Part shown: positions 1 through 49,662 of the stretch, piece after piece | How positions within the stretch are numbered: the first letter of the stretch is position 1 | Layout of the letters: every line of letters begins with the position of its first letter | Source of the DNA: Carboxylicivirga marina | GTDB taxonomy: Bacteria; Bacteroidota; Bacteroidia; Bacteroidales; Marinilabiliaceae | Assembly (NCBI RefSeq): GCF_016612505.1 | Contig: NZ_JAENRR010000035.1 | Span: forward strand, 1 to 49,662 | Reading direction: 5' to 3' | DNA length: 49,662 bases | Program-made: the position numbers and the translations under genes | Notes under the pieces: model-generated | Told to the model about the DNA's origin: nothing | What the model saw: the letters and a program-made list of their open reading frames with translations, nothing else | The model's database searches: none

Positions 1-2
1 TT

Positions 3-659
3 AATGATTTCTTCTACCATTTTGTTTCACTTTTCATGTGCTACAAAGTGGTCCAGTTTTTAAAGCGGTTAAAAACAAAAGGATACTGCAAACCTCAAAG
101 TCCTGAAAATGATATTTTTCTGGTGCTTGAGAAGATGGATGAGTATTCAAAGTTTGATAACCGTATCATTATTGATTGGATTGTGCCAAGGGGTTGGTAT
201 AATACATATGGGAAAGTGATGAGTAAGGAGGTCGTAAAGATTTTACCATACAATTTTGTTGATGAGTTCCCCGGTTTAATGAAGATTAAGATCAGTGCTC
301 AAGAATTGAAAACAATCATAAACAATCCTCAAGCACACTCGAAATGGTATGAATCTCTGACCAGACTTCAGGCGGTATACATGATCTTAGATAAAAAATC
401 GGGGAATCAGTATATTGGAACGACATACGGACAAAATGGATTATGGCAGCGATGGGAAAGCTATGCAAAGGGTAATTTTACAGGTGGAAATAAGGAACTG
501 ATTCAATTAAAGGAGAAAGACGTTAATTTTCATTCCAATTTACAATACTCAATTCTTGAGGTGCTATCAAAAAATGCTTCACAAAAAGAATGTGTTGATG
601 CTGAAAGCTTGTGGAAGGAAAAACTTGGTACACGAACATTTGGATTGAATAAAAATTAA
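3..659 (+). CDS. GIY-YIG nuclease-fold protein, 5' end outside window
   Basis: The frame is open to the first base of the window, so the start lies upstream and the first ATG at 36 is probably internal. Counting from that ATG, residues 113-205 carry a GIY-YIG-like core: AVYMI at 113-117 stands for the GIY strand, YIG at 126-128, an arginine at 139 in a QRW context, a glutamate at 190 and a terminal asparagine near 205. The upstream part has no domain I recognise. The family includes homing, repair and restriction nucleases; which applies here cannot be told. It heads a run of same-strand small genes and the next gene starts 15 bp downstream. Fold assignment fairly firm, function open. Confidence 0.7.
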   Translation, partial: NDFFYHFVSLFMCYKVVQFLKRLKTKGYCKPQSPENDIFLVLEKMDEYSKFDNRIIIDWIVPRGWYNTYGKVMSKEVVKILPYNFVDEFPGLMKIKISAQELKTIINNPQAHSKWYESLTRLQAVYMILDKKSGNQYIGTTYGQNGLWQRWESYAKGNFTGGNKELIQLKEKDVNFHSNLQYSILEVLSKNASQKECVDAESLWKEKLGTRTFGLNKN

Positions 660-674
660 TCAAATCATACCCCT

Positions 675-1145
675 ATGAACAAATCAATATCAAACTCCCC
701 CCTCGAAGATGGATACGACTTTCATATCACCGATAAGTACGGTGAAAAATACCATTTTCGTATCCTAACATTCCCTGTACCATCCGGCACGTATTCCGAA
801 GCTGTTGAGGTAATTGAAGAAAACCCAAATAATTCCGCAAGAATATATAGCCACTTGTCTGGTTTTGATGCGGACATTGAGCAGATGGAACTGGAGCTAA
901 AAGCAAAGATTCAGAAAGGCATCAATCAACGCCACATTGATGAGGTTGATGGTCATCTGGAGATAAATGATAATGATATTATTAGGGGCAGGATTGACCA
1001 TGACGATAATCTCGATTCAGCATTCGACACGTACCTATCAGTTGATGGTAAAAAGGTAACCATTGAGCAGTTTGTGGAGATGTTGCAACCTAATATGATG
1101 CTGAATTTTAGATTTGAGGTGAGAGACCGGACATTAGGGGAGTGA
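675..1145 (+). CDS. hypothetical protein, 156 aa
   Basis: No family recognised. The product is acidic and soluble, with no signal peptide or membrane segment. Residues 80-115 are rich in Asp, Glu and His and include short runs such as EINDND and RIDHDDN. It sits 15 bp after the GIY-YIG gene and 13-37 bp before a membrane-protein gene, so it is likely co-transcribed with both. The ATG start is the first in frame after the upstream stop. Confidence 0.6.
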   Translation: MNKSISNSPLEDGYDFHITDKYGEKYHFRILTFPVPSGTYSEAVEVIEENPNNSARIYSHLSGFDADIEQMELELKAKIQKGINQRHIDEVDGHLEINDNDIIRGRIDHDDNLDSAFDTYLSVDGKKVTIEQFVEMLQPNMMLNFRFEVRDRTLGE

Positions 1146-1182
1146 AAGAGATTATAAATTGAACAAAAAAATAGAACCCAAA

Positions 1183-1941
1183 ATGATAGCAATTTCAGGA
1201 ATAGTCATTATCACAGTGATTTTAATCAGAACACTATTATCATTCAAATTCGAGAAGGATGACTATTCTAGAACAACGGATGATTTGCGGAACGAATTTC
1301 AAAGGAAGGACTTCTTAATACTGCTATTGTTTTTCATCTCAATCCCCTTATTTGCGACCTTAAATACTAATGCATTAGAATCACTATCTGAGATGGTTAT
1401 ATCTGTTAGTGATTCCGTTTTTATCATCAAGCCTGAATTTGAAACATGGTTATTATTAGCATTGATGATGTCATTTGGAATATCAGTTATTGTTGTGTTT
1501 AGTGTTGCTAATACTGTTTTCAAGGAAAAGGCAAGCCAATATTGGATATACTATAACCGGAAATACCGTACTAATGCCACTGCGATACTTAAATATTTAT
1601 CGGTTATTCTAATAAGTGGCAGTTCATTACTTATTTGTCTTCAACTTAATACCTTCATAAAGTTCAATGACGAGGCAGTTGTGATTAATCAATCCCTTGA
1701 TTTTGCAGATACAGAATATCAGTACGACCAAATAGATAAGCTAGTACATTACGATAAGAAGGTTGCACCCAATGGAAGTATTATCGATAAGCCATATTAC
1801 GCAATACATTTTGGTGATAATTTCATCTGGAGAACGACAGATGGATTAAGGACACCACATATTGATGATGATAAGATTTTTAAGTTTCTATCGGATAAAA
1901 CTAAGCTCGTAATAGAGGAGTTTGAAATTGAGCAAAATTAA
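1183..1941 (+). CDS. predicted membrane protein of unknown function
   Basis: About 252 residues with hydrophobic segments near residues 3-19, 45-60, 90-110 and 135-155, followed by a soluble C-terminal part of about 90 residues. The layout suggests four membrane helices with a cytosolic or periplasmic tail. I do not recognise the family. The start was set at the ATG at 1183; a TTG at 1159 would add eight residues and sits closer to the previous stop. It ends 14 bp before the next gene of the same run. Confidence 0.55.
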   Translation: MIAISGIVIITVILIRTLLSFKFEKDDYSRTTDDLRNEFQRKDFLILLLFFISIPLFATLNTNALESLSEMVISVSDSVFIIKPEFETWLLLALMMSFGISVIVVFSVANTVFKEKASQYWIYYNRKYRTNATAILKYLSVILISGSSLLICLQLNTFIKFNDEAVVINQSLDFADTEYQYDQIDKLVHYDKKVAPNGSIIDKPYYAIHFGDNFIWRTTDGLRTPHIDDDKIFKFLSDKTKLVIEEFEIEQN

Positions 1942-1955
1942 AAAGACTATTCGCA

Positions 1956-2501
1956 ATGGACATTATAATATTAGATATACCCTTCAAGAAAGAAGATTTC
2001 CTTCGTATAAGTTGGATGAGATGGCGAATTGAGTGGCATAAGACTATAAAAAGAATAAAAAATTCTTCTATAGCTGGTCTTATAATCTTGATATTAGGTA
2101 TAATAGCAGCGTCAGACGATGAACCTTTTAATCCATTTATTCTCATTGGTATTGGATTGATGATAATTCCAATATTCGTTTTCTCAATAATGTTCTTCTC
2201 AAAAAAACAATATAAAAGTAAAGTTAATAAGTTGGCAGAACGATATGAGAAGTTAAAAATGGATGCTTCATATGAAATTTCACCGGATTATTTTAAATAT
2301 CAGGATAGTGAAAAAACGGTTGACTTCAAGTGGAATACATTCTCAGGTTATTCGTTTTATAAGAACCTTTTAATCGTAAAACTCCATAATGCTTCGTTAG
2401 CCAATTCGTTTATTTTCGAAAAAGATGAATCAAACATTGAGGATTACCATAGAGTCCTTGATTTAGTAAAGGCAAAGTTAGATTATATCGAGATGAGCTA
2501 A
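1956..2501 (+). CDS. YcxB-like membrane protein
   Basis: A 181-residue protein. A polar N-terminus of about 38 residues is followed by two membrane helices (about 39-52 and 61-80). The C-terminal soluble part has a strand pattern, YEISPDYFKYQD then FKWNTFSGYSFYKNLLIVKL, that resembles the YcxB-like C-terminal domain (PF14317). That resemblance was judged by eye and is tentative. No role is established for the family. It lies in the same tightly spaced run as its neighbours, with 14 bp upstream and 78 bp downstream. Confidence 0.55.
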   Translation: MDIIILDIPFKKEDFLRISWMRWRIEWHKTIKRIKNSSIAGLIILILGIIAASDDEPFNPFILIGIGLMIIPIFVFSIMFFSKKQYKSKVNKLAERYEKLKMDASYEISPDYFKYQDSEKTVDFKWNTFSGYSFYKNLLIVKLHNASLANSFIFEKDESNIEDYHRVLDLVKAKLDYIEMS

Positions 2502-2579
2502 ATGATTTGTGAAACACCGAAAACATACTAATTTTAGATTATCTATAACTCAACACAAACAATTAATTACTCCAAGACT

Positions 2580-2957
2580 ATGAAATGTTTTAATCACCCA
2601 GACGTTGATGCAGTGAGTATATGCAAGAACTGCAATAAAGGATTATGTCATGAGTGTTTAACTGAAATTGAAAATGGTATTGCATGTACAGCGACATGTA
2701 TCGATGAGGTTAAGCTTGTTAATTCACTTATCAACAGAAATAAAGATTCGTATAAAACAGCATCGAGCGCCCATCAAAGAAATGCCTACATATATGTGAG
2801 TATTGGACTTGTATTTCTAGTATGGGGTTACCTTTTGGATGGTTTCTTTGGATTCTTGACGATAATGGGAGTTATCTTCGTTATTGGAGCAATTTTCAGC
2901 TTCAATAATGCAAATAAGTACAAGAAGGGGAGCGTTGTTGATTCAAATGAGGTTTAA
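2580..2957 (+). CDS. B-box-type zinc finger membrane protein
   Basis: The first 40 residues carry regularly spaced metal ligands: C3, H6, C15, C18, C23, C26, then C36 and C40. This is a B-box-like zinc finger as found at the N-terminus of many small bacterial membrane proteins. Two hydrophobic segments follow (about 70-84 and 88-108). The zinc finger probably sits in the cytoplasm and binds a protein partner; that is inference. The last 11 bp overlap the next gene, which argues for translational coupling. Confidence 0.65.
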   Translation: MKCFNHPDVDAVSICKNCNKGLCHECLTEIENGIACTATCIDEVKLVNSLINRNKDSYKTASSAHQRNAYIYVSIGLVFLVWGYLLDGFFGFLTIMGVIFVIGAIFSFNNANKYKKGSVVDSNEV

Positions 2958-3702
2958 TTACATTTACATAGCGACCATTCTTTTATTCAACGTTCTTTTC
3001 ATTATCACAATGACGTTTGAGAACCTTGACTTGTACCTTGGTTACGATCAATATGCACATGATCTGATGCAAGGCAATAAAATTTCAATTCAGGGGGCAA
3101 TAATGTCATATGGAGTTATGATCGTTTTAGCGTGTGTGAATGTATTGGAAAAAATATTCATTGAAAACTCAAAGCTGCGATTAAGGTTATTAAAAGCAAC
3201 TGTTACTGTTGTATTAATATACTTGAGCAATTGGGGAATATTCGAAATTCTAGGTATTAGGGTATTTAGCCTATACTATTATCCAAGAGGTATTCCTGCT
3301 CCAATGCTTGGGTTAGGAACTATTGGATATGTGACGTTTATACTACTCGTTTTTGAAGGATTTTTCAAAACTAAGCTTTTTAGCACTATTAAAAGGTTGG
3401 TAGTAAAATTAACAGGTGATAGTTTGTATAAAAACATTGGCTGGACAATGTTTATTTTCAACATTTTCTGGATAATTCGAAGTGTCCATTTTTTCTTGGC
3501 TTACAATTATAACATTGGCATCTTCTATACGTTCGCAAAGCCTGATTGGGTTCTTTTTTTGAATATGATAATTGGTCTCATTGGTGTTTATATTGGACTT
3601 AAAATAATACGGAAGAGATTATCAGTAGGTATTTGGGGAATGATTGATTTAGTATTATTAATTGGGTCAGGATTGGTGGAGTATCATGTGGGATATTATT
3701 AA
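2947..3702 (+). CDS. polytopic membrane protein of unknown function
   Basis: About 251 residues, almost entirely hydrophobic, with six to seven predicted membrane helices and short charged loops. No catalytic motif or family recognised. The ATG at 2947 was chosen; it overlaps the end of the zinc-finger gene by 11 bp, and a TTG at 2884 would overlap it far more. The coupling suggests the two products act together. The next gene starts 9 bp after the stop. Confidence 0.6.
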   Translation: MRFNYIYIATILLFNVLFIITMTFENLDLYLGYDQYAHDLMQGNKISIQGAIMSYGVMIVLACVNVLEKIFIENSKLRLRLLKATVTVVLIYLSNWGIFEILGIRVFSLYYYPRGIPAPMLGLGTIGYVTFILLVFEGFFKTKLFSTIKRLVVKLTGDSLYKNIGWTMFIFNIFWIIRSVHFFLAYNYNIGIFYTFAKPDWVLFLNMIIGLIGVYIGLKIIRKRLSVGIWGMIDLVLLIGSGLVEYHVGYY

Positions 3703-3711
3703 AATGAATAT

Positions 3712-4425
3712 ATGCGATTCTACACATTACTATTCTTAACAGTAGTGTCATTCATTGGCATGCAAGCGCAGGTTAGTTTAAGTGTGCCATTAGAAGTTGA
3801 GACTCCAGAGCAAATAAAGTCCCTGCATCAAAATAATATTATTGGAACTTATAGTGTTGATTTTGATGGGGATAAAATACAAGATTACATTTCGATTATT
3901 GAAACAGGACTTGATAATGAACCCCTTACACGGGAGTATTGGTATACATCAGGCTTTAAGCTGTATCGAACTGTTGACTTAATAGTTATGGATTATGATT
4001 TTAAGTTCTTTGTTAATATCGATGGAGACTCAATCCCTGAAATTATTAGAGCACAAGGTTATCCAGAGGGAATTGATTATTATTTCACAAAGCAGAATAT
4101 ATTAACTGGAGAAGAAGAAGTTTTGTTTTATTTCAATCCTATCATTAGGAAAGCTAACGATTATGACTATAGATACTTTTGGGGGCATCCATGGGGTCTG
4201 AAATCGATTCTGGTTCAGCAAGTAGAAGGAGGTGTTAGGTTGTTGTCATCTGTACAACATGAAATCATAAGGGATAGTGAAATTCATTATCCAGCACAAT
4301 CATGTTTCCCACTGATATTCTTCGAAGGTACTCCAAAGAGTGAATATGATTATTCTGAAAAGATTGGGGATATTGAACTAATGACGGTTGATGAGATAAT
4401 TTTGGGAATAAGATTGACAAAGTAG
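3712..4425 (+). CDS. exported protein with two FG-GAP-like DxDGD repeats
   Basis: A 237-residue protein with a Sec signal peptide (about residues 1-19, ending near MQAQ). Two calcium-loop-like repeats are visible: DFDGDKIQDY around residue 51 and NIDGDSIPEI around residue 103. These resemble single blades of FG-GAP/VCBS-type proteins rather than a full propeller. It is probably periplasmic or surface exposed. No enzyme motif seen. It is separated by 9 bp from the membrane-protein gene before it. Confidence 0.55.
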   Translation: MRFYTLLFLTVVSFIGMQAQVSLSVPLEVETPEQIKSLHQNNIIGTYSVDFDGDKIQDYISIIETGLDNEPLTREYWYTSGFKLYRTVDLIVMDYDFKFFVNIDGDSIPEIIRAQGYPEGIDYYFTKQNILTGEEEVLFYFNPIIRKANDYDYRYFWGHPWGLKSILVQQVEGGVRLLSSVQHEIIRDSEIHYPAQSCFPLIFFEGTPKSEYDYSEKIGDIELMTVDEIILGIRLTK

Positions 4426-4519
4426 GCTGACCTAAAGAGTAATGGTAGCTGCTTTCAGACCTGCTATTTATATCATTAAATCAGCCATGTTTTTTAATTG
4501 GTTATAGATAAACTTACTT

Positions 4520-4723
4520 ATGGATGAAATATTTAAACTCGTTTCCATTGCAATCGGTCGCATACTATTAGGTGGGATTGGATATGCCGTACGGAAGCTC
4601 TATCATTATATTGTAGCAGATAAACAGAAGGTGGAGATTGACGATGATAGTAATAAAATTGTGGCATTCGCTGTTTTATTGGTATTTTTTGTCTTCTTGT
4701 ATTTAAAGAGATATGTTTGGTAG
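4520..4723 (+). CDS. small membrane protein, 67 aa
   Basis: Small unknown protein with a C-terminal hydrophobic helix (about residues 46-62, rich in Val, Phe and Leu) and a moderately hydrophobic N-terminal part (5-25). The loop between them is charged. No family recognised. It follows the exported protein by about 95 bp on the same strand. It could be a chance reading frame, but the start, composition and setting fit a real small gene. Confidence 0.4.
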   Translation: MDEIFKLVSIAIGRILLGGIGYAVRKLYHYIVADKQKVEIDDDSNKIVAFAVLLVFFVFLYLKRYVW

Positions 4724-4806
4724 TGGTTAGCTTTGTTAATTGAGATAGTGCACCCGTAAGGCAAGCAACCATAACCACATAATTACGTCTTACCTAAAAC
4801 AGCCAT

Positions 4807-5205
4807 ATGCGAAACCCACTATTCAAATCACTCCCCTTATTAATATTCTTCATTTCCACAGCAATGAGCTGTGAGAAAGAGGACATCGAACCCCTAAATC
4901 AATATCGAATTGGTGTAGAGTATTCAATCACCCCTGATTTATCATTTACAGTCGAAAACATAGGCGATTCAAGATGCCCTGAAGGTGTGGTGTGTGTTTG
5001 GGAAGGAGATGTTCACATGGACTTTATTATTATTGAAGGTGGTAATACCATTGATACCACCATGAACCTAAATTACCACCGGAATTACCCGTCAGTTTTT
5101 GGTGGATATACATTTGAAATTCAGAATGTTATTCCATACCCTAAATATGGGGAAGAGGTTGATCCAGATGATATTAGGGTGGTAATGGGATTAATAAAGC
5201 AATAA
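4807..5205 (+). CDS. lipoprotein with SRCP...CVW motif
   Basis: A 132-residue lipoprotein. The signal peptide ends in a lipobox, STAMSC, with Cys22 as the lipidated residue. The mature part contains SRCPEGVVCVWEGD, a paired-cysteine motif I know from small Bacteroidota lipoproteins of unknown role; the two cysteines could form a disulfide or bind a ligand. It is the last gene of the plus-strand run and is followed by a hairpin cluster. Confidence 0.65.
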   Translation: MRNPLFKSLPLLIFFISTAMSCEKEDIEPLNQYRIGVEYSITPDLSFTVENIGDSRCPEGVVCVWEGDVHMDFIIIEGGNTIDTTMNLNYHRNYPSVFGGYTFEIQNVIPYPKYGEEVDPDDIRVVMGLIKQ

Positions 5206-5268
5206 AAATGGCTATATTGAAGTTTGATAATAAATTGCAATAGTTTTAGTTTGCTTGTTTGGAATTGT

Positions 5269-5300
5269 AAAAGGTGGTGCATTTAATTGTATCACCTTTC
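5269..5300 (+). terminator. hairpin with short T-run (unit a)
   Basis: Stem AAAGGTGGT/ATCACCTTT with one wobble pair and a 12-nt loop, followed by CTT. It may terminate the plus-strand run ending at 5205. It is the first of a cluster of related hairpins and closely resembles the unit at 8819-8850, including the loop. Confidence 0.55.
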
Positions 5301-5370
5301 TTATTGACACCGATTCAATCATAGTGTATATTAACGGAGCAAGGTTTAAGTGCAAATAGGATTTTCATTG

Positions 5371-5405
5371 AAAGGTGTGAATAACTCAATATTCGCACCT
5401 TTTTG
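5371..5405 (+). terminator. hairpin with T-run (unit b)
   Basis: About 13-bp stem, AAAGGTGTGAATA against TATTCGCACCTTT, with one wobble pair and a T5 tail. No gene ends just upstream; the nearest element is the hairpin at 5269. It resembles the unit at 8922-8957. Confidence 0.55.
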
Positions 5406-5475
5406 TTGAATATAATTGTTATTTTCACAGTGGGTTAAAGTTTGGTGTTTCACATCAAATGGGTTTAGTTATAAT

Positions 5476-5508
5476 TGGTGATACTGGTGGTTCGGTATCA
5501 CCATTTTT
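5476..5508 (+). terminator. hairpin with T-run (unit c)
   Basis: Perfect 9-bp stem TGGTGATAC/GTATCACCA with a T-run on the plus strand. It overlaps the 3' end of the minus-strand methyltransferase gene, yet its T-run points the other way. Stem and loop resemble the units at 8633 and 8714. Confidence 0.5.
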
Positions 5509-5989
5509 ATTTCAACCGGATAAACTTCCCCTCAATATCACATTTTTCAAGAACATCAGCATTCGCCTTACCATATGCTACCAGCACACTTGGAGCACCA
5601 GCAGAACCACCTTGTTCACCGTTGACATGACAGAATTTTAGTCTACCTTTTATGAATAACAATGCATCAGCCGAATTCCATATGTGGTTGAAAAACATTT
5701 TGGTCTCGGTACGTGCAAATATTAAGGCAATACAATTGCCGTGTTCTACGCATTTAGCTAACCATTTTTTTGTTTCATTCCCATACGGAGGGTTGCACCA
5801 ACAGCGTCCTATCCATGGTTGAGTTAATCCATCGTCTTCTATTGTATAATGTTTACGTGCAGTCTCCCAAGGGCGATTGATTGGACTGCATGGGTCTAGG
5901 TCAAATTCCCCAAGAGCATCAGTTATATATGGGGGTGTCAGCCATTCGTCTTTGCCTATCGATGTGTGTCCTTCAAATTGTACATTCAT
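5507..5989 (-). CDS. phage-type DNA N6-adenine methyltransferase
   Basis: About 160 residues, the size of phage Dam-like methyltransferases (PF05869 type). Visible motifs are DEWLTPP near the N-terminus (14-20), LDPCSP at 31-36 and the catalytic NPPYG at 66-70, which places an adenine next to the S-adenosylmethionine site. The ATG at 5989 was chosen because the family begins just before the DEWLTPP motif and because the same start is preserved in a broken copy at 7381-7435. No restriction enzyme is adjacent, so it is an orphan methylase, typical of prophages and mobile islands. Target sequence unknown. Confidence 0.75.
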   Translation of the reverse strand: MNVQFEGHTSIGKDEWLTPPYITDALGEFDLDPCSPINRPWETARKHYTIEDDGLTQPWIGRCWCNPPYGNETKKWLAKCVEHGNCIALIFARTETKMFFNHIWNSADALLFIKGRLKFCHVNGEQGGSAGAPSVLVAYGKANADVLEKCDIEGKFIRLK

Positions 5990-6165
5990 ATTGGTTAAGT
6001 ATTTCCAATAAATACTCAGCCACTCAAAAAAAAATAGGGCGATAACTATATGAAAAGTCACCACCCTACAACAAAAATCAAAGCTAAAAATCTGTAAACA
6101 TGAAAAAGAAGAGGCTGAACACCGTTGTGTTCATAACCTAGAAACTGTTCAATCTGATCCCAATA
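5936..6165. repeat. diverged module, copy 1
   Basis: This stretch matches 7381-7650 in the same order: first codons of the methyltransferase, TAAATACTCAGCCACTCAAA, ATAGGGC, CAAAAATCAAAGCTAAA, a GGC-rich hairpin with ACTCCGTTG/ACACCGTTG, and TCTGATCCCAAT. In this copy the methyltransferase is intact while the 114-residue gene survives only as its last few codons; a minus-strand frame there reads WDQIEQF where the intact gene reads WDQILQL. Confidence 0.7.
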
Positions 6166-6298
6166 CAACACGTAAATGACTCAATAGTCCTGCTTTGATA
6201 CTATTGCAATATTAATTATTATGGATATGGGGACTTTTCTGATGTATAATGATGTAATGCAAAGTAATTTTGTCGGTTAATCAAAGAAATATTGACCA

Positions 6299-6646
6299 TT
6301 GAATATAGGAAAGAGTATTGTTTACACACAGGATGAAGTGCTAAATAAATATCTAACGTCTAAATTAGGATTTAAGGATGTAATAAGTTTAAAGTTAATC
6401 GAACAAGTAAAAGTATTAGAAACATTCAATAAGGTGAACGTATTTATTTTTGATATTTCTACCTATGAGTATGATTATGTCTCAATTCTTAATTTTTTAT
6501 CAATTAACTTGCCTACTTTGAAGATTATTTTAATCACTGAGCGCTGTTTCTTTTATCTGGAGATGGCATTGAAGGAATTTAATATCTCAAAGGTTCTATA
6601 TAAGCCAATTACATTTTCTGAAATAGAATACTGTTGTAATTTATGA
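6299..6646 (+). CDS. degenerate receiver-domain protein, 115 aa
   Basis: The pattern of five hydrophobic strands fits a response-regulator receiver domain without an output domain. D52 in VFIFDIS stands at the phosphorylation site, T80 in ILIT at the switch position and K102 in LYKP at the conserved lysine. The acidic pair expected near residue 12 is weakened to QD. Only a TTG at 6299 gives a full-length start. It lies 43 bp before a LuxR-type regulator on the same strand; the two probably form a unit. No kinase is in the window. Confidence 0.55.
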   Translation: MNIGKSIVYTQDEVLNKYLTSKLGFKDVISLKLIEQVKVLETFNKVNVFIFDISTYEYDYVSILNFLSINLPTLKIILITERCFFYLEMALKEFNISKVLYKPITFSEIEYCCNL

Positions 6647-6689
6647 AAATTAAAGTTACTGTTCTAGTAAATGGGGAGTAGTATAGTAT

Positions 6690-7340
6690 ATGGGCTTAAA
6701 TGTAGTAATTGTCGATGATCATGCTCTGATTAGAGAAAGTTTTAAACATCTAGCGAATCATATTGATGAAATTGATGAGTGCTACTCTGCTGAAGGTTTT
6801 ACAGAACTTCTTTCAATAATTCAAATACATGAAATAGATGTTGTTTTTCTTGATATAGTATTTCCAAAACAAGCAATGGATGGAGTTAAGATTACTTTAT
6901 ACCTCAAAAATAGAAATCCACACATAAAAGTAATAGGTGTTTCTGGCAGTGCTAACAAAGCACTTGTTTCTAAGATGATTAAGGCTGGTGCAGATAATTT
7001 CATATGTAAATCACAATCCATAAACGATATAAAGAAAGCAATTAAGTTAATAATTAATAGAGGAAACAGTACATCTAATTTAGTTGGCACGAAAATTGAC
7101 AACGCCTATTTTCGCAATTTAGAAAATGGTTATTGTATGATTGAACAGTTGACTAAGAGGGAGTTTGAAGTCTTACATTTATTATTGGAAGGAAAATTAC
7201 GTCAAGAGATAGTAAAGATACTTGATATAAGTCCTAAAACATTCGATAAACACAGGGAAAATATCCTTGATAAAACCGGAACATCTAATATTGTTGAACT
7301 TGTTTTTTTTTGTATAAAAAGAGGCATTGTAAACTCATGA
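6690..7340 (+). CDS. LuxR/NarL-type response regulator
   Basis: A 216-residue two-domain regulator. The receiver has the acidic pair D9-D10, phospho-acceptor D55 in VFLDI, S85 and K107 in ICKS. The C-terminal helix-turn-helix (about 150-215) begins with LTKREFEVL and continues with the recognition region PKTFDKH, characteristic of the GerE/LuxR class. It should be phosphorylated by a sensor kinase encoded elsewhere. The preceding gene encodes a receiver-only protein that could compete for phosphate. Both lie between two copies of a repeated module, so the pair may have arrived as one insertion. Confidence 0.85.
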   Translation: MGLNVVIVDDHALIRESFKHLANHIDEIDECYSAEGFTELLSIIQIHEIDVVFLDIVFPKQAMDGVKITLYLKNRNPHIKVIGVSGSANKALVSKMIKAGADNFICKSQSINDIKKAIKLIINRGNSTSNLVGTKIDNAYFRNLENGYCMIEQLTKREFEVLHLLLEGKLRQEIVKILDISPKTFDKHRENILDKTGTSNIVELVFFCIKRGIVNS

Positions 7341-7378
7341 AAAATATATTAATTAAATAGCATCAGTCGTTTTTATTT

Positions 7379-7435
7379 GGGAGTCAGCCATTCGTCTTTG
7401 CCTGTTTCTGTTTTTCCTTCAAACTGTACATTCAT
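7379..7435 (-). pseudogene. 5' remnant of a second adenine methyltransferase
   Basis: From an ATG at 7435 the minus strand reads about 19 codons matching the intact methylase at 5989 (shared parts MNVQFEG and GKDEWLTP), then hits a stop just after 7379. Everything downstream of that point is missing. This is a truncated paralogue, not a sequencing slip, because the sequence beyond the break is unrelated. Confidence 0.75.
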
Positions 7436-7650
7436 TATGTGAGTATTTGAATATAAATACTCAGCCACTCAAAAATAAATAGGGCAACAGCTACATCACA
7501 GCCATTGCCCATACACAAAAATCAAAGCTAAATTTACTGACATTATTAATTGAAAATGAAGGGGCGAAACTCCGTTGAGTCTTGCCCCATATCATTAACG
7601 AAACTAAAATCTTAATCATAAAATCTCAACTGTAGTATCTGATCCCAATG
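7381..7650. repeat. diverged module, copy 2
   Basis: Second copy of the module at 5936-6165, about 40 bp longer. Here the methyltransferase is a stub and the 114-residue gene is whole. The two copies flank the receiver/LuxR pair in direct orientation. Confidence 0.7.
7561..7587 (-). terminator. terminator of the 114-aa gene
   Basis: GGGGC/GCCCC hairpin 25 bp beyond the stop of the minus-strand gene, followed on that strand by a T-rich stretch. The corresponding place in copy 1 of the module holds a weaker hairpin. Confidence 0.45.
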
Positions 7651-7956
7651 CCACTCGATGCTAATGAAGAATAATGCGCCAATTCCTCCAGTAGTGTCGT
7701 AAAGATCGACACTTGTCATACCTTCAAAGTCAAGGTAGCTACCAGTGCCCTTGTAGTGTACGTACATTACATGATCATTGAATACTATATTGGTGATAAC
7801 AATGGGAATTACATCTAGGTCTGTTGCCAATAGGTATTTATTGCTATTAATCTCAAGTAGCTTATCACGAGTCTTAACGATGGGATGGTTCACTTGTGCA
7901 GTATCTTCATCGATTAACTTTACTATATTTTCTGGTGGCTTGGCTATGATCTCCAT
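7612..7956 (-). CDS. hypothetical protein, 114 aa
   Basis: No family recognised. The predicted fold is mainly beta strands; a central region reads VIPIVITNIVFNDHVMYVHYKG. No signal peptide or membrane helix. A decayed 3' end of a relative lies at about 6140-6165, so the gene belongs to the duplicated module shared with the adenine methylase, which suggests it travels with phage-like DNA. Start at the ATG at 7956. Confidence 0.55.
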   Translation of the reverse strand: MEIIAKPPENIVKLIDEDTAQVNHPIVKTRDKLLEINSNKYLLATDLDVIPIVITNIVFNDHVMYVHYKGTGSYLDFEGMTSVDLYDTTGGIGALFFISIEWHWDQILQLRFYD

Positions 7957-8393
7957 GACTAATAATCTTCTTTCAGATAAATACTGTCACACATTGAAAT
8001 ATGCCGGAAATTTGAATGTTTTTTTTTGATGAGGTGAAGGTTGTTAGACTGTAATTAGGGGTGTGAAAAGGTGTACAATGGTATTATTTTGTGCCGTATC
8101 CGATAATACCCCCGGGGGGGAGGGGGTGGTATATATGCTTTGGGGTGCTACATGAGCAAAGTGTTTCTAGGATTAAAAATACTCAAATATTATATCGATG
8201 CCCTATATTTTAAGTCGTTAAAAATTTTAGACAAAAATTCTAAGTTTTGCTGAAATCTGTTTTTATAAGAAATTATAATGTTTTATAATTCAGATAGTTA
8301 ATGTTTATCTAATAAAATGTAACATACTCCAAAAGTGTACGTTACCATAGTTTGAGATAATAAACTTTTACAGTTTGTTTTTGAAATTCAGTT
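7957..8393. other. gene-free stretch with G-rich palindrome
   Basis: No credible gene. It holds a GC-rich block at about 8109-8130, five C followed by seven G, A, five G and TGG, in otherwise AT-rich DNA. Near 8318-8346 lies an imperfect inverted repeat with arms TGTAAC and GTTACC that could be a protein-binding site. Downstream the hairpin series begins. Confidence 0.5.
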
Positions 8394-8420
8394 AAGGGGG
8401 GCAGGTCGTGTCCCCTTTTT
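8394..8420 (+). terminator. hairpin with T-run (unit d)
   Basis: Stem AAGGGG/CCCCTT with a 12-nt loop and a T6 tail. It is preceded by GTTAAGG, which also precedes or neighbours the hairpins at 31862 and 31992. No gene lies upstream for over 400 bp. Confidence 0.5.
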
Positions 8421-8632
8421 TGTATTTGGTAGTTGAATGGTTGTTTCTTAATGGTTTAAATTAATCAATCATGCTCCAATTGAAAATAAAAAGAAACTTA
8501 TGACAATGTAATGCAAGGTTAATGAGGTATTATAGTAACAAAAAGTAAGGTTCTGGTTTTGGGAAATACGATTAAATAGGTATTTTGTATTCAGATTAGT
8601 TTGCTAACTACTATTACTAATCGGGATTCCAT

Positions 8633-8668
8633 AAAGGTGATGCTGGTAGGGCAGGATCACCTTTTTTT
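8633..8668 (+). terminator. hairpin with T-run (unit e)
   Basis: Perfect 9-bp stem AAAGGTGAT/ATCACCTTT with a T-tail, not preceded by a gene. The stem and the loop start CTGGT are shared with the units at 5476 and 8714. Confidence 0.55.
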
Positions 8669-8713
8669 AAGTGAAAATATTGTTTTTTAATAGGTGATTT
8701 GGATTAGGTTGTT

Positions 8714-8750
8714 AAAAGGGTGGTACTGGTGGACGGTATCACCTTTTTTT
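8714..8750 (+). terminator. hairpin with T-run (unit f)
   Basis: Stem GGTGGTAC/GTATCACC with a wobble pair, loop TGGTGGACG and T7 tail. Only about 45 bp separate it from the previous hairpin, too little for a gene. Confidence 0.55.
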
Positions 8751-8818
8751 GTAATATCAATTAATTAAGTATTTTAGAATCTTAAAAATTAGTATTAACT
8801 AATTTCCCGATTAAAAGC

Positions 8819-8850
8819 AGGTGGTACATTAATTTGTATCACCTTTTTTT
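8819..8850 (+). terminator. hairpin with T-run (unit g)
   Basis: Stem AGGTGGTACA/TGTATCACCT and T7 tail. Near twin of the hairpin at 5269, sharing stem and an AT-rich loop. Confidence 0.55.
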
Positions 8851-8921
8851 GACAATTAATCTTCAAATAAGTATATTGGTACTTGAATAGTTTTAAAAAA
8901 CCATTCCGACTCCTAAATATG

Positions 8922-8957
8922 AAAGGCGTGAATTTAATAAGTTCACGCCTTTTTTTA
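8922..8957 (+). terminator. hairpin with T-run (unit h)
   Basis: Perfect 11-bp stem AAAGGCGTGAA/TTCACGCCTTT with T7. Twin of the hairpin at 5371; the preceding sequences also match, both starting GACA shortly after the previous hairpin. Confidence 0.55.
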
Positions 8958-9087
8958 AAGGATCTCTATTTAAGGGAATCGTTGTTCTCCACTTAAGAAT
9001 TTATAATTCCCATTACACTGTTATCAATAAAATATCGGAATTTTAATTTAAAAGAAGATATTTGTAGCGTTATTCGAATATGATTTT

Positions 9088-9360
9088 ATGAATATGGAAT
9101 GTAGACTAGGTTGTGCAGCCTGTTGTATAATACCATCAATTTCTTCAGCCTCCCCGAAGCACCCAAGTGGCAAAAAAGCAGGAGAAAAGTGTAAGTACCT
9201 TACGGATGATTTACTGTGTGATATTTTTGATTCGCCTTTGAGACCGCAGGTATGCGGTGGCTTTAAAGCAGAAAGGATTGTTTGTGGAGAGAAAAGGGAA
9301 GATGCGTTTAGGACACTGGCTGATCTTGAGGGGATTAGGGACTGGAAAGTCTTGCTGTAG
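9088..9360 (+). CDS. YkgJ-type cysteine-cluster protein
   Basis: A 90-residue protein of the short YkgJ class. Cysteines are at 5, 9, 12 and 13 in the N-terminal CRLGCAACC, with further ones in KCKYL, LLCDIF, QVCGGF and IVCGE. The family is thought to bind a metal or an iron-sulfur cluster; its reaction is not established. Length is normal for the class. A damaged tandem copy follows immediately. Confidence 0.75.
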   Translation: MNMECRLGCAACCIIPSISSASPKHPSGKKAGEKCKYLTDDLLCDIFDSPLRPQVCGGFKAERIVCGEKREDAFRTLADLEGIRDWKVLL

Positions 9361-9362
9361 AT

Positions 9363-9575
9363 TTTACCTGTTACAACCAGCCATCTGGCAAACCAGGTGG
9401 TGTTGCCTGCCCACATCTAACAGATGGCTACCGTTGCGATATATTTGACTCACCACAAAGGCCTCAGGTATGTGGTGGTTTTACACCTGAACCTGATTTT
9501 TGCGGTTCCTGTCGCTCTGAAGCGATTGCAATATTGGCCCAGCTTCAGGGATTAGCAGAGTGGAAGCACTTGTAA
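9363..9575 (+). pseudogene. truncated second YkgJ-type copy
   Basis: In another frame than the intact gene, this stretch encodes about 70 residues matching its C-terminal four fifths: QPSGKPGG, CDIFDSPQRPQVCGGF, a CGSC motif, and an ending EWKHL in place of DWKVL. The N-terminal CxxxCxxCC part is gone and no start codon is available. It is the remains of a tandem duplication. Confidence 0.75.
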
Positions 9576-9588
9576 ACATCGCTTCTGA

Positions 9589-10422
9589 TTATTCGCTAAT
9601 AAAACTTATTGAAGGCATTTTGCGCTGTACACGTTTCTCGAACTTAGTTTTGGGGTAGCCAATAAGAATTGTTCCGTAAATCTCTTCTTCGGCAGGGATG
9701 TGCATTAACTGCTTGATTTTTTTATTGCGCTTGGCTGCGTTGACGATATATCCATTAATACAAGTGCATAAATTCAACAGTTCGGCATAAAGTGTTGCCA
9801 TGCCTGTCCATATGTTTGCATCATGGCACGGCATTCCAACCGGACTTTTTTCGCTGTGAATAACAATAAGAGCCGGAGCATTATAGCAGATCATATCATG
9901 TTTAAGTTCAGCTTTGTTTAAAAACTTACGCTTTGATTGCTCCATTTTGTTAAGAGCTCTTGTTCCTGAAAAAAGCCGAATGAGCGGTCTGGTTATTGAA
10001 TTAACCGTATTAAATGCCTTCGTAAGAGTTCGTATCGTTAGAATATTGATCTCATTTAAAACGCTCTTGTTTGTAATTACAGTGAATTTCAAGCTCTGAA
10101 GATTACTGGCGGTTGGGCTAAAGCGCATATGTTCTATAAATTCTTTTAGTACCTCCGGGGCTACCGCTTGTGCACTAAAGATTCTATGTGTGCGCCTTTG
10201 CTGCATTAAGAGTTCAAAGTCAAAAGGCTGGATATTGTTTTGAGTATTATTGCCGATGGTATTCTGTTGGTTGATAGAGTGATATTGACAAATAGCACCA
10301 CAATGATGGCATTCAATGCAATCAGTATTGATGGTATTCTCGTTAATATTAATGCCTGAAACAGGACATATTTGTTCGCACTTCTTACACTTTATGCAAT
10401 TCTCGGTATTTAATTCAACCAT
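9589..10422 (-). CDS. ferredoxin-nitroreductase fusion protein
   Basis: About 277 residues from the ATG at 10422. Two 4Fe-4S motifs open the protein: C9, C12, C15, C19 and C35, C38, C41, C45. A nitroreductase-fold domain follows from about residue 68, with RRTHRIF as the usual flavin-phosphate-binding arginine segment and PTASNLQ for the flavin contact. Such fusions pass electrons from ferredoxin-type centres to flavin and occur in anaerobes; the substrate is unknown. The TATATTTG box at 10447-10454 lies inside the longer possible frame from 10449, which supports the chosen start. Confidence 0.85.
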   Translation of the reverse strand: MVELNTENCIKCKKCEQICPVSGININENTINTDCIECHHCGAICQYHSINQQNTIGNNTQNNIQPFDFELLMQQRRTHRIFSAQAVAPEVLKEFIEHMRFSPTASNLQSLKFTVITNKSVLNEINILTIRTLTKAFNTVNSITRPLIRLFSGTRALNKMEQSKRKFLNKAELKHDMICYNAPALIVIHSEKSPVGMPCHDANIWTGMATLYAELLNLCTCINGYIVNAAKRNKKIKQLMHIPAEEEIYGTILIGYPKTKFEKRVQRKMPSISFISE

Positions 10423-10446
10423 TTGTATTTCTATTTTGAGAGTTGG

Positions 10447-10454
10447 CAAATATA
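10447..10454 (-). promoter_or_regulatory. -7 promoter box for the ferredoxin-nitroreductase gene
   Basis: TATATTTG on the minus strand fits the Bacteroidota TAnnTTTG box and lies about 25 bp before the ATG at 10422. No clear -33 box seen. Confidence 0.5.
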
Positions 10455-10511
10455 AGTATTGTTCATGCTTTAATGAAGCCGAATTTGTTTTGGCACAAAC
10501 TCATGATTAAT

Positions 10512-10519
10512 TATTTTTG
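10512..10519 (+). promoter_or_regulatory. possible -7 promoter box
   Basis: TATTTTTG on the plus strand, about 130 bp before the acyltransferase gene. It would give a rather long leader, so it is uncertain. Confidence 0.3.
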
Positions 10520-10648
10520 CATGTGTTCAGCTGTTAATTACTAACAAACGGAGTGAGTTGGTTTACAAATAAAATGGCAGTTTTGAATGGTTATAAATAA
10601 CTATTTCAGTGCTAGTATTCCATTGGTTAAATAGAATTTTTAAGTCAA

Positions 10649-11368
10649 ATGAAAAAGATTGCTTACTGGCTATATCAACCGTATAAGTTATTGTTCTTTC
10701 TACCAGTATTTGCTGTTTCGAGTTTGTTATTCTCATTTTTAGCAGCCGGTTTTTCAATGATCGTTAATCCAAAAGCTGGAAGTTTTTGGGGAGCTACCTG
10801 GGCAAGAGTGACGGGTTATATGACACCTATATTTGTAAATGTATCAGGACGCCATCATATCGATAAAAAACAATCGTATGTAATTGTTGCCAACCATCAG
10901 AGTGGCTATGATATATTCGTTTTATATGGCTGGTTAGGTATTGACTTTAAGTGGATAATGAAAAAGGAACTTCGACAAGCGCCAGGAATTGGATATGCAA
11001 GCCACAAAGTGGGGCATATTTTTCTCGATCGTTCGTCGCCTCGTGCCGCTATGGAATCAATTGAAGAAGCTAAAAAGAAACTTAAAAATGGCACATCTGT
11101 TGTTATATTTCCTGAGGGAACCCGAAGTGGTTCCAATCAAATGAAACAATTCAAAAAAGGAGCTTTTAAAGTTGCCTTTGAACTCGGCTTGCCAATATTA
11201 CCTATTACGCTAATTGATACTTATAAAGTATATAAAAAAGGGCTTAATTTATTGCCTGGTTCGGTTCAGATGGTCATTCATCAACCAATTGATACAAGTG
11301 CTTATCTTGAGCAAGAGAATGAGTTGCTAAAGCTTACGCATTCAACCATACAATCGGCACTAGTATAA
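10649..11368 (+). CDS. plsC: 1-acyl-sn-glycerol-3-phosphate acyltransferase
   Basis: A 239-residue membrane-associated enzyme that adds the second acyl chain to lysophosphatidic acid, giving phosphatidic acid for phospholipids. The catalytic H83-x4-D88 motif is in NHQSGYD, and the substrate-binding FPEGTRS is at 154-160. A hydrophobic N-terminal segment (about 13-38) anchors it to the inner membrane. Length is normal. A related acyltransferase acting on other lipids cannot be excluded. Confidence 0.88.
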   Translation: MKKIAYWLYQPYKLLFFLPVFAVSSLLFSFLAAGFSMIVNPKAGSFWGATWARVTGYMTPIFVNVSGRHHIDKKQSYVIVANHQSGYDIFVLYGWLGIDFKWIMKKELRQAPGIGYASHKVGHIFLDRSSPRAAMESIEEAKKKLKNGTSVVIFPEGTRSGSNQMKQFKKGAFKVAFELGLPILPITLIDTYKVYKKGLNLLPGSVQMVIHQPIDTSAYLEQENELLKLTHSTIQSALV

Positions 11369-11410
11369 AAATAATCAAACTAATTGGCAGATATGCCGTA
11401 GGACACACGT

Positions 11411-13366
11411 ATGAAATACCTGTTAATATTGGCTGTAAGCCTTGTAAGTTTTAATGCTGTTGCGCAAAAGTATTCAGTAAAATCAAAAAAGGCGATAGCT
11501 AGTTTTGAGGAAGCTCAGTCAAGTTATGCGAGTAATCGCCTTGATGATGCCATTAAATACCTAGATGCGGCTATTAATAAGGAAAAAAGTTTTATTGAGG
11601 CCTTTCTCCTTAAAGCAGATATCCATTTTTCGCAAAAGAATTATGAGCAGGAGATAGTTGCTTTAGAGAAAGCATTAGCAATTGACAGTACTTATTTTGT
11701 GCCCGCAATTTTTAATATGGGAGTGGCCAAGTATAATACCGGAAAATATGATGAGGTCGAATACTGGATGAAAACCTACCGTAACTATAATAAAAGTAAA
11801 CGTTCAAAGCTAAATCCTGATTTCTGGATTGAAAAAGCACAATTTGCTAAGGATGCCATCGTTAATCCGGTTTTTATTGAACCTCTTAATTTGGGTAAAA
11901 ATATCAATAGTAATCTTGATGAGTATTGGCCAAGTTTAAGTGCCGATGGCGAAACCATGATATTCACAGTCTTGGTACCTCAGGATCCATTTGTGAAAGA
12001 TGTTAGCGGACTGACAAAAAATGCCATCAATTTTAGAGAGGATTTTTATGTCTCGTCAAGAAATAGTGATGAGTGGCAACTACGTGAACCGGTTGTGTCG
12101 ATTAATACAAGCAGCAATGAGGGAGCACAAACATTAAGTGCCGATGGAAACTGGATGTTTTTTACTGCCTGTGGTCGAAAAGGAGGGCAAGGAAGTTGCG
12201 ATATCTGGTTTTCGCAGCGTACCGCTCATGGTTGGAGTGAGCCAGTCAACCTAGGCGCCCCGGTTAATACACCTTTTTGGGAGTCGCAACCAAGTTTCTC
12301 GGCCGACGGACGAACGCTTTATTTTGTGAGTAGCCGACCAGGAGGTAAGGGGAAAAAAGATATTTGGAAAGCCCGAATTACAGGATACAAAAAGGATGGT
12401 TCGCCATTCTTTGGAAAAGTTGAGAATCTAGGTGAAAATATTAATTCGGTGGGTAATGAAAATTCACCCTTTATTCACCATGATAACCAAACTTTGTATT
12501 TCTCATCTGATGGCTGGCCGGGAATGGGTGCTATGGATCTGTTTTATTCTCGCTTTGATAAGGATATGGGATGGCAACGACCAACTAATTTGGGTTATCC
12601 TTTAAATACCGAAAATGATGAAATTGGTTTGGTGATTACGGCTAAAGGTGATTTGGGGTATTTTGCTTCAGATGGACTTGATAGCATCAATAATAAGGAT
12701 ATTTACCAATTTGCCATTCCGCAGCAAATTAGGCCTAAGGAAGTAACCTATATAAAAGGCAAGGTGTTTGATCATGAAACATCTGATGTTTTATCGGCCG
12801 ATATAGCGGTTAATAAGTTGTCAGATGGAGAGTTATCGGTTAATGCTGTAACAGCGCCCCATTCAGGTGAGTTTTTGTTTTGTTTGCCTGCCGGCGATAC
12901 TTATGCCCTCAATATTCAAAAGGAAGGGTATTTGTTTTATTCCGATAACTTTGATGTTAAAGAGAATGGAACCATCAATAAACCACAGAAGCTTAATGTG
13001 TATTTGAGTAAAATAAAAGCTGGTGCCAGTTTCGTGCTTCGTAATGTATTTTATGAAAGTGACTCATACCTGTTGAAACCAACATCACATACCGAATTAG
13101 ATTATGTAGTACGCTTACTTAAACTTAATCCATCGGTTAAGGTTGAAATAGGTGGACATACTGACAATATTGGAGGCAAACAGTATAATCAGGAGCTTTC
13201 GGAAAAACGAGCCCAATCAGTGCACGATTATATTATTGAAAAGGGTATTCCGGTTGCACAAGTAAATTATAAAGGATATGGTTATGACCAGCCTGTTGAG
13301 AGTAATGACACTGAAGAAGGAAAAGCTAAAAATCGAAGAACTGAACTAAAGATAGTAGAGGAGTAA
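11411..13366 (+). CDS. PorE-like OmpA-family outer membrane protein
   Basis: A 651-residue protein with signal peptide (1-18, ending VAQ). In order: TPR helices (about 20-130), a WD40-like PD40 beta-propeller (about 155-435) with repeated SADG and YFSSD motifs, a carboxypeptidase-regulatory-like beta domain (about 445-530) and a C-terminal OmpA peptidoglycan-binding domain (540-651) with GGHTDNIG and NRRTELKI. The same four-domain order is found in PorE, which tethers the type IX secretion core to peptidoglycan, but Bacteroidota carry several paralogues, so the role is not certain. No lipobox cysteine, unlike the PorE lipoprotein. A terminator follows. Confidence 0.82.
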   Translation: MKYLLILAVSLVSFNAVAQKYSVKSKKAIASFEEAQSSYASNRLDDAIKYLDAAINKEKSFIEAFLLKADIHFSQKNYEQEIVALEKALAIDSTYFVPAIFNMGVAKYNTGKYDEVEYWMKTYRNYNKSKRSKLNPDFWIEKAQFAKDAIVNPVFIEPLNLGKNINSNLDEYWPSLSADGETMIFTVLVPQDPFVKDVSGLTKNAINFREDFYVSSRNSDEWQLREPVVSINTSSNEGAQTLSADGNWMFFTACGRKGGQGSCDIWFSQRTAHGWSEPVNLGAPVNTPFWESQPSFSADGRTLYFVSSRPGGKGKKDIWKARITGYKKDGSPFFGKVENLGENINSVGNENSPFIHHDNQTLYFSSDGWPGMGAMDLFYSRFDKDMGWQRPTNLGYPLNTENDEIGLVITAKGDLGYFASDGLDSINNKDIYQFAIPQQIRPKEVTYIKGKVFDHETSDVLSADIAVNKLSDGELSVNAVTAPHSGEFLFCLPAGDTYALNIQKEGYLFYSDNFDVKENGTINKPQKLNVYLSKIKAGASFVLRNVFYESDSYLLKPTSHTELDYVVRLLKLNPSVKVEIGGHTDNIGGKQYNQELSEKRAQSVHDYIIEKGIPVAQVNYKGYGYDQPVESNDTEEGKAKNRRTELKIVEE

Positions 13367-13394
13367 AAAAAAACTGCCCGAAGGCAGTTTTTTT
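13365..13394. terminator. bidirectional terminator
   Basis: Stem AAACTGCC/GGCAGTTT with a CGAA loop, A-run before and T-run after, placed between two convergent genes. The T-run overlaps the stop codon of the minus-strand regulator. Confidence 0.8.
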
Positions 13395-13800
13395 AATTGT
13401 TCAAATATTTTGATAGCGTATCCATTAAGATTTGTAATCGAATGGGTTTCGCCAGATAATCGTCACAACCAGCTTCCATACACTTTTCACGCTCGCCCGA
13501 CATTACGTGCGCTGTTTGAGCAATGATAGGAATGTCTTTGTTTATAGCTTTAATTTCACGAGTAGCTGTGTAACCATCCATTATTGGCAACTGTAAATCC
13601 ATTAAAACTAAGTCAATAACATTAGCTTTAAATAGCTCTATAGCTTCTTTACCGTCTTTTGCCCAAAGGATTTTAGCATTTGTTTTGCGTAATGCGGCAT
13701 CAAAAAATATTTTGTTAGTATCCACATCCTCAACCACTAAAATCACCTTGTCAGCCCAATCTTGAACTAGCGAATTATTAATTGAATCACTCACACTCAT
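13393..13800 (-). CDS. single-domain response regulator
   Basis: A 135-residue receiver without an output domain. E24-D25 form the acidic pocket, D68 in LVLMDLQLP is the phosphorylation site, T96 the switch residue and K118 in LAKP the conserved lysine. The PIMDGYTATREIK stretch is typical of receivers split from hybrid histidine kinases. The cognate kinase is not in the window. It converges with the OmpA-family gene across a shared terminator. Confidence 0.88.
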   Translation of the reverse strand: MSVSDSINNSLVQDWADKVILVVEDVDTNKIFFDAALRKTNAKILWAKDGKEAIELFKANVIDLVLMDLQLPIMDGYTATREIKAINKDIPIIAQTAHVMSGEREKCMEAGCDDYLAKPIRLQILMDTLSKYLNN

Positions 13801-14025
13801 TGTTTTTAGATGGGTTAATATCTTATTCAGAATCCTAAAATAGTTGTTGTTTCTTTATTATCCAAAAAAGGTTCTTAAAAAGCCCCAATGTAAATAACAA
13901 GAACAGACTGCATATTGCCCTGTTCACACATTTTATTTAATGTGGTTTTTGGCACGAAATTAGCTTTTACCCTAACCAAATTTAATTATTTTCGTTACAC
14001 CAGAAGGTAGGGGACTTTAGATACA

Positions 14026-16557
14026 ATGAGGGCATTTTTAATAATTAGTATAATAATATTGAATGTGATATCTGCGCGAGCAATAAGCCGGGCAGATACC
14101 TTGTTGCAGCAACTTACGGTCGAAGAAAAAGTCGCCATGTTGTTCGTGAATATTCCGGATGATAACTATAGTGATAGCGCCGTTGTTGGTAATACACGTT
14201 TTGATTCCTACAGTGCTCGTGATATCAGAACAGGGATGCATGACGAACAAAGTATTCCTTTCCCTAATGAATCGACATTACGTGCAGTGGGAGATAATCC
14301 CATAGTTAAAACACTGTTGTCAGATGCCATTCGTAAATATAACAACGCAGGGTATCATGGATTAATAACGCACGATAGGTTGCCAAATGTGTCGCGTTTA
14401 TATATTGGTGAAAAATCCATTGAACAGCAGCAAAGCATTCGAATCATTGACTTTCCCTGCGAATTGCTCGATGAATTGCTACTGACTTCAGAGACCGAAC
14501 GCATTAAACAAAACGAGAATAAATTATCTTTCAGTTTAGACGACTATCCAGCTTTGAATATCTGGAGGAGTCCAACAGGTATTTCTGTAAGCTTCGATGA
14601 AATATTATGTCAGGACCTGCTGTTTTGGGAGAATAAAGAAGATGATTGTGTTAATAAGATGGTTCAGGCCGTTTATCAAAGTAGAATATCAGAAAGTGAT
14701 TTGGATGCCAGGGTTTATAAATTATTGAATCATCAAATAGAATCGCTTAATGATACTATCATAACTACTTCGCCACAGAAAGAATTAAAACATCGGCTGG
14801 AGGCCTATAAAAAATCGATTTCCATTTATCAATCCAAGCCTGTTTTCCCACTTAATAGAATCGATACATTAAGTGTTTATATAGATGATAGCTTCTGTTC
14901 GGTACCTGATGAATTTAAAAAGGCCGTTGATTTTTATCACACAGTTGTTGCTGTTAAGGAAAAGGCCAATATTCAGTTATTGCTTTGCGATGATGACAAG
15001 CTTTTAGGTAATCAAATAAAACAGGTAGTTAATGATTCTGCTAAAAATCAAATTAATGTTCTGTTATTTGTTGGTGATCTATCGAATGCTTCGCTTCAAA
15101 ATGCTTTAAAAGTAGTGGATGCCATTGTTGTAATGCCCGAGCTAATAGAGTACTCCTGGAGTTTATTGGCCGAGGCTATTTACAATGGTATTCCTGTTAG
15201 TGGCTATTCTGTGTTTCATGATGAATTAGCGAGAGTAGGTTTTGAACGAGTTAACACGGGAAAAGATCGATTGGCCTTCAGTTTGTTAAATAGCGAGATT
15301 AAGCCCGATTCGATTTCAAAAATTGACAGCATCATTTCAGATGCTATTAAAAAGAAAGCAACACCCGGGGCTCAACTTCTTGTTGTAAAAGGAGGTGAAA
15401 TACTTCTTCAAAAGGCCTATGGTCATCATACTTACAGTAAGCGCCAACGCGTTTTAAATGATGATTTGTACGACGTTGCATCCATAACTAAATTGGCGGT
15501 AACTTTTCCTGTGGTCATGCAAATGTATGAGAATGGTTCGCTGGATTTAGATGCGACATTGGGTGAGTACCTGGCAGGTGTTGATACCACAGATAAGGCA
15601 GACATTACCGTAAGGGAATTGCTACTGCACCAAAGCGGTTTAACAAGTTATATTCCTTTTCACTATAAAGCGCTCGACAGAGAGTCCTTAAAAAAGCGTT
15701 CATTATATAGTCGTCATTATTCATGGTTATACAATGTGCGGGTAGATACACGATTATATCAAAATAAACAGGCCCGATATCGACAAGATGTGTTTGCCAA
15801 ACAAGCCTCTGAGGAATATTCAAGACAGCTGACAGCTAACATGTTTATGAATGATGCTTATGTTGATTCGATGTATTCACACATATATGAATCAAAGCTT
15901 AATATTTCAAAAACCTATCGATACAGTGATTTAGGTTATTACCTTCTTCAAAAAATAATAGAAAGTGAAGAGGATGAAAGGCTTGACTCATTGTATTATA
16001 AAAACATAAGTTTACTGTTGGGAGCCAATAAACTATTGTACAAGCCGCTCAATCAATTCAATGGAAAGCGTATTGTGCCCACCGAAAATGATTTGGGCTT
16101 TCGTAAGGTTTTGCTCGATGGTTATGTGCATGATCAGGGTGCAGCCATGTTGGGCGGAGTAGCTGCACATGCGGGTTTATTTGCTAATGCGGGCGATTTA
16201 GCCAAATTGGCTCAAATGCTATTGAATGAAGGTAGTTACGGTGGTGTTCAGTTTTTCAGACCTCGAACCATCGGCAAATTTACACAGACCAACAATAATG
16301 GAAACAGACGGGGGCTTGGAGTTGATAAGCCTCAACTCGATCCGGATAAGGATAGTCACGTGTCTGCCAAGGCTTCTCCGGCATCCTATGGGCACACCGG
16401 TTTTACTGGTACCATACTTTGGATTGATCCCGAATACGATTTAATCTATATTTTTCTCTCCAATAGAATTCATCCTCGTTCTTATAATAAAAAGCTGTTG
16501 GAACTCGATGTGCGAACGAAGATTCAGGATGTAATTTACAATTCTCTCGACAACTAG
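14026..16557 (+). CDS. GH3-like/serine hydrolase fusion, GH3 part degenerate
   Basis: An 843-residue exported protein (signal peptide 1-20). The C-terminal half (about 428-840) is a class C beta-lactamase-type serine hydrolase: S486-x-x-K489 in ASITK, Y633-S-D635 and H790-T-G792. The N-terminal half keeps a glycoside hydrolase family 3 start (LTVEEKVAMLF at 30-40, IPFPNESTL at 77-85) but lacks the usual KHFPGHG motif and catalytic aspartate; about 120 residues seem to be missing there compared with the roughly 1000-residue fusions I know from this phylum. The serine hydrolase looks active; the sugar-hydrolase half does not. A role in cell-wall recycling is inference. Confidence 0.82.
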   Translation: MRAFLIISIIILNVISARAISRADTLLQQLTVEEKVAMLFVNIPDDNYSDSAVVGNTRFDSYSARDIRTGMHDEQSIPFPNESTLRAVGDNPIVKTLLSDAIRKYNNAGYHGLITHDRLPNVSRLYIGEKSIEQQQSIRIIDFPCELLDELLLTSETERIKQNENKLSFSLDDYPALNIWRSPTGISVSFDEILCQDLLFWENKEDDCVNKMVQAVYQSRISESDLDARVYKLLNHQIESLNDTIITTSPQKELKHRLEAYKKSISIYQSKPVFPLNRIDTLSVYIDDSFCSVPDEFKKAVDFYHTVVAVKEKANIQLLLCDDDKLLGNQIKQVVNDSAKNQINVLLFVGDLSNASLQNALKVVDAIVVMPELIEYSWSLLAEAIYNGIPVSGYSVFHDELARVGFERVNTGKDRLAFSLLNSEIKPDSISKIDSIISDAIKKKATPGAQLLVVKGGEILLQKAYGHHTYSKRQRVLNDDLYDVASITKLAVTFPVVMQMYENGSLDLDATLGEYLAGVDTTDKADITVRELLLHQSGLTSYIPFHYKALDRESLKKRSLYSRHYSWLYNVRVDTRLYQNKQARYRQDVFAKQASEEYSRQLTANMFMNDAYVDSMYSHIYESKLNISKTYRYSDLGYYLLQKIIESEEDERLDSLYYKNISLLLGANKLLYKPLNQFNGKRIVPTENDLGFRKVLLDGYVHDQGAAMLGGVAAHAGLFANAGDLAKLAQMLLNEGSYGGVQFFRPRTIGKFTQTNNNGNRRGLGVDKPQLDPDKDSHVSAKASPASYGHTGFTGTILWIDPEYDLIYIFLSNRIHPRSYNKKLLELDVRTKIQDVIYNSLDN

Positions 16558-16660
16558 AAATAGTATTAAATAATCATGCGAAACTTTCGGTAACTTTTAA
16601 ATTAATCTAAAAAGGTTATTAAAACTTTCTATTATTTCTATTTTTAATGATTATAAATTG

Positions 16661-16668
16661 TAAATTTG
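16661..16668 (+). promoter_or_regulatory. -7 promoter box for the NagB/PIG-L gene
   Basis: TAAATTTG matches TAnnTTTG and lies 40 bp before the ATG at 16708. It contains the TTG that would be the alternative upstream start, so the ATG is preferred. Confidence 0.5.
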
Positions 16669-16707
16669 CATCTATCTAAAACCACAAAACTTCAATTTAG
16701 AGTAATT

Positions 16708-18690
16708 ATGATAGAAAAATTCAATCAGAAAATTTCTCCAGCAGGGAAATTCAAGAATGAAGGTTATCACGATGATCCTTATTTAAGAGCTTTAATAACA
16801 AAGCACGAAAAAATCTCCACAAAAATTTATGGTTCTTCAACCGAAGGCTCCAAAGCCGTAGCTTCTGAGATTGCTTCAATTATTAAAATAAAGGAACTAG
16901 AAGGAGGGAAATGTGTATTAGGATTGGCAGTTGGCTCTGCACCTAGCGAAGTATACTCTGAATTGGTTCGATTGCATAGAGAGGATGACTTAAGTTTTAA
17001 AAATGTCATTGTTTTTAATGTAATGGAGTATTATCCAATCACACCAGAAGCATTACAAAGCTTTAACCGAAATATTCGTGAGAAGTTTTTCAACCATATT
17101 GATATTCCCGAAGAGAATATTAATTATCTGGATAGTTCTATTCCACAGGAAAAAATTTATGAATTCTGCCATTCATTTGAAGAAAAAATTCAGCGTGTAG
17201 GTGGTATTGATATGCAAATATTAGGCATTGGCCGCACTGGTCACATCGGGTTAAATGAACCTGGTTCATCAGGTAACTCACTTACGCGTATTGTGTCTTT
17301 AGATAACATTACACGTACCGAAGCGGCATCTGACTTTTTTGGAATGGACAATGCCCCACGCAAAGCTATCACCATGGGTGTTAAAACCATTTTGAATGCT
17401 AAGCGAGTGCGTGTATTGGCTTGGGGTGAGGGAAAAGCCGCCATTCTGAAAAAAACAATCGAAGGAAACATTACCGAAGAAATACCAGCATCATTTTTAC
17501 AAAAGCATGAGAATTGTAAATTGATAGTTGACGAGGCGGCAGCAGCCGATTTAATTCGTGTACAAACGCCTTGGTTAATAGATAGTGTTGAGTGGGATGA
17601 CCGTTTGATTAAAAAGGCTGTTTTGTGGTTATGTCAAAAGGTTAAAAAGCCAATTTTAAAACTGACTGATAGAGATTACAACGATAATGGTATGGGTGAT
17701 ATTTTGGCCGAAAGAGGTTCGGCATATCAAACCAATATCCGCATATTTAATGAATTACAGCACACCATTACCGGTTGGCCGGGAGGTAAGCCAAATGCCG
17801 ATGATACCAATCGACCGGAGCGTAAAGCGCCAGCAAAAAAACGTGTCATTATTTTCAGTCCGCATCCCGATGATGATGTGATTTCAATGGGAGGTACAAT
17901 GTTACGTTTGGTTGATCAGGGACATGAAGTGCATGTTGCTTATCAGGTATCAGGAAGTATTGCTGTATCTGACGATGATGTGTTGCGATACCTTGATTTT
18001 ATTGGCGACTATACCGATGGATTAACCGAGGATGCTAAAAAGATTCAGGACGAACACAATAAGATTCGTAAGTTTTTGGCCAATAAAAAAGCCGATCAGA
18101 TTGACTTGCCTGAGGTACGTCGAATCAAAGGTTTGATTAGGGTAGGAGAGGCCAAGGCAGGATGCCGTTATGCCAATGTGAAAGATGAGAACGTTCATTT
18201 CTTAAACTTACCATTTTATGAGTCGGGGAGTGTTGAAAAGCACCCTATGGGCAAGGCTGATGTGAAAATTGTTGCCGATCTTATTAAAGAAGTTCAGCCA
18301 CATCAGATTTTTGCTGCAGGTGATTTATCTGATCCACATGGTACACACCGTGTTTGTCTGGATGCGATCTTCCAGGCGGTTGATCTCTTGAAAAAAGAAG
18401 AATGGATGAAGGACTGCTGGGTGTGGTTATATCGCGGTGCTTGGCATGAGTGGGAAATCCATAACATTGAAATGGCAGTACCTATTAGTCCTGATGAGCT
18501 GATGCGCAAGCGTAACGCTATCTTTAAGCATCAATCGCAGAAAGATGGAGCGATGTTCTTAGGGGGTGATAATCGTGAATTCTGGCAACGTGCCGAAGAT
18601 CGTAATCGGGGAACTGCAAATTTATACAACGAGCTGGGTATGGCTGAGTATGAGGCCTTTGAAGCGTTTGTTCGTTACGAGTTTTTATAA
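16708..18690 (+). CDS. NagB-like deaminase/PIG-L deacetylase fusion
   Basis: About 660 residues from the ATG at 16708. Residues 1-290 are a glucosamine-6-phosphate deaminase fold, with GLAVGSAPSEVY at 72-83 and GIGRTGHIGLNEPG at 173-186. Residues 375-660 are a PIG-L (LmbE) zinc deacetylase with HPDDD at 386-390 and DPHGTHR at 542-548. The combination suggests N-acetylglucosamine phosphate deacetylation followed by deamination or isomerisation, in amino-sugar use. However, positions that are aspartate in E. coli NagB (D72 and D141) are methionine 106 and threonine 177 here, while the histidine and glutamate are kept. The true substrate may therefore differ from glucosamine-6-phosphate. This long form is common in Bacteroidota. 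Confidence 0.85.
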   Translation: MIEKFNQKISPAGKFKNEGYHDDPYLRALITKHEKISTKIYGSSTEGSKAVASEIASIIKIKELEGGKCVLGLAVGSAPSEVYSELVRLHREDDLSFKNVIVFNVMEYYPITPEALQSFNRNIREKFFNHIDIPEENINYLDSSIPQEKIYEFCHSFEEKIQRVGGIDMQILGIGRTGHIGLNEPGSSGNSLTRIVSLDNITRTEAASDFFGMDNAPRKAITMGVKTILNAKRVRVLAWGEGKAAILKKTIEGNITEEIPASFLQKHENCKLIVDEAAAADLIRVQTPWLIDSVEWDDRLIKKAVLWLCQKVKKPILKLTDRDYNDNGMGDILAERGSAYQTNIRIFNELQHTITGWPGGKPNADDTNRPERKAPAKKRVIIFSPHPDDDVISMGGTMLRLVDQGHEVHVAYQVSGSIAVSDDDVLRYLDFIGDYTDGLTEDAKKIQDEHNKIRKFLANKKADQIDLPEVRRIKGLIRVGEAKAGCRYANVKDENVHFLNLPFYESGSVEKHPMGKADVKIVADLIKEVQPHQIFAAGDLSDPHGTHRVCLDAIFQAVDLLKKEEWMKDCWVWLYRGAWHEWEIHNIEMAVPISPDELMRKRNAIFKHQSQKDGAMFLGGDNREFWQRAEDRNRGTANLYNELGMAEYEAFEAFVRYEFL

Positions 18691-18708
18691 GAATTCTTTC
18701 AATAGATA

Positions 18709-18740
18709 CAAGCCCGGAGCTGATTTGCTGCGGGCTTTCT
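18709..18740 (+). terminator. terminator after NagB/PIG-L gene
   Basis: Stem AAGCCCG/CGGGCTT with a 13-nt loop and a short T-run, 19 bp past the stop codon. Confidence 0.6.
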
Positions 18741-18777
18741 GCATTTAGTACCTTTGAAATTTGTCAACACTTAGTCA

Positions 18778-18796
18778 GTACATATTATTTATGTAC
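18778..18796. repeat. short perfect palindrome before the 21-bp array
   Basis: GTACATA/TATGTAC with a 5-bp spacer, ending 20 bp before the first array unit. Possibly an operator or a boundary of the array; nothing shows which. Confidence 0.45.
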
Positions 18797-18816
18797 TAGA
18801 TGATAACTTCTATCAG

Positions 18817-19046
18817 TCAGCGGAGGATTTCCACCATTCAGCGGAGAGTTTCTTTCTGTCAGCGGAGCTTTTGCAGCAGTCAGCGGACAATTGTTACTAG
18901 TCAGCGGAAGATTTCCTTCAGTCAGCGGGAGATTTCCCAATCCGGAAAACGTCCGCTTAGTGCTGGAAAACATCCGCTTAGTGCCGGAGAATGTCCGCTT
19001 ATCTCTGGAAATATTCCGCTATGTAATGGAAAACATCCGCTTAGTG
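18817..19046. repeat. 21-bp repeat array that inverts in the middle
   Basis: Six units start with TCAGCGGA at 18817, 18838, 18859, 18880, 18901 and 18922. They are followed by five units in the opposite sense at 18942, 18963, 18984, 19005 and 19026, with the form GGAAAAnnTCCGCTTAG. The period is 21 bp except for one 20-bp step at the switch. Only the 8-bp core and a TTTCC/GGAAA block are conserved; the rest varies. Because 21 is a multiple of three, heptapeptide-repeat frames run through it on both strands, but none has gene-like features. Confidence 0.9.
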
Positions 19047-19140
19047 ATGACCAAACACGGCCTTGCCTTAATTTCATTAAATGGAAAGTGAATATGATAT
19101 CTGCTCAGCCAGAAGTGTATAAGTGTGAAAAAAAACAGAT

Positions 19141-19173
19141 AAAAAAAGAGCAACCATTGCTGATTGCTCTTTA
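19141..19173 (-). terminator. terminator of the flavodiiron gene
   Basis: Stem AAAGAGCAA/TTGCTCTTT, 21 bp beyond the minus-strand stop and followed on that strand by a T7 run. Confidence 0.75.
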
Positions 19174-19193
19174 AAATATATTGCTGTTGTTGA

Positions 19194-20390
19194 TTATCTG
19201 TCTGCTTTAAGCTTCTCGGCCATAGCTACACCCAATTGCCAGCAAGCTTCGTACTTGTCTTCTTTAAGTGCATGTTTCTCCTCAACGGCATCGGCCACTT
19301 CTTCCCATTTTAGGCTTTCACCAATTTCGCGCAGTTTCTTAACCGATGCGCCAGCCCAGGTAAATGAACCAAGTACACCAAAATAGTGGTTAACAACGCC
19401 CATGTGCTGTAGCTTCGACGCTAAAGCCTCCATGTTAGGATGTAATTCGTTACTGTAGGTTGGGCTTCCTAAGATAATGCCTTTGTATTTGAATACATCA
19501 GAGATAATGTATGACGGATGTGTTTTACTAACATCATAAACACGTACATTTTTAATGCCGCTCTCAGTGATTGCACGAGCAGTAACTTCGGCCATTTCCT
19601 CGGTATTACCATACATTGATGCATAGGCCACAACCACGCCTTCTTCACCTTCATATTTGCTCCACTGATCGTACATTTCAATCATTCGGGCAATGTTTTC
19701 GCGGTAAATTGGACCATGCGAAGGTGCTACCATTTTAATGTCTAATCCGCCTAGCTTCTGAAGCGCTTTTTGTACAGGATTACCATACTTACCAACGATA
19801 TTAGAATAGTAACGACGCATTTCGTCAAGATAATGATCGAAATCTAATTCATCATCAAAAATACCGCCATCTAAAGTGCCAAAACTTCCGAAGGCATCTG
19901 ATGAGAAAAGAATTTTATTGGTCTCTTCCATACATACCATTGACTCTGGCCAGTGTACCATAGGCACCGTGTAGAAGCTTAGTTTGTTTTTACCCAAATC
20001 TATAGAGTCACCTTCTTTAACAAGCTCAAAATTGCCTGAAATACCATAGTATCCTTCAATCATTGGAATGGTTTTTTTGTTTCCAACAATCTTCATATCA
20101 GGATACAGTTCAGTTAAAATACGAATGGCACCAGAATGATCGGGCTCCATGTGATTCACCACCAGGTAATCAACATTACGGCCGTTTAATATGGCTCTAA
20201 CTTTTGCCAGCCATTTTTCAAAATGACCTGCCTCCACAGTGTCAACTATTGCAACTTTTTCGTCGGCAATAACATATGAGTTATACGAAACACCACGGTC
20301 GAGTGGCCACATATTCTCAAATAAACTAGTGCGACGATCATTCACACCTACGTAAAAAATATCTTCAGCAAGATTTACCGGTCTGTACAT
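19194..20390 (-). CDS. flavodiiron protein, FprA family
   Basis: A 398-residue cytoplasmic oxygen or nitric oxide reductase. The N-terminal metallo-beta-lactamase domain carries the diiron ligands H80, E82, D84 and H85 in HMEPDH, H146, D165 and H225. The C-terminal flavodoxin domain begins near residue 252 with YASMYGNTEEMA as the FMN-binding loop. No rubredoxin domain is fused, so electrons must come from a separate donor. It protects anaerobic enzymes against oxygen or nitric oxide. A single gene with its own promoter box and terminator. Confidence 0.93.
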   Translation of the reverse strand: MYRPVNLAEDIFYVGVNDRRTSLFENMWPLDRGVSYNSYVIADEKVAIVDTVEAGHFEKWLAKVRAILNGRNVDYLVVNHMEPDHSGAIRILTELYPDMKIVGNKKTIPMIEGYYGISGNFELVKEGDSIDLGKNKLSFYTVPMVHWPESMVCMEETNKILFSSDAFGSFGTLDGGIFDDELDFDHYLDEMRRYYSNIVGKYGNPVQKALQKLGGLDIKMVAPSHGPIYRENIARMIEMYDQWSKYEGEEGVVVAYASMYGNTEEMAEVTARAITESGIKNVRVYDVSKTHPSYIISDVFKYKGIILGSPTYSNELHPNMEALASKLQHMGVVNHYFGVLGSFTWAGASVKKLREIGESLKWEEVADAVEEKHALKEDKYEACWQLGVAMAEKLKADR

Positions 20391-20439
20391 TTCTGTCTGG
20401 TTTATATTTTAATGTAATTTATTTCGGTATTTGAATGCG

Positions 20440-20447
20440 CAAAAATA
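20440..20447 (-). promoter_or_regulatory. -7 promoter box for the flavodiiron gene
   Basis: TATTTTTG on the minus strand, about 50 bp before the ATG at 20390; fits TAnnTTTG. Confidence 0.45.
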
Positions 20448-20514
20448 GGAAAAAGTTAGTGAGTTGAAAGAATAAATATCATGATATGTGACCATTAATA
20501 CACATTAAGGCGAT

Positions 20515-20544
20515 AAAAAAGCCGGAACAAATTGAACCGGCTTT
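20515..20544 (-). terminator. terminator of the SPOR lipoprotein gene
   Basis: Stem AAAGCCGG/CCGGCTTT with T6 on the minus strand, 20 bp after the stop at 20564. Confidence 0.75.
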
Positions 20545-20563
20545 CATATAGATGAGGTGATTA

Positions 20564-21010
20564 TCATGCTTTTCTGATAAGTAACCATACATCGTGGTAC
20601 TTCTCAAACTTTTGTCGTATTGAATTGATATTATCACGAGCAGATATTTCTTCGTGATAGGCAGAAACGGATACGCGGTAAAGTCCATCTTCATTTTCGA
20701 GCAAGACCGGTAAAAATCCTTCTTCAACCAATTGCTTTTTATAGTTCTGAGCATTATCTAACACGCGAAACGAACCTATAATAACGTAATATTTGAAAAC
20801 TTCGGCAGTTTTGTTATCAACAACTGTTACCTTTTCTTCTTTAACTACAATCTTCTCTTCTTTTACTTCCTTTTTAACCACAGGTGTTGTGTCGTCTTCA
20901 ACATAGGGGCTTTCGCTATCGTCAAAGCTCGACGAACCGCCATTAAGTGAGGCGCATGAAACAATGGAAAAGGCTAGTACGGCTAATGTTAAGGTTTTAA
21001 ATAATTGCAT
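20564..21010 (-). CDS. SPOR-domain lipoprotein
   Basis: About 148 residues. The lipobox FSIVSC places Cys19 as the lipid anchor, which supports the ATG at 21010 over an upstream in-frame start. A lysine/glutamate/valine-rich linker (about 45-70) leads to a C-terminal SPOR domain (about 73-145) that begins YYVIIGSF. SPOR domains bind denuded peptidoglycan at division sites, so the protein probably sits in the periplasm at the septum. It follows the TetR-like gene by 20 bp and may share its transcript. Confidence 0.85.
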   Translation of the reverse strand: MQLFKTLTLAVLAFSIVSCASLNGGSSSFDDSESPYVEDDTTPVVKKEVKEEKIVVKEEKVTVVDNKTAEVFKYYVIIGSFRVLDNAQNYKKQLVEEGFLPVLLENEDGLYRVSVSAYHEEISARDNINSIRQKFEKYHDVWLLIRKA

Positions 21011-21030
21011 ATGCTTACTTTTAAATAGTA

Positions 21031-21663
21031 TTATCGATTGCCAAAACTGATGGCTTCGTAAAATTGTTTTCGCTTGCGAAAATAATTCCAATTTTCATCT
21101 GTTGCTACTTCTTCGAGATAATCTTCGAAAATATTGCTGAAAATATTTGAAAAGGTAAAATGTTCTGAATTCAGATATTCGCGTGAATGAATGTCTTTAA
21201 TACGTTTAATGTACTTGTTAATGATTTTCTCCTTATCGATATTGGCTTTGTATTCTTTGGTTTCAATGCCTTTATCTAAATTATTCGAAAGATGATTTTC
21301 TATCAGCTCAAATTTTATGTCCTGACAACTTTGATATAACTCTGGATTTAAATCACGAATAAAAACATATTTAGCAGGTGATAATTGCTCAAAGCGCTCA
21401 TATATTTCTTGTCCGCTTATCACCATGCTATCAATGGCATTCTCACCTTCGTATTTTTCGAAGTTTAGCACGTTTTTTAATTCTGTGCTTTTTAAATCAA
21501 GAATACACTGTAATAATTCATCGGGGGTTGATGCCCACTTCGTGATGTCATTTAGCTGACAGTCCAATGCCTCACAAATTTCAAGTAAGTTGATTTTTTT
21601 AACCTTCTTGCTTTGCAGATAATCCCTTATTTGTAACAGTAATCTCTTTTTTTCTTGATTCAT
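21031..21663 (-). CDS. TetR-like transcriptional regulator
   Basis: About 210 residues from the ATG at 21663. Residues 1-50 form a helix-turn-helix that reads like a divergent TetR N-terminus: VKKINLLEICEALDCQLNDITKWASTPDELL. The remainder is helical and acidic, as in TetR ligand domains. The effector is unknown. It lies between mltG and the SPOR lipoprotein gene, all on the minus strand, so it may act on envelope genes. A longer frame from 21738 is possible but its N-terminal stretch looks non-coding. Confidence 0.6.
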   Translation of the reverse strand: MNQEKKRLLLQIRDYLQSKKVKKINLLEICEALDCQLNDITKWASTPDELLQCILDLKSTELKNVLNFEKYEGENAIDSMVISGQEIYERFEQLSPAKYVFIRDLNPELYQSCQDIKFELIENHLSNNLDKGIETKEYKANIDKEKIINKYIKRIKDIHSREYLNSEHFTFSNIFSNIFEDYLEEVATDENWNYFRKRKQFYEAISFGNR

Positions 21664-21769
21664 AGCCTTCGTATTTAAATAAGAAAAAGCAACTACGGTT
21701 TCAAAATAATCATTTTTGATAGAAAAACAGGTATTCAACCCTATTCTCTTTCTAAGTACAATCTAATGT

Positions 21770-22837
21770 TTAGCGATATATCCGGTTTGAATTTAATGCT
21801 CTTTGAAATTTAGCAGCATTAACATTGTGTTGTTTTAGCGTTTTTGCAAAGTTATGATAGCCTGAAAAATCTTCTTTTGCACACATGTATAAATAACTGT
21901 GTTTGCTATAATTTAATACCGCATCAATACCCGATACAGAAGGAACACGAATTGGTCCCGGAGGTAATCCGGCATGCATGTAGGTGTTGTAAGGTGAATC
22001 TGTTTTTAAATCTTTAGTTAATACACGTTGAATGCTAAAATCACCAATGGCATATTTTACCGTTGGGTCGGCCTGTAGGCGAATGTTTTTATTCAAGCGA
22101 TTAATATATAAGCCGGCCACCTTTGGTTTTTCATCGGACTTGATGGTTTCTTCATCAACAATCGCAGCCAATGTGCTCACTTCAACCGGAGTGAGTCCTG
22201 CTTTTTTTGCTTTCTCTTTTCGCGCTGAAGTCCAGAATTTATTATATTCCTTGTGCATGCGTTGGATAAAGCTTTCGGGACTTGTATTCCACCACAACTC
22301 ATAGGTGTTGGGGATGAAAAGAGCAGGTGATGTTGCTTTCGTAAAACCAAGTTTTTTGAAGATATCAATATTATTGAGCGCTTTTAAAAGTTCAATACTA
22401 TCGCATTCGAGGTAATCACTTACTTCACCAGCCAATTCGGGCATGGTACGAATATTATTAAATGTGACTTTAATCGCCGTTTGGTTTCCCGAACGTAAAG
22501 TATTAACAAGATCATTATTGGTCCAGCCATCCTTTAGTTTATAACGTCCGGGCTTTACTTTGCTGTAATTCTTTTTCTCTGCCACCCACTTAAAGCCATC
22601 AGTGTCTTTTAGGTATCCACCATCTTCCAGTGCAACACAAACATCTTCAAAATCGGCTCCGGAATGAATGTATAAAAACTCTTTACCTTCTGTGGTAACC
22701 ACATTAGGGGCATAAATACGATCATAGAAAGACTTGCCTACAAATATTGTCACTGCTATTACTAGTAATGCTAAGTATATGAGACGTGTGAATAGTTTAT
22801 TGGGTTTCTTGCTTTTGCTTCGTTGTTTAATTGACAT
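21770..22837 (-). CDS. mltG: endolytic transglycosylase MltG
   Basis: A 355-residue inner-membrane enzyme that cuts nascent glycan strands and sets their length. A membrane helix at about 16-34 is preceded by a basic tail. A LysM-like segment and the YceG domain follow. Near the active site the protein reads AAIVDEET (224-231), where E. coli has IVEKET; the first acidic residue is Asp228 rather than Glu. Further family motifs are AGLYINRL and LQADPTVKYA, and GLPPGPI near 297. It neighbours murB, another peptidoglycan gene, on the same strand. Confidence 0.92.
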   Translation of the reverse strand: MSIKQRSKSKKPNKLFTRLIYLALLVIAVTIFVGKSFYDRIYAPNVVTTEGKEFLYIHSGADFEDVCVALEDGGYLKDTDGFKWVAEKKNYSKVKPGRYKLKDGWTNNDLVNTLRSGNQTAIKVTFNNIRTMPELAGEVSDYLECDSIELLKALNNIDIFKKLGFTKATSPALFIPNTYELWWNTSPESFIQRMHKEYNKFWTSARKEKAKKAGLTPVEVSTLAAIVDEETIKSDEKPKVAGLYINRLNKNIRLQADPTVKYAIGDFSIQRVLTKDLKTDSPYNTYMHAGLPPGPIRVPSVSGIDAVLNYSKHSYLYMCAKEDFSGYHNFAKTLKQHNVNAAKFQRALNSNRIYR

Positions 22838-22874
22838 GATTTCAGATTAAGGTTTTCAATTGAAACAGATATAA

Positions 22875-23888
22875 TTAGATGATGTTTACTTCGGGTTCAA
22901 TCGTGATGTTAAATTGATTATTCACATCTTTAATTATTTGATGTGCCAGCTTAAGTATATCATTGCCTGTGGCGTTTCCTTTATTAATCAGTACGAGCGC
23001 TTGTTTGCTATGAACTGCTGCATCTCCTATCGCTTTACCTTTCCAGCCGCTTTGTTCAATTAACCAACCAGCTGGCACCTTCACCAACTGTTCGCTAATG
23101 GGGTAGCTTGGTATAGTTGGGTATTGTCCTTTAATTTCCTGGAATAATTCTATACCAATGACTGGATTCTTGAAAAATGATCCAGCGTTGCCCATTTCTT
23201 CGGGTTCTGGTAATTTGCTTTTACGGATGTTGGTAATAGTTTGCCGTACACTTCTCAATGTAACTTTACCAAAGCTCTCAACTTGTTCTTTTACATCGCC
23301 ATAATTTAGTTTGTAGCTTTCTTGTTTGTTGAGTTTAAAAACTACCGAACTAATGATTGTTTTATTTTTCAACTCTGATTTAAAGATGCTCTGACGATAG
23401 GCAAAACGGCACTCATTATTACTTAGTTCAAAAGCTTCAGTACTATCTATGTAAAACCCATTGACAGATTCAATGCAGTCTTTAGCTTCAACACCATAAG
23501 CTCCGATGTTTTGCACCGGTGAAGCACCTACGTTTCCGGGTATGTATGAAAGGTTTTCTAAGCCATACCAGTTATTGTTTACGCAATGTTCGACCAAATC
23601 ATCCCAAACAACACCTGCGCCAACTTCGAGCCAGACGTTTGAATCATCCTGTTTGAGCAATGTGATATCTGTAATTTGAGGATGAATAATTATTCCTTCA
23701 AAATCTTTACAAAACAATATGTTGCTACCACCACCAAGAATCAGATATGGCTGAGGGTTATTTTTTAAATATTTTAGTGTACTTTTTATGTCGTCAATAG
23801 AGTTACAGGTAATGAACTCATCTGCTTTAGCTTCTATGCCAAAGGTATTGTATGTGCGTAAATTGACTTTATCTGTAGTTTGAATCAT
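22875..23888 (-). CDS. murB: UDP-N-acetylenolpyruvoylglucosamine reductase
   Basis: About 337 residues. MurB makes UDP-N-acetylmuramate from the enolpyruvyl intermediate with FAD and NADPH. Visible are the FAD-binding LGGGSNILF, the YIPGNVGASPVQNIGAYGVE stretch, a catalytic serine in GNAGSFFKNP and a late glutamate in IEPEV. The layout is type I, with the full insert. The ATG at 23888 is supported by a TATCTTTG box just upstream, which overlaps the longer frame from 23933. It lies 37 bp before mltG. Confidence 0.94.
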   Translation of the reverse strand: MIQTTDKVNLRTYNTFGIEAKADEFITCNSIDDIKSTLKYLKNNPQPYLILGGGSNILFCKDFEGIIIHPQITDITLLKQDDSNVWLEVGAGVVWDDLVEHCVNNNWYGLENLSYIPGNVGASPVQNIGAYGVEAKDCIESVNGFYIDSTEAFELSNNECRFAYRQSIFKSELKNKTIISSVVFKLNKQESYKLNYGDVKEQVESFGKVTLRSVRQTITNIRKSKLPEPEEMGNAGSFFKNPVIGIELFQEIKGQYPTIPSYPISEQLVKVPAGWLIEQSGWKGKAIGDAAVHSKQALVLINKGNATGNDILKLAHQIIKDVNNQFNITIEPEVNII

Positions 23889-23907
23889 TCCTTTATCATT
23901 GAATATG

Positions 23908-23915
23908 CAAAGATA
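23908..23915 (-). promoter_or_regulatory. -7 promoter box for murB
   Basis: TATCTTTG on the minus strand, 20 bp before the murB ATG; perfect match to TAnnTTTG. Confidence 0.55.
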
Positions 23916-24138
23916 AAAGAATCTTATATACATGGCTTCTTAGACTCATTGTACATTATAATGAGCTTTGTCCATTTTGCTAATAAAAAGGTAAATGACA
24001 CAAGACATTTAAAGTACTTATAAGGGTGAAATGCCTTAATTAGGTGCATTTTAAATAATTACTTTCTTTCACATCTTTTTTAATTCGTTTATAGATTGTG
24101 GTATGCCAATTGATTATAGACTTATAAAAGAATAGGTT

Positions 24139-24645
24139 ATGATGGCGAATGATGTGTGGGAATTAATGATTAATACCTTTGAGTATGAACGAAGGCGATG
24201 TAAAAAAGAGTTTGATGAAATATGCGAACGTTCGTCTTATCAGTTGATTGAGTTGCGTAATAATCAACAGCTTCAAGGTTTTATCGGCTATTGGGATTTT
24301 AGCAAGTGGATAGCCATTGAGCACTTGGCGGTGCAATCTGGAGAGAATAAGTCGGTTATTATACCTGCATTGCTTAATATGTTGCTTAGCGCTAAGTCCG
24401 ATGGTTCAATAATTATTTCTGAAATAGATATTGTGCATGATATATCCACCAATAGCGATAAGTTATTGTTTAACAAGTTAGGTTTTGTTGAAAACCCATA
24501 TGTATATATTCAACCATCGTACCATAAAGGATGTGCTTCTTTTCCACAGAAAATATTGAGTTATCCGAGTGCCATTAATTATGAATCATTTAAAGAACTT
24601 AGATCGATTCTTTATCGATTTGTATATGGTAAAAAAGCTTGCTAA
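24139..24645 (+). CDS. GNAT-like acetyltransferase
   Basis: A 168-residue protein with a GNAT-like order of elements: FIGYWDF for strand 4, IEHLAVQSGENKS for the acetyl-CoA-binding start, then DKLLFNKLGFVENPY for the last helix-strand pair. The canonical Q/RxxGxG/A loop is not clear, so acetyl-CoA binding is not assured. Substrate unknown. It precedes menA by about 107 bp. Two adjacent ATG codons at 24139 and 24142 can serve as the start. Confidence 0.6.
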   Translation: MMANDVWELMINTFEYERRRCKKEFDEICERSSYQLIELRNNQQLQGFIGYWDFSKWIAIEHLAVQSGENKSVIIPALLNMLLSAKSDGSIIISEIDIVHDISTNSDKLLFNKLGFVENPYVYIQPSYHKGCASFPQKILSYPSAINYESFKELRSILYRFVYGKKAC

Positions 24646-24729
24646 AAAAGTTGTTTGAGAAACTTCACTTTTTGGCTTTGAAAAGCGGGTTATACCATCA
24701 TTAGGTGCCTATTTATTAATTCAATTATA

Positions 24730-24737
24730 TACTTTTG
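24730..24737 (+). promoter_or_regulatory. -7 promoter box for the menA-menC-menE run
   Basis: TACTTTTG, 15 bp before the menA ATG. It fits TAnnTTTG and would give a leader of about 10 nt. Confidence 0.4.
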
Positions 24738-24752
24738 TGATAAAATGACTTT

Positions 24753-25667
24753 ATGACAAGAGTAAAAGCATGGGTTAATGCATTTCGACTGCGCACTTTG
24801 CCATTGGCACTTTCATCTGTGTTTATGGGTAGTTTTATGGCAGCTAAGGCTGGGGCATTCGATACCAAAGTTTTTGCATTAGCAGTTACTACTACCATAT
24901 TTTTGCAAATATTATCCAACCTGGCCAATGATTATGGCGATACGGCCAATGGTGCAGATCATGAAAAACGTGAAGGACCGAAACGGATGGTTCAAACGGG
25001 CGATATAACTGCCCAGAATATGCGAATTGCCATTGTTATTTGCTCCCTTTTGTCTTTTGTTAGCGGTATTAGTTTAATATTTATAGCCTTTGGAACAGCT
25101 AAAGCGTATGTTAGTTTTCTCTTTTTACTTATTGGATTAGGGGCTATTGCTGCTGCCATGAAATACACTATGGGTAAAAATCCATATGGTTACAATGGTC
25201 TTGGTGATATATTCGTATTAATCTTTTTTGGTTTGGTAGGAGTTGCTGGTACTTATTACCTGTTTACGAGTAATATCTCATTGGAAGTTCTATTGCCAGC
25301 TTTATCAGTTGGCTTTTTAAGTTCAGGAGTCCTTAACTTAAACAATATGCGTGATGAGAAAAGCGACAAAGTAGCAAACAAGAATACCTTAGTTGTTAAA
25401 ATGGGACTAAAATGGGCAAAGAAATATCATTTTGTACTAGTTCTTGGAGCTCTATTACTCGCAATTGTTTATCTACTAATGACTGAAATTGGAGTGCCTT
25501 CATTTATACTAGCTCTTAGCTTACCACTGTTTGTTCGTCATTTAATAGTTGTGGATAAGGCAAGAGTGGCAAACGACTTTGATCCCGAGCTTAAAAAACT
25601 CGCATTATCAACTTTATTGTTCGTCGTTTTGTTTGGTGTTGCATTAATACTTCCAATGTATGTTTAA
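24753..25667 (+). CDS. menA: 1,4-dihydroxy-2-naphthoate polyprenyltransferase
   Basis: A 304-residue integral membrane enzyme of the UbiA family that joins the prenyl tail to dihydroxynaphthoate in menaquinone synthesis. It has eight or nine hydrophobic helices. The magnesium-diphosphate motif reads NDYGDTANGADHEKREGPKR (about 54-73); a second aspartate-rich loop is NNMRDEKSDK near 197. The start RVKAWVNAFRLRTLPLA is typical. Its last 8 bp overlap menC, which indicates one transcript. Confidence 0.94.
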   Translation: MTRVKAWVNAFRLRTLPLALSSVFMGSFMAAKAGAFDTKVFALAVTTTIFLQILSNLANDYGDTANGADHEKREGPKRMVQTGDITAQNMRIAIVICSLLSFVSGISLIFIAFGTAKAYVSFLFLLIGLGAIAAAMKYTMGKNPYGYNGLGDIFVLIFFGLVGVAGTYYLFTSNISLEVLLPALSVGFLSSGVLNLNNMRDEKSDKVANKNTLVVKMGLKWAKKYHFVLVLGALLLAIVYLLMTEIGVPSFILALSLPLFVRHLIVVDKARVANDFDPELKKLALSTLLFVVLFGVALILPMYV

Positions 25668-26706
25668 AGCCCAATATGTTAGGAGAGATTTTATCTTCAA
25701 AGAAGCTGGCGGAACCTCACGTGGAGTTCTGCGTACTAAGCCTAGTTGGTTGATAAAAATAAGTAGCGAAAATGGCGATGTTGGTATAGGTGAATGTTCT
25801 ATTATTCCTGGTTTAAGCATTGAAGATTCGCCACTTTTAGAGAAGAAAATTGAAGAAGTATGTACTGATATAGAACAGTATGCAAATGATTATCAAACAT
25901 CACTTGTGGATTATCCAGCATTACGGTTTGCTTTGGAAACTGCATTTACCGGTCTTGCGAACGGCTCGACTTATACTTTGTTCGATAGTGATTTCGTTAA
26001 CCTTTCAAAACCAATTACCATTAATGGCTTAATCTGGATGGGAGAACAAGCTGAGATGTTAAAACGAATTGAAGAAAAGTTATCGAAAGGGTTTAAGTGC
26101 CTTAAGTTAAAGGTGGGTGCAATAGATTTTAATAAAGAATTAGAATTATTATCTACCATTCGAAAGAATTACTCAGCCAAAGAGCTTGAATTACGGGTTG
26201 ATGCTAATGGTGCATTTTCATTTTCTAGCGCTATGGATAAGCTAAGTGCACTGGCCAAGTACGATATCCATTCAATTGAACAACCCATCGCAGCTGGTCA
26301 ATATGAGGCGATGTATCATCTTTGTCAGCAATCTCCAATAGCCGTGGCATTAGATGAAGAATTAATAGGAATTAAGCATTGTGATGAAAAAAGAAGATTG
26401 TTGGAGACCATTCAACCTCAATACATTATTTTAAAGCCAAGTTTAATTGGAGGGTTTAAATCAAGCAATGAGTGGATCGAATTAGCAGAGCAATTGAATG
26501 TTGGTTGGTGGGCCACATCTGCCTTAGAATCAAATATTGGACTAAATGCTATTGCGCAATGGGTTTACACTAAAAACAATTCATTGAGACAAGGTTTAGG
26601 AACAGGACAGGTATTTACAAATAATATAAAATCACCCCTTTATCTCGATGGAGATCAACTCTATTATGGAGAAGAAAATTGTTGGGAGAATCCATTTAGT
26701 AATTAA
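25660..26706 (+). CDS. menC: o-succinylbenzoate synthase
   Basis: A 348-residue enolase-superfamily enzyme that dehydrates SHCHC to o-succinylbenzoate. Catalytic lysine motif CLKLKVG (about 147-153), metal ligands in RVDANGAFS (near 179), EQP (near 207) and DEE (near 232), second catalytic lysine in ILKPSLIGG (near 258). It overlaps menA by 8 bp and menE starts 2 bp after it. menD, menH, menF and menB are not in the window. Confidence 0.93.
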   Translation: MFKAQYVRRDFIFKEAGGTSRGVLRTKPSWLIKISSENGDVGIGECSIIPGLSIEDSPLLEKKIEEVCTDIEQYANDYQTSLVDYPALRFALETAFTGLANGSTYTLFDSDFVNLSKPITINGLIWMGEQAEMLKRIEEKLSKGFKCLKLKVGAIDFNKELELLSTIRKNYSAKELELRVDANGAFSFSSAMDKLSALAKYDIHSIEQPIAAGQYEAMYHLCQQSPIAVALDEELIGIKHCDEKRRLLETIQPQYIILKPSLIGGFKSSNEWIELAEQLNVGWWATSALESNIGLNAIAQWVYTKNNSLRQGLGTGQVFTNNIKSPLYLDGDQLYYGEENCWENPFSN

Positions 26707-26708
26707 AC

Positions 26709-27782
26709 ATGGTAAAGCAATCATTATATAAATTGTACACATCAATTAAGATTGATGGTATTGTATATGATGGAAATGAAGCTATTCAGTCATATTGCGA
26801 TGAATTGATTTCTACCGGGGACGAAGAAAAAAGGGCCATTGCCAACTTTTTGAAACAGTGGTTTAGCGAAGTAGAATATATCACTTTAAAAACATCGGGA
26901 AGTACTGGGAAACCTAAAGACATCACGGTGAAAAAAGAAGCTATGGTCGCTTCTGCAAGACGAACAGTCTCTTTTTTAAAGCTGAAAGAAGGAAGTTCGG
27001 CACTCCTATGTTTATCTGCCAATTATATTGCTGGCAAGATGATGATTGTAAGAGCTTTGGTTGGTAAACTAAATCTGCTAATATCCAATGTGTCTTCAAA
27101 TCCTTTGAGCGAAATAGCTGGGCATATAGATTTTGCTGCCATGGTACCTCTGCAGGTGACAACTTGTTTGCACGATAATCCTGATGTTTTAAATAAAATA
27201 AAAACACTGATAATAGGTGGAGGACGTGTTAATCCTCAATTGAGTGATCAGTTATCAGTGCTTGAGTGTAAAACATGGGAAACCTATGGAATGACTGAAA
27301 CCGTTTCGCATATTGCAATGCGCCAAATCAACAGCAGACAAAAGTGTTTTCAACTGTTACCTGGGATTAATGTTGTAAGCGATGAACGTTCATGCTTAGT
27401 TGTTGAACCTTCTGAGGTTAATGAAAGCCAGGTTGTTACTAATGATGTTGTTGAAATGTGTTCGCCTAGCAGCTTTCTGATTAAAGGCCGATTTGATAAT
27501 ATTATAAACACAGGAGGAATTAAAGTTATTGCTGAAGAAATTGAAGCAAAGCTTTCTAAGCTGGATATGCCTTTTGCTATCTCATATCGCGAAGATCTGG
27601 CTTTAGGTCAAAGGATTGTATTAGTGTTGCAATCGAGTTCATCCATTTCTATTGATGAAATTGATTGTTCATATTTGTCTAAATTTGAACGGCCAAAAGA
27701 AGTGGTGTGTATTAAAGAACTTCCTAAAACGGCGAATGGTAAAATTCAACGAAAGAAATTAAGAGAACTAATAACGAAGTAG
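26709..27782 (+). CDS. menE: o-succinylbenzoate-CoA ligase
   Basis: A 357-residue AMP-forming ligase that activates o-succinylbenzoate with ATP and CoA. The P-loop TSGSTGKPK (about 62-70), the adenine-site motif TYGMTET (near 195), GRFDNIINTGG (near 258) and the C-terminal lysine in NGKIQRKKL are all present. It is shorter than the E. coli enzyme, as usual for Bacteroidota. Last gene of the menaquinone run. Confidence 0.92.
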   Translation: MVKQSLYKLYTSIKIDGIVYDGNEAIQSYCDELISTGDEEKRAIANFLKQWFSEVEYITLKTSGSTGKPKDITVKKEAMVASARRTVSFLKLKEGSSALLCLSANYIAGKMMIVRALVGKLNLLISNVSSNPLSEIAGHIDFAAMVPLQVTTCLHDNPDVLNKIKTLIIGGGRVNPQLSDQLSVLECKTWETYGMTETVSHIAMRQINSRQKCFQLLPGINVVSDERSCLVVEPSEVNESQVVTNDVVEMCSPSSFLIKGRFDNIINTGGIKVIAEEIEAKLSKLDMPFAISYREDLALGQRIVLVLQSSSSISIDEIDCSYLSKFERPKEVVCIKELPKTANGKIQRKKLRELITK

Positions 27783-27806
27783 TACTAAACCAGGGAGCAA
27801 TATGCT

Positions 27807-27814
27807 ATATTTGC
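27807..27814 (+). promoter_or_regulatory. -7 promoter box for the GH123-like gene
   Basis: TATATTTG, 25 bp before the ATG at 27840; perfect match to TAnnTTTG. Confidence 0.5.
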
Positions 27815-27839
27815 TTCACGTTTTTGATATTATACTAAA

Positions 27840-29600
27840 ATGAAATTTTACAGCATAGCTTATCTGATGTTAGTAATAGTGATATTAACATCATGCTACA
27901 ATCAGCGCGAAAATATTAATTATACTACCTTCTCGGAGCCTCAAAATCCGGAGCAGGCTAATAGTGGGGCCTGGGAAGCCACTGGGCGAGGTTTGCATTT
28001 GTCGTTTGGTTCTAAGGATGTTAAATATCGCAAAGCTGAAGTTCCAATGGTCTCTGTCAATAAAGACCAGGAATTCATTGCCTGGAAAGGAGAGCGGTTA
28101 TCGTTTCAAGCTGTCTTATGGAGCTCATTTGATGTTAAACAGGTGGAGTGCGAGTGGAGTCATTTAGTTTCTCAGAATGGCGATACAATAAAGAAACATT
28201 TGATTGAAACGAATTTTGTGCGATACATCATGAGTGATGATGGCTATGTTAATGATGAGTCGGATAATATGGCCTGGCGCGATTCGTGTTTAATGCCAGA
28301 TATGTTAGACAACTTGCCATGTATTGATATGGAAGCCCAGACTGTTAGACCACTATGGGTGACCGTTTTGGTACCTGAAGATGCAAAGGAGGGCACGTAT
28401 CGTGCTTCACTAAAAGTTTTTTCAAAAGACAATCCTCCACAGGAATTAAGAGTCAGATTAAAAGTCGTAGACCGCACGCTGCCACGGCCTGAATATTGGC
28501 GTTTTCAAACAAATATGAGCATAAATCCTGTATCGATCGCCATGTGGCATAATGTGCCTTTATGGTCTGAAAAGCATCATGAAATAGCGCGACACTACAT
28601 TGAGCTGATGAAGCTTTCGGGGCAAACAGTAGTTAACGTTTCTATCTTTAACCAATATAATAACTCAAATCAGGATGCCATGATTCGTTGGACAAAAACT
28701 AAGAATGGCCAAATGAAGGCTGATTTCTCTCGTTTTGACGAATGGATTAAAGCGTTTGATGATGAGGGTATTAATGGGCAGATAGATTGTTTTGCTTTTG
28801 ATCCGCAAGGTAAGAATGAATTAAGCTACTATGATGAAAAGAGTAGGGAGCTACAAGTTAAACTACTAAATGCATATGACGACAAGGAGTTGTTGATACG
28901 GTGTTATACACAGGTAGTTCAACATTTAAGAAGTGCAGAGCTTTTTGAAAAATCTGTATTTGTAATAGGTGGTGGAGAGTCAGAGGTAGTTAAGCATTTA
29001 AAACAAGTTATTTATCAGGTTGATGCTGAGCAAAAGTTGGAGCTTCTAGCTCAGGAGTGGAGTTCAGGCTTGATGGAAAATGTGTTTGCTGCGAATGTGC
29101 CATCACAATTTAGTAATCTTAAAGAATGGTTTAAAATGCGCCATCAGCAAGGTTTGGAAACTTCCTTTCAGGTTGAAGCTAAAGATCTTTACCCTAACCT
29201 ATGTCTGTCATCACCATCGGCTGAAGCTAGCTGGTTAGGTTGGTATGCCTTGTCTCAAGGAATTGATGGTATCCATATTGAGAATTATAACAATTGGGGC
29301 GATAAGCCTTTAACCGAAGCTCGTCTTAAAAATAAGAGTTCAGGAAGTAATTTCTTGATATACCCTCAGGCTCGTAGTTCAATAAGGTATGAGCGTTTAA
29401 TTGAAGGAATTCAGGATTTTGAGAAATTATTAGTGCTTAAAGAATCATTACAAACAAAAGGGGATGAGTTGAGCCGTATGGATATAGCGTTAATTGATGA
29501 AGTATTAAGTGATTTCGTTATTGACCGAATTCCTCGTGAAAGTGCTGCTCAGATGGTGAATAATGGTCAGAAACTGATAAATGAGATAGTTCTTAAATAA
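27840..29600 (+). CDS. GH123/DUF4091-like lipoprotein
   Basis: A 586-residue lipoprotein; lipobox VILTSC with Cys19. An N-terminal beta-sandwich (about 60-210) is followed by a barrel-type domain and a C-terminal DUF4091-like end with SGSNFLIYP and SIRYERLIEGIQDFEKL (near 503-530). GH123 enzymes are N-acetylgalactosaminidases that use an adjacent Asp-Glu pair. At the place where I expect that pair this protein reads VFVIGGGESE (about 370-380), so the catalytic aspartate appears lost. It may be a sugar-binding or altered enzyme. It is monocistronic and located on a membrane surface. Confidence 0.75.
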   Translation: MKFYSIAYLMLVIVILTSCYNQRENINYTTFSEPQNPEQANSGAWEATGRGLHLSFGSKDVKYRKAEVPMVSVNKDQEFIAWKGERLSFQAVLWSSFDVKQVECEWSHLVSQNGDTIKKHLIETNFVRYIMSDDGYVNDESDNMAWRDSCLMPDMLDNLPCIDMEAQTVRPLWVTVLVPEDAKEGTYRASLKVFSKDNPPQELRVRLKVVDRTLPRPEYWRFQTNMSINPVSIAMWHNVPLWSEKHHEIARHYIELMKLSGQTVVNVSIFNQYNNSNQDAMIRWTKTKNGQMKADFSRFDEWIKAFDDEGINGQIDCFAFDPQGKNELSYYDEKSRELQVKLLNAYDDKELLIRCYTQVVQHLRSAELFEKSVFVIGGGESEVVKHLKQVIYQVDAEQKLELLAQEWSSGLMENVFAANVPSQFSNLKEWFKMRHQQGLETSFQVEAKDLYPNLCLSSPSAEASWLGWYALSQGIDGIHIENYNNWGDKPLTEARLKNKSSGSNFLIYPQARSSIRYERLIEGIQDFEKLLVLKESLQTKGDELSRMDIALIDEVLSDFVIDRIPRESAAQMVNNGQKLINEIVLK

Positions 29601-29813
29601 GAAATGTACCTGTTTTATAGTATTGTGTATAGCTAGAACTTCCTTTAAGGGCAGTTTATGAATAATATCATTTAACAAGTCGGGCAACTTTTATTTATTT
29701 GTAAAATATAGAAAGTACTTAAGTTATTTGCTAACAAATCAATGAGTCAGGTTCGAAGTAAAATGACTTTAGTGAGTCGAAGATTACAAAATATCAAATC
29801 AAATAAGAGACAT

Positions 29814-30998
29814 ATGAAATTATTATCAACACTTCTATTGAGCGTTTTTTGCATCAGCATGATTGCCCAGGAAGAGAAAGAAGGTTATCAGTTTGAGACC
29901 ATTTATGATCTTGAAGCTACCAGTGTAAAAGATCAACATCGTTCAGGTACATGTTGGAGTTTTTCAGCATTAGGATTCTTTGAGTCAGAAATGATTCGTA
30001 TTGGAAAAGAACCAAAGAATCTATCAGAAATGTATGTAGTGCGTCATTGTTATGCAGATAAAGCAGAGAAGTATGTTCGTTTACATGGTTCATTAAACTT
30101 TGGTCCGGGTGGTGCTTTTCATGATGCTGTATACGTTATGAAGAAGTACGGTATGGTACCAGAAGAAGTATATGCAGGACTTGAGTATGGCGAAGATGCA
30201 CATGTTCATGGTGAAATGGATGCAGTTTTAAAAAACTATGTTGACGCTGTTATCAAAAACAAAAACAAAAAATTATCTCCATCTTGGAAAAAAGGATTTG
30301 ATGGTGTTTTAGATGCCTATTTAGGTGAGGAGCCGGCATCATTTGAGGTGGATGGAAAGACCTATACACCGCAGACATACATGAAAGAAAAGGTAGGTTT
30401 GGATATGGATGATTACATTCAAGTGTCATCATATACACATCATCCAATATATGGTACATTTATTATTGAGGTGCCTGATAATTGGTTATGGGGCGAGGTT
30501 TACAATGTAACGCTTGATGATTTAATGACTGTTTTTGAACATTCATTGGAAAACGGTTACACTATTGGCTGGGCTGCTGATGTTAGTGAAAAAGGATTCT
30601 CGCATACCAACGGTGTAGCTATTGTACCAGAAAGTGATGTGGCTGAAATGTCTGGTTCTGAGCGTTCGCGTTGGGAGAGCATGACTCGCGCTGATCGTAA
30701 TAAAATGCTTTACAGCTTCGATAAACCTGTTAAGGAAAAGGAGATAACTGCTGAAATGCGTCAGGAAGCCTATGATAATTACCAAACAACTGACGACCAT
30801 GGTATGCAAATCACCGGCATGGTAAAGGACCAAAATGGAAAAAAATATTTCAAGGTTAAAAATTCGTGGAATACGAATAACAAATATGATGGATATTTCT
30901 ATGCTTCAGAGGCATTTGTTAAGTATAAAACAATGTCAATCATGATTAACAAAAATGCTTTGACTAAAGACTTGAAAAAGAAACTGGGTATCAAATAG
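29814..30998 (+). CDS. exported bleomycin-hydrolase-type cysteine peptidase
   Basis: A 394-residue C1B peptidase. Signal peptide 1-18 (ending MIAQ), so unlike the cytoplasmic PepC it is exported. Catalytic Cys47 in SGTCWSF with the oxyanion glutamine Q41, His329 in DDHGMQITG and Asn350 in VKNSWN are all present. The ATG at 29814 was chosen because it puts the signal peptide at the very start; a frame from 29742 adds a basic stretch before it. The protein likely trims peptides in the periplasm. Similar exported forms occur in many Bacteroidales. Confidence 0.9.
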   Translation: MKLLSTLLLSVFCISMIAQEEKEGYQFETIYDLEATSVKDQHRSGTCWSFSALGFFESEMIRIGKEPKNLSEMYVVRHCYADKAEKYVRLHGSLNFGPGGAFHDAVYVMKKYGMVPEEVYAGLEYGEDAHVHGEMDAVLKNYVDAVIKNKNKKLSPSWKKGFDGVLDAYLGEEPASFEVDGKTYTPQTYMKEKVGLDMDDYIQVSSYTHHPIYGTFIIEVPDNWLWGEVYNVTLDDLMTVFEHSLENGYTIGWAADVSEKGFSHTNGVAIVPESDVAEMSGSERSRWESMTRADRNKMLYSFDKPVKEKEITAEMRQEAYDNYQTTDDHGMQITGMVKDQNGKKYFKVKNSWNTNNKYDGYFYASEAFVKYKTMSIMINKNALTKDLKKKLGIK

Positions 30999-31017
30999 CA
31001 TTTTAGATATAAAATTG

Positions 31018-31047
31018 AAAGGGTGGCAGTTGTCACCCTTTTTTTAT
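31018..31047 (+). terminator. terminator after the cysteine peptidase gene
   Basis: Stem AAAGGGTG/CACCCTTT with an 8-nt loop and T7, 20 bp past the stop. Confidence 0.75.
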
Positions 31048-31070
31048 TTCTTTGAGTGAAACTAATTGTC

Positions 31071-31655
31071 ATGATGAAGCAGATTTTATTAATTGTAATG
31101 TGCCTGATTGCTTTTACTGTCCCACAAAAGGCTCAAAATTCTAAAGGATTATTATTGATCGACATTCAGGAGTTTTACTTTCCTGGTGGGGCTGTTGAAC
31201 TTGTTGGAGCAGAGCAAGCATCCGCAAAGGCGGCCTCAATATTGGATTACTTCCGTGAAAACGATTTATTGGTCATTCATGTCGTTCACAAGGTTAAATC
31301 AGGTGGTGAAATACACCATTTACTAAAACCGCTAGATTCGGAAAAGGTAATTACAAAAACAGATGTTAATGCTTTTAATGGTACCGATTTAAAAGAGTGT
31401 ATAGATAAAGCTGGCATTGAGGAACTTGTAATTATTGGTATGCAAACACACATGTGCCTGGAGGCAGCCGTTCGTGCTGCTGCTGATTTAGGATATAAAG
31501 TGACAGTTGTTGATAGTGCTTGTGCTACAAGGGATTTAGAGTACGATGGTGTCGTAATACCTGCTTTACAAGTGCATGCTTCAACTTTATCAACGCTTAA
31601 GAGTTATGCCGAGATAATATCTTTTGAAGTTTTCAGAGAAAAATTTTTGAATTAA
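31071..31655 (+). CDS. exported isochorismatase-fold hydrolase
   Basis: About 195 residues with a short signal peptide (1-21). The cysteine-hydrolase triad is visible: D31 in LLIDIQ, K96 in VITKTDVNAF and C129 in THMCLEAA. Family members act on nicotinamide, isochorismate, ureidoacrylate or other amides; the substrate here is open. Export is unusual for the family. The ATG at 31071 was preferred over a GTG at 31056, although the terminator ends close to both. Separate unit from the peptidase gene. Confidence 0.82.
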   Translation: MMKQILLIVMCLIAFTVPQKAQNSKGLLLIDIQEFYFPGGAVELVGAEQASAKAASILDYFRENDLLVIHVVHKVKSGGEIHHLLKPLDSEKVITKTDVNAFNGTDLKECIDKAGIEELVIIGMQTHMCLEAAVRAAADLGYKVTVVDSACATRDLEYDGVVIPALQVHASTLSTLKSYAEIISFEVFREKFLN

Positions 31656-31861
31656 TTAAAAAAGCTTCATATTTGTGAATGTTAAAATGTGTGAATATTC
31701 AATAAAGGGAAAGCACACTATGATATAGAATTACAAAATCGCGTTAAAAAAGTTTAAAAGATTGCTTTTAGAGTAATTATGTCAGAACTTTATATATGCG
31801 AATTGAGTATAAAGATTTATGAAGCTTTCTTCATAAGTTAGGGTTAAGGTTAGGTTGAAGA

Positions 31862-31898
31862 AGGAATGTTTGAAAAGTCAAGCATTCCTCTTTTTTTT
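31862..31898 (+). terminator. hairpin with T8 run
   Basis: Stem AGGAATG/CATTCCT and T8. It is 207 bp past the isochorismatase gene and preceded by GGTTAAGGTTAGG, so it may end a separate small RNA rather than the gene. Confidence 0.55.
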
Positions 31899-31991
31899 GC
31901 CCTGATTTAAACTATTTGTGACTAAGCGTGTTATAATTATAGTTAAGATTTTTTTTCATAGATTTGGATTTAGAGTTAAGGTTAGAAAGAG

Positions 31992-32016
31992 AGGAGTTGC
32001 TGTGCAGCTCCTTTTT
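31992..32016 (+). terminator. hairpin with T5 run
   Basis: Stem GGAGTTGC/GCAGCTCC with a near-perfect pairing and T5, preceded by AGTTAAGGTTAG as in the previous unit. Confidence 0.5.
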
Positions 32017-32170
32017 GATTATCAACATGCTCTATTATAGATATTAAAAGTGAAATCGTCGAATTATTTATTGTTTGATGATAATACCTGTTAAATGTTA
32101 AAAACTAACATTCTTAGTATATAAAAGTTATAGTTTTTTGTAAGTTGACTTTTTTTTTCATGTGAATTGA

Positions 32171-32178
32171 TATATTTG
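32171..32178 (+). promoter_or_regulatory. -7 promoter box
   Basis: TATATTTG, 34 bp before the ATG at 32205, with a TTGAC at 32145-32149 that could be the -33 element although the spacing is a little long. Confidence 0.55.
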
Positions 32179-32204
32179 TAGCCGGGAACTATAATATTAT
32201 ACTA

Positions 32205-32933
32205 ATGAATTGGGGAAAGTTATTGAAAAAGAGGGCTGCTCTGGCATTCTTTTGTTTAGTTACACTATATCCATTTACTGGATTGGATGCGATTGGTATT
32301 GATTCTGAGGATGTAACTGTTATATCAGAAATTAATTGCCAGAATCTAAAAGCTAGTCAATGTAAAACCGTATTTGAAATCAAAGCACAGTATAGTGGGG
32401 TTATTACAATTGTTGGTGATTATCTATCTGACAATATAGGCTTAGTGACTGTGTTTACGAATGATTATAAGGAGATTGTGACTCAAAATTTGCATGAGTT
32501 AAATAATAATATTTCTTTTTTGTCTCAAAAAGGTAAGACTTATAATATTGTTTGGCAATTGAAGGGTGAGGTTCAGGAAGTTAAATGGAGTATAAATGAA
32601 ATCGAACAACCTGGGATTAGTTACATAAATGCAATAGAGGTTAGTGCAGCTAAAATGCAAACAAGCCATGTTGGAAGTATGGATCAATGGTTTGTTTATG
32701 AAGCTGAAGAGTCAGGTGAGATACAAATTGGTAGTTTTGGTCATACCAACGAAAATACTTGTTTGTTTGTATATGATGGCACGGGTGAGGTTGTAATTGC
32801 ATCAAGTAATTATTACAATGGGACTTTGCAATCGCAAGCAACTCTTAATGTGATAAAGGGGGAAAGGTATTTTATAAAGTGGTCTAGCGCATTTTCAACA
32901 GGTAGTTATTCCTGGGAAATTGCTTCGTTGTAA
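32205..32933 (+). CDS. exported protein with two beta-rich repeats
   Basis: A 242-residue protein with a signal peptide (about 1-29, ending LDA). Two similar beta domains follow, about 45-140 and 148-242. Both contain an aromatic-rich pattern such as GEIQIGSFG, LFVYDGTGE and FIKWSS that resembles bacterial pre-peptidase C-terminal (PPC-like) domains. No catalytic motif. Probably surface or periplasmic and possibly ligand binding. Preceded by a good promoter box and followed by a terminator, so it is monocistronic. Confidence 0.6.
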   Translation: MNWGKLLKKRAALAFFCLVTLYPFTGLDAIGIDSEDVTVISEINCQNLKASQCKTVFEIKAQYSGVITIVGDYLSDNIGLVTVFTNDYKEIVTQNLHELNNNISFLSQKGKTYNIVWQLKGEVQEVKWSINEIEQPGISYINAIEVSAAKMQTSHVGSMDQWFVYEAEESGEIQIGSFGHTNENTCLFVYDGTGEVVIASSNYYNGTLQSQATLNVIKGERYFIKWSSAFSTGSYSWEIASL

Positions 32934-32958
32934 TTGTAACAAATTTTTTTATATATAA

Positions 32959-32990
32959 ATGGGCTACCTTAATCAGATAGCCCATTTTTT
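32959..32990 (+). terminator. terminator between convergent genes
   Basis: Stem ATGGGCTA/TAGCCCAT with an 11-nt loop and T6, between the exported protein gene and pheT. It serves the plus strand; the minus-strand T-run is weak. Confidence 0.75.
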
Positions 32991-33009
32991 ATTGGAAGTT
33001 GTATCGAAA

Positions 33010-35463
33010 TTATTTTCTAATGATGGCGTTAAGTTCTCTTTCGTAGTTGCTCATCATTTTATTCATAATCTTATCAATTTGCTTGTCATTAAGCGTTTTT
33101 GTTTCATCCTGAAGAATAAAACTAACGGCGTATGATTTTTTTCCTGCTCCTAGTTTTTCTCCTTCAAACACATCAAATAATGAAACGCGCTTAAGCAATT
33201 TCTTCTCAGTTTTATGGGCAATTTGTTTTACCTGTTCAAACTTCACATCTTGATTGATAACTAAAGCCAGATCTCGTTTTACTTCAGGGAACTTAGAGAT
33301 TTCAGTAAAAGTCACTTCTTTTTTGCCACTCTTTTTAAGAATGATGTCCCATTTAATTTCAGCAAAGTACACCGGGGTGTCAATATCAAATGCTTTGAGC
33401 AGCTTCCCATCAACCAAACCAAAGTCGATAACGGATTTATCACCTTGCACTAAACTTAATCCTTCAGCAAAAAGGTCCGATTTGGTTTCTTCTTCTTTAA
33501 AATCATTGAAAGACAAACCTAAACGAAGTAGTATGTTTTCCAATTGATTCTTCAAGTCATAAAAGCTAATTTTTTGCTCAGGAGTATTCCAGCTTAAAGT
33601 GGCTTTATTGCCGACCATGAAAAGAGACAGCTTCTGTTCCTCGTTATAATTGTTGAGGTCGCTTTTGTCGCCGCCAGCATTAAAATGATAGCTATTACCG
33701 AATTCAAAAAATTTCAAGTCGCTGTTTCGGCGATTGACATTGTGATTAATCGATTCTAAGCCACCAAATAACAATGTTTGACGCATGCCGTTTAAATCGT
33801 TGCTCAGTGGATTTGCTAATTCAACTACATCGTGGCGAGGATACGTTTGAGATGTTTCGTAGTAAGTCGCCTTTGTCAACGAGTTACACATGATTTCACT
33901 GAAACCCTGTGAAGTCAACTGGTTGGCAATTATGTTTTTTGATTTATGATCGTCCGGTTTTTGAGAGTAAACAATGGTGCTGTTTACTGTAGCTGGCATT
34001 TCAATGTTATTGTAACCATAAATGCGCAGGATTTCTTCAATGATATCTGCCTCACGTTGAACATCAACTCTGTAAGGAGGAACAGATAACTTTAGTTCTT
34101 CTTCTGTTTCGGCACTTATTACAATATCTAAAGCCTTTAAAATACTTTTAATTGTTTCTTTCGAAAGCTCTTTACCAATTAGACGAATAATGTTGTGGTA
34201 AGTAACATCAATTTCAAAGTTTTGAACCTTTTCAGGGTAAATGTCTGTAATCTCACTTGAAATGGTTCCACCAGCTACTTCTTTAATTAAAAGAGCCGCA
34301 CGCTTTAATGCATAAACGGTCATGTTAGGATCAACACCACGTTCAAAACGGAAACTTGCATCGGTGCTTAATGTATGGCGTTTGGCTGTTTTACGAACCC
34401 ATACCGGATTAAAATAAGCACTTTCAAGGAATACTTTAGTAGTTGTTTCACTTACACCACTTCTTATTCCACCGAAAACACCCGCAATACACATTCCTGT
34501 TTGTGAATTGCAAATCATCAAGTCATTATCTGATAATTCACGTTTCACTTCATCAAGTGTTTCAAACTCGGTTCCGTCATCAAGTGTTTTAACAATGACT
34601 TCATCACCTGTAATTTCATTACCATCAAAAGCATGTAGAGGTTGTCCGAGTTCGTGTAATACGAAATTAGTAACGTCGACAACATTATTAATAGGGTTTA
34701 AGCCAATTGCTTTTAAACGGTTTTGTAACCACTCCGGCGATTCTTTAATTGTTACATCACTTATCGTAACACCACAATAACGTGGGCAAGCTTCAGTATT
34801 TTCGACAGAAACTTTAACCGGATACATCGTGTTTTCAACTTTAAAATCATCAACTGAAGGTAACGTTAATTCCACATTGTCCTGATGTTGCTTCAAATAT
34901 GCAGCAAGATCGCGAGCAACGCCATAATGTGACGAACCATCTACTCGGTTAGGAGTAAGATCAATCTCAATGGCAATGTCATTTTCGATCTTAAAATAAT
35001 CTTTGGCTAATGTTCCGACGGTAACATCTGTTGGAAGCACCATAATGCCATCATGACTATTGCCAAGTCCAATTTCATCTTCGGCGCAAATCATTCCCAT
35101 TGATTGCTCACCTCTGATTTTAGATTTCTTTATGGTAAAGCTTTCATCGCCACTATACAATATTGTGCCTACGGTAGCAACAACAACTTTTTGACCAGCT
35201 GCAACATTAGGTGCACCACAAACAATTGGTAACGGTTCTTCACCACCTATATTGACAGTTGTCACACTTAATTTATCAGCATTAGCATGCTTTTCACAAG
35301 TTAAAACCTCACCAATCACCAGGCCTTCTAGTCCACCTTTAATTGATTGTATTTCTTCCATGCCACCAACTTCTAGTCCGATGTCGGTCAGTATTTCTGA
35401 TACTTTTGCTGGTTCTAAATCAATGTTAAGATAGTTTTTAAGCCAGTTGTATGAAATATTCAT
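33010..35463 (-). CDS. pheT: phenylalanine-tRNA ligase beta subunit
   Basis: An 817-residue subunit of the alpha2-beta2 enzyme that charges tRNA-Phe. In order: N-terminal start MNISYNWLKNYL, an EMAP/OB-type tRNA-binding domain (about 40-150), B3/B4 editing domain (about 210-390), B5 (about 405-475), a catalytic-like core and a C-terminal anticodon-binding FDX-ACB domain (about 725-817) with FPEVKRDLAL. Length is typical of Bacteroidota. pheS is not adjacent in the window. Its promoter region overlaps the region upstream of surE, from which it diverges. Confidence 0.96.
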   Translation of the reverse strand: MNISYNWLKNYLNIDLEPAKVSEILTDIGLEVGGMEEIQSIKGGLEGLVIGEVLTCEKHANADKLSVTTVNIGGEEPLPIVCGAPNVAAGQKVVVATVGTILYSGDESFTIKKSKIRGEQSMGMICAEDEIGLGNSHDGIMVLPTDVTVGTLAKDYFKIENDIAIEIDLTPNRVDGSSHYGVARDLAAYLKQHQDNVELTLPSVDDFKVENTMYPVKVSVENTEACPRYCGVTISDVTIKESPEWLQNRLKAIGLNPINNVVDVTNFVLHELGQPLHAFDGNEITGDEVIVKTLDDGTEFETLDEVKRELSDNDLMICNSQTGMCIAGVFGGIRSGVSETTTKVFLESAYFNPVWVRKTAKRHTLSTDASFRFERGVDPNMTVYALKRAALLIKEVAGGTISSEITDIYPEKVQNFEIDVTYHNIIRLIGKELSKETIKSILKALDIVISAETEEELKLSVPPYRVDVQREADIIEEILRIYGYNNIEMPATVNSTIVYSQKPDDHKSKNIIANQLTSQGFSEIMCNSLTKATYYETSQTYPRHDVVELANPLSNDLNGMRQTLLFGGLESINHNVNRRNSDLKFFEFGNSYHFNAGGDKSDLNNYNEEQKLSLFMVGNKATLSWNTPEQKISFYDLKNQLENILLRLGLSFNDFKEEETKSDLFAEGLSLVQGDKSVIDFGLVDGKLLKAFDIDTPVYFAEIKWDIILKKSGKKEVTFTEISKFPEVKRDLALVINQDVKFEQVKQIAHKTEKKLLKRVSLFDVFEGEKLGAGKKSYAVSFILQDETKTLNDKQIDKIMNKMMSNYERELNAIIRK

Positions 35464-35538
35464 TCGTCTAAAATCATTATAAGTTGAACATCAATTTGAT
35501 GCGATATCAATCGCATACCATCTTTCAAAAAGAGCAAA

Positions 35539-35546
35539 CAAAAGTA
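35539..35546 (-). promoter_or_regulatory. -7 promoter box for pheT
   Basis: TACTTTTG on the minus strand, about 76 bp before the pheT ATG; fits TAnnTTTG, with a T-rich near-match to TTTG about 20 bp further upstream. Confidence 0.4.
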
Positions 35547-35647
35547 GTTAATTAGATTTCGAATAACGAAAAAAATGAACTTTGATTTCAGTAATATCTT
35601 AGCTTTAAGTACAAAGTAACTATTTGTGGTAATATTAAAATTGTGGT

Positions 35648-35679
35648 TTTGTCGCTTAGGATGTGAATACATATCTTTG
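35648..35679 (+). promoter_or_regulatory. promoter of the surE-lpxB-gld block
   Basis: TTTG at 35648-35651, a 20-bp spacer and TATCTTTG at 35672-35679: the best two-part Bacteroidota promoter in the window. The distance to the ATG at 35688 is only 8 bp, which favours the next in-frame ATG at 35700 as the true surE start. Confidence 0.6.
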
Positions 35680-35687
35680 AACTTAAT

Positions 35688-36482
35688 ATGGATTCGAAAA
35701 TGAAAAAAGAAAACAATTCAAGGCCTTTAATTCTGGTGACGAATGATGATGGTATTAAAGCAGGAGGATTAGAGTTTTTGGTGAAGGTTTTAAAGCAGTT
35801 TGGAGATGTGGTGATAGTGGCGCCTAACGAATCATACTCTGGTATGTCGCATGCCATTACTGTAAAAACACCATTGTATGCTAAATTGGTAAAAGAAAAG
35901 GGGGGGGTGAAGCTTTATAAGGTAACTGGCACTCCGGTTGACTGCGTGAAATTGGCTATTAATGTATTGTTAGATCGTAAGCCAGACCTATTGGTTTCAG
36001 GAATCAATCACGGAACCAACTCCAGTATTAGCTTGCATTATTCAGGTACTGTTGGTGCGGCACGCGAAGGTGCGCTTAACCAAATACCTTCCATTGGATT
36101 TTCCTTGTTAAACTATCGACATGATGCCGATTTTACAGAGGCAAGCCGAATCGCGGAACATGTTGTTAAGGTGGTTATCAACGATAAATTGCCGTCTGGT
36201 ACATTTTTAAATGTAAATATTCCGGATTGTGATCCTGTAAAAGGAGCACGTGTAGCCCGCCAAAGCAAGGGTAAATGGGTAGAAGAATTTGTTGAGAGAG
36301 AGGATCCTCGCGGCCGAAAATATTACTGGTTAACAGGTCATTTCGAAAATATGGAAACAGAAGCAAAAGATACCGATGAGTATTACCTCAATAAAGGTTA
36401 TGCAGCCATTGTGCCTTGCCAATTGGATGCTACAAATTTTAATCTTTTGCCTTATATGAAAGAACAAAATTATGAATTGTAA
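35688..36482 (+). CDS. surE: 5'/3'-nucleotidase SurE
   Basis: A 264-residue nucleoside-monophosphate phosphatase. The metal site is TNDDGI with Asp20 and Asp21; a serine in NESYSGMSHAIT (near 46-57) and the SGINHGTN loop (near 104) complete it. The start could be 35688 or the ATG at 35700, which fits the promoter spacing better. The last 11 bp overlap the next small gene, implying coupling. First gene of the surE-lpxB block. Confidence 0.93.
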   Translation: MDSKMKKENNSRPLILVTNDDGIKAGGLEFLVKVLKQFGDVVIVAPNESYSGMSHAITVKTPLYAKLVKEKGGVKLYKVTGTPVDCVKLAINVLLDRKPDLLVSGINHGTNSSISLHYSGTVGAAREGALNQIPSIGFSLLNYRHDADFTEASRIAEHVVKVVINDKLPSGTFLNVNIPDCDPVKGARVARQSKGKWVEEFVEREDPRGRKYYWLTGHFENMETEAKDTDEYYLNKGYAAIVPCQLDATNFNLLPYMKEQNYEL

Positions 36483-36768
36483 ATGCAATAAGCTCTATAT
36501 AGGGCTGTTAATTGGGTTGGTTTTACCAATCATTATGTCTTTTGTCCTTTTTTATTTTTTATATAAAGGTGATTTGGAATACTGGCCATTTGTTATGCAG
36601 ATGATTAATATGGGTAGTATTGGCAAGTTATTAAGTATTAGTGTGCTGCCTAATTTAATAGTTTTTTTAATTGCCATTAATAAGGAGCGCCTGTTGGCAG
36701 CCCGAGGGCTGGTGACTTCGACGATATTATATGCATTGGTAGTGATTGCATTTCGTTTTCTAATTTGA
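36472..36768 (+). CDS. small membrane protein between surE and lpxB
   Basis: A 98-residue protein with three predicted membrane helices (about 9-30, 49-66 and 78-96). It overlaps the end of surE by 11 bp and lpxB follows 12 bp after its stop. I do not know a function. The gene order suggests a link with lipid A or envelope work, but that rests on position only. Confidence 0.7.
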   Translation: MNCKCNKLYIGLLIGLVLPIIMSFVLFYFLYKGDLEYWPFVMQMINMGSIGKLLSISVLPNLIVFLIAINKERLLAARGLVTSTILYALVVIAFRFLI

Positions 36769-36780
36769 TAAAGAACAATT

Positions 36781-37920
36781 ATGCGTTATTATATAATTGC
36801 TGGTGAGGCTTCGGGCGATCTACACGCTTCCAACCTGATGAAGGCTTTTAAAGAACAGGATACTGAAGCTGAATTTCGTTATTGGGGCGGTGATTTAATG
36901 AAGGAGCAGGGAGGAACCTTGGTCCGTCATTATAAAGATACTGCTGTAATGGGGCTTTGGGATGTTTTAATGAATTTAAATTCAATTAAAAAAAACTTTA
37001 AGCTTTGTGAAGATGACCTATTAGCTTACAAGCCCGATGTTTTGGTTTTGGTAGATTATGCAGGGTTTAATCTGCGGATGGCCAAGTTTGCTCACGAGCA
37101 TAATATCTTGGTTTACTATTATATCTCACCAAAGATATGGGCCTGGAATCAGAAGCGTGTAAAGAAAATTAAAGCCACAGTTGATCGGATGTTTACCATC
37201 TTGCCTTTCGAAACGAAGTTTTTCGAAGAGCATGGCGTTGAAGTTCAATACAGCGGTAATCCTGTTTTAGATGCCATTGATAATCGCAATCATAAAGATG
37301 AGTCCTTTAAAGATTTTGTCGAACGAAATCAACTTGATGGGAGACCCAAAGTGGCTTTGTTAGCAGGAAGTCGAAAGGGGGAAATATCGCATAACCTTCC
37401 TGATATGCTTGAAATGGTTGATAGGTATCCTGATTATCAATTTGTGATTGCAGGGGCACCTTCATTTACGATAGATGAATATAAGCCATATATAAAAGAG
37501 AAAAATGTAGCTGTTGTTTCGGGCCAAACCTATGAGCTGCTCCAGCAATCACGTGCTGCTTTAGTAACGTCTGGTACCGCCACTTTAGAAACTGCCTTGT
37601 TAAACTGTCCACAGGTAGTGTGTTATAAAATGTGGGGAGGTGCTTTTACTGATTTTATTGCTAAGAAAATCATTATTAAGGTGCCGTATATTTCATTGGT
37701 TAACCTGGTACTTGATAAAGAAGCTGTTTTGGAGTTATTTCAAAAGGATTTTACAATTGATAAACTAGACGCTGAGTTGAGCCAGATAATTGAGGATGGA
37801 GAGCGAAGAAGTGAAATGCTTTCAGATTATGAAGAACTACATAAGCGAATGGGAGGTGCTGGGTCAAGTGCTCGCACGGCAAAGCTAATGTTGGATTCTT
37901 TAAAAAATGATATGAAATAA
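36781..37920 (+). CDS. lpxB: lipid-A-disaccharide synthase
   Basis: A 379-residue GT19 glycosyltransferase that joins UDP-2,3-diacylglucosamine and lipid X to give the lipid A disaccharide on the inner membrane. The start IIAGEASGDLHASNLM, the VDYAGFNLR and SPKIWAW motifs, the NPVLD stretch and the later SGTATLE are all typical. It shows an outer-membrane, lipid A-bearing bacterium. It sits between the small membrane gene and gldF with short gaps. Confidence 0.95.
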   Translation: MRYYIIAGEASGDLHASNLMKAFKEQDTEAEFRYWGGDLMKEQGGTLVRHYKDTAVMGLWDVLMNLNSIKKNFKLCEDDLLAYKPDVLVLVDYAGFNLRMAKFAHEHNILVYYYISPKIWAWNQKRVKKIKATVDRMFTILPFETKFFEEHGVEVQYSGNPVLDAIDNRNHKDESFKDFVERNQLDGRPKVALLAGSRKGEISHNLPDMLEMVDRYPDYQFVIAGAPSFTIDEYKPYIKEKNVAVVSGQTYELLQQSRAALVTSGTATLETALLNCPQVVCYKMWGGAFTDFIAKKIIIKVPYISLVNLVLDKEAVLELFQKDFTIDKLDAELSQIIEDGERRSEMLSDYEELHKRMGGAGSSARTAKLMLDSLKNDMK

Positions 37921-37931
37921 ATTAAGTAATT

Positions 37932-38663
37932 ATGGTCGCTATCTTTAAGCGTGAATTAGCTTCATTTTTTAGTTCGATAACCGGGGCATTGGTTGTTTCG
38001 GTTTTTCTATTGCTTACCGGCTTGTTTTTGTGGGTGGTGCCCAATGATTTGAATATTTTATATGGAGGTTATGCCACCTTGGAATCGCTTTTTTACATTG
38101 CCCCTTGGGTGTATTTATTTCTTGTGCCTGCTGTTACTATGCGTTTATTTGCCGATGAAAAGCGATTAGGAACGCTTGATGTTCTATTAACACGCCCCGT
38201 TTCAGAACTACAAATCATTACCGGTAAATTCCTAGCTGGTTTGGCGGTCGTACTAATTAGTTTGTTGCCAACGCTTATTTATGTGTACAGTGTTTATCAG
38301 CTTGGCAATCCAGTTGGTAATCTCGATATGGGCGGAACATGGGGGTCTTATTTAGGGTTGTTATTCTTATCGGCCGTCTATGTTGCTATTGGTGTTTTTA
38401 CTTCATCGCTTACTGATAATCAAATTGTAGCTTTTGTATTGGCTGTTTTGGTATCGTTTATGTTCTTTGCCGGATTTGATTCAATTGCTGAAATTCCTGG
38501 TTTGGGAGCATTTCGTGAGAGTATCACCTATATTGGTATTGATAGTCATTACCGCTCATTAAGTCGTGGTGTAATAGATTCACGAGATATTATTCATTTG
38601 TCTTCATTGGTGTTTTTCTTTTTGTTTCTTACAAAGCTTGTCTTGCAACGCAATAAACGATAA
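37932..38663 (+). CDS. gldF: gliding-associated ABC transporter permease GldF
   Basis: A 243-residue membrane protein with six helices, matching ABC-2 permeases of the GldF type. The start reads IFKRELASFFSSITGALV, and EKRLGTLDVLLTRPVSE at about 77-93 is the cytosolic motif that contacts the ATPase. It forms a complex with GldG; the ATPase GldA is not in the window. Many non-gliding Bacteroidota keep the pair, so motility cannot be inferred. It starts 11 bp after lpxB and 17 bp before gldG. Confidence 0.9.
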   Translation: MVAIFKRELASFFSSITGALVVSVFLLLTGLFLWVVPNDLNILYGGYATLESLFYIAPWVYLFLVPAVTMRLFADEKRLGTLDVLLTRPVSELQIITGKFLAGLAVVLISLLPTLIYVYSVYQLGNPVGNLDMGGTWGSYLGLLFLSAVYVAIGVFTSSLTDNQIVAFVLAVLVSFMFFAGFDSIAEIPGLGAFRESITYIGIDSHYRSLSRGVIDSRDIIHLSSLVFFFLFLTKLVLQRNKR

Positions 38664-38680
38664 TTATCAGTCAGAATATC

Positions 38681-40375
38681 ATGAGTATAGGTTTAAAACA
38701 TTCCAATAAAATTATAAAACTGGCAGTTGTAATTCTCGGATTAATAGCTCTTGCCTGGTTGAGTCAAAGAGTCTTTTTTCGCGTTGATTTAACGAGCGAG
38801 AAGAGATATACACTAACCACTACCTCACGTGAATTTATGAATGACTTGTCGTCAGAGCTGTATGTGAAAGTTTATTTAGAAGGAGAGCTGAATAGCGGTT
38901 TTAGGCGATTGTCAAATGCTTCGCGAGAGATGCTTGAGGAATTCAAGAGCGAAGCCGGGCGATCGATGCATTTTGAGTTTGTAAATTTTGAGGAGCAATC
39001 ATCAGAAGACAAAAAAAGCTTAATTGAAGAGTTAGCTGAGTTTGGTTTTGAACCACAAAGTGTTTTTGAGAATGCTGAAGATGGGCTACAGATTCAATCA
39101 TATGTTTTTCCATACGCTCTAGTGTACTACAAAGAACGGATAGTTGGGGTGAATTTACTGGATAATTTACCTTCGCGAAGTGGTGCCGAAAACCTGAATA
39201 CATCCATCGAAAGTTTGGAGTATAAATTTACAAGTGCTTTTCGTAAGCTAATCTCAGAAGAAAAAAGCAAAATCGCGTTTTTGGAAGGACATGGTGAGCT
39301 AGATGAATTGGATGTGATTGAAGCAACAGATGCTTTGTCAGCCTATTACCAGGTTGATAGGGGGCAGATTGGGAATGATGCATCTGTTTTGAATGCTTAT
39401 AAAGCCATTATTATAGCTAAACCTTCAAAGCCATTTTCTGAAAAGGATAAATTTGTTTTGGATCAATATTTAATGAATGGCGGTCGCTTATTGTACCTGA
39501 TTGATGCTGTTAATGTGACCTTAGATAGTTTACGTCAATCGCCGCAAACATTGGGTTTGTACAATGACGTCAACCTGGATGATCAACTTTTCAGGTATGG
39601 TGTGCGTGTTAATCCGGTATTAATTGAAGATATTCAGGCCGGACGTATTTTAATGAATGCCAATCCGCAGGGGCAAACACAGTTGGTGCCAGTTCCTTGG
39701 TTGTATAGTCCACTTTTGGGAGCTTCTCAGAATCATCCGATTACACGAAATATTAATTTGGTGCGAGGTGGCTTTGCCGGAACCATCGATACGGTTGGCA
39801 ATAATTTAAATATTTCACGTCATATATTATTGCGCTCGTCACAATACACAAAGCTTAACAAAACGCCTGTGTTTATAAGTATGGCCGACGTTAATAAGCA
39901 GCCAAAACAACAAGAGTTTAATGCGCCTTATCAAACAGTCGCAGTTGTTCAGGAAGGTAAGTTTCCTTCTGTTTTTAAGAACAGGAATATTCCTGAAGGA
40001 CTGTCAGGTGTAGGTGATATTAGAACTGAAAGTCGTGTGACGCGAATGATGGTGGTAGCTGATGGTGACATTATTCGTAATGATGTACGCTTTAAACAAA
40101 GTAATCCTAAAATTGAACGCTTAGGCTACGATGAGGGTTCGGGGCAAATGTTTGGTAACAAGGATTTTATTGTTAATGCCGTTAATTATTTATGTGATGA
40201 AGATGGTTGGATGCAACTACGAGGGCGTCATTTAACACTGCGCCTGCTCGATAAACAAAAACTTTCTGAAGGTACATCCTGGTTAAAATGGCTAAATGTT
40301 GTTTTGCCAATACTACTCGTGTGTTTAGGGAGTGTCTTATTCATTTATATTCGATACCGAAGATTTGGGAAATAG
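38681..40375 (+). CDS. gldG: gliding-associated ABC transporter protein GldG
   Basis: A 564-residue protein with a membrane helix near 12-30, a large periplasmic part and a C-terminal helix (about 538-557). The start contains RVDLTSEKRYTLT, the signature of the GldG/ABC_transp_aux family, and FLEGHGELDELD near 200 is a second family motif. It works with GldF. It is the last gene before a roughly 200-bp gap and dnaN. Confidence 0.92.
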   Translation: MSIGLKHSNKIIKLAVVILGLIALAWLSQRVFFRVDLTSEKRYTLTTTSREFMNDLSSELYVKVYLEGELNSGFRRLSNASREMLEEFKSEAGRSMHFEFVNFEEQSSEDKKSLIEELAEFGFEPQSVFENAEDGLQIQSYVFPYALVYYKERIVGVNLLDNLPSRSGAENLNTSIESLEYKFTSAFRKLISEEKSKIAFLEGHGELDELDVIEATDALSAYYQVDRGQIGNDASVLNAYKAIIIAKPSKPFSEKDKFVLDQYLMNGGRLLYLIDAVNVTLDSLRQSPQTLGLYNDVNLDDQLFRYGVRVNPVLIEDIQAGRILMNANPQGQTQLVPVPWLYSPLLGASQNHPITRNINLVRGGFAGTIDTVGNNLNISRHILLRSSQYTKLNKTPVFISMADVNKQPKQQEFNAPYQTVAVVQEGKFPSVFKNRNIPEGLSGVGDIRTESRVTRMMVVADGDIIRNDVRFKQSNPKIERLGYDEGSGQMFGNKDFIVNAVNYLCDEDGWMQLRGRHLTLRLLDKQKLSEGTSWLKWLNVVLPILLVCLGSVLFIYIRYRRFGK

Positions 40376-40547
40376 CTTAAGGTCGTTCATTTATTCGTTT
40401 TTAAGTGAGTCGCATAAGATGTTAGTAACTCGTAATAAATAGGGGTATTATCGATTTTGTCAAGGCGCGTTTTTTCGTATCTTGCAACATGTGCTTTTGT
40501 TCTTAATTAAAGAAAATGTAAAAGCGCGTAATTAGCTGTTTTTTTGA

Positions 40548-40555
40548 TATATTTG
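40548..40555 (+). promoter_or_regulatory. -7 promoter box for dnaN
   Basis: TATATTTG, 26 bp before the dnaN ATG; perfect match to TAnnTTTG. No DnaA-box cluster was seen in the 200-bp gap, so no origin is proposed. Confidence 0.5.
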
Positions 40556-40581
40556 ATAAAAACTAATAACTGTAAGAATTT

Positions 40582-41709
40582 ATGAAATTTGTAGTTTCCA
40601 GTACAGAATTACTATCGCATCTACAAGCCATCAGTCGCGTGATTAGTAATAAAAGTACATTGCCAATTCTCGATAACTTTTTATTCGATTTAAAAGACAA
40701 TAAACTTGTATTGACGGCTTCTGACCTTGAAGTAACGATGGTTACCTCTTTGGAAATAGATAATTCGGATGGAGAGGGGATTATTGCTTTACCATCTCGT
40801 ATTCTATTGGAAACTTTGAAAAAATTTCCTGAGCAGCCTTTAAATTTCGATATTAACATGGAGTCATTTGGTGTTAATATTGTTACTGAGAAAGGTAAGT
40901 TCAGTATTGTAGGACAAAATGGTGCTGATTTCCCTGAACTACCTCAGTTGGATGCCGATAAGAGCTCAACTTTACAAATTGGTATTGATTTACTCGAGGT
41001 TGGTATTAATAAAACTCTTTTTGCTACTGCTGACGATGAATTACGACCGGTAATGAATGGGATCTTAGTTGAATTATCACCCGATAATATGACCTTTGTA
41101 GCTTCTGATTCTCACAAGTTGGTGCGCTATCGTCGATTAGATGCTAAAACTGAATTCTCGGCTTCGTTTATTTTACCAAAGAAACCTGCAGGACTTCTTA
41201 AAAATGTATTGCCAAAAGAAAGTGGTGAGGTCGCCATCGAATTTGATGATAAGAATGCCTTTTTTACATTACCAAATTACAAGTTGGTTTGTCGTTTGGT
41301 TGAAGGAAATTATCCTAGTTATAATGCAGTTATCCCACAGGATAATCCTTATAAAGTAATCATTGACAGAAGTGAATTTCACAATACTTTGGGTCGTGTG
41401 TCAATCTTCTCAAACCAGGCAAGTAATCTGGTGAAGCTAAAAATGACATCGGGTGAAATGGTTGTTTCTGCACAGGATATCGATTTTAGTATTTCTGCTC
41501 ACGAGCGCTTGAGTTGTCAGTATGAAGGCGATGAAATGGAAATTGGATTCAAATCAGGTTTCCTGGCTGATATTCTGGATAATTTAAATTCTACTGATGT
41601 AATTTTAGAATTATCAGATCCATCACGTGCAGGTATTTTATTGCCATTTGAAAATGGTGAAAATGAAGAAGAACTAATGCTTCTGATGCCGATGATGATT
41701 AACGTATAA
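40582..41709 (+). CDS. dnaN: DNA polymerase III beta subunit (sliding clamp)
   Basis: A 375-residue protein made of three similar clamp domains of about 125 residues. The start MKFVVSSTELLSHLQAISRV and the central RPVMNGILVE (about 156-165) are diagnostic; the C-terminus ends in LMPMMINV, as in other Bacteroidota clamps. It forms a dimeric ring that holds the polymerase on DNA. It has its own promoter box and terminator and is not next to dnaA here. Confidence 0.96.
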   Translation: MKFVVSSTELLSHLQAISRVISNKSTLPILDNFLFDLKDNKLVLTASDLEVTMVTSLEIDNSDGEGIIALPSRILLETLKKFPEQPLNFDINMESFGVNIVTEKGKFSIVGQNGADFPELPQLDADKSSTLQIGIDLLEVGINKTLFATADDELRPVMNGILVELSPDNMTFVASDSHKLVRYRRLDAKTEFSASFILPKKPAGLLKNVLPKESGEVAIEFDDKNAFFTLPNYKLVCRLVEGNYPSYNAVIPQDNPYKVIIDRSEFHNTLGRVSIFSNQASNLVKLKMTSGEMVVSAQDIDFSISAHERLSCQYEGDEMEIGFKSGFLADILDNLNSTDVILELSDPSRAGILLPFENGENEEELMLLMPMMINV

Positions 41710-41731
41710 AATTGTTTGTACTTTTATATTG

Positions 41732-41768
41732 GGCCACTGCTTTTATTGAGTAGTGGCCTTTTTTATTT
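41732..41768 (+). terminator. terminator after dnaN
   Basis: Stem GGCCACT/AGTGGCC with a 13-nt loop and T6, 22 bp past the stop. Confidence 0.8.
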
Positions 41769-41857
41769 TAAGTATGAGTGGTCCGATAATTGTTAACGAG
41801 TGAAAAAGCTATATTCAGACTTGTTAGGAGCAGGAAATTCGCTTGTAAAAGCAAATA

Positions 41858-41982
41858 TACCACCCCGCCTGTCGTCACCCTCCTAAAATTCAGAGCCTGT
41901 CCCGACTTTGTCGGGAAGGGGACGGGATTGCATCACTCTCCTTCTTTTGAAGGAGGAGTACCATAAAGTGGGGAGGTGGTTA
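41858..41982. repeat. dispersed inverted-repeat element, about 125 bp
   Basis: The ends TACCACCCC and GGGGAGGTGGTTA are near-complementary. Two further hairpins lie inside: CCCGAC/GTCGGG at 41901-41915 and CTCCTTC/GAAGGAG at 41938-41955. The layout resembles the CCACCCC...GGGGTGG elements I recall from Bacteroidota intergenic regions. No coding content. The remaining bases of the 372-bp gap between dnaN and mnmA hold the terminator and the mnmA promoter box. Confidence 0.7.
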
Positions 41983-42042
41983 TAATGGATAAGAGCGATT
42001 TGCCTATTGTTATGAGGAGTGATTAAACTCAATAAAAAAACG

Positions 42043-42050
42043 TATTTTTG
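42043..42050 (+). promoter_or_regulatory. -7 promoter box for mnmA
   Basis: TATTTTTG, 31 bp before the mnmA ATG. A purine-rich AAGGAG at about 42068-42073 is one of few Shine-Dalgarno-like sites in the window. Confidence 0.5.
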
Positions 42051-42081
42051 TGCGCTATTTGGCAAATAAGGAGATTTTAAC

Positions 42082-43284
42082 ATGCAAAAAAAGAAAGTTG
42101 TAATTGGCCTGTCTGGTGGAGTTGATTCAAGTGTAGCAGCCTATGTTTTAAAAGAGCAAGGGTATGAGGTTATTGGCCTGTTTATGAAAAACTGGCATGA
42201 TACCACTGGTGTTTTAAAAGCCGATTGTCCATGGTTGGATGATCAATTTGATGCGCAGGCTGTTGCTATGAAGTTAGATATTCCTTTTCATACGGTTGAC
42301 TTAAGTGATTTCTATCGTCAGCGTGTGGTTGATTATATGTTTGCCGAATATGAAAAAGGTCGAACGCCAAATCCGGATGTGTTGTGCAACCGTGAAATTA
42401 AGTTCGATGTTTTTATGGATAAGGCACTTGAGTTAGGTGCCGATTATGTGGCCACAGGGCACTATTGCCGCAAGGAAACAGTTCAGGTTGAAGGAAAAGA
42501 AGTGCATCGCTTACTGGCAGGAAGTGATGATAATAAAGATCAAAGCTACTTTTTGTGTCAGCTTAGTCAGAAGCAATTAGCCAAAGCGCTTTTTCCGATT
42601 GGAGATATCGTAAAGCCAGAAGTAAGACGTATAGCCAATGAGTTGAATTTAATTACGGCTCACAAAAAAGATTCTCAGGGTATTTGCTTTGTTGGAAAAG
42701 TGGATTTGCCTGTATTTCTGCAACAGAAGTTAGAACCTAAAAAAGGTCGTGTTTTTATTGTTGATAAAGATAGTGAGCTGTTTGTGCGAGATTGGAGTCA
42801 GGCGGATGCGGAACATCCAAGCGATGATGAATTAGAAGTTTTATCAAAACCTTATGCTTTTCATCCTAAACATGGTAAAAAGATAGGCGATCATAATGGG
42901 GCTCATTTTTATACTATTGGGCAACGAAAAGGACTAAATATTGGTGGTTTTCCAGAGCCCTTATTTATTGTAGGGACTAATGTTGAATACAATCAGGTAT
43001 ATGCTGGTATGGGAAAACAACATCCCGGATTGTTTCGAAAGGTATTGCGAATAATGCCTGATGAAATTCATTGGGTTCGTCATGATTTAGCGATGAATAT
43101 TGGTGAATCCCGTCGATTGAATCTTCGAATCAGGTATCGACAACCACTTCAGAAAGGTATTCTTCATTGCCGCCAAAATGGTATGTTCATAGTGTTTGAT
43201 GAGCCACAAAGGGGTATAACTGCCGGTCAGTTTGCTTCGTGGTATGATAATGATGAATTGATTGGCTCAGGTGTTATCTCATAA
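42082..43284 (+). CDS. mnmA: tRNA-specific 2-thiouridylase MnmA
   Basis: A 400-residue enzyme that thiolates U34 of Lys, Glu and Gln tRNAs. PP-loop SGGVDSS (11-17), first catalytic cysteine C102 in [11 protein letters not shown], second C202 in [10 protein letters not shown]. It is about 30 residues longer than the E. coli protein, owing mainly to an insert around 232-275 rich in Asp, Glu, His and Lys. The AlaX-like gene starts 12 bp downstream, so the two are probably one transcript for tRNA quality. Confidence 0.93.
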
Positions 43285-43296
43285 AATTGCCTATAG

Positions 43297-43740
43297 ATGA
43301 AAGCTTATAATCCTGAAATGCACACCGCAGAACATGTCTTGAATCAGACAATGGTTAAGATGTTTGCTTGTGAGCGTTCATTTTCCAACCATTTGGAGCG
43401 TAAGAAATCGAAATGTGACTATCATTTTGATCGCGCTTTAACGGATTCAGAAGCGGAAGAAATAAATACAAGAGTGAATCAAGTGCTGTCTCAAAATATA
43501 GAAGTTACAGAAAGAACGCTTTTAAGAGATGAGGCAGCCAAAGAATTTGACTTAGATAAATTGCCAGATGCTTCAGGTGATGAAATACGTATCGTGCGGG
43601 TTGGGCATTATGATGCTTACCCTTGTATTGGAGCGCATGTGAATAACACTAAGGAAGTGGGTGAATTTGTATTGGGTTCAACAAGTTTTGATAATGGCGT
43701 TTTAAGGATACGATTTAAGTTAAAAAGACCGCAGAAGTAA
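43297..43740 (+). CDS. AlaX-like alanyl-tRNA editing protein
   Basis: A 147-residue stand-alone version of the editing (SAD) domain of threonyl/alanyl-tRNA synthetases. Zinc ligands are H9 and H13 in HTAEH and C110 and H114 in CIGAH. It is expected to hydrolyse mischarged tRNA, most likely Ser- or Gly-tRNA-Ala; the specificity is not visible. Short for AlaX, as it lacks the N-terminal beta-barrel. It follows mnmA by 12 bp. Confidence 0.82.
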   Translation: MKAYNPEMHTAEHVLNQTMVKMFACERSFSNHLERKKSKCDYHFDRALTDSEAEEINTRVNQVLSQNIEVTERTLLRDEAAKEFDLDKLPDASGDEIRIVRVGHYDAYPCIGAHVNNTKEVGEFVLGSTSFDNGVLRIRFKLKRPQK

Positions 43741-43807
43741 AGCGCCATCCATGGTGTGTAGCGTTTATTGAGACCGAATATGTGGTTTTGTCGGTTCAGT
43801 AAAATGC

Positions 43808-44311
43808 TTATTTAAACATTTTGGGACTTATAAACCAATCAATCTTTCCTTCGCGTGCATTGACATTTTCCCAATTGTTGGTATCAAATGTAATAGCAAT
43901 GCTTCCTGTTGTTGGGAAGTGTAAATAGTCGCTGTCTGTCAGGTTAATTGCTGTCATTGCTATTTCTGGATTGTGACCTACAATCATGATGCTGTCGTGC
44001 ATGCCGCCAATTTGGGCAATGTAATTTAGGAGTTCAGAAGTTGTATAGCCATCGTAAATAAATTGTTCAAATACAATTTTACTTTCATCAATGCTCAATT
44101 TGTCAGCCAATAAAAGAGCTGTTTGCTTAGCTCGCACAGCCTTGCTGCTGATTAGTAAATCGGGCTTGAAATTTCGCTTAATCATATCGCTGGCCACCAA
44201 TTTTGTATCACCATAGCCTCTGGGTTTTAGTTCGCGTTCGAAGTCTGATTTTGAACTCATATAACCCAATTGTTCTGTTTTTGCGTGACGAACTAGTACA
44301 ATTGTTTTCAT
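43808..44311 (-). CDS. sixA: SixA-type histidine phosphatase
   Basis: A 167-residue phosphatase of the histidine acid/phosphoglycerate mutase superfamily. Catalytic His9 in LVRHAKT, second histidine in IVGHNPE (near 113), plus ELKPRGYGDTKLVA and SSKAVRAKQTA. SixA removes phosphate from phosphohistidine on phosphorelay proteins; here the target is unknown. It lies 15 bp after ppk1 on the same strand, so both are probably one transcript. Confidence 0.85.
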   Translation of the reverse strand: MKTIVLVRHAKTEQLGYMSSKSDFERELKPRGYGDTKLVASDMIKRNFKPDLLISSKAVRAKQTALLLADKLSIDESKIVFEQFIYDGYTTSELLNYIAQIGGMHDSIMIVGHNPEIAMTAINLTDSDYLHFPTTGSIAITFDTNNWENVNAREGKIDWFISPKMFK

Positions 44312-44326
44312 CTTCTTAAAAGCATT

Positions 44327-46426
44327 TTATGAAAGTTTATTTCGCATATTCTCTTCACGAACCATGTTATCTAATTGCAAGAGGTACTTGTACGATGCTT
44401 GTTGTGCTCTTAAAGCTTTCCCCTTTCCCTTAATAGGTACATTATTGAGGTTTTCATCAATTAATCGAACTTTAGTATTGTCCTCCAGCTGCATTTCGAG
44501 CATGGTCAGTATTTCGGCTTTTAACTCCGGCTGTTCAATGGGAAAGGCTGTTTCTATACGTCGATTTATATTTCGATTGAGCCAATCGGCTGACGACAGG
44601 AACATTTCAGTGTTGTTGTCATTTCCAAAGACCCAAATTCGTGCATGTTCCAGGTAACTATCTACCAATCGCAGAACTCTGATATTCTTACTATACTCTT
44701 GATTTGGAACCAGGCAGCAGATGCCTCTGACAATCAAATCAACTTTTACGCCAGCCTGGCTGGCCTCATATAGCTTAGAGATAAGGTTTTTATTTTGGAT
44801 GCCATTCATTTTGAGTAAAATGTATCCATCCTTACCGCTCTTAGCCAAATCAATTTCTCTATTGATTCGGTTCATAATGCCTTTTCGCAAATTGATTTGC
44901 GTTATCAATAGTTTGTTAAGTTTTGGCTTTCGGCTTTGATCCTCAAGGTATTTGAACAGGCACTCCATGTCATCGAGGTAAGCATCGTTACAGGTGAAGA
45001 AACCATGGTCGGCATATGAGCGAGCTGTTTTCTCGTTGAAATTGCCAGTGCTTAAATAGGCAAATGAACGTTTTCTGACACCATTAGCCCTTCGAATTGC
45101 CAAAGCCATTTTTGCATGTACTTTCAAGCCAGGGATGCTGTATATTATTTTAATACCTGCTTTCTCCATCTGACGAGCAAAATACAGGTTGTTGGCTTCA
45201 TCAAAACGCGCTTTTACTTCAACAAAAACGGTTACTTTCTTTTTGTTGTGAGCTGCAAATATTAATGCGCCAACTACTTCTGAGTTACTGGCCACACGAT
45301 ATTGGGTTACTTTTATTTCATCAACCTTATTATCAGTAGCTGCCTCGCGTAAAAACTGAATGACATAGTCAAAAGAGTGGTATGGGTAATGAAGCACACG
45401 TTCTTTTCGTTTTATGGCTTCAAACATTGAACCAGCCTCTTCTAACTCAAATGGTTTGATGGGTGTTGGCGTTTGCCATTCTAATTTGGGTGCGAATGGG
45501 TTTGGAAATGCAAAGAAGTCATGCAGGTTTTGATAACTACCTGTTTCAACCAGTTCAATGGGTTTAATGTCGAATGATCGCATTAAAAACTTCAAAACAT
45601 CAGCGGGTATGGACCGGTCGTGATAAAGTCCGGCAGGGGTTCCCGTCTTTCTAAGAGCCAAATTTTTTCGGATCTTCTCAACCAGATCGCCCCAAAACTC
45701 ATCATCAATTCCCAAATCGGCATTTCGGGCAATTTTTACACCCCAGCTTCCAACGACATCATAGCCCGGAAACAATTCAGGTAATCCGTAGCGAAGCGCA
45801 TCATCCAGAAACATGTAATGATACTGATTGTCAATGCGAGGTAGCTTAATGAATCGCTTGTGGTCGTTAGTTGGCATTTTTATCAAGGCGTATTTGGCTC
45901 GCCTGCTCTTATTCTTTTTATCTTCTTTTTTCCTTTTTCGATATAGTTTAACAGCCAGGTATAAGCGATTGTCACGCATAAAACTACGTGTACCTTTGTT
46001 GAGTAATACCGGTTGGCAATAGGGGATGAGTTCAGTATGAAAGAAGTTGTGAATAAACTGCTTATGCTCCTTTTTTTTAGGGTAGCCTTCCAGGTGAAGC
46101 TTAATGCCACTTTGTTCCATTAGTGGAAGGATTTCGCCTTTAAATATTTTACTATATTCAATCCAGTGCTTTCCGACAATGGAATTTATTTGCTCAAGCA
46201 CTTTTTCCGCACGTGGAATATCCGGATAGCTTTCGGGATGAAGGGTCGCATTGCGATACTCAGCAACCCTTACCTTATAAAATTCATCAAGGTTACTCGA
46301 ATAGATAGCTAAGAACTTTAACCTTTCGAATAGGGGAAGGCTTGTATCTTTTGCTTCCTCCAATACGCGGTGGTTGAAAGATAGCCAGCTGATATCACGA
46401 TTGAAAAATTGTTGTTCGATTGGCAT
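44327..46426 (-). CDS. ppk1: polyphosphate kinase 1
   Basis: A 699-residue enzyme that builds polyphosphate from ATP. The N-domain starts with FFNRDISWLSFNHRVLEEA (about 7-25); the phospholipase-D-like catalytic domains contain the autophosphorylated His437 in LKVHAKMAL and a second site in LEHARIWVFGN. Length is normal. The sixA-type gene follows it at a short gap, a link often seen between polyphosphate or phosphate metabolism and SixA-like phosphatases, though its meaning is unknown. Confidence 0.95.
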   Translation of the reverse strand: MPIEQQFFNRDISWLSFNHRVLEEAKDTSLPLFERLKFLAIYSSNLDEFYKVRVAEYRNATLHPESYPDIPRAEKVLEQINSIVGKHWIEYSKIFKGEILPLMEQSGIKLHLEGYPKKKEHKQFIHNFFHTELIPYCQPVLLNKGTRSFMRDNRLYLAVKLYRKRKKEDKKNKSRRAKYALIKMPTNDHKRFIKLPRIDNQYHYMFLDDALRYGLPELFPGYDVVGSWGVKIARNADLGIDDEFWGDLVEKIRKNLALRKTGTPAGLYHDRSIPADVLKFLMRSFDIKPIELVETGSYQNLHDFFAFPNPFAPKLEWQTPTPIKPFELEEAGSMFEAIKRKERVLHYPYHSFDYVIQFLREAATDNKVDEIKVTQYRVASNSEVVGALIFAAHNKKKVTVFVEVKARFDEANNLYFARQMEKAGIKIIYSIPGLKVHAKMALAIRRANGVRKRSFAYLSTGNFNEKTARSYADHGFFTCNDAYLDDMECLFKYLEDQSRKPKLNKLLITQINLRKGIMNRINREIDLAKSGKDGYILLKMNGIQNKNLISKLYEASQAGVKVDLIVRGICCLVPNQEYSKNIRVLRLVDSYLEHARIWVFGNDNNTEMFLSSADWLNRNINRRIETAFPIEQPELKAEILTMLEMQLEDNTKVRLIDENLNNVPIKGKGKALRAQQASYKYLLQLDNMVREENMRNKLS

Positions 46427-46466
46427 AGTTCAGTCTCTTACTTGCTTAAAAATATTAAAAATAGGG

Positions 46467-46474
46467 TAGATTTG
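46467..46474 (+). promoter_or_regulatory. -7 promoter box for the phosphodiesterase gene
   Basis: TAGATTTG, 29 bp before the ATG at 46504; fits TAnnTTTG. Confidence 0.45.
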
Positions 46475-46503
46475 GCAATGATTTATAACATTTCGAAACG
46501 AGT

Positions 46504-47004
46504 ATGACGAAAATAGGATTGCTTTCCGATACCCATTCTTATCTGGATGAGCGGTTTACAGAATTATTTAAAGATGTAGATGAAATATGGCATGCCGGTG
46601 ATTTAGGTGATATTCGTGTTTTAGATAAATTACGTGCTTTTAAGCCGGTTAGGGCAGTGTTTGGCAATATTGATGGATTGGAAATCAGACAAGAGCTAAA
46701 GGCGCATGAGCGTTTTATGTGCGAAGAGGTTGATGTATGGATGACGCACATTGGTGGTTATCCCGGAAGGTACGATAATCTTGTAAAGAATTCTATTTAT
46801 ACCAATCCGCCAAAATTATTTATCACAGGACATTCGCACATTTTAAAAGTGATGTATGATAAAAAATTAGAGCTGCTTCATTTGAACCCGGGAGCTTGTG
46901 GTATATCCGGTTTTCATGCTGTGCGTACAGCCTTGCGTTTTTCTATCGATGGTGAGCTTATCAAGGATATGGATGTGATTGAGTTGGGGCCAAAAAAGGC
47001 GTAG
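46504..47004 (+). CDS. YfcE/MJ0936-family metallophosphodiesterase
   Basis: A 166-residue calcineurin-like phosphoesterase. Metal ligands are D9 and H11 in LSDTHSY, D33 in HAGDLGD, N55 in FGNID, H82, and H110 and H112 in TGHSH. Members hydrolyse phosphodiesters in vitro; the natural substrate is unknown. It is divergent from ppk1 and monocistronic. Confidence 0.9.
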   Translation: MTKIGLLSDTHSYLDERFTELFKDVDEIWHAGDLGDIRVLDKLRAFKPVRAVFGNIDGLEIRQELKAHERFMCEEVDVWMTHIGGYPGRYDNLVKNSIYTNPPKLFITGHSHILKVMYDKKLELLHLNPGACGISGFHAVRTALRFSIDGELIKDMDVIELGPKKA

Positions 47005-47589
47005 TGCACTGGGCAATCGCTTTTAAGAAATATTGACCTAAGCAATGTAGCTTGGGACCCATTGTCGTATGTGGAGGGAAGAAAAATTTGGTGCATGATT
47101 TGTGAATCTTTAAATTTTTCCCGTAACAATGACGTAATGGGTAAGCGAATGCTTTAGTCGACGGCATTTTTGTCTACTTTTTGGGCTGGAGGCAAAAAGT
47201 AGAAGCCATTCCGGCTTGAGGAAATACGTTAAGTACGATGAAATTTTTAAAGGCGATAGCCCTGGCATAGTGCATAAGTCCCCATCGTGCCTGAATGTTT
47301 TACTTCAATTGCCATCAGTTATCAATCATCCGCTTCTTATTAAGGTATTAACCCATTAAGAAGGTAAATAGCCCAATAGTACACTCCTTAAAATATATTA
47401 CGTTTAGTTATTTCGAATTATTTACAAGCCATTCGTCAATGATATTGAATTGCTTATGTAAGAAATAATGCCGTTTATCACAATGAGCTAAAATTATCCC
47501 TCAAAAACATGTTACGTCTTCCTGTTTCTGCAATTAACTAATGAGAACGCATTAAGCGACTCATTATTAATCAAACTAATCTATTTATT
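47005..47589. other. gene-free gap with a dispersed hairpin element
   Basis: No credible gene in 585 bp. At 47174-47202 the arms CTACTTTTTG and CAAAAAGTAG form a perfect 10-bp inverted repeat, and directly after it AAGCC/GGCTT (47203-47217) forms a second hairpin. The remainder shows nothing I can name. Confidence 0.6.
47174..47217. repeat. REP-like double hairpin
   Basis: CTACTTTTTG/CAAAAAGTAG with a 9-bp loop followed directly by AAGCC/GGCTT with a 5-bp loop. It has the look of a dispersed extragenic palindrome; only one copy is in the window. Confidence 0.6.
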
Positions 47590-48333
47590 ATGAATGAAGA
47601 CAAGGTACTTCAGGAGATGCTTCCTGAAATTAAGGCAGTGAACAAAGAGGATATTAAGAGCTGTAATATCCCGATAAGTGTATTTGTACAGGAAGCAGGA
47701 AACCTGAACGAGCGTGTGAGCCTTGATATGGCCCAACTACTGGAAGTGGGCATGCCACCAGAGTTGCAACAGCGTCTTGGTTTACTTCGCGATGCTTTGT
47801 TTGCCGCCGAAGTCAACTGGCAGGAGCAACAGAGTGAACGAGAAAAAGCATTGGCATTGTGGAAAGAAAAATCGCCACACTTATACGCATTACGAAAGGA
47901 GATATTGGAGCACCTCGCCTTTGCTTTTCGCAAAGATGAGCGCCTGATGGAGCAGATTGCCGATATTGAAGAAGGCAGCTCACATGCCGATGCTATTGAA
48001 GATCTGGCACGATTAGCGGTATTGGGGGCACAAAACCCTGAGCTGGTGCAGGCTATTAACTACGATGCAGCCAGGTTTGACACGGCTGATGCCATGGTAA
48101 GTGAGATGAGTGGTGTGCTGTCGGCAGCTAACGGTTACCTTTACCGCGACGATGAAGGTAAATTGATAAGAGACAAATCCTATACCTTGCTTAAGGAAGT
48201 GGTGGACGAAATACGTGACTATGGTCGCTTCGTTTTCCGCAACGATCCGGAGCATGTAAAAGGTTATTCGAGCAAGTATGTTCGTGACAGAGCCCAGGCT
48301 TATCGTAGCTCAAAAAATGAACAACAAGTGTAA
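47590..48333 (+). CDS. hypothetical alpha-helical protein, 247 aa
   Basis: Family not recognised. The protein is acidic, soluble and predicted to be almost wholly helical, with a likely coiled-coil segment around residues 75-100 (NWQEQQSEREKALALWKEK). No signal peptide. It is flanked by a 585-bp gap and by the second 21-bp array, so it belongs to accessory DNA. A clear terminator follows the stop by about 20 bp. Confidence 0.65.
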   Translation: MNEDKVLQEMLPEIKAVNKEDIKSCNIPISVFVQEAGNLNERVSLDMAQLLEVGMPPELQQRLGLLRDALFAAEVNWQEQQSEREKALALWKEKSPHLYALRKEILEHLAFAFRKDERLMEQIADIEEGSSHADAIEDLARLAVLGAQNPELVQAINYDAARFDTADAMVSEMSGVLSAANGYLYRDDEGKLIRDKSYTLLKEVVDEIRDYGRFVFRNDPEHVKGYSSKYVRDRAQAYRSSKNEQQV

Positions 48334-48354
48334 TTGAGACGTCTCAGAATCAAT

Positions 48355-48378
48355 AGGGTGCTTCGGCACCCTTTTTTG
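48355..48378 (+). terminator. terminator after the helical protein gene
   Basis: Stem AGGGTG/CACCCT with a CTTCGG loop and T6. Confidence 0.85.
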
Positions 48379-48411
48379 TATACCCGGTTTATTGAATGAC
48401 TACCGGGCTGT

Positions 48412-48748
48412 GCGTGATAGGCCTTTGGTTTGATGTGATATGGAAGTCATTTGGCGTGATATCGTGTTACATGGGTGTGATATTGAACTTTGAGGGCGTG
48501 ATATTGACATATTAGTGCGTGATGTGAAGGGGATTCCGCGTGATATGAGGGTACTTGTGCGTGATGTGTATATGGTTTGATGTGATGTGGAAGTCATCTG
48601 GCGTGATGTCGGGTTGTTTTGGCGTGATATTAAAGATAGAGGGAATGATGTTGACCTAAGCACCTGTGATGTGAGGGTAGTTGGAAATGATATGGGGGTG
48701 TAGGCTTGTGATGTTGGCTAAATATCGTGTGATATAGGAGTGGTATTG
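48412..48748. repeat. 21-bp repeat array, about 16 units
   Basis: Units of the form GCGTGATAT followed by about 12 variable bases start at 48412, 48433, 48454 and so on every 21 bp to 48706; the last step is 22 bp. GTGAT is the most constant part. Units 2-3 and 9-10 share a longer identical stretch 147 bp (seven units) apart, a sign of segmental expansion. The core decays to AATGAT or CTGTGAT towards the right end. A minus-strand heptapeptide frame (SRQxxxI-like) runs through 48400-48663 but has no gene-like features. The remaining DNA up to 49005 shows nothing I can name. Confidence 0.9.
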
Positions 48749-49005
48749 AGTGAGGTTAATACCTGTTTGATGCCAATCATTTATCAACATAAGGATGCCT
48801 ATTTCGAAAATAATTTTAATTTTAGCATTGCTTAAGCGGAAATGACAATATCCTCAGGAGGGTGTAGTAAGGAGAGTTATTTTTAGATAGAACTTTAACC
48901 CTAAGCACAAAAGTATTGGCATGTTGATAGTGGGTATTGAAAATATATCGGTAATGTGCATAGAGATACAGAAGGGTTGTGCACAATTAATACAGATCGC
49001 TAATT

Positions 49006-49617
49006 ATGGACATAAGGATTAGGAAAATATTCGATAACTGGGTTCACTTTAAGACAAAAGTGATGGAGTTTGAAGTGTTTTTCAATGATAATGAAAGTAT
49101 TCGGGATTTAAGAGATGAGTTACTTCCGGACTTTTTCTTGGACTTATACGACTTTTACTGGGAAGATTTTCTAATAACTATTGCTCGACTTCTTGACAAT
49201 CATAAGCAAGGGCAAAATTTGAATTTAACTTTATTTACATTAGTTGAGGTTCTTAAGGAAAAAGACAAAGAGACATTTAAAGACGTCAAAAATCAGTTGG
49301 ATAATATTAAAGAAAAGTATAAAGACATAATTACGTATAGGCGAAAATGCCTAGCTCATTATGATTTAGACTATACAACTGGGACAAAAGATTTTGGTTC
49401 ATCAACACACATTGATGAAGTTCATGCTTTTTTGGATTCAATGCTCGATATAATTAATAGGACACTAATTGCATTAGGAGAGAATCCCAAAACTAATTTA
49501 GTAATGTACCCTGGCAGATATCGTGGAGCAAAGGAGTTATTAAGAATTTTGGAAAAAGAAAAACAATCTAGAAATTTAGAAAATGGTAACTACTCACGTA
49601 CTATTGTATTCTTCTAG
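49006..49617 (+). CDS. HEPN-domain protein, AbiU2-like
   Basis: A 203-residue mostly helical protein. R113-x4-H118 in YRRKCLAHYD is the HEPN ribonuclease motif, and the long helical layout with AHYDLDY resembles the AbiU2-type HEPN domain (PF18734). Such proteins occur in abortive infection and toxin-antitoxin settings, where the motif cuts RNA. No nucleotidyltransferase or antitoxin partner is visible, though only 45 bp remain downstream. Family call tentative. Confidence 0.65.
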   Translation: MDIRIRKIFDNWVHFKTKVMEFEVFFNDNESIRDLRDELLPDFFLDLYDFYWEDFLITIARLLDNHKQGQNLNLTLFTLVEVLKEKDKETFKDVKNQLDNIKEKYKDIITYRRKCLAHYDLDYTTGTKDFGSSTHIDEVHAFLDSMLDIINRTLIALGENPKTNLVMYPGRYRGAKELLRILEKEKQSRNLENGNYSRTIVFF

Positions 49618-49662
49618 ATTAAGCAAACAGCTTCATTATTATTAGCTGCATTAAGGTGTAGA

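Follow-up and report, generated by a model that had tools for sequence, protein, structure and literature searches.

The window, the whole stretch of 49,662 nucleotides from Carboxylicivirga marina that was analysed (its genome is labelled G000), contains two arrays of short sites repeated every 21 bp, here called array A and array B. Array A is placed between convergent genes, outside the apparent terminators of both, and array B directly follows a gene here called gene X. The features concerned are:

16666..18690, + strand: gene upstream of array A, which we take to encode a NagB-like/LmbE-like fusion
18711..18740, + strand: apparent intrinsic terminator of that gene, read directly from the sequence
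18778..18796, no strand: hairpin-like short palindrome, GTACATA-TTATT-TATGTAC, left of array A
18800..19174, + strand: 124-aa open frame spanning array A, judged to derive from the array and to be no gene
18819..18937, + strand: forward arm of array A, six AGCGGA-N3-TTTCC sites at 21-bp pitch
18938..18943, no strand: dyad centre of array A, 6 bp
18944..19041, - strand: inverted arm of array A, five AGCGGA-N3-TTTCC sites at 21-bp pitch
19141..19172, - strand: apparent intrinsic terminator of the convergent gene, read directly from the sequence
19194..20390, - strand: gene convergent on array A, presumably encoding an FprA-type flavodiiron protein
47590..48333, + strand: gene X, encoding a 247-aa protein, directly upstream of array B
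48411..48760, + strand: array B, 16-17 units with the core CGTGATAT at 21-bp pitch, in one direction throughout

The bipartite site of array A, AGCGGA-N3-TTTCC, is 14 bp long, is matched with 0-3 mismatches per copy, and occurs once in every 21 bp, leaving gaps of N3 and N7. Forward sites begin at 18819, 18840, 18861, 18882, 18903 and 18924, and inverted sites at 18944, 18965, 18986, 19007 and 19028; every step within an arm is exactly 21 bp, and the last forward start is separated from the first inverted start by 20 bp. The initial annotation, which had described six units followed by five reversed ones at a spacing of 21 bp, with a flip of orientation at about 18941, is borne out on these points, the switch being found at 18938-18943. 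However, the word it listed for the reversed half, TCCGCTTAG with GGAAAA, is not a separate one, but the same site on the opposite strand, and the palindrome it called perfect consists of two paired 7-base arms with an unpaired 5-base centre. AGCGGA, with at most one mismatch, recurs six times at exactly 21 bp, against a maximum of three in 2000 letter shuffles of intergenic DNA. Open frames of 124 aa and 62 aa cross array A, with both strands open; the longer was judged to derive from the array because sister arrays have periods of 20, 22 and 23 bp, which cannot hold a frame. The window has no Rfam match at gathering scores. Elsewhere in it, at 5507-6064, is an open frame that we take to resemble a phage-type DNA N6-adenine methylase.

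Array A is not conserved in place. Named relatives of the gene upstream of it, at 92-95% identity, place the genome close to Carboxylicivirga. The 560 bp downstream of this gene were compared in 12 named relatives, of which 11 were readable, the sequence from L048 being too short to judge the presence of an array; none of the 11 carries array A. Four have a short gap followed by the same convergent gene, and five have other neighbouring genes and no evident array, whilst of the remaining two, one (L049) has a different 21-bp array at this position and the other (L051) about three units of 21 bp built on another word. Conservation of core and spacing at this locus, on which the first interpretation had been made to depend, is therefore literally absent in the 11 readable relatives, but both are kept elsewhere in the relatives’ genomes.

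A search of 60 relatives for pairs of AGCGGA at 21 bp returned matches in 22, mostly single pairs, and the reversed control also gave single matches in many genomes. Clusters of such pairs were found in G000, in G007 (contigs C13 and C53) and in G032, with looser clusters in G022, and a motif search of the 14 genomes of the genus added a locus on G008:C66. The full motif is arranged as a dyad at three loci in two congeners (G007:C13, G007:C53 and G008:C66), and one locus in each of two other genera has a dyad of the AGCGG core only (G032:C68 and G022:C422). Measured between site starts, the switch spans 20 bp in array A, at both G007 loci, in G008 and in G032; at G022:C422, where a motif scan allowing up to three mismatches finds the nearest forward and inverted sites 187 bp apart and none adjacent, the common geometry is seen in the distance from GCGG to CCGC, which is 28 bp there and in G032. 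Switch geometry is identical in all six dyad loci, with the sites facing inward. This count leaves out G032:C57, which runs in one direction, and G032:C488, which does so except for one inverted core alongside. Phages searched with array A gave no match, and viral contigs searched with its motif yielded a single motif pair and no array. Recurrence at non-orthologous loci and in other species is consistent with the suggestion, made at the outset, that array A is a row of directional protein sites on one DNA face whose direction flips midway.

The division of each unit into a conserved core and a freely varying remainder also holds, 11 motif positions being kept and eight others near random. Across four loci in three species, the identity of units within arrays is 0.742 at core positions and 0.295 at the others, and between loci it is 0.734 and 0.299, respectively; these figures leave out two further columns and use unit borders set by eye, with the right arm of G007:C13 bordered by motif position, which favours core identity there, and with lattice slips in G008 lowering it. 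The equality of the within-array and between-locus values agrees with selection acting on a site at which the DNA is bound, and not with recent tandem copying. Recent tandem duplication followed by drift is accordingly rejected for the family of array A, a rejection that does not extend to array B, which has super-repeats. The conclusion of constraint rests on this comparison, rather than on a column-heterogeneity test in which eight unit sets out of 17, predominantly those with many units, reached P<0.05 on variance against a null that ignores the shared ancestry of units.

Array A belongs to a wider class of intergenic arrays. A blind scan for periods of 14-45 bp across 1.78 Mb from three genomes of the genus made 21 calls at periods of 20-23 bp (two at 20, 12 at 21, four at 22 and three at 23); a further 11 fell on the 42-bp harmonic, each remaining period had 0-3, and block shuffles of the same DNA gave none. 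One of the 21 (L114) was judged coding, leaving 20 intergenic arrays, six of which are crossed by frames of at least 90 aa that were judged to derive from the arrays. Most arrays of the class have a core word of their own, with array B, L115 and L097 sharing one; they comprise about 5-17 degenerate units, 27 in one case, and many run in one direction. The same kind of scan made two calls in 350 kb of Escherichia coli K-12, both coding and none intergenic. Across 388 kb from other families of the order there was an intergenic array (L249), another spanned by a frame judged to derive from it (L238), and a low-complexity repeat (L237); 149 kb of flanks from other Bacteroidota contained one array (L066, 22 bp). 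The L237 repeat (1295-1690, in G037) is an A-rich, nearly regular 21-bp minisatellite, different in character from the arrays of the class.

Individual members of the class vary in setting and in finer structure. The L107 array lies between the stop codon and the terminator of a glutamate-dehydrogenase-type gene, and is found at this place in none of the 12 congeners for which 700 bp were read. An exact-pattern search with the core of L163 found one similar-looking copy in the same genome (G005:C7), the rest being scattered matches. Two kinds of unit seem to alternate in L216, L107, L129 and L165, giving a 42-bp double period, and the units of L142 (3827-3940), L155 (16719-16830) and L095 (19442-19690) resemble small palindromes with apparent compensating changes. 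Literature searches brought up no listing that names such arrays.

Array B dominates the periodicity of the window, where autocorrelation at lag 21 peaks at 48411-48760 with 0.61 of 150 bases, compared with 0.39-0.46 at the other lags from 15 to 39. It contains super-repeats of 105 bp and 147 bp, and a diverged copy, part of the flank included, lies on contig C200 of the same genome among different neighbouring genes (L115, 12780-13050). Copying can thus carry segments of an array to other locations. Behind array B, at 49006-49617, is a HEPN gene of the AbiU2 family (Pfam E 3e-13), and the C200 gene at the comparable position is not similar to it. In front of array B stands gene X, which has a 79% identical paralogue on G000:C10, directly before an array related to array B. 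Gene X was found in all 14 genomes of the genus, in 12 of 198 genomes sampled from the order, and in one of 296 sampled from the phylum, that one being G000 itself.

The association of such genes with arrays was quantified at 25 places, comprising 24 of the 40 gene-X places (gene X and its C10 paralogue among them) and one gene from G032, which entered the sample through its adjacent array. Array B, C10 and G032 were the discovery cases, and all other places were picked before their DNA was seen. The best repeat spacing was strictly 20-22 bp behind 22 of the 25 genes, compared with 24 of 300 random gene ends (Fisher 2e-18), and chains of at least four units followed 17 of the 25, compared with three of the 300 (Fisher 1e-19). 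Without the discovery cases these proportions were 19/22 (Fisher 5e-16) and 14/22 (Fisher 2e-16), respectively. The 25 genes are not independent, as they include orthologues and three near-identical copies (L296, L297 and L299) with chains of only three units each. A 20-22-bp array was absent behind two genes (L289 and L305), and at L298 the best spacing was a tie; by eye, the gene-X array at L298 (G002, 80-250) forms a dyad around a long inverted repeat. In 19 gene-X arrays, 88 of the 108 unit-to-unit steps are 21 bp. Several of these arrays lie, as judged by eye, beyond a terminator-like T-run of the gene, L294 being an exception. Segment copying recurs here, with 12980-13260 of L079 (G002) being 74% identical over 149 bp to an array behind one of the gene-X genes in that genome.

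The cores of gene-X arrays vary by locus, and close orthologues precede related words: CGACGGGA in G010, CGACCGGA in G011, CGAYGGGA in G009 and CGAGCGGA in G032. Over 23 gene-array pairs, the similarity of the arrays is not related to the identity of the proteins (Spearman 0.08, P 0.21 by permutation), and concerted change of protein and word is therefore a reading from a few close pairs. The model of the gene X protein is all-helical (pLDDT 92.6), and an internal duplication divides the protein into two similar halves (HHalign E 1.4e-5, the halves having been cut by eye). Its predicted fold has no match in the PDB at E<=0.001, and hence no DNA-binding relative was recognised.

The gene-X profile is distantly homologous to that of the NCBIfam family PQLLE (NF052641; HHalign 91%, E 9e-7), and the PQLLE model matches 21 of 23 gene-X members at E<=1, the best at 1e-8. 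The name of this family carries no function, and no paper was found under it. Two arrays of the class, L153 and L129, begin about 30 bp and 70 bp, respectively, upstream of genes whose products are PQLLE members over the cut-off (NCBIfam E 2e-66 and 6e-71). Four of the 20 arrays from the blind scan adjoin a gene-X or PQLLE gene where 0.24 would be expected (P 1e-4), or two of 18 without two discovery cases (P 0.012); the other 16 adjoin none. Two pairs of PQLLE genes were met in the sample: the two genes of L090 have a 21-bp chain between them, and L168 scores 3.8 at 21 bp against 4.4 at 23 bp, making a chain doubtful. The protein beside L092 proved unrelated to gene X or PQLLE on profile comparison. 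A 706-aa protein at L172, drawn in by an iterated profile, is an efflux adaptor according to NCBIfam; it was taken as drift and not counted.

No gene-X or PQLLE gene adjoins array A, for which a partner from this superfamily is a tentative proposal. Like the linked arrays, array A has its own core and a lattice within 20-22 bp. Array B has in addition an adjoining member gene, as does the array on G007:C53, which carries the array A motif and stops about 80 bp short of a PQLLE-like gene (the last strong site being at 122 bp) whose NCBIfam match, at E 1.1e-6, is below the cut-off. The array that follows a gene-X gene in G032 contains AGCGGA but lacks TTTCC.

We propose that array A is a dyad row of sequence-specific sites, of a class likely to be read by gene X/PQLLE proteins stacking head-to-tail, and give this reading a probability of about 0.5. 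Several other explanations were weighed against it. Rep_3 plasmid iterons, in which an origin consists of direct repeats of about 17-22 bp with a conserved core, are the nearest anatomical analogue, array A likewise being made of several repeats in this range with a conserved core. The arrays might therefore be orphan iterons, chromosomal relics or decoys of the sites of Rep-type initiators that might, when a plasmid enters, titrate or handcuff its initiator. Both pitch and direct-repeat anatomy agree with this, five of nine Rep_3 loci in the relatives have clear 21-22-bp repeats (L226, L227, L228, L232 and L233), and when eight arrays were compared with 72,556 plasmids, two had matches at E<0.1, each upstream of a replication gene (Acinetobacter repM at E 2e-3, Campylobacter p9562 at E 0.06), with three of the six Acinetobacter iteron units being one base off the array A motif and three being two bases off. 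However, the other six arrays, including two with the array A motif (L215 and L182), had no iteron match among these plasmids, and any 21-bp lattice tends to match iterons. No Rep_3 initiator gene stands beside array A, either among its NagB-LmbE-like and FprA-like flanks or in a search of G000 for PF01051; this family was not found in G007 either, and was found in six of 60 relatives; in G008, which has both Rep_3 and an array, the iteron word is a different one. The class differs from iterons in that its arrays lack an adjoining rep gene, are sometimes dyads, have many cores per genome, and are linked instead to gene X/PQLLE proteins, neither of which was found on plasmids. Hence we consider an iteron origin rather unlikely. 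A repeat that binds no protein, either a neutral minisatellite or a non-autonomous mobile one, would account for the lineage-specific presence of the arrays at the array A and L107 loci, for the copied segments in C200 and at L079, and for the super-repeats of array B. Yet in the array A family the core is kept and the rest randomised to equal extents within and between loci, all six dyad loci have one and the same geometry, and the class is tied to one protein superfamily, all of which make neutrality unlikely.

Transcription offers three further explanations. The arrays could be cut into small RNAs acting with the linked helical protein, in a layout resembling TIGR-Tas or CRISPR systems, as a gene for such a protein stands beside an array with a locus-specific core and a variable remainder, and the 42-bp period was also called. 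The identical repeats of about 25-36 nt seen in CRISPR are absent from array A, as the initial annotation had noted. TIGR-Tas systems have a Nop-domain protein and two alternating 8-12-nt repeats with 9-nt spacers, giving 36-nt guides (PMC12045711); they are alike in having an array beside a protein gene with repeats fixed per locus and differing between loci, but none of the 23 gene-X proteins matches a Nop family of Pfam at E<=1, each 21 bp of array A contains a single site with N3 and N7 gaps rather than two repeats with 9-nt spacers, and some arrays here are bidirectional. A dyad array would moreover be antisense over one half, and the position of several gene-X arrays past a terminator-like T-run also counts against this explanation, which is distinctly improbable. 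The second explanation, a transcript folding into a long imperfect rod in which left units pair with right ones, had been the alternative to protein sites in the initial annotation, and the folding z-scores of -5.3 on the + strand and -3.6 on the - strand agree with it. Nevertheless, a strong fold is expected from inverted arms anyway, many arrays of the class run in one direction, and in four arrays the variable positions of mirrored units agree at 0.25-0.40, no better than the 0.35-0.38 of other pairs. On this mirrored-unit test a long-hairpin RNA is rejected, and the rod is very improbable, such that of the two original alternatives it is the row of protein sites that finds support. The third, a gene for a heptapeptide-repeat protein, draws on the frames that cross array A, but across the class the period is not a multiple of three, and array A reverses midway with frames open on both strands; it is scarcely credible.

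Head-to-tail binding by gene X/PQLLE proteins is therefore the likeliest mechanism for which the arrays would serve. In array A a 14-bp bipartite site recurs every two helical turns, with all sites facing the centre, and the readers of such arrays would most likely be the small helical superfamily of gene X and PQLLE, several members of which keep an array beside their own gene. One two-lobed protein may occupy each 21-bp unit, touching both half-words, and the pitch suggests that neighbouring proteins would share one face of the DNA and stack head-to-tail. Two protein rows, one per arm, would then meet at the dyad, the geometry of which is fixed, and the resulting nucleoprotein row might condense, bridge or mark its stretch of DNA. 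Home arrays, seen upstream of PQLLE genes and downstream of gene X, may tie up or regulate the protein, and dispersed arrays may be further docking places.

Such an arrangement has partial parallels. In the centromere-like or operator arrays of the ParR/TubR type, a protein coats phased directional sites head-to-tail; the arrays described here have similarly phased directional sites, and by analogy a similar coating is proposed, but no partition gene was read next to array A, and these arrays are dispersed, with differing cores. Extragenic repeats of the REP/BIME type are also dispersed and intergenic, with some in inverted pairs, whereas in the present class short sites, with cores specific to each family, keep strictly to a 21-bp lattice. 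Two protein scans of viral contigs, reaching close relatives only, found no relative of either gene X or the L129 PQLLE protein.

More tentatively, and as something we hold somewhat short of probable, the observations may together reflect an undescribed two-part chromosomal system, in which diversifying two-lobed helical proteins are paired with private 21-bp address words in home and dispersed arrays, with several orthogonal pairs per genome. Chromosome folding, the insulation of gene ends and a selfish function are possible cellular roles. If the proteins do bind the arrays, then one genus supplies many natural pairs of protein and address, and the altered cores that accompany the same gene in neighbouring species would be data on the concerted change of DNA specificity over many sites. 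A protein family known here by name alone would also acquire its first role, and the question would arise of what a chromosome gains from private rows of phased sites between its genes.
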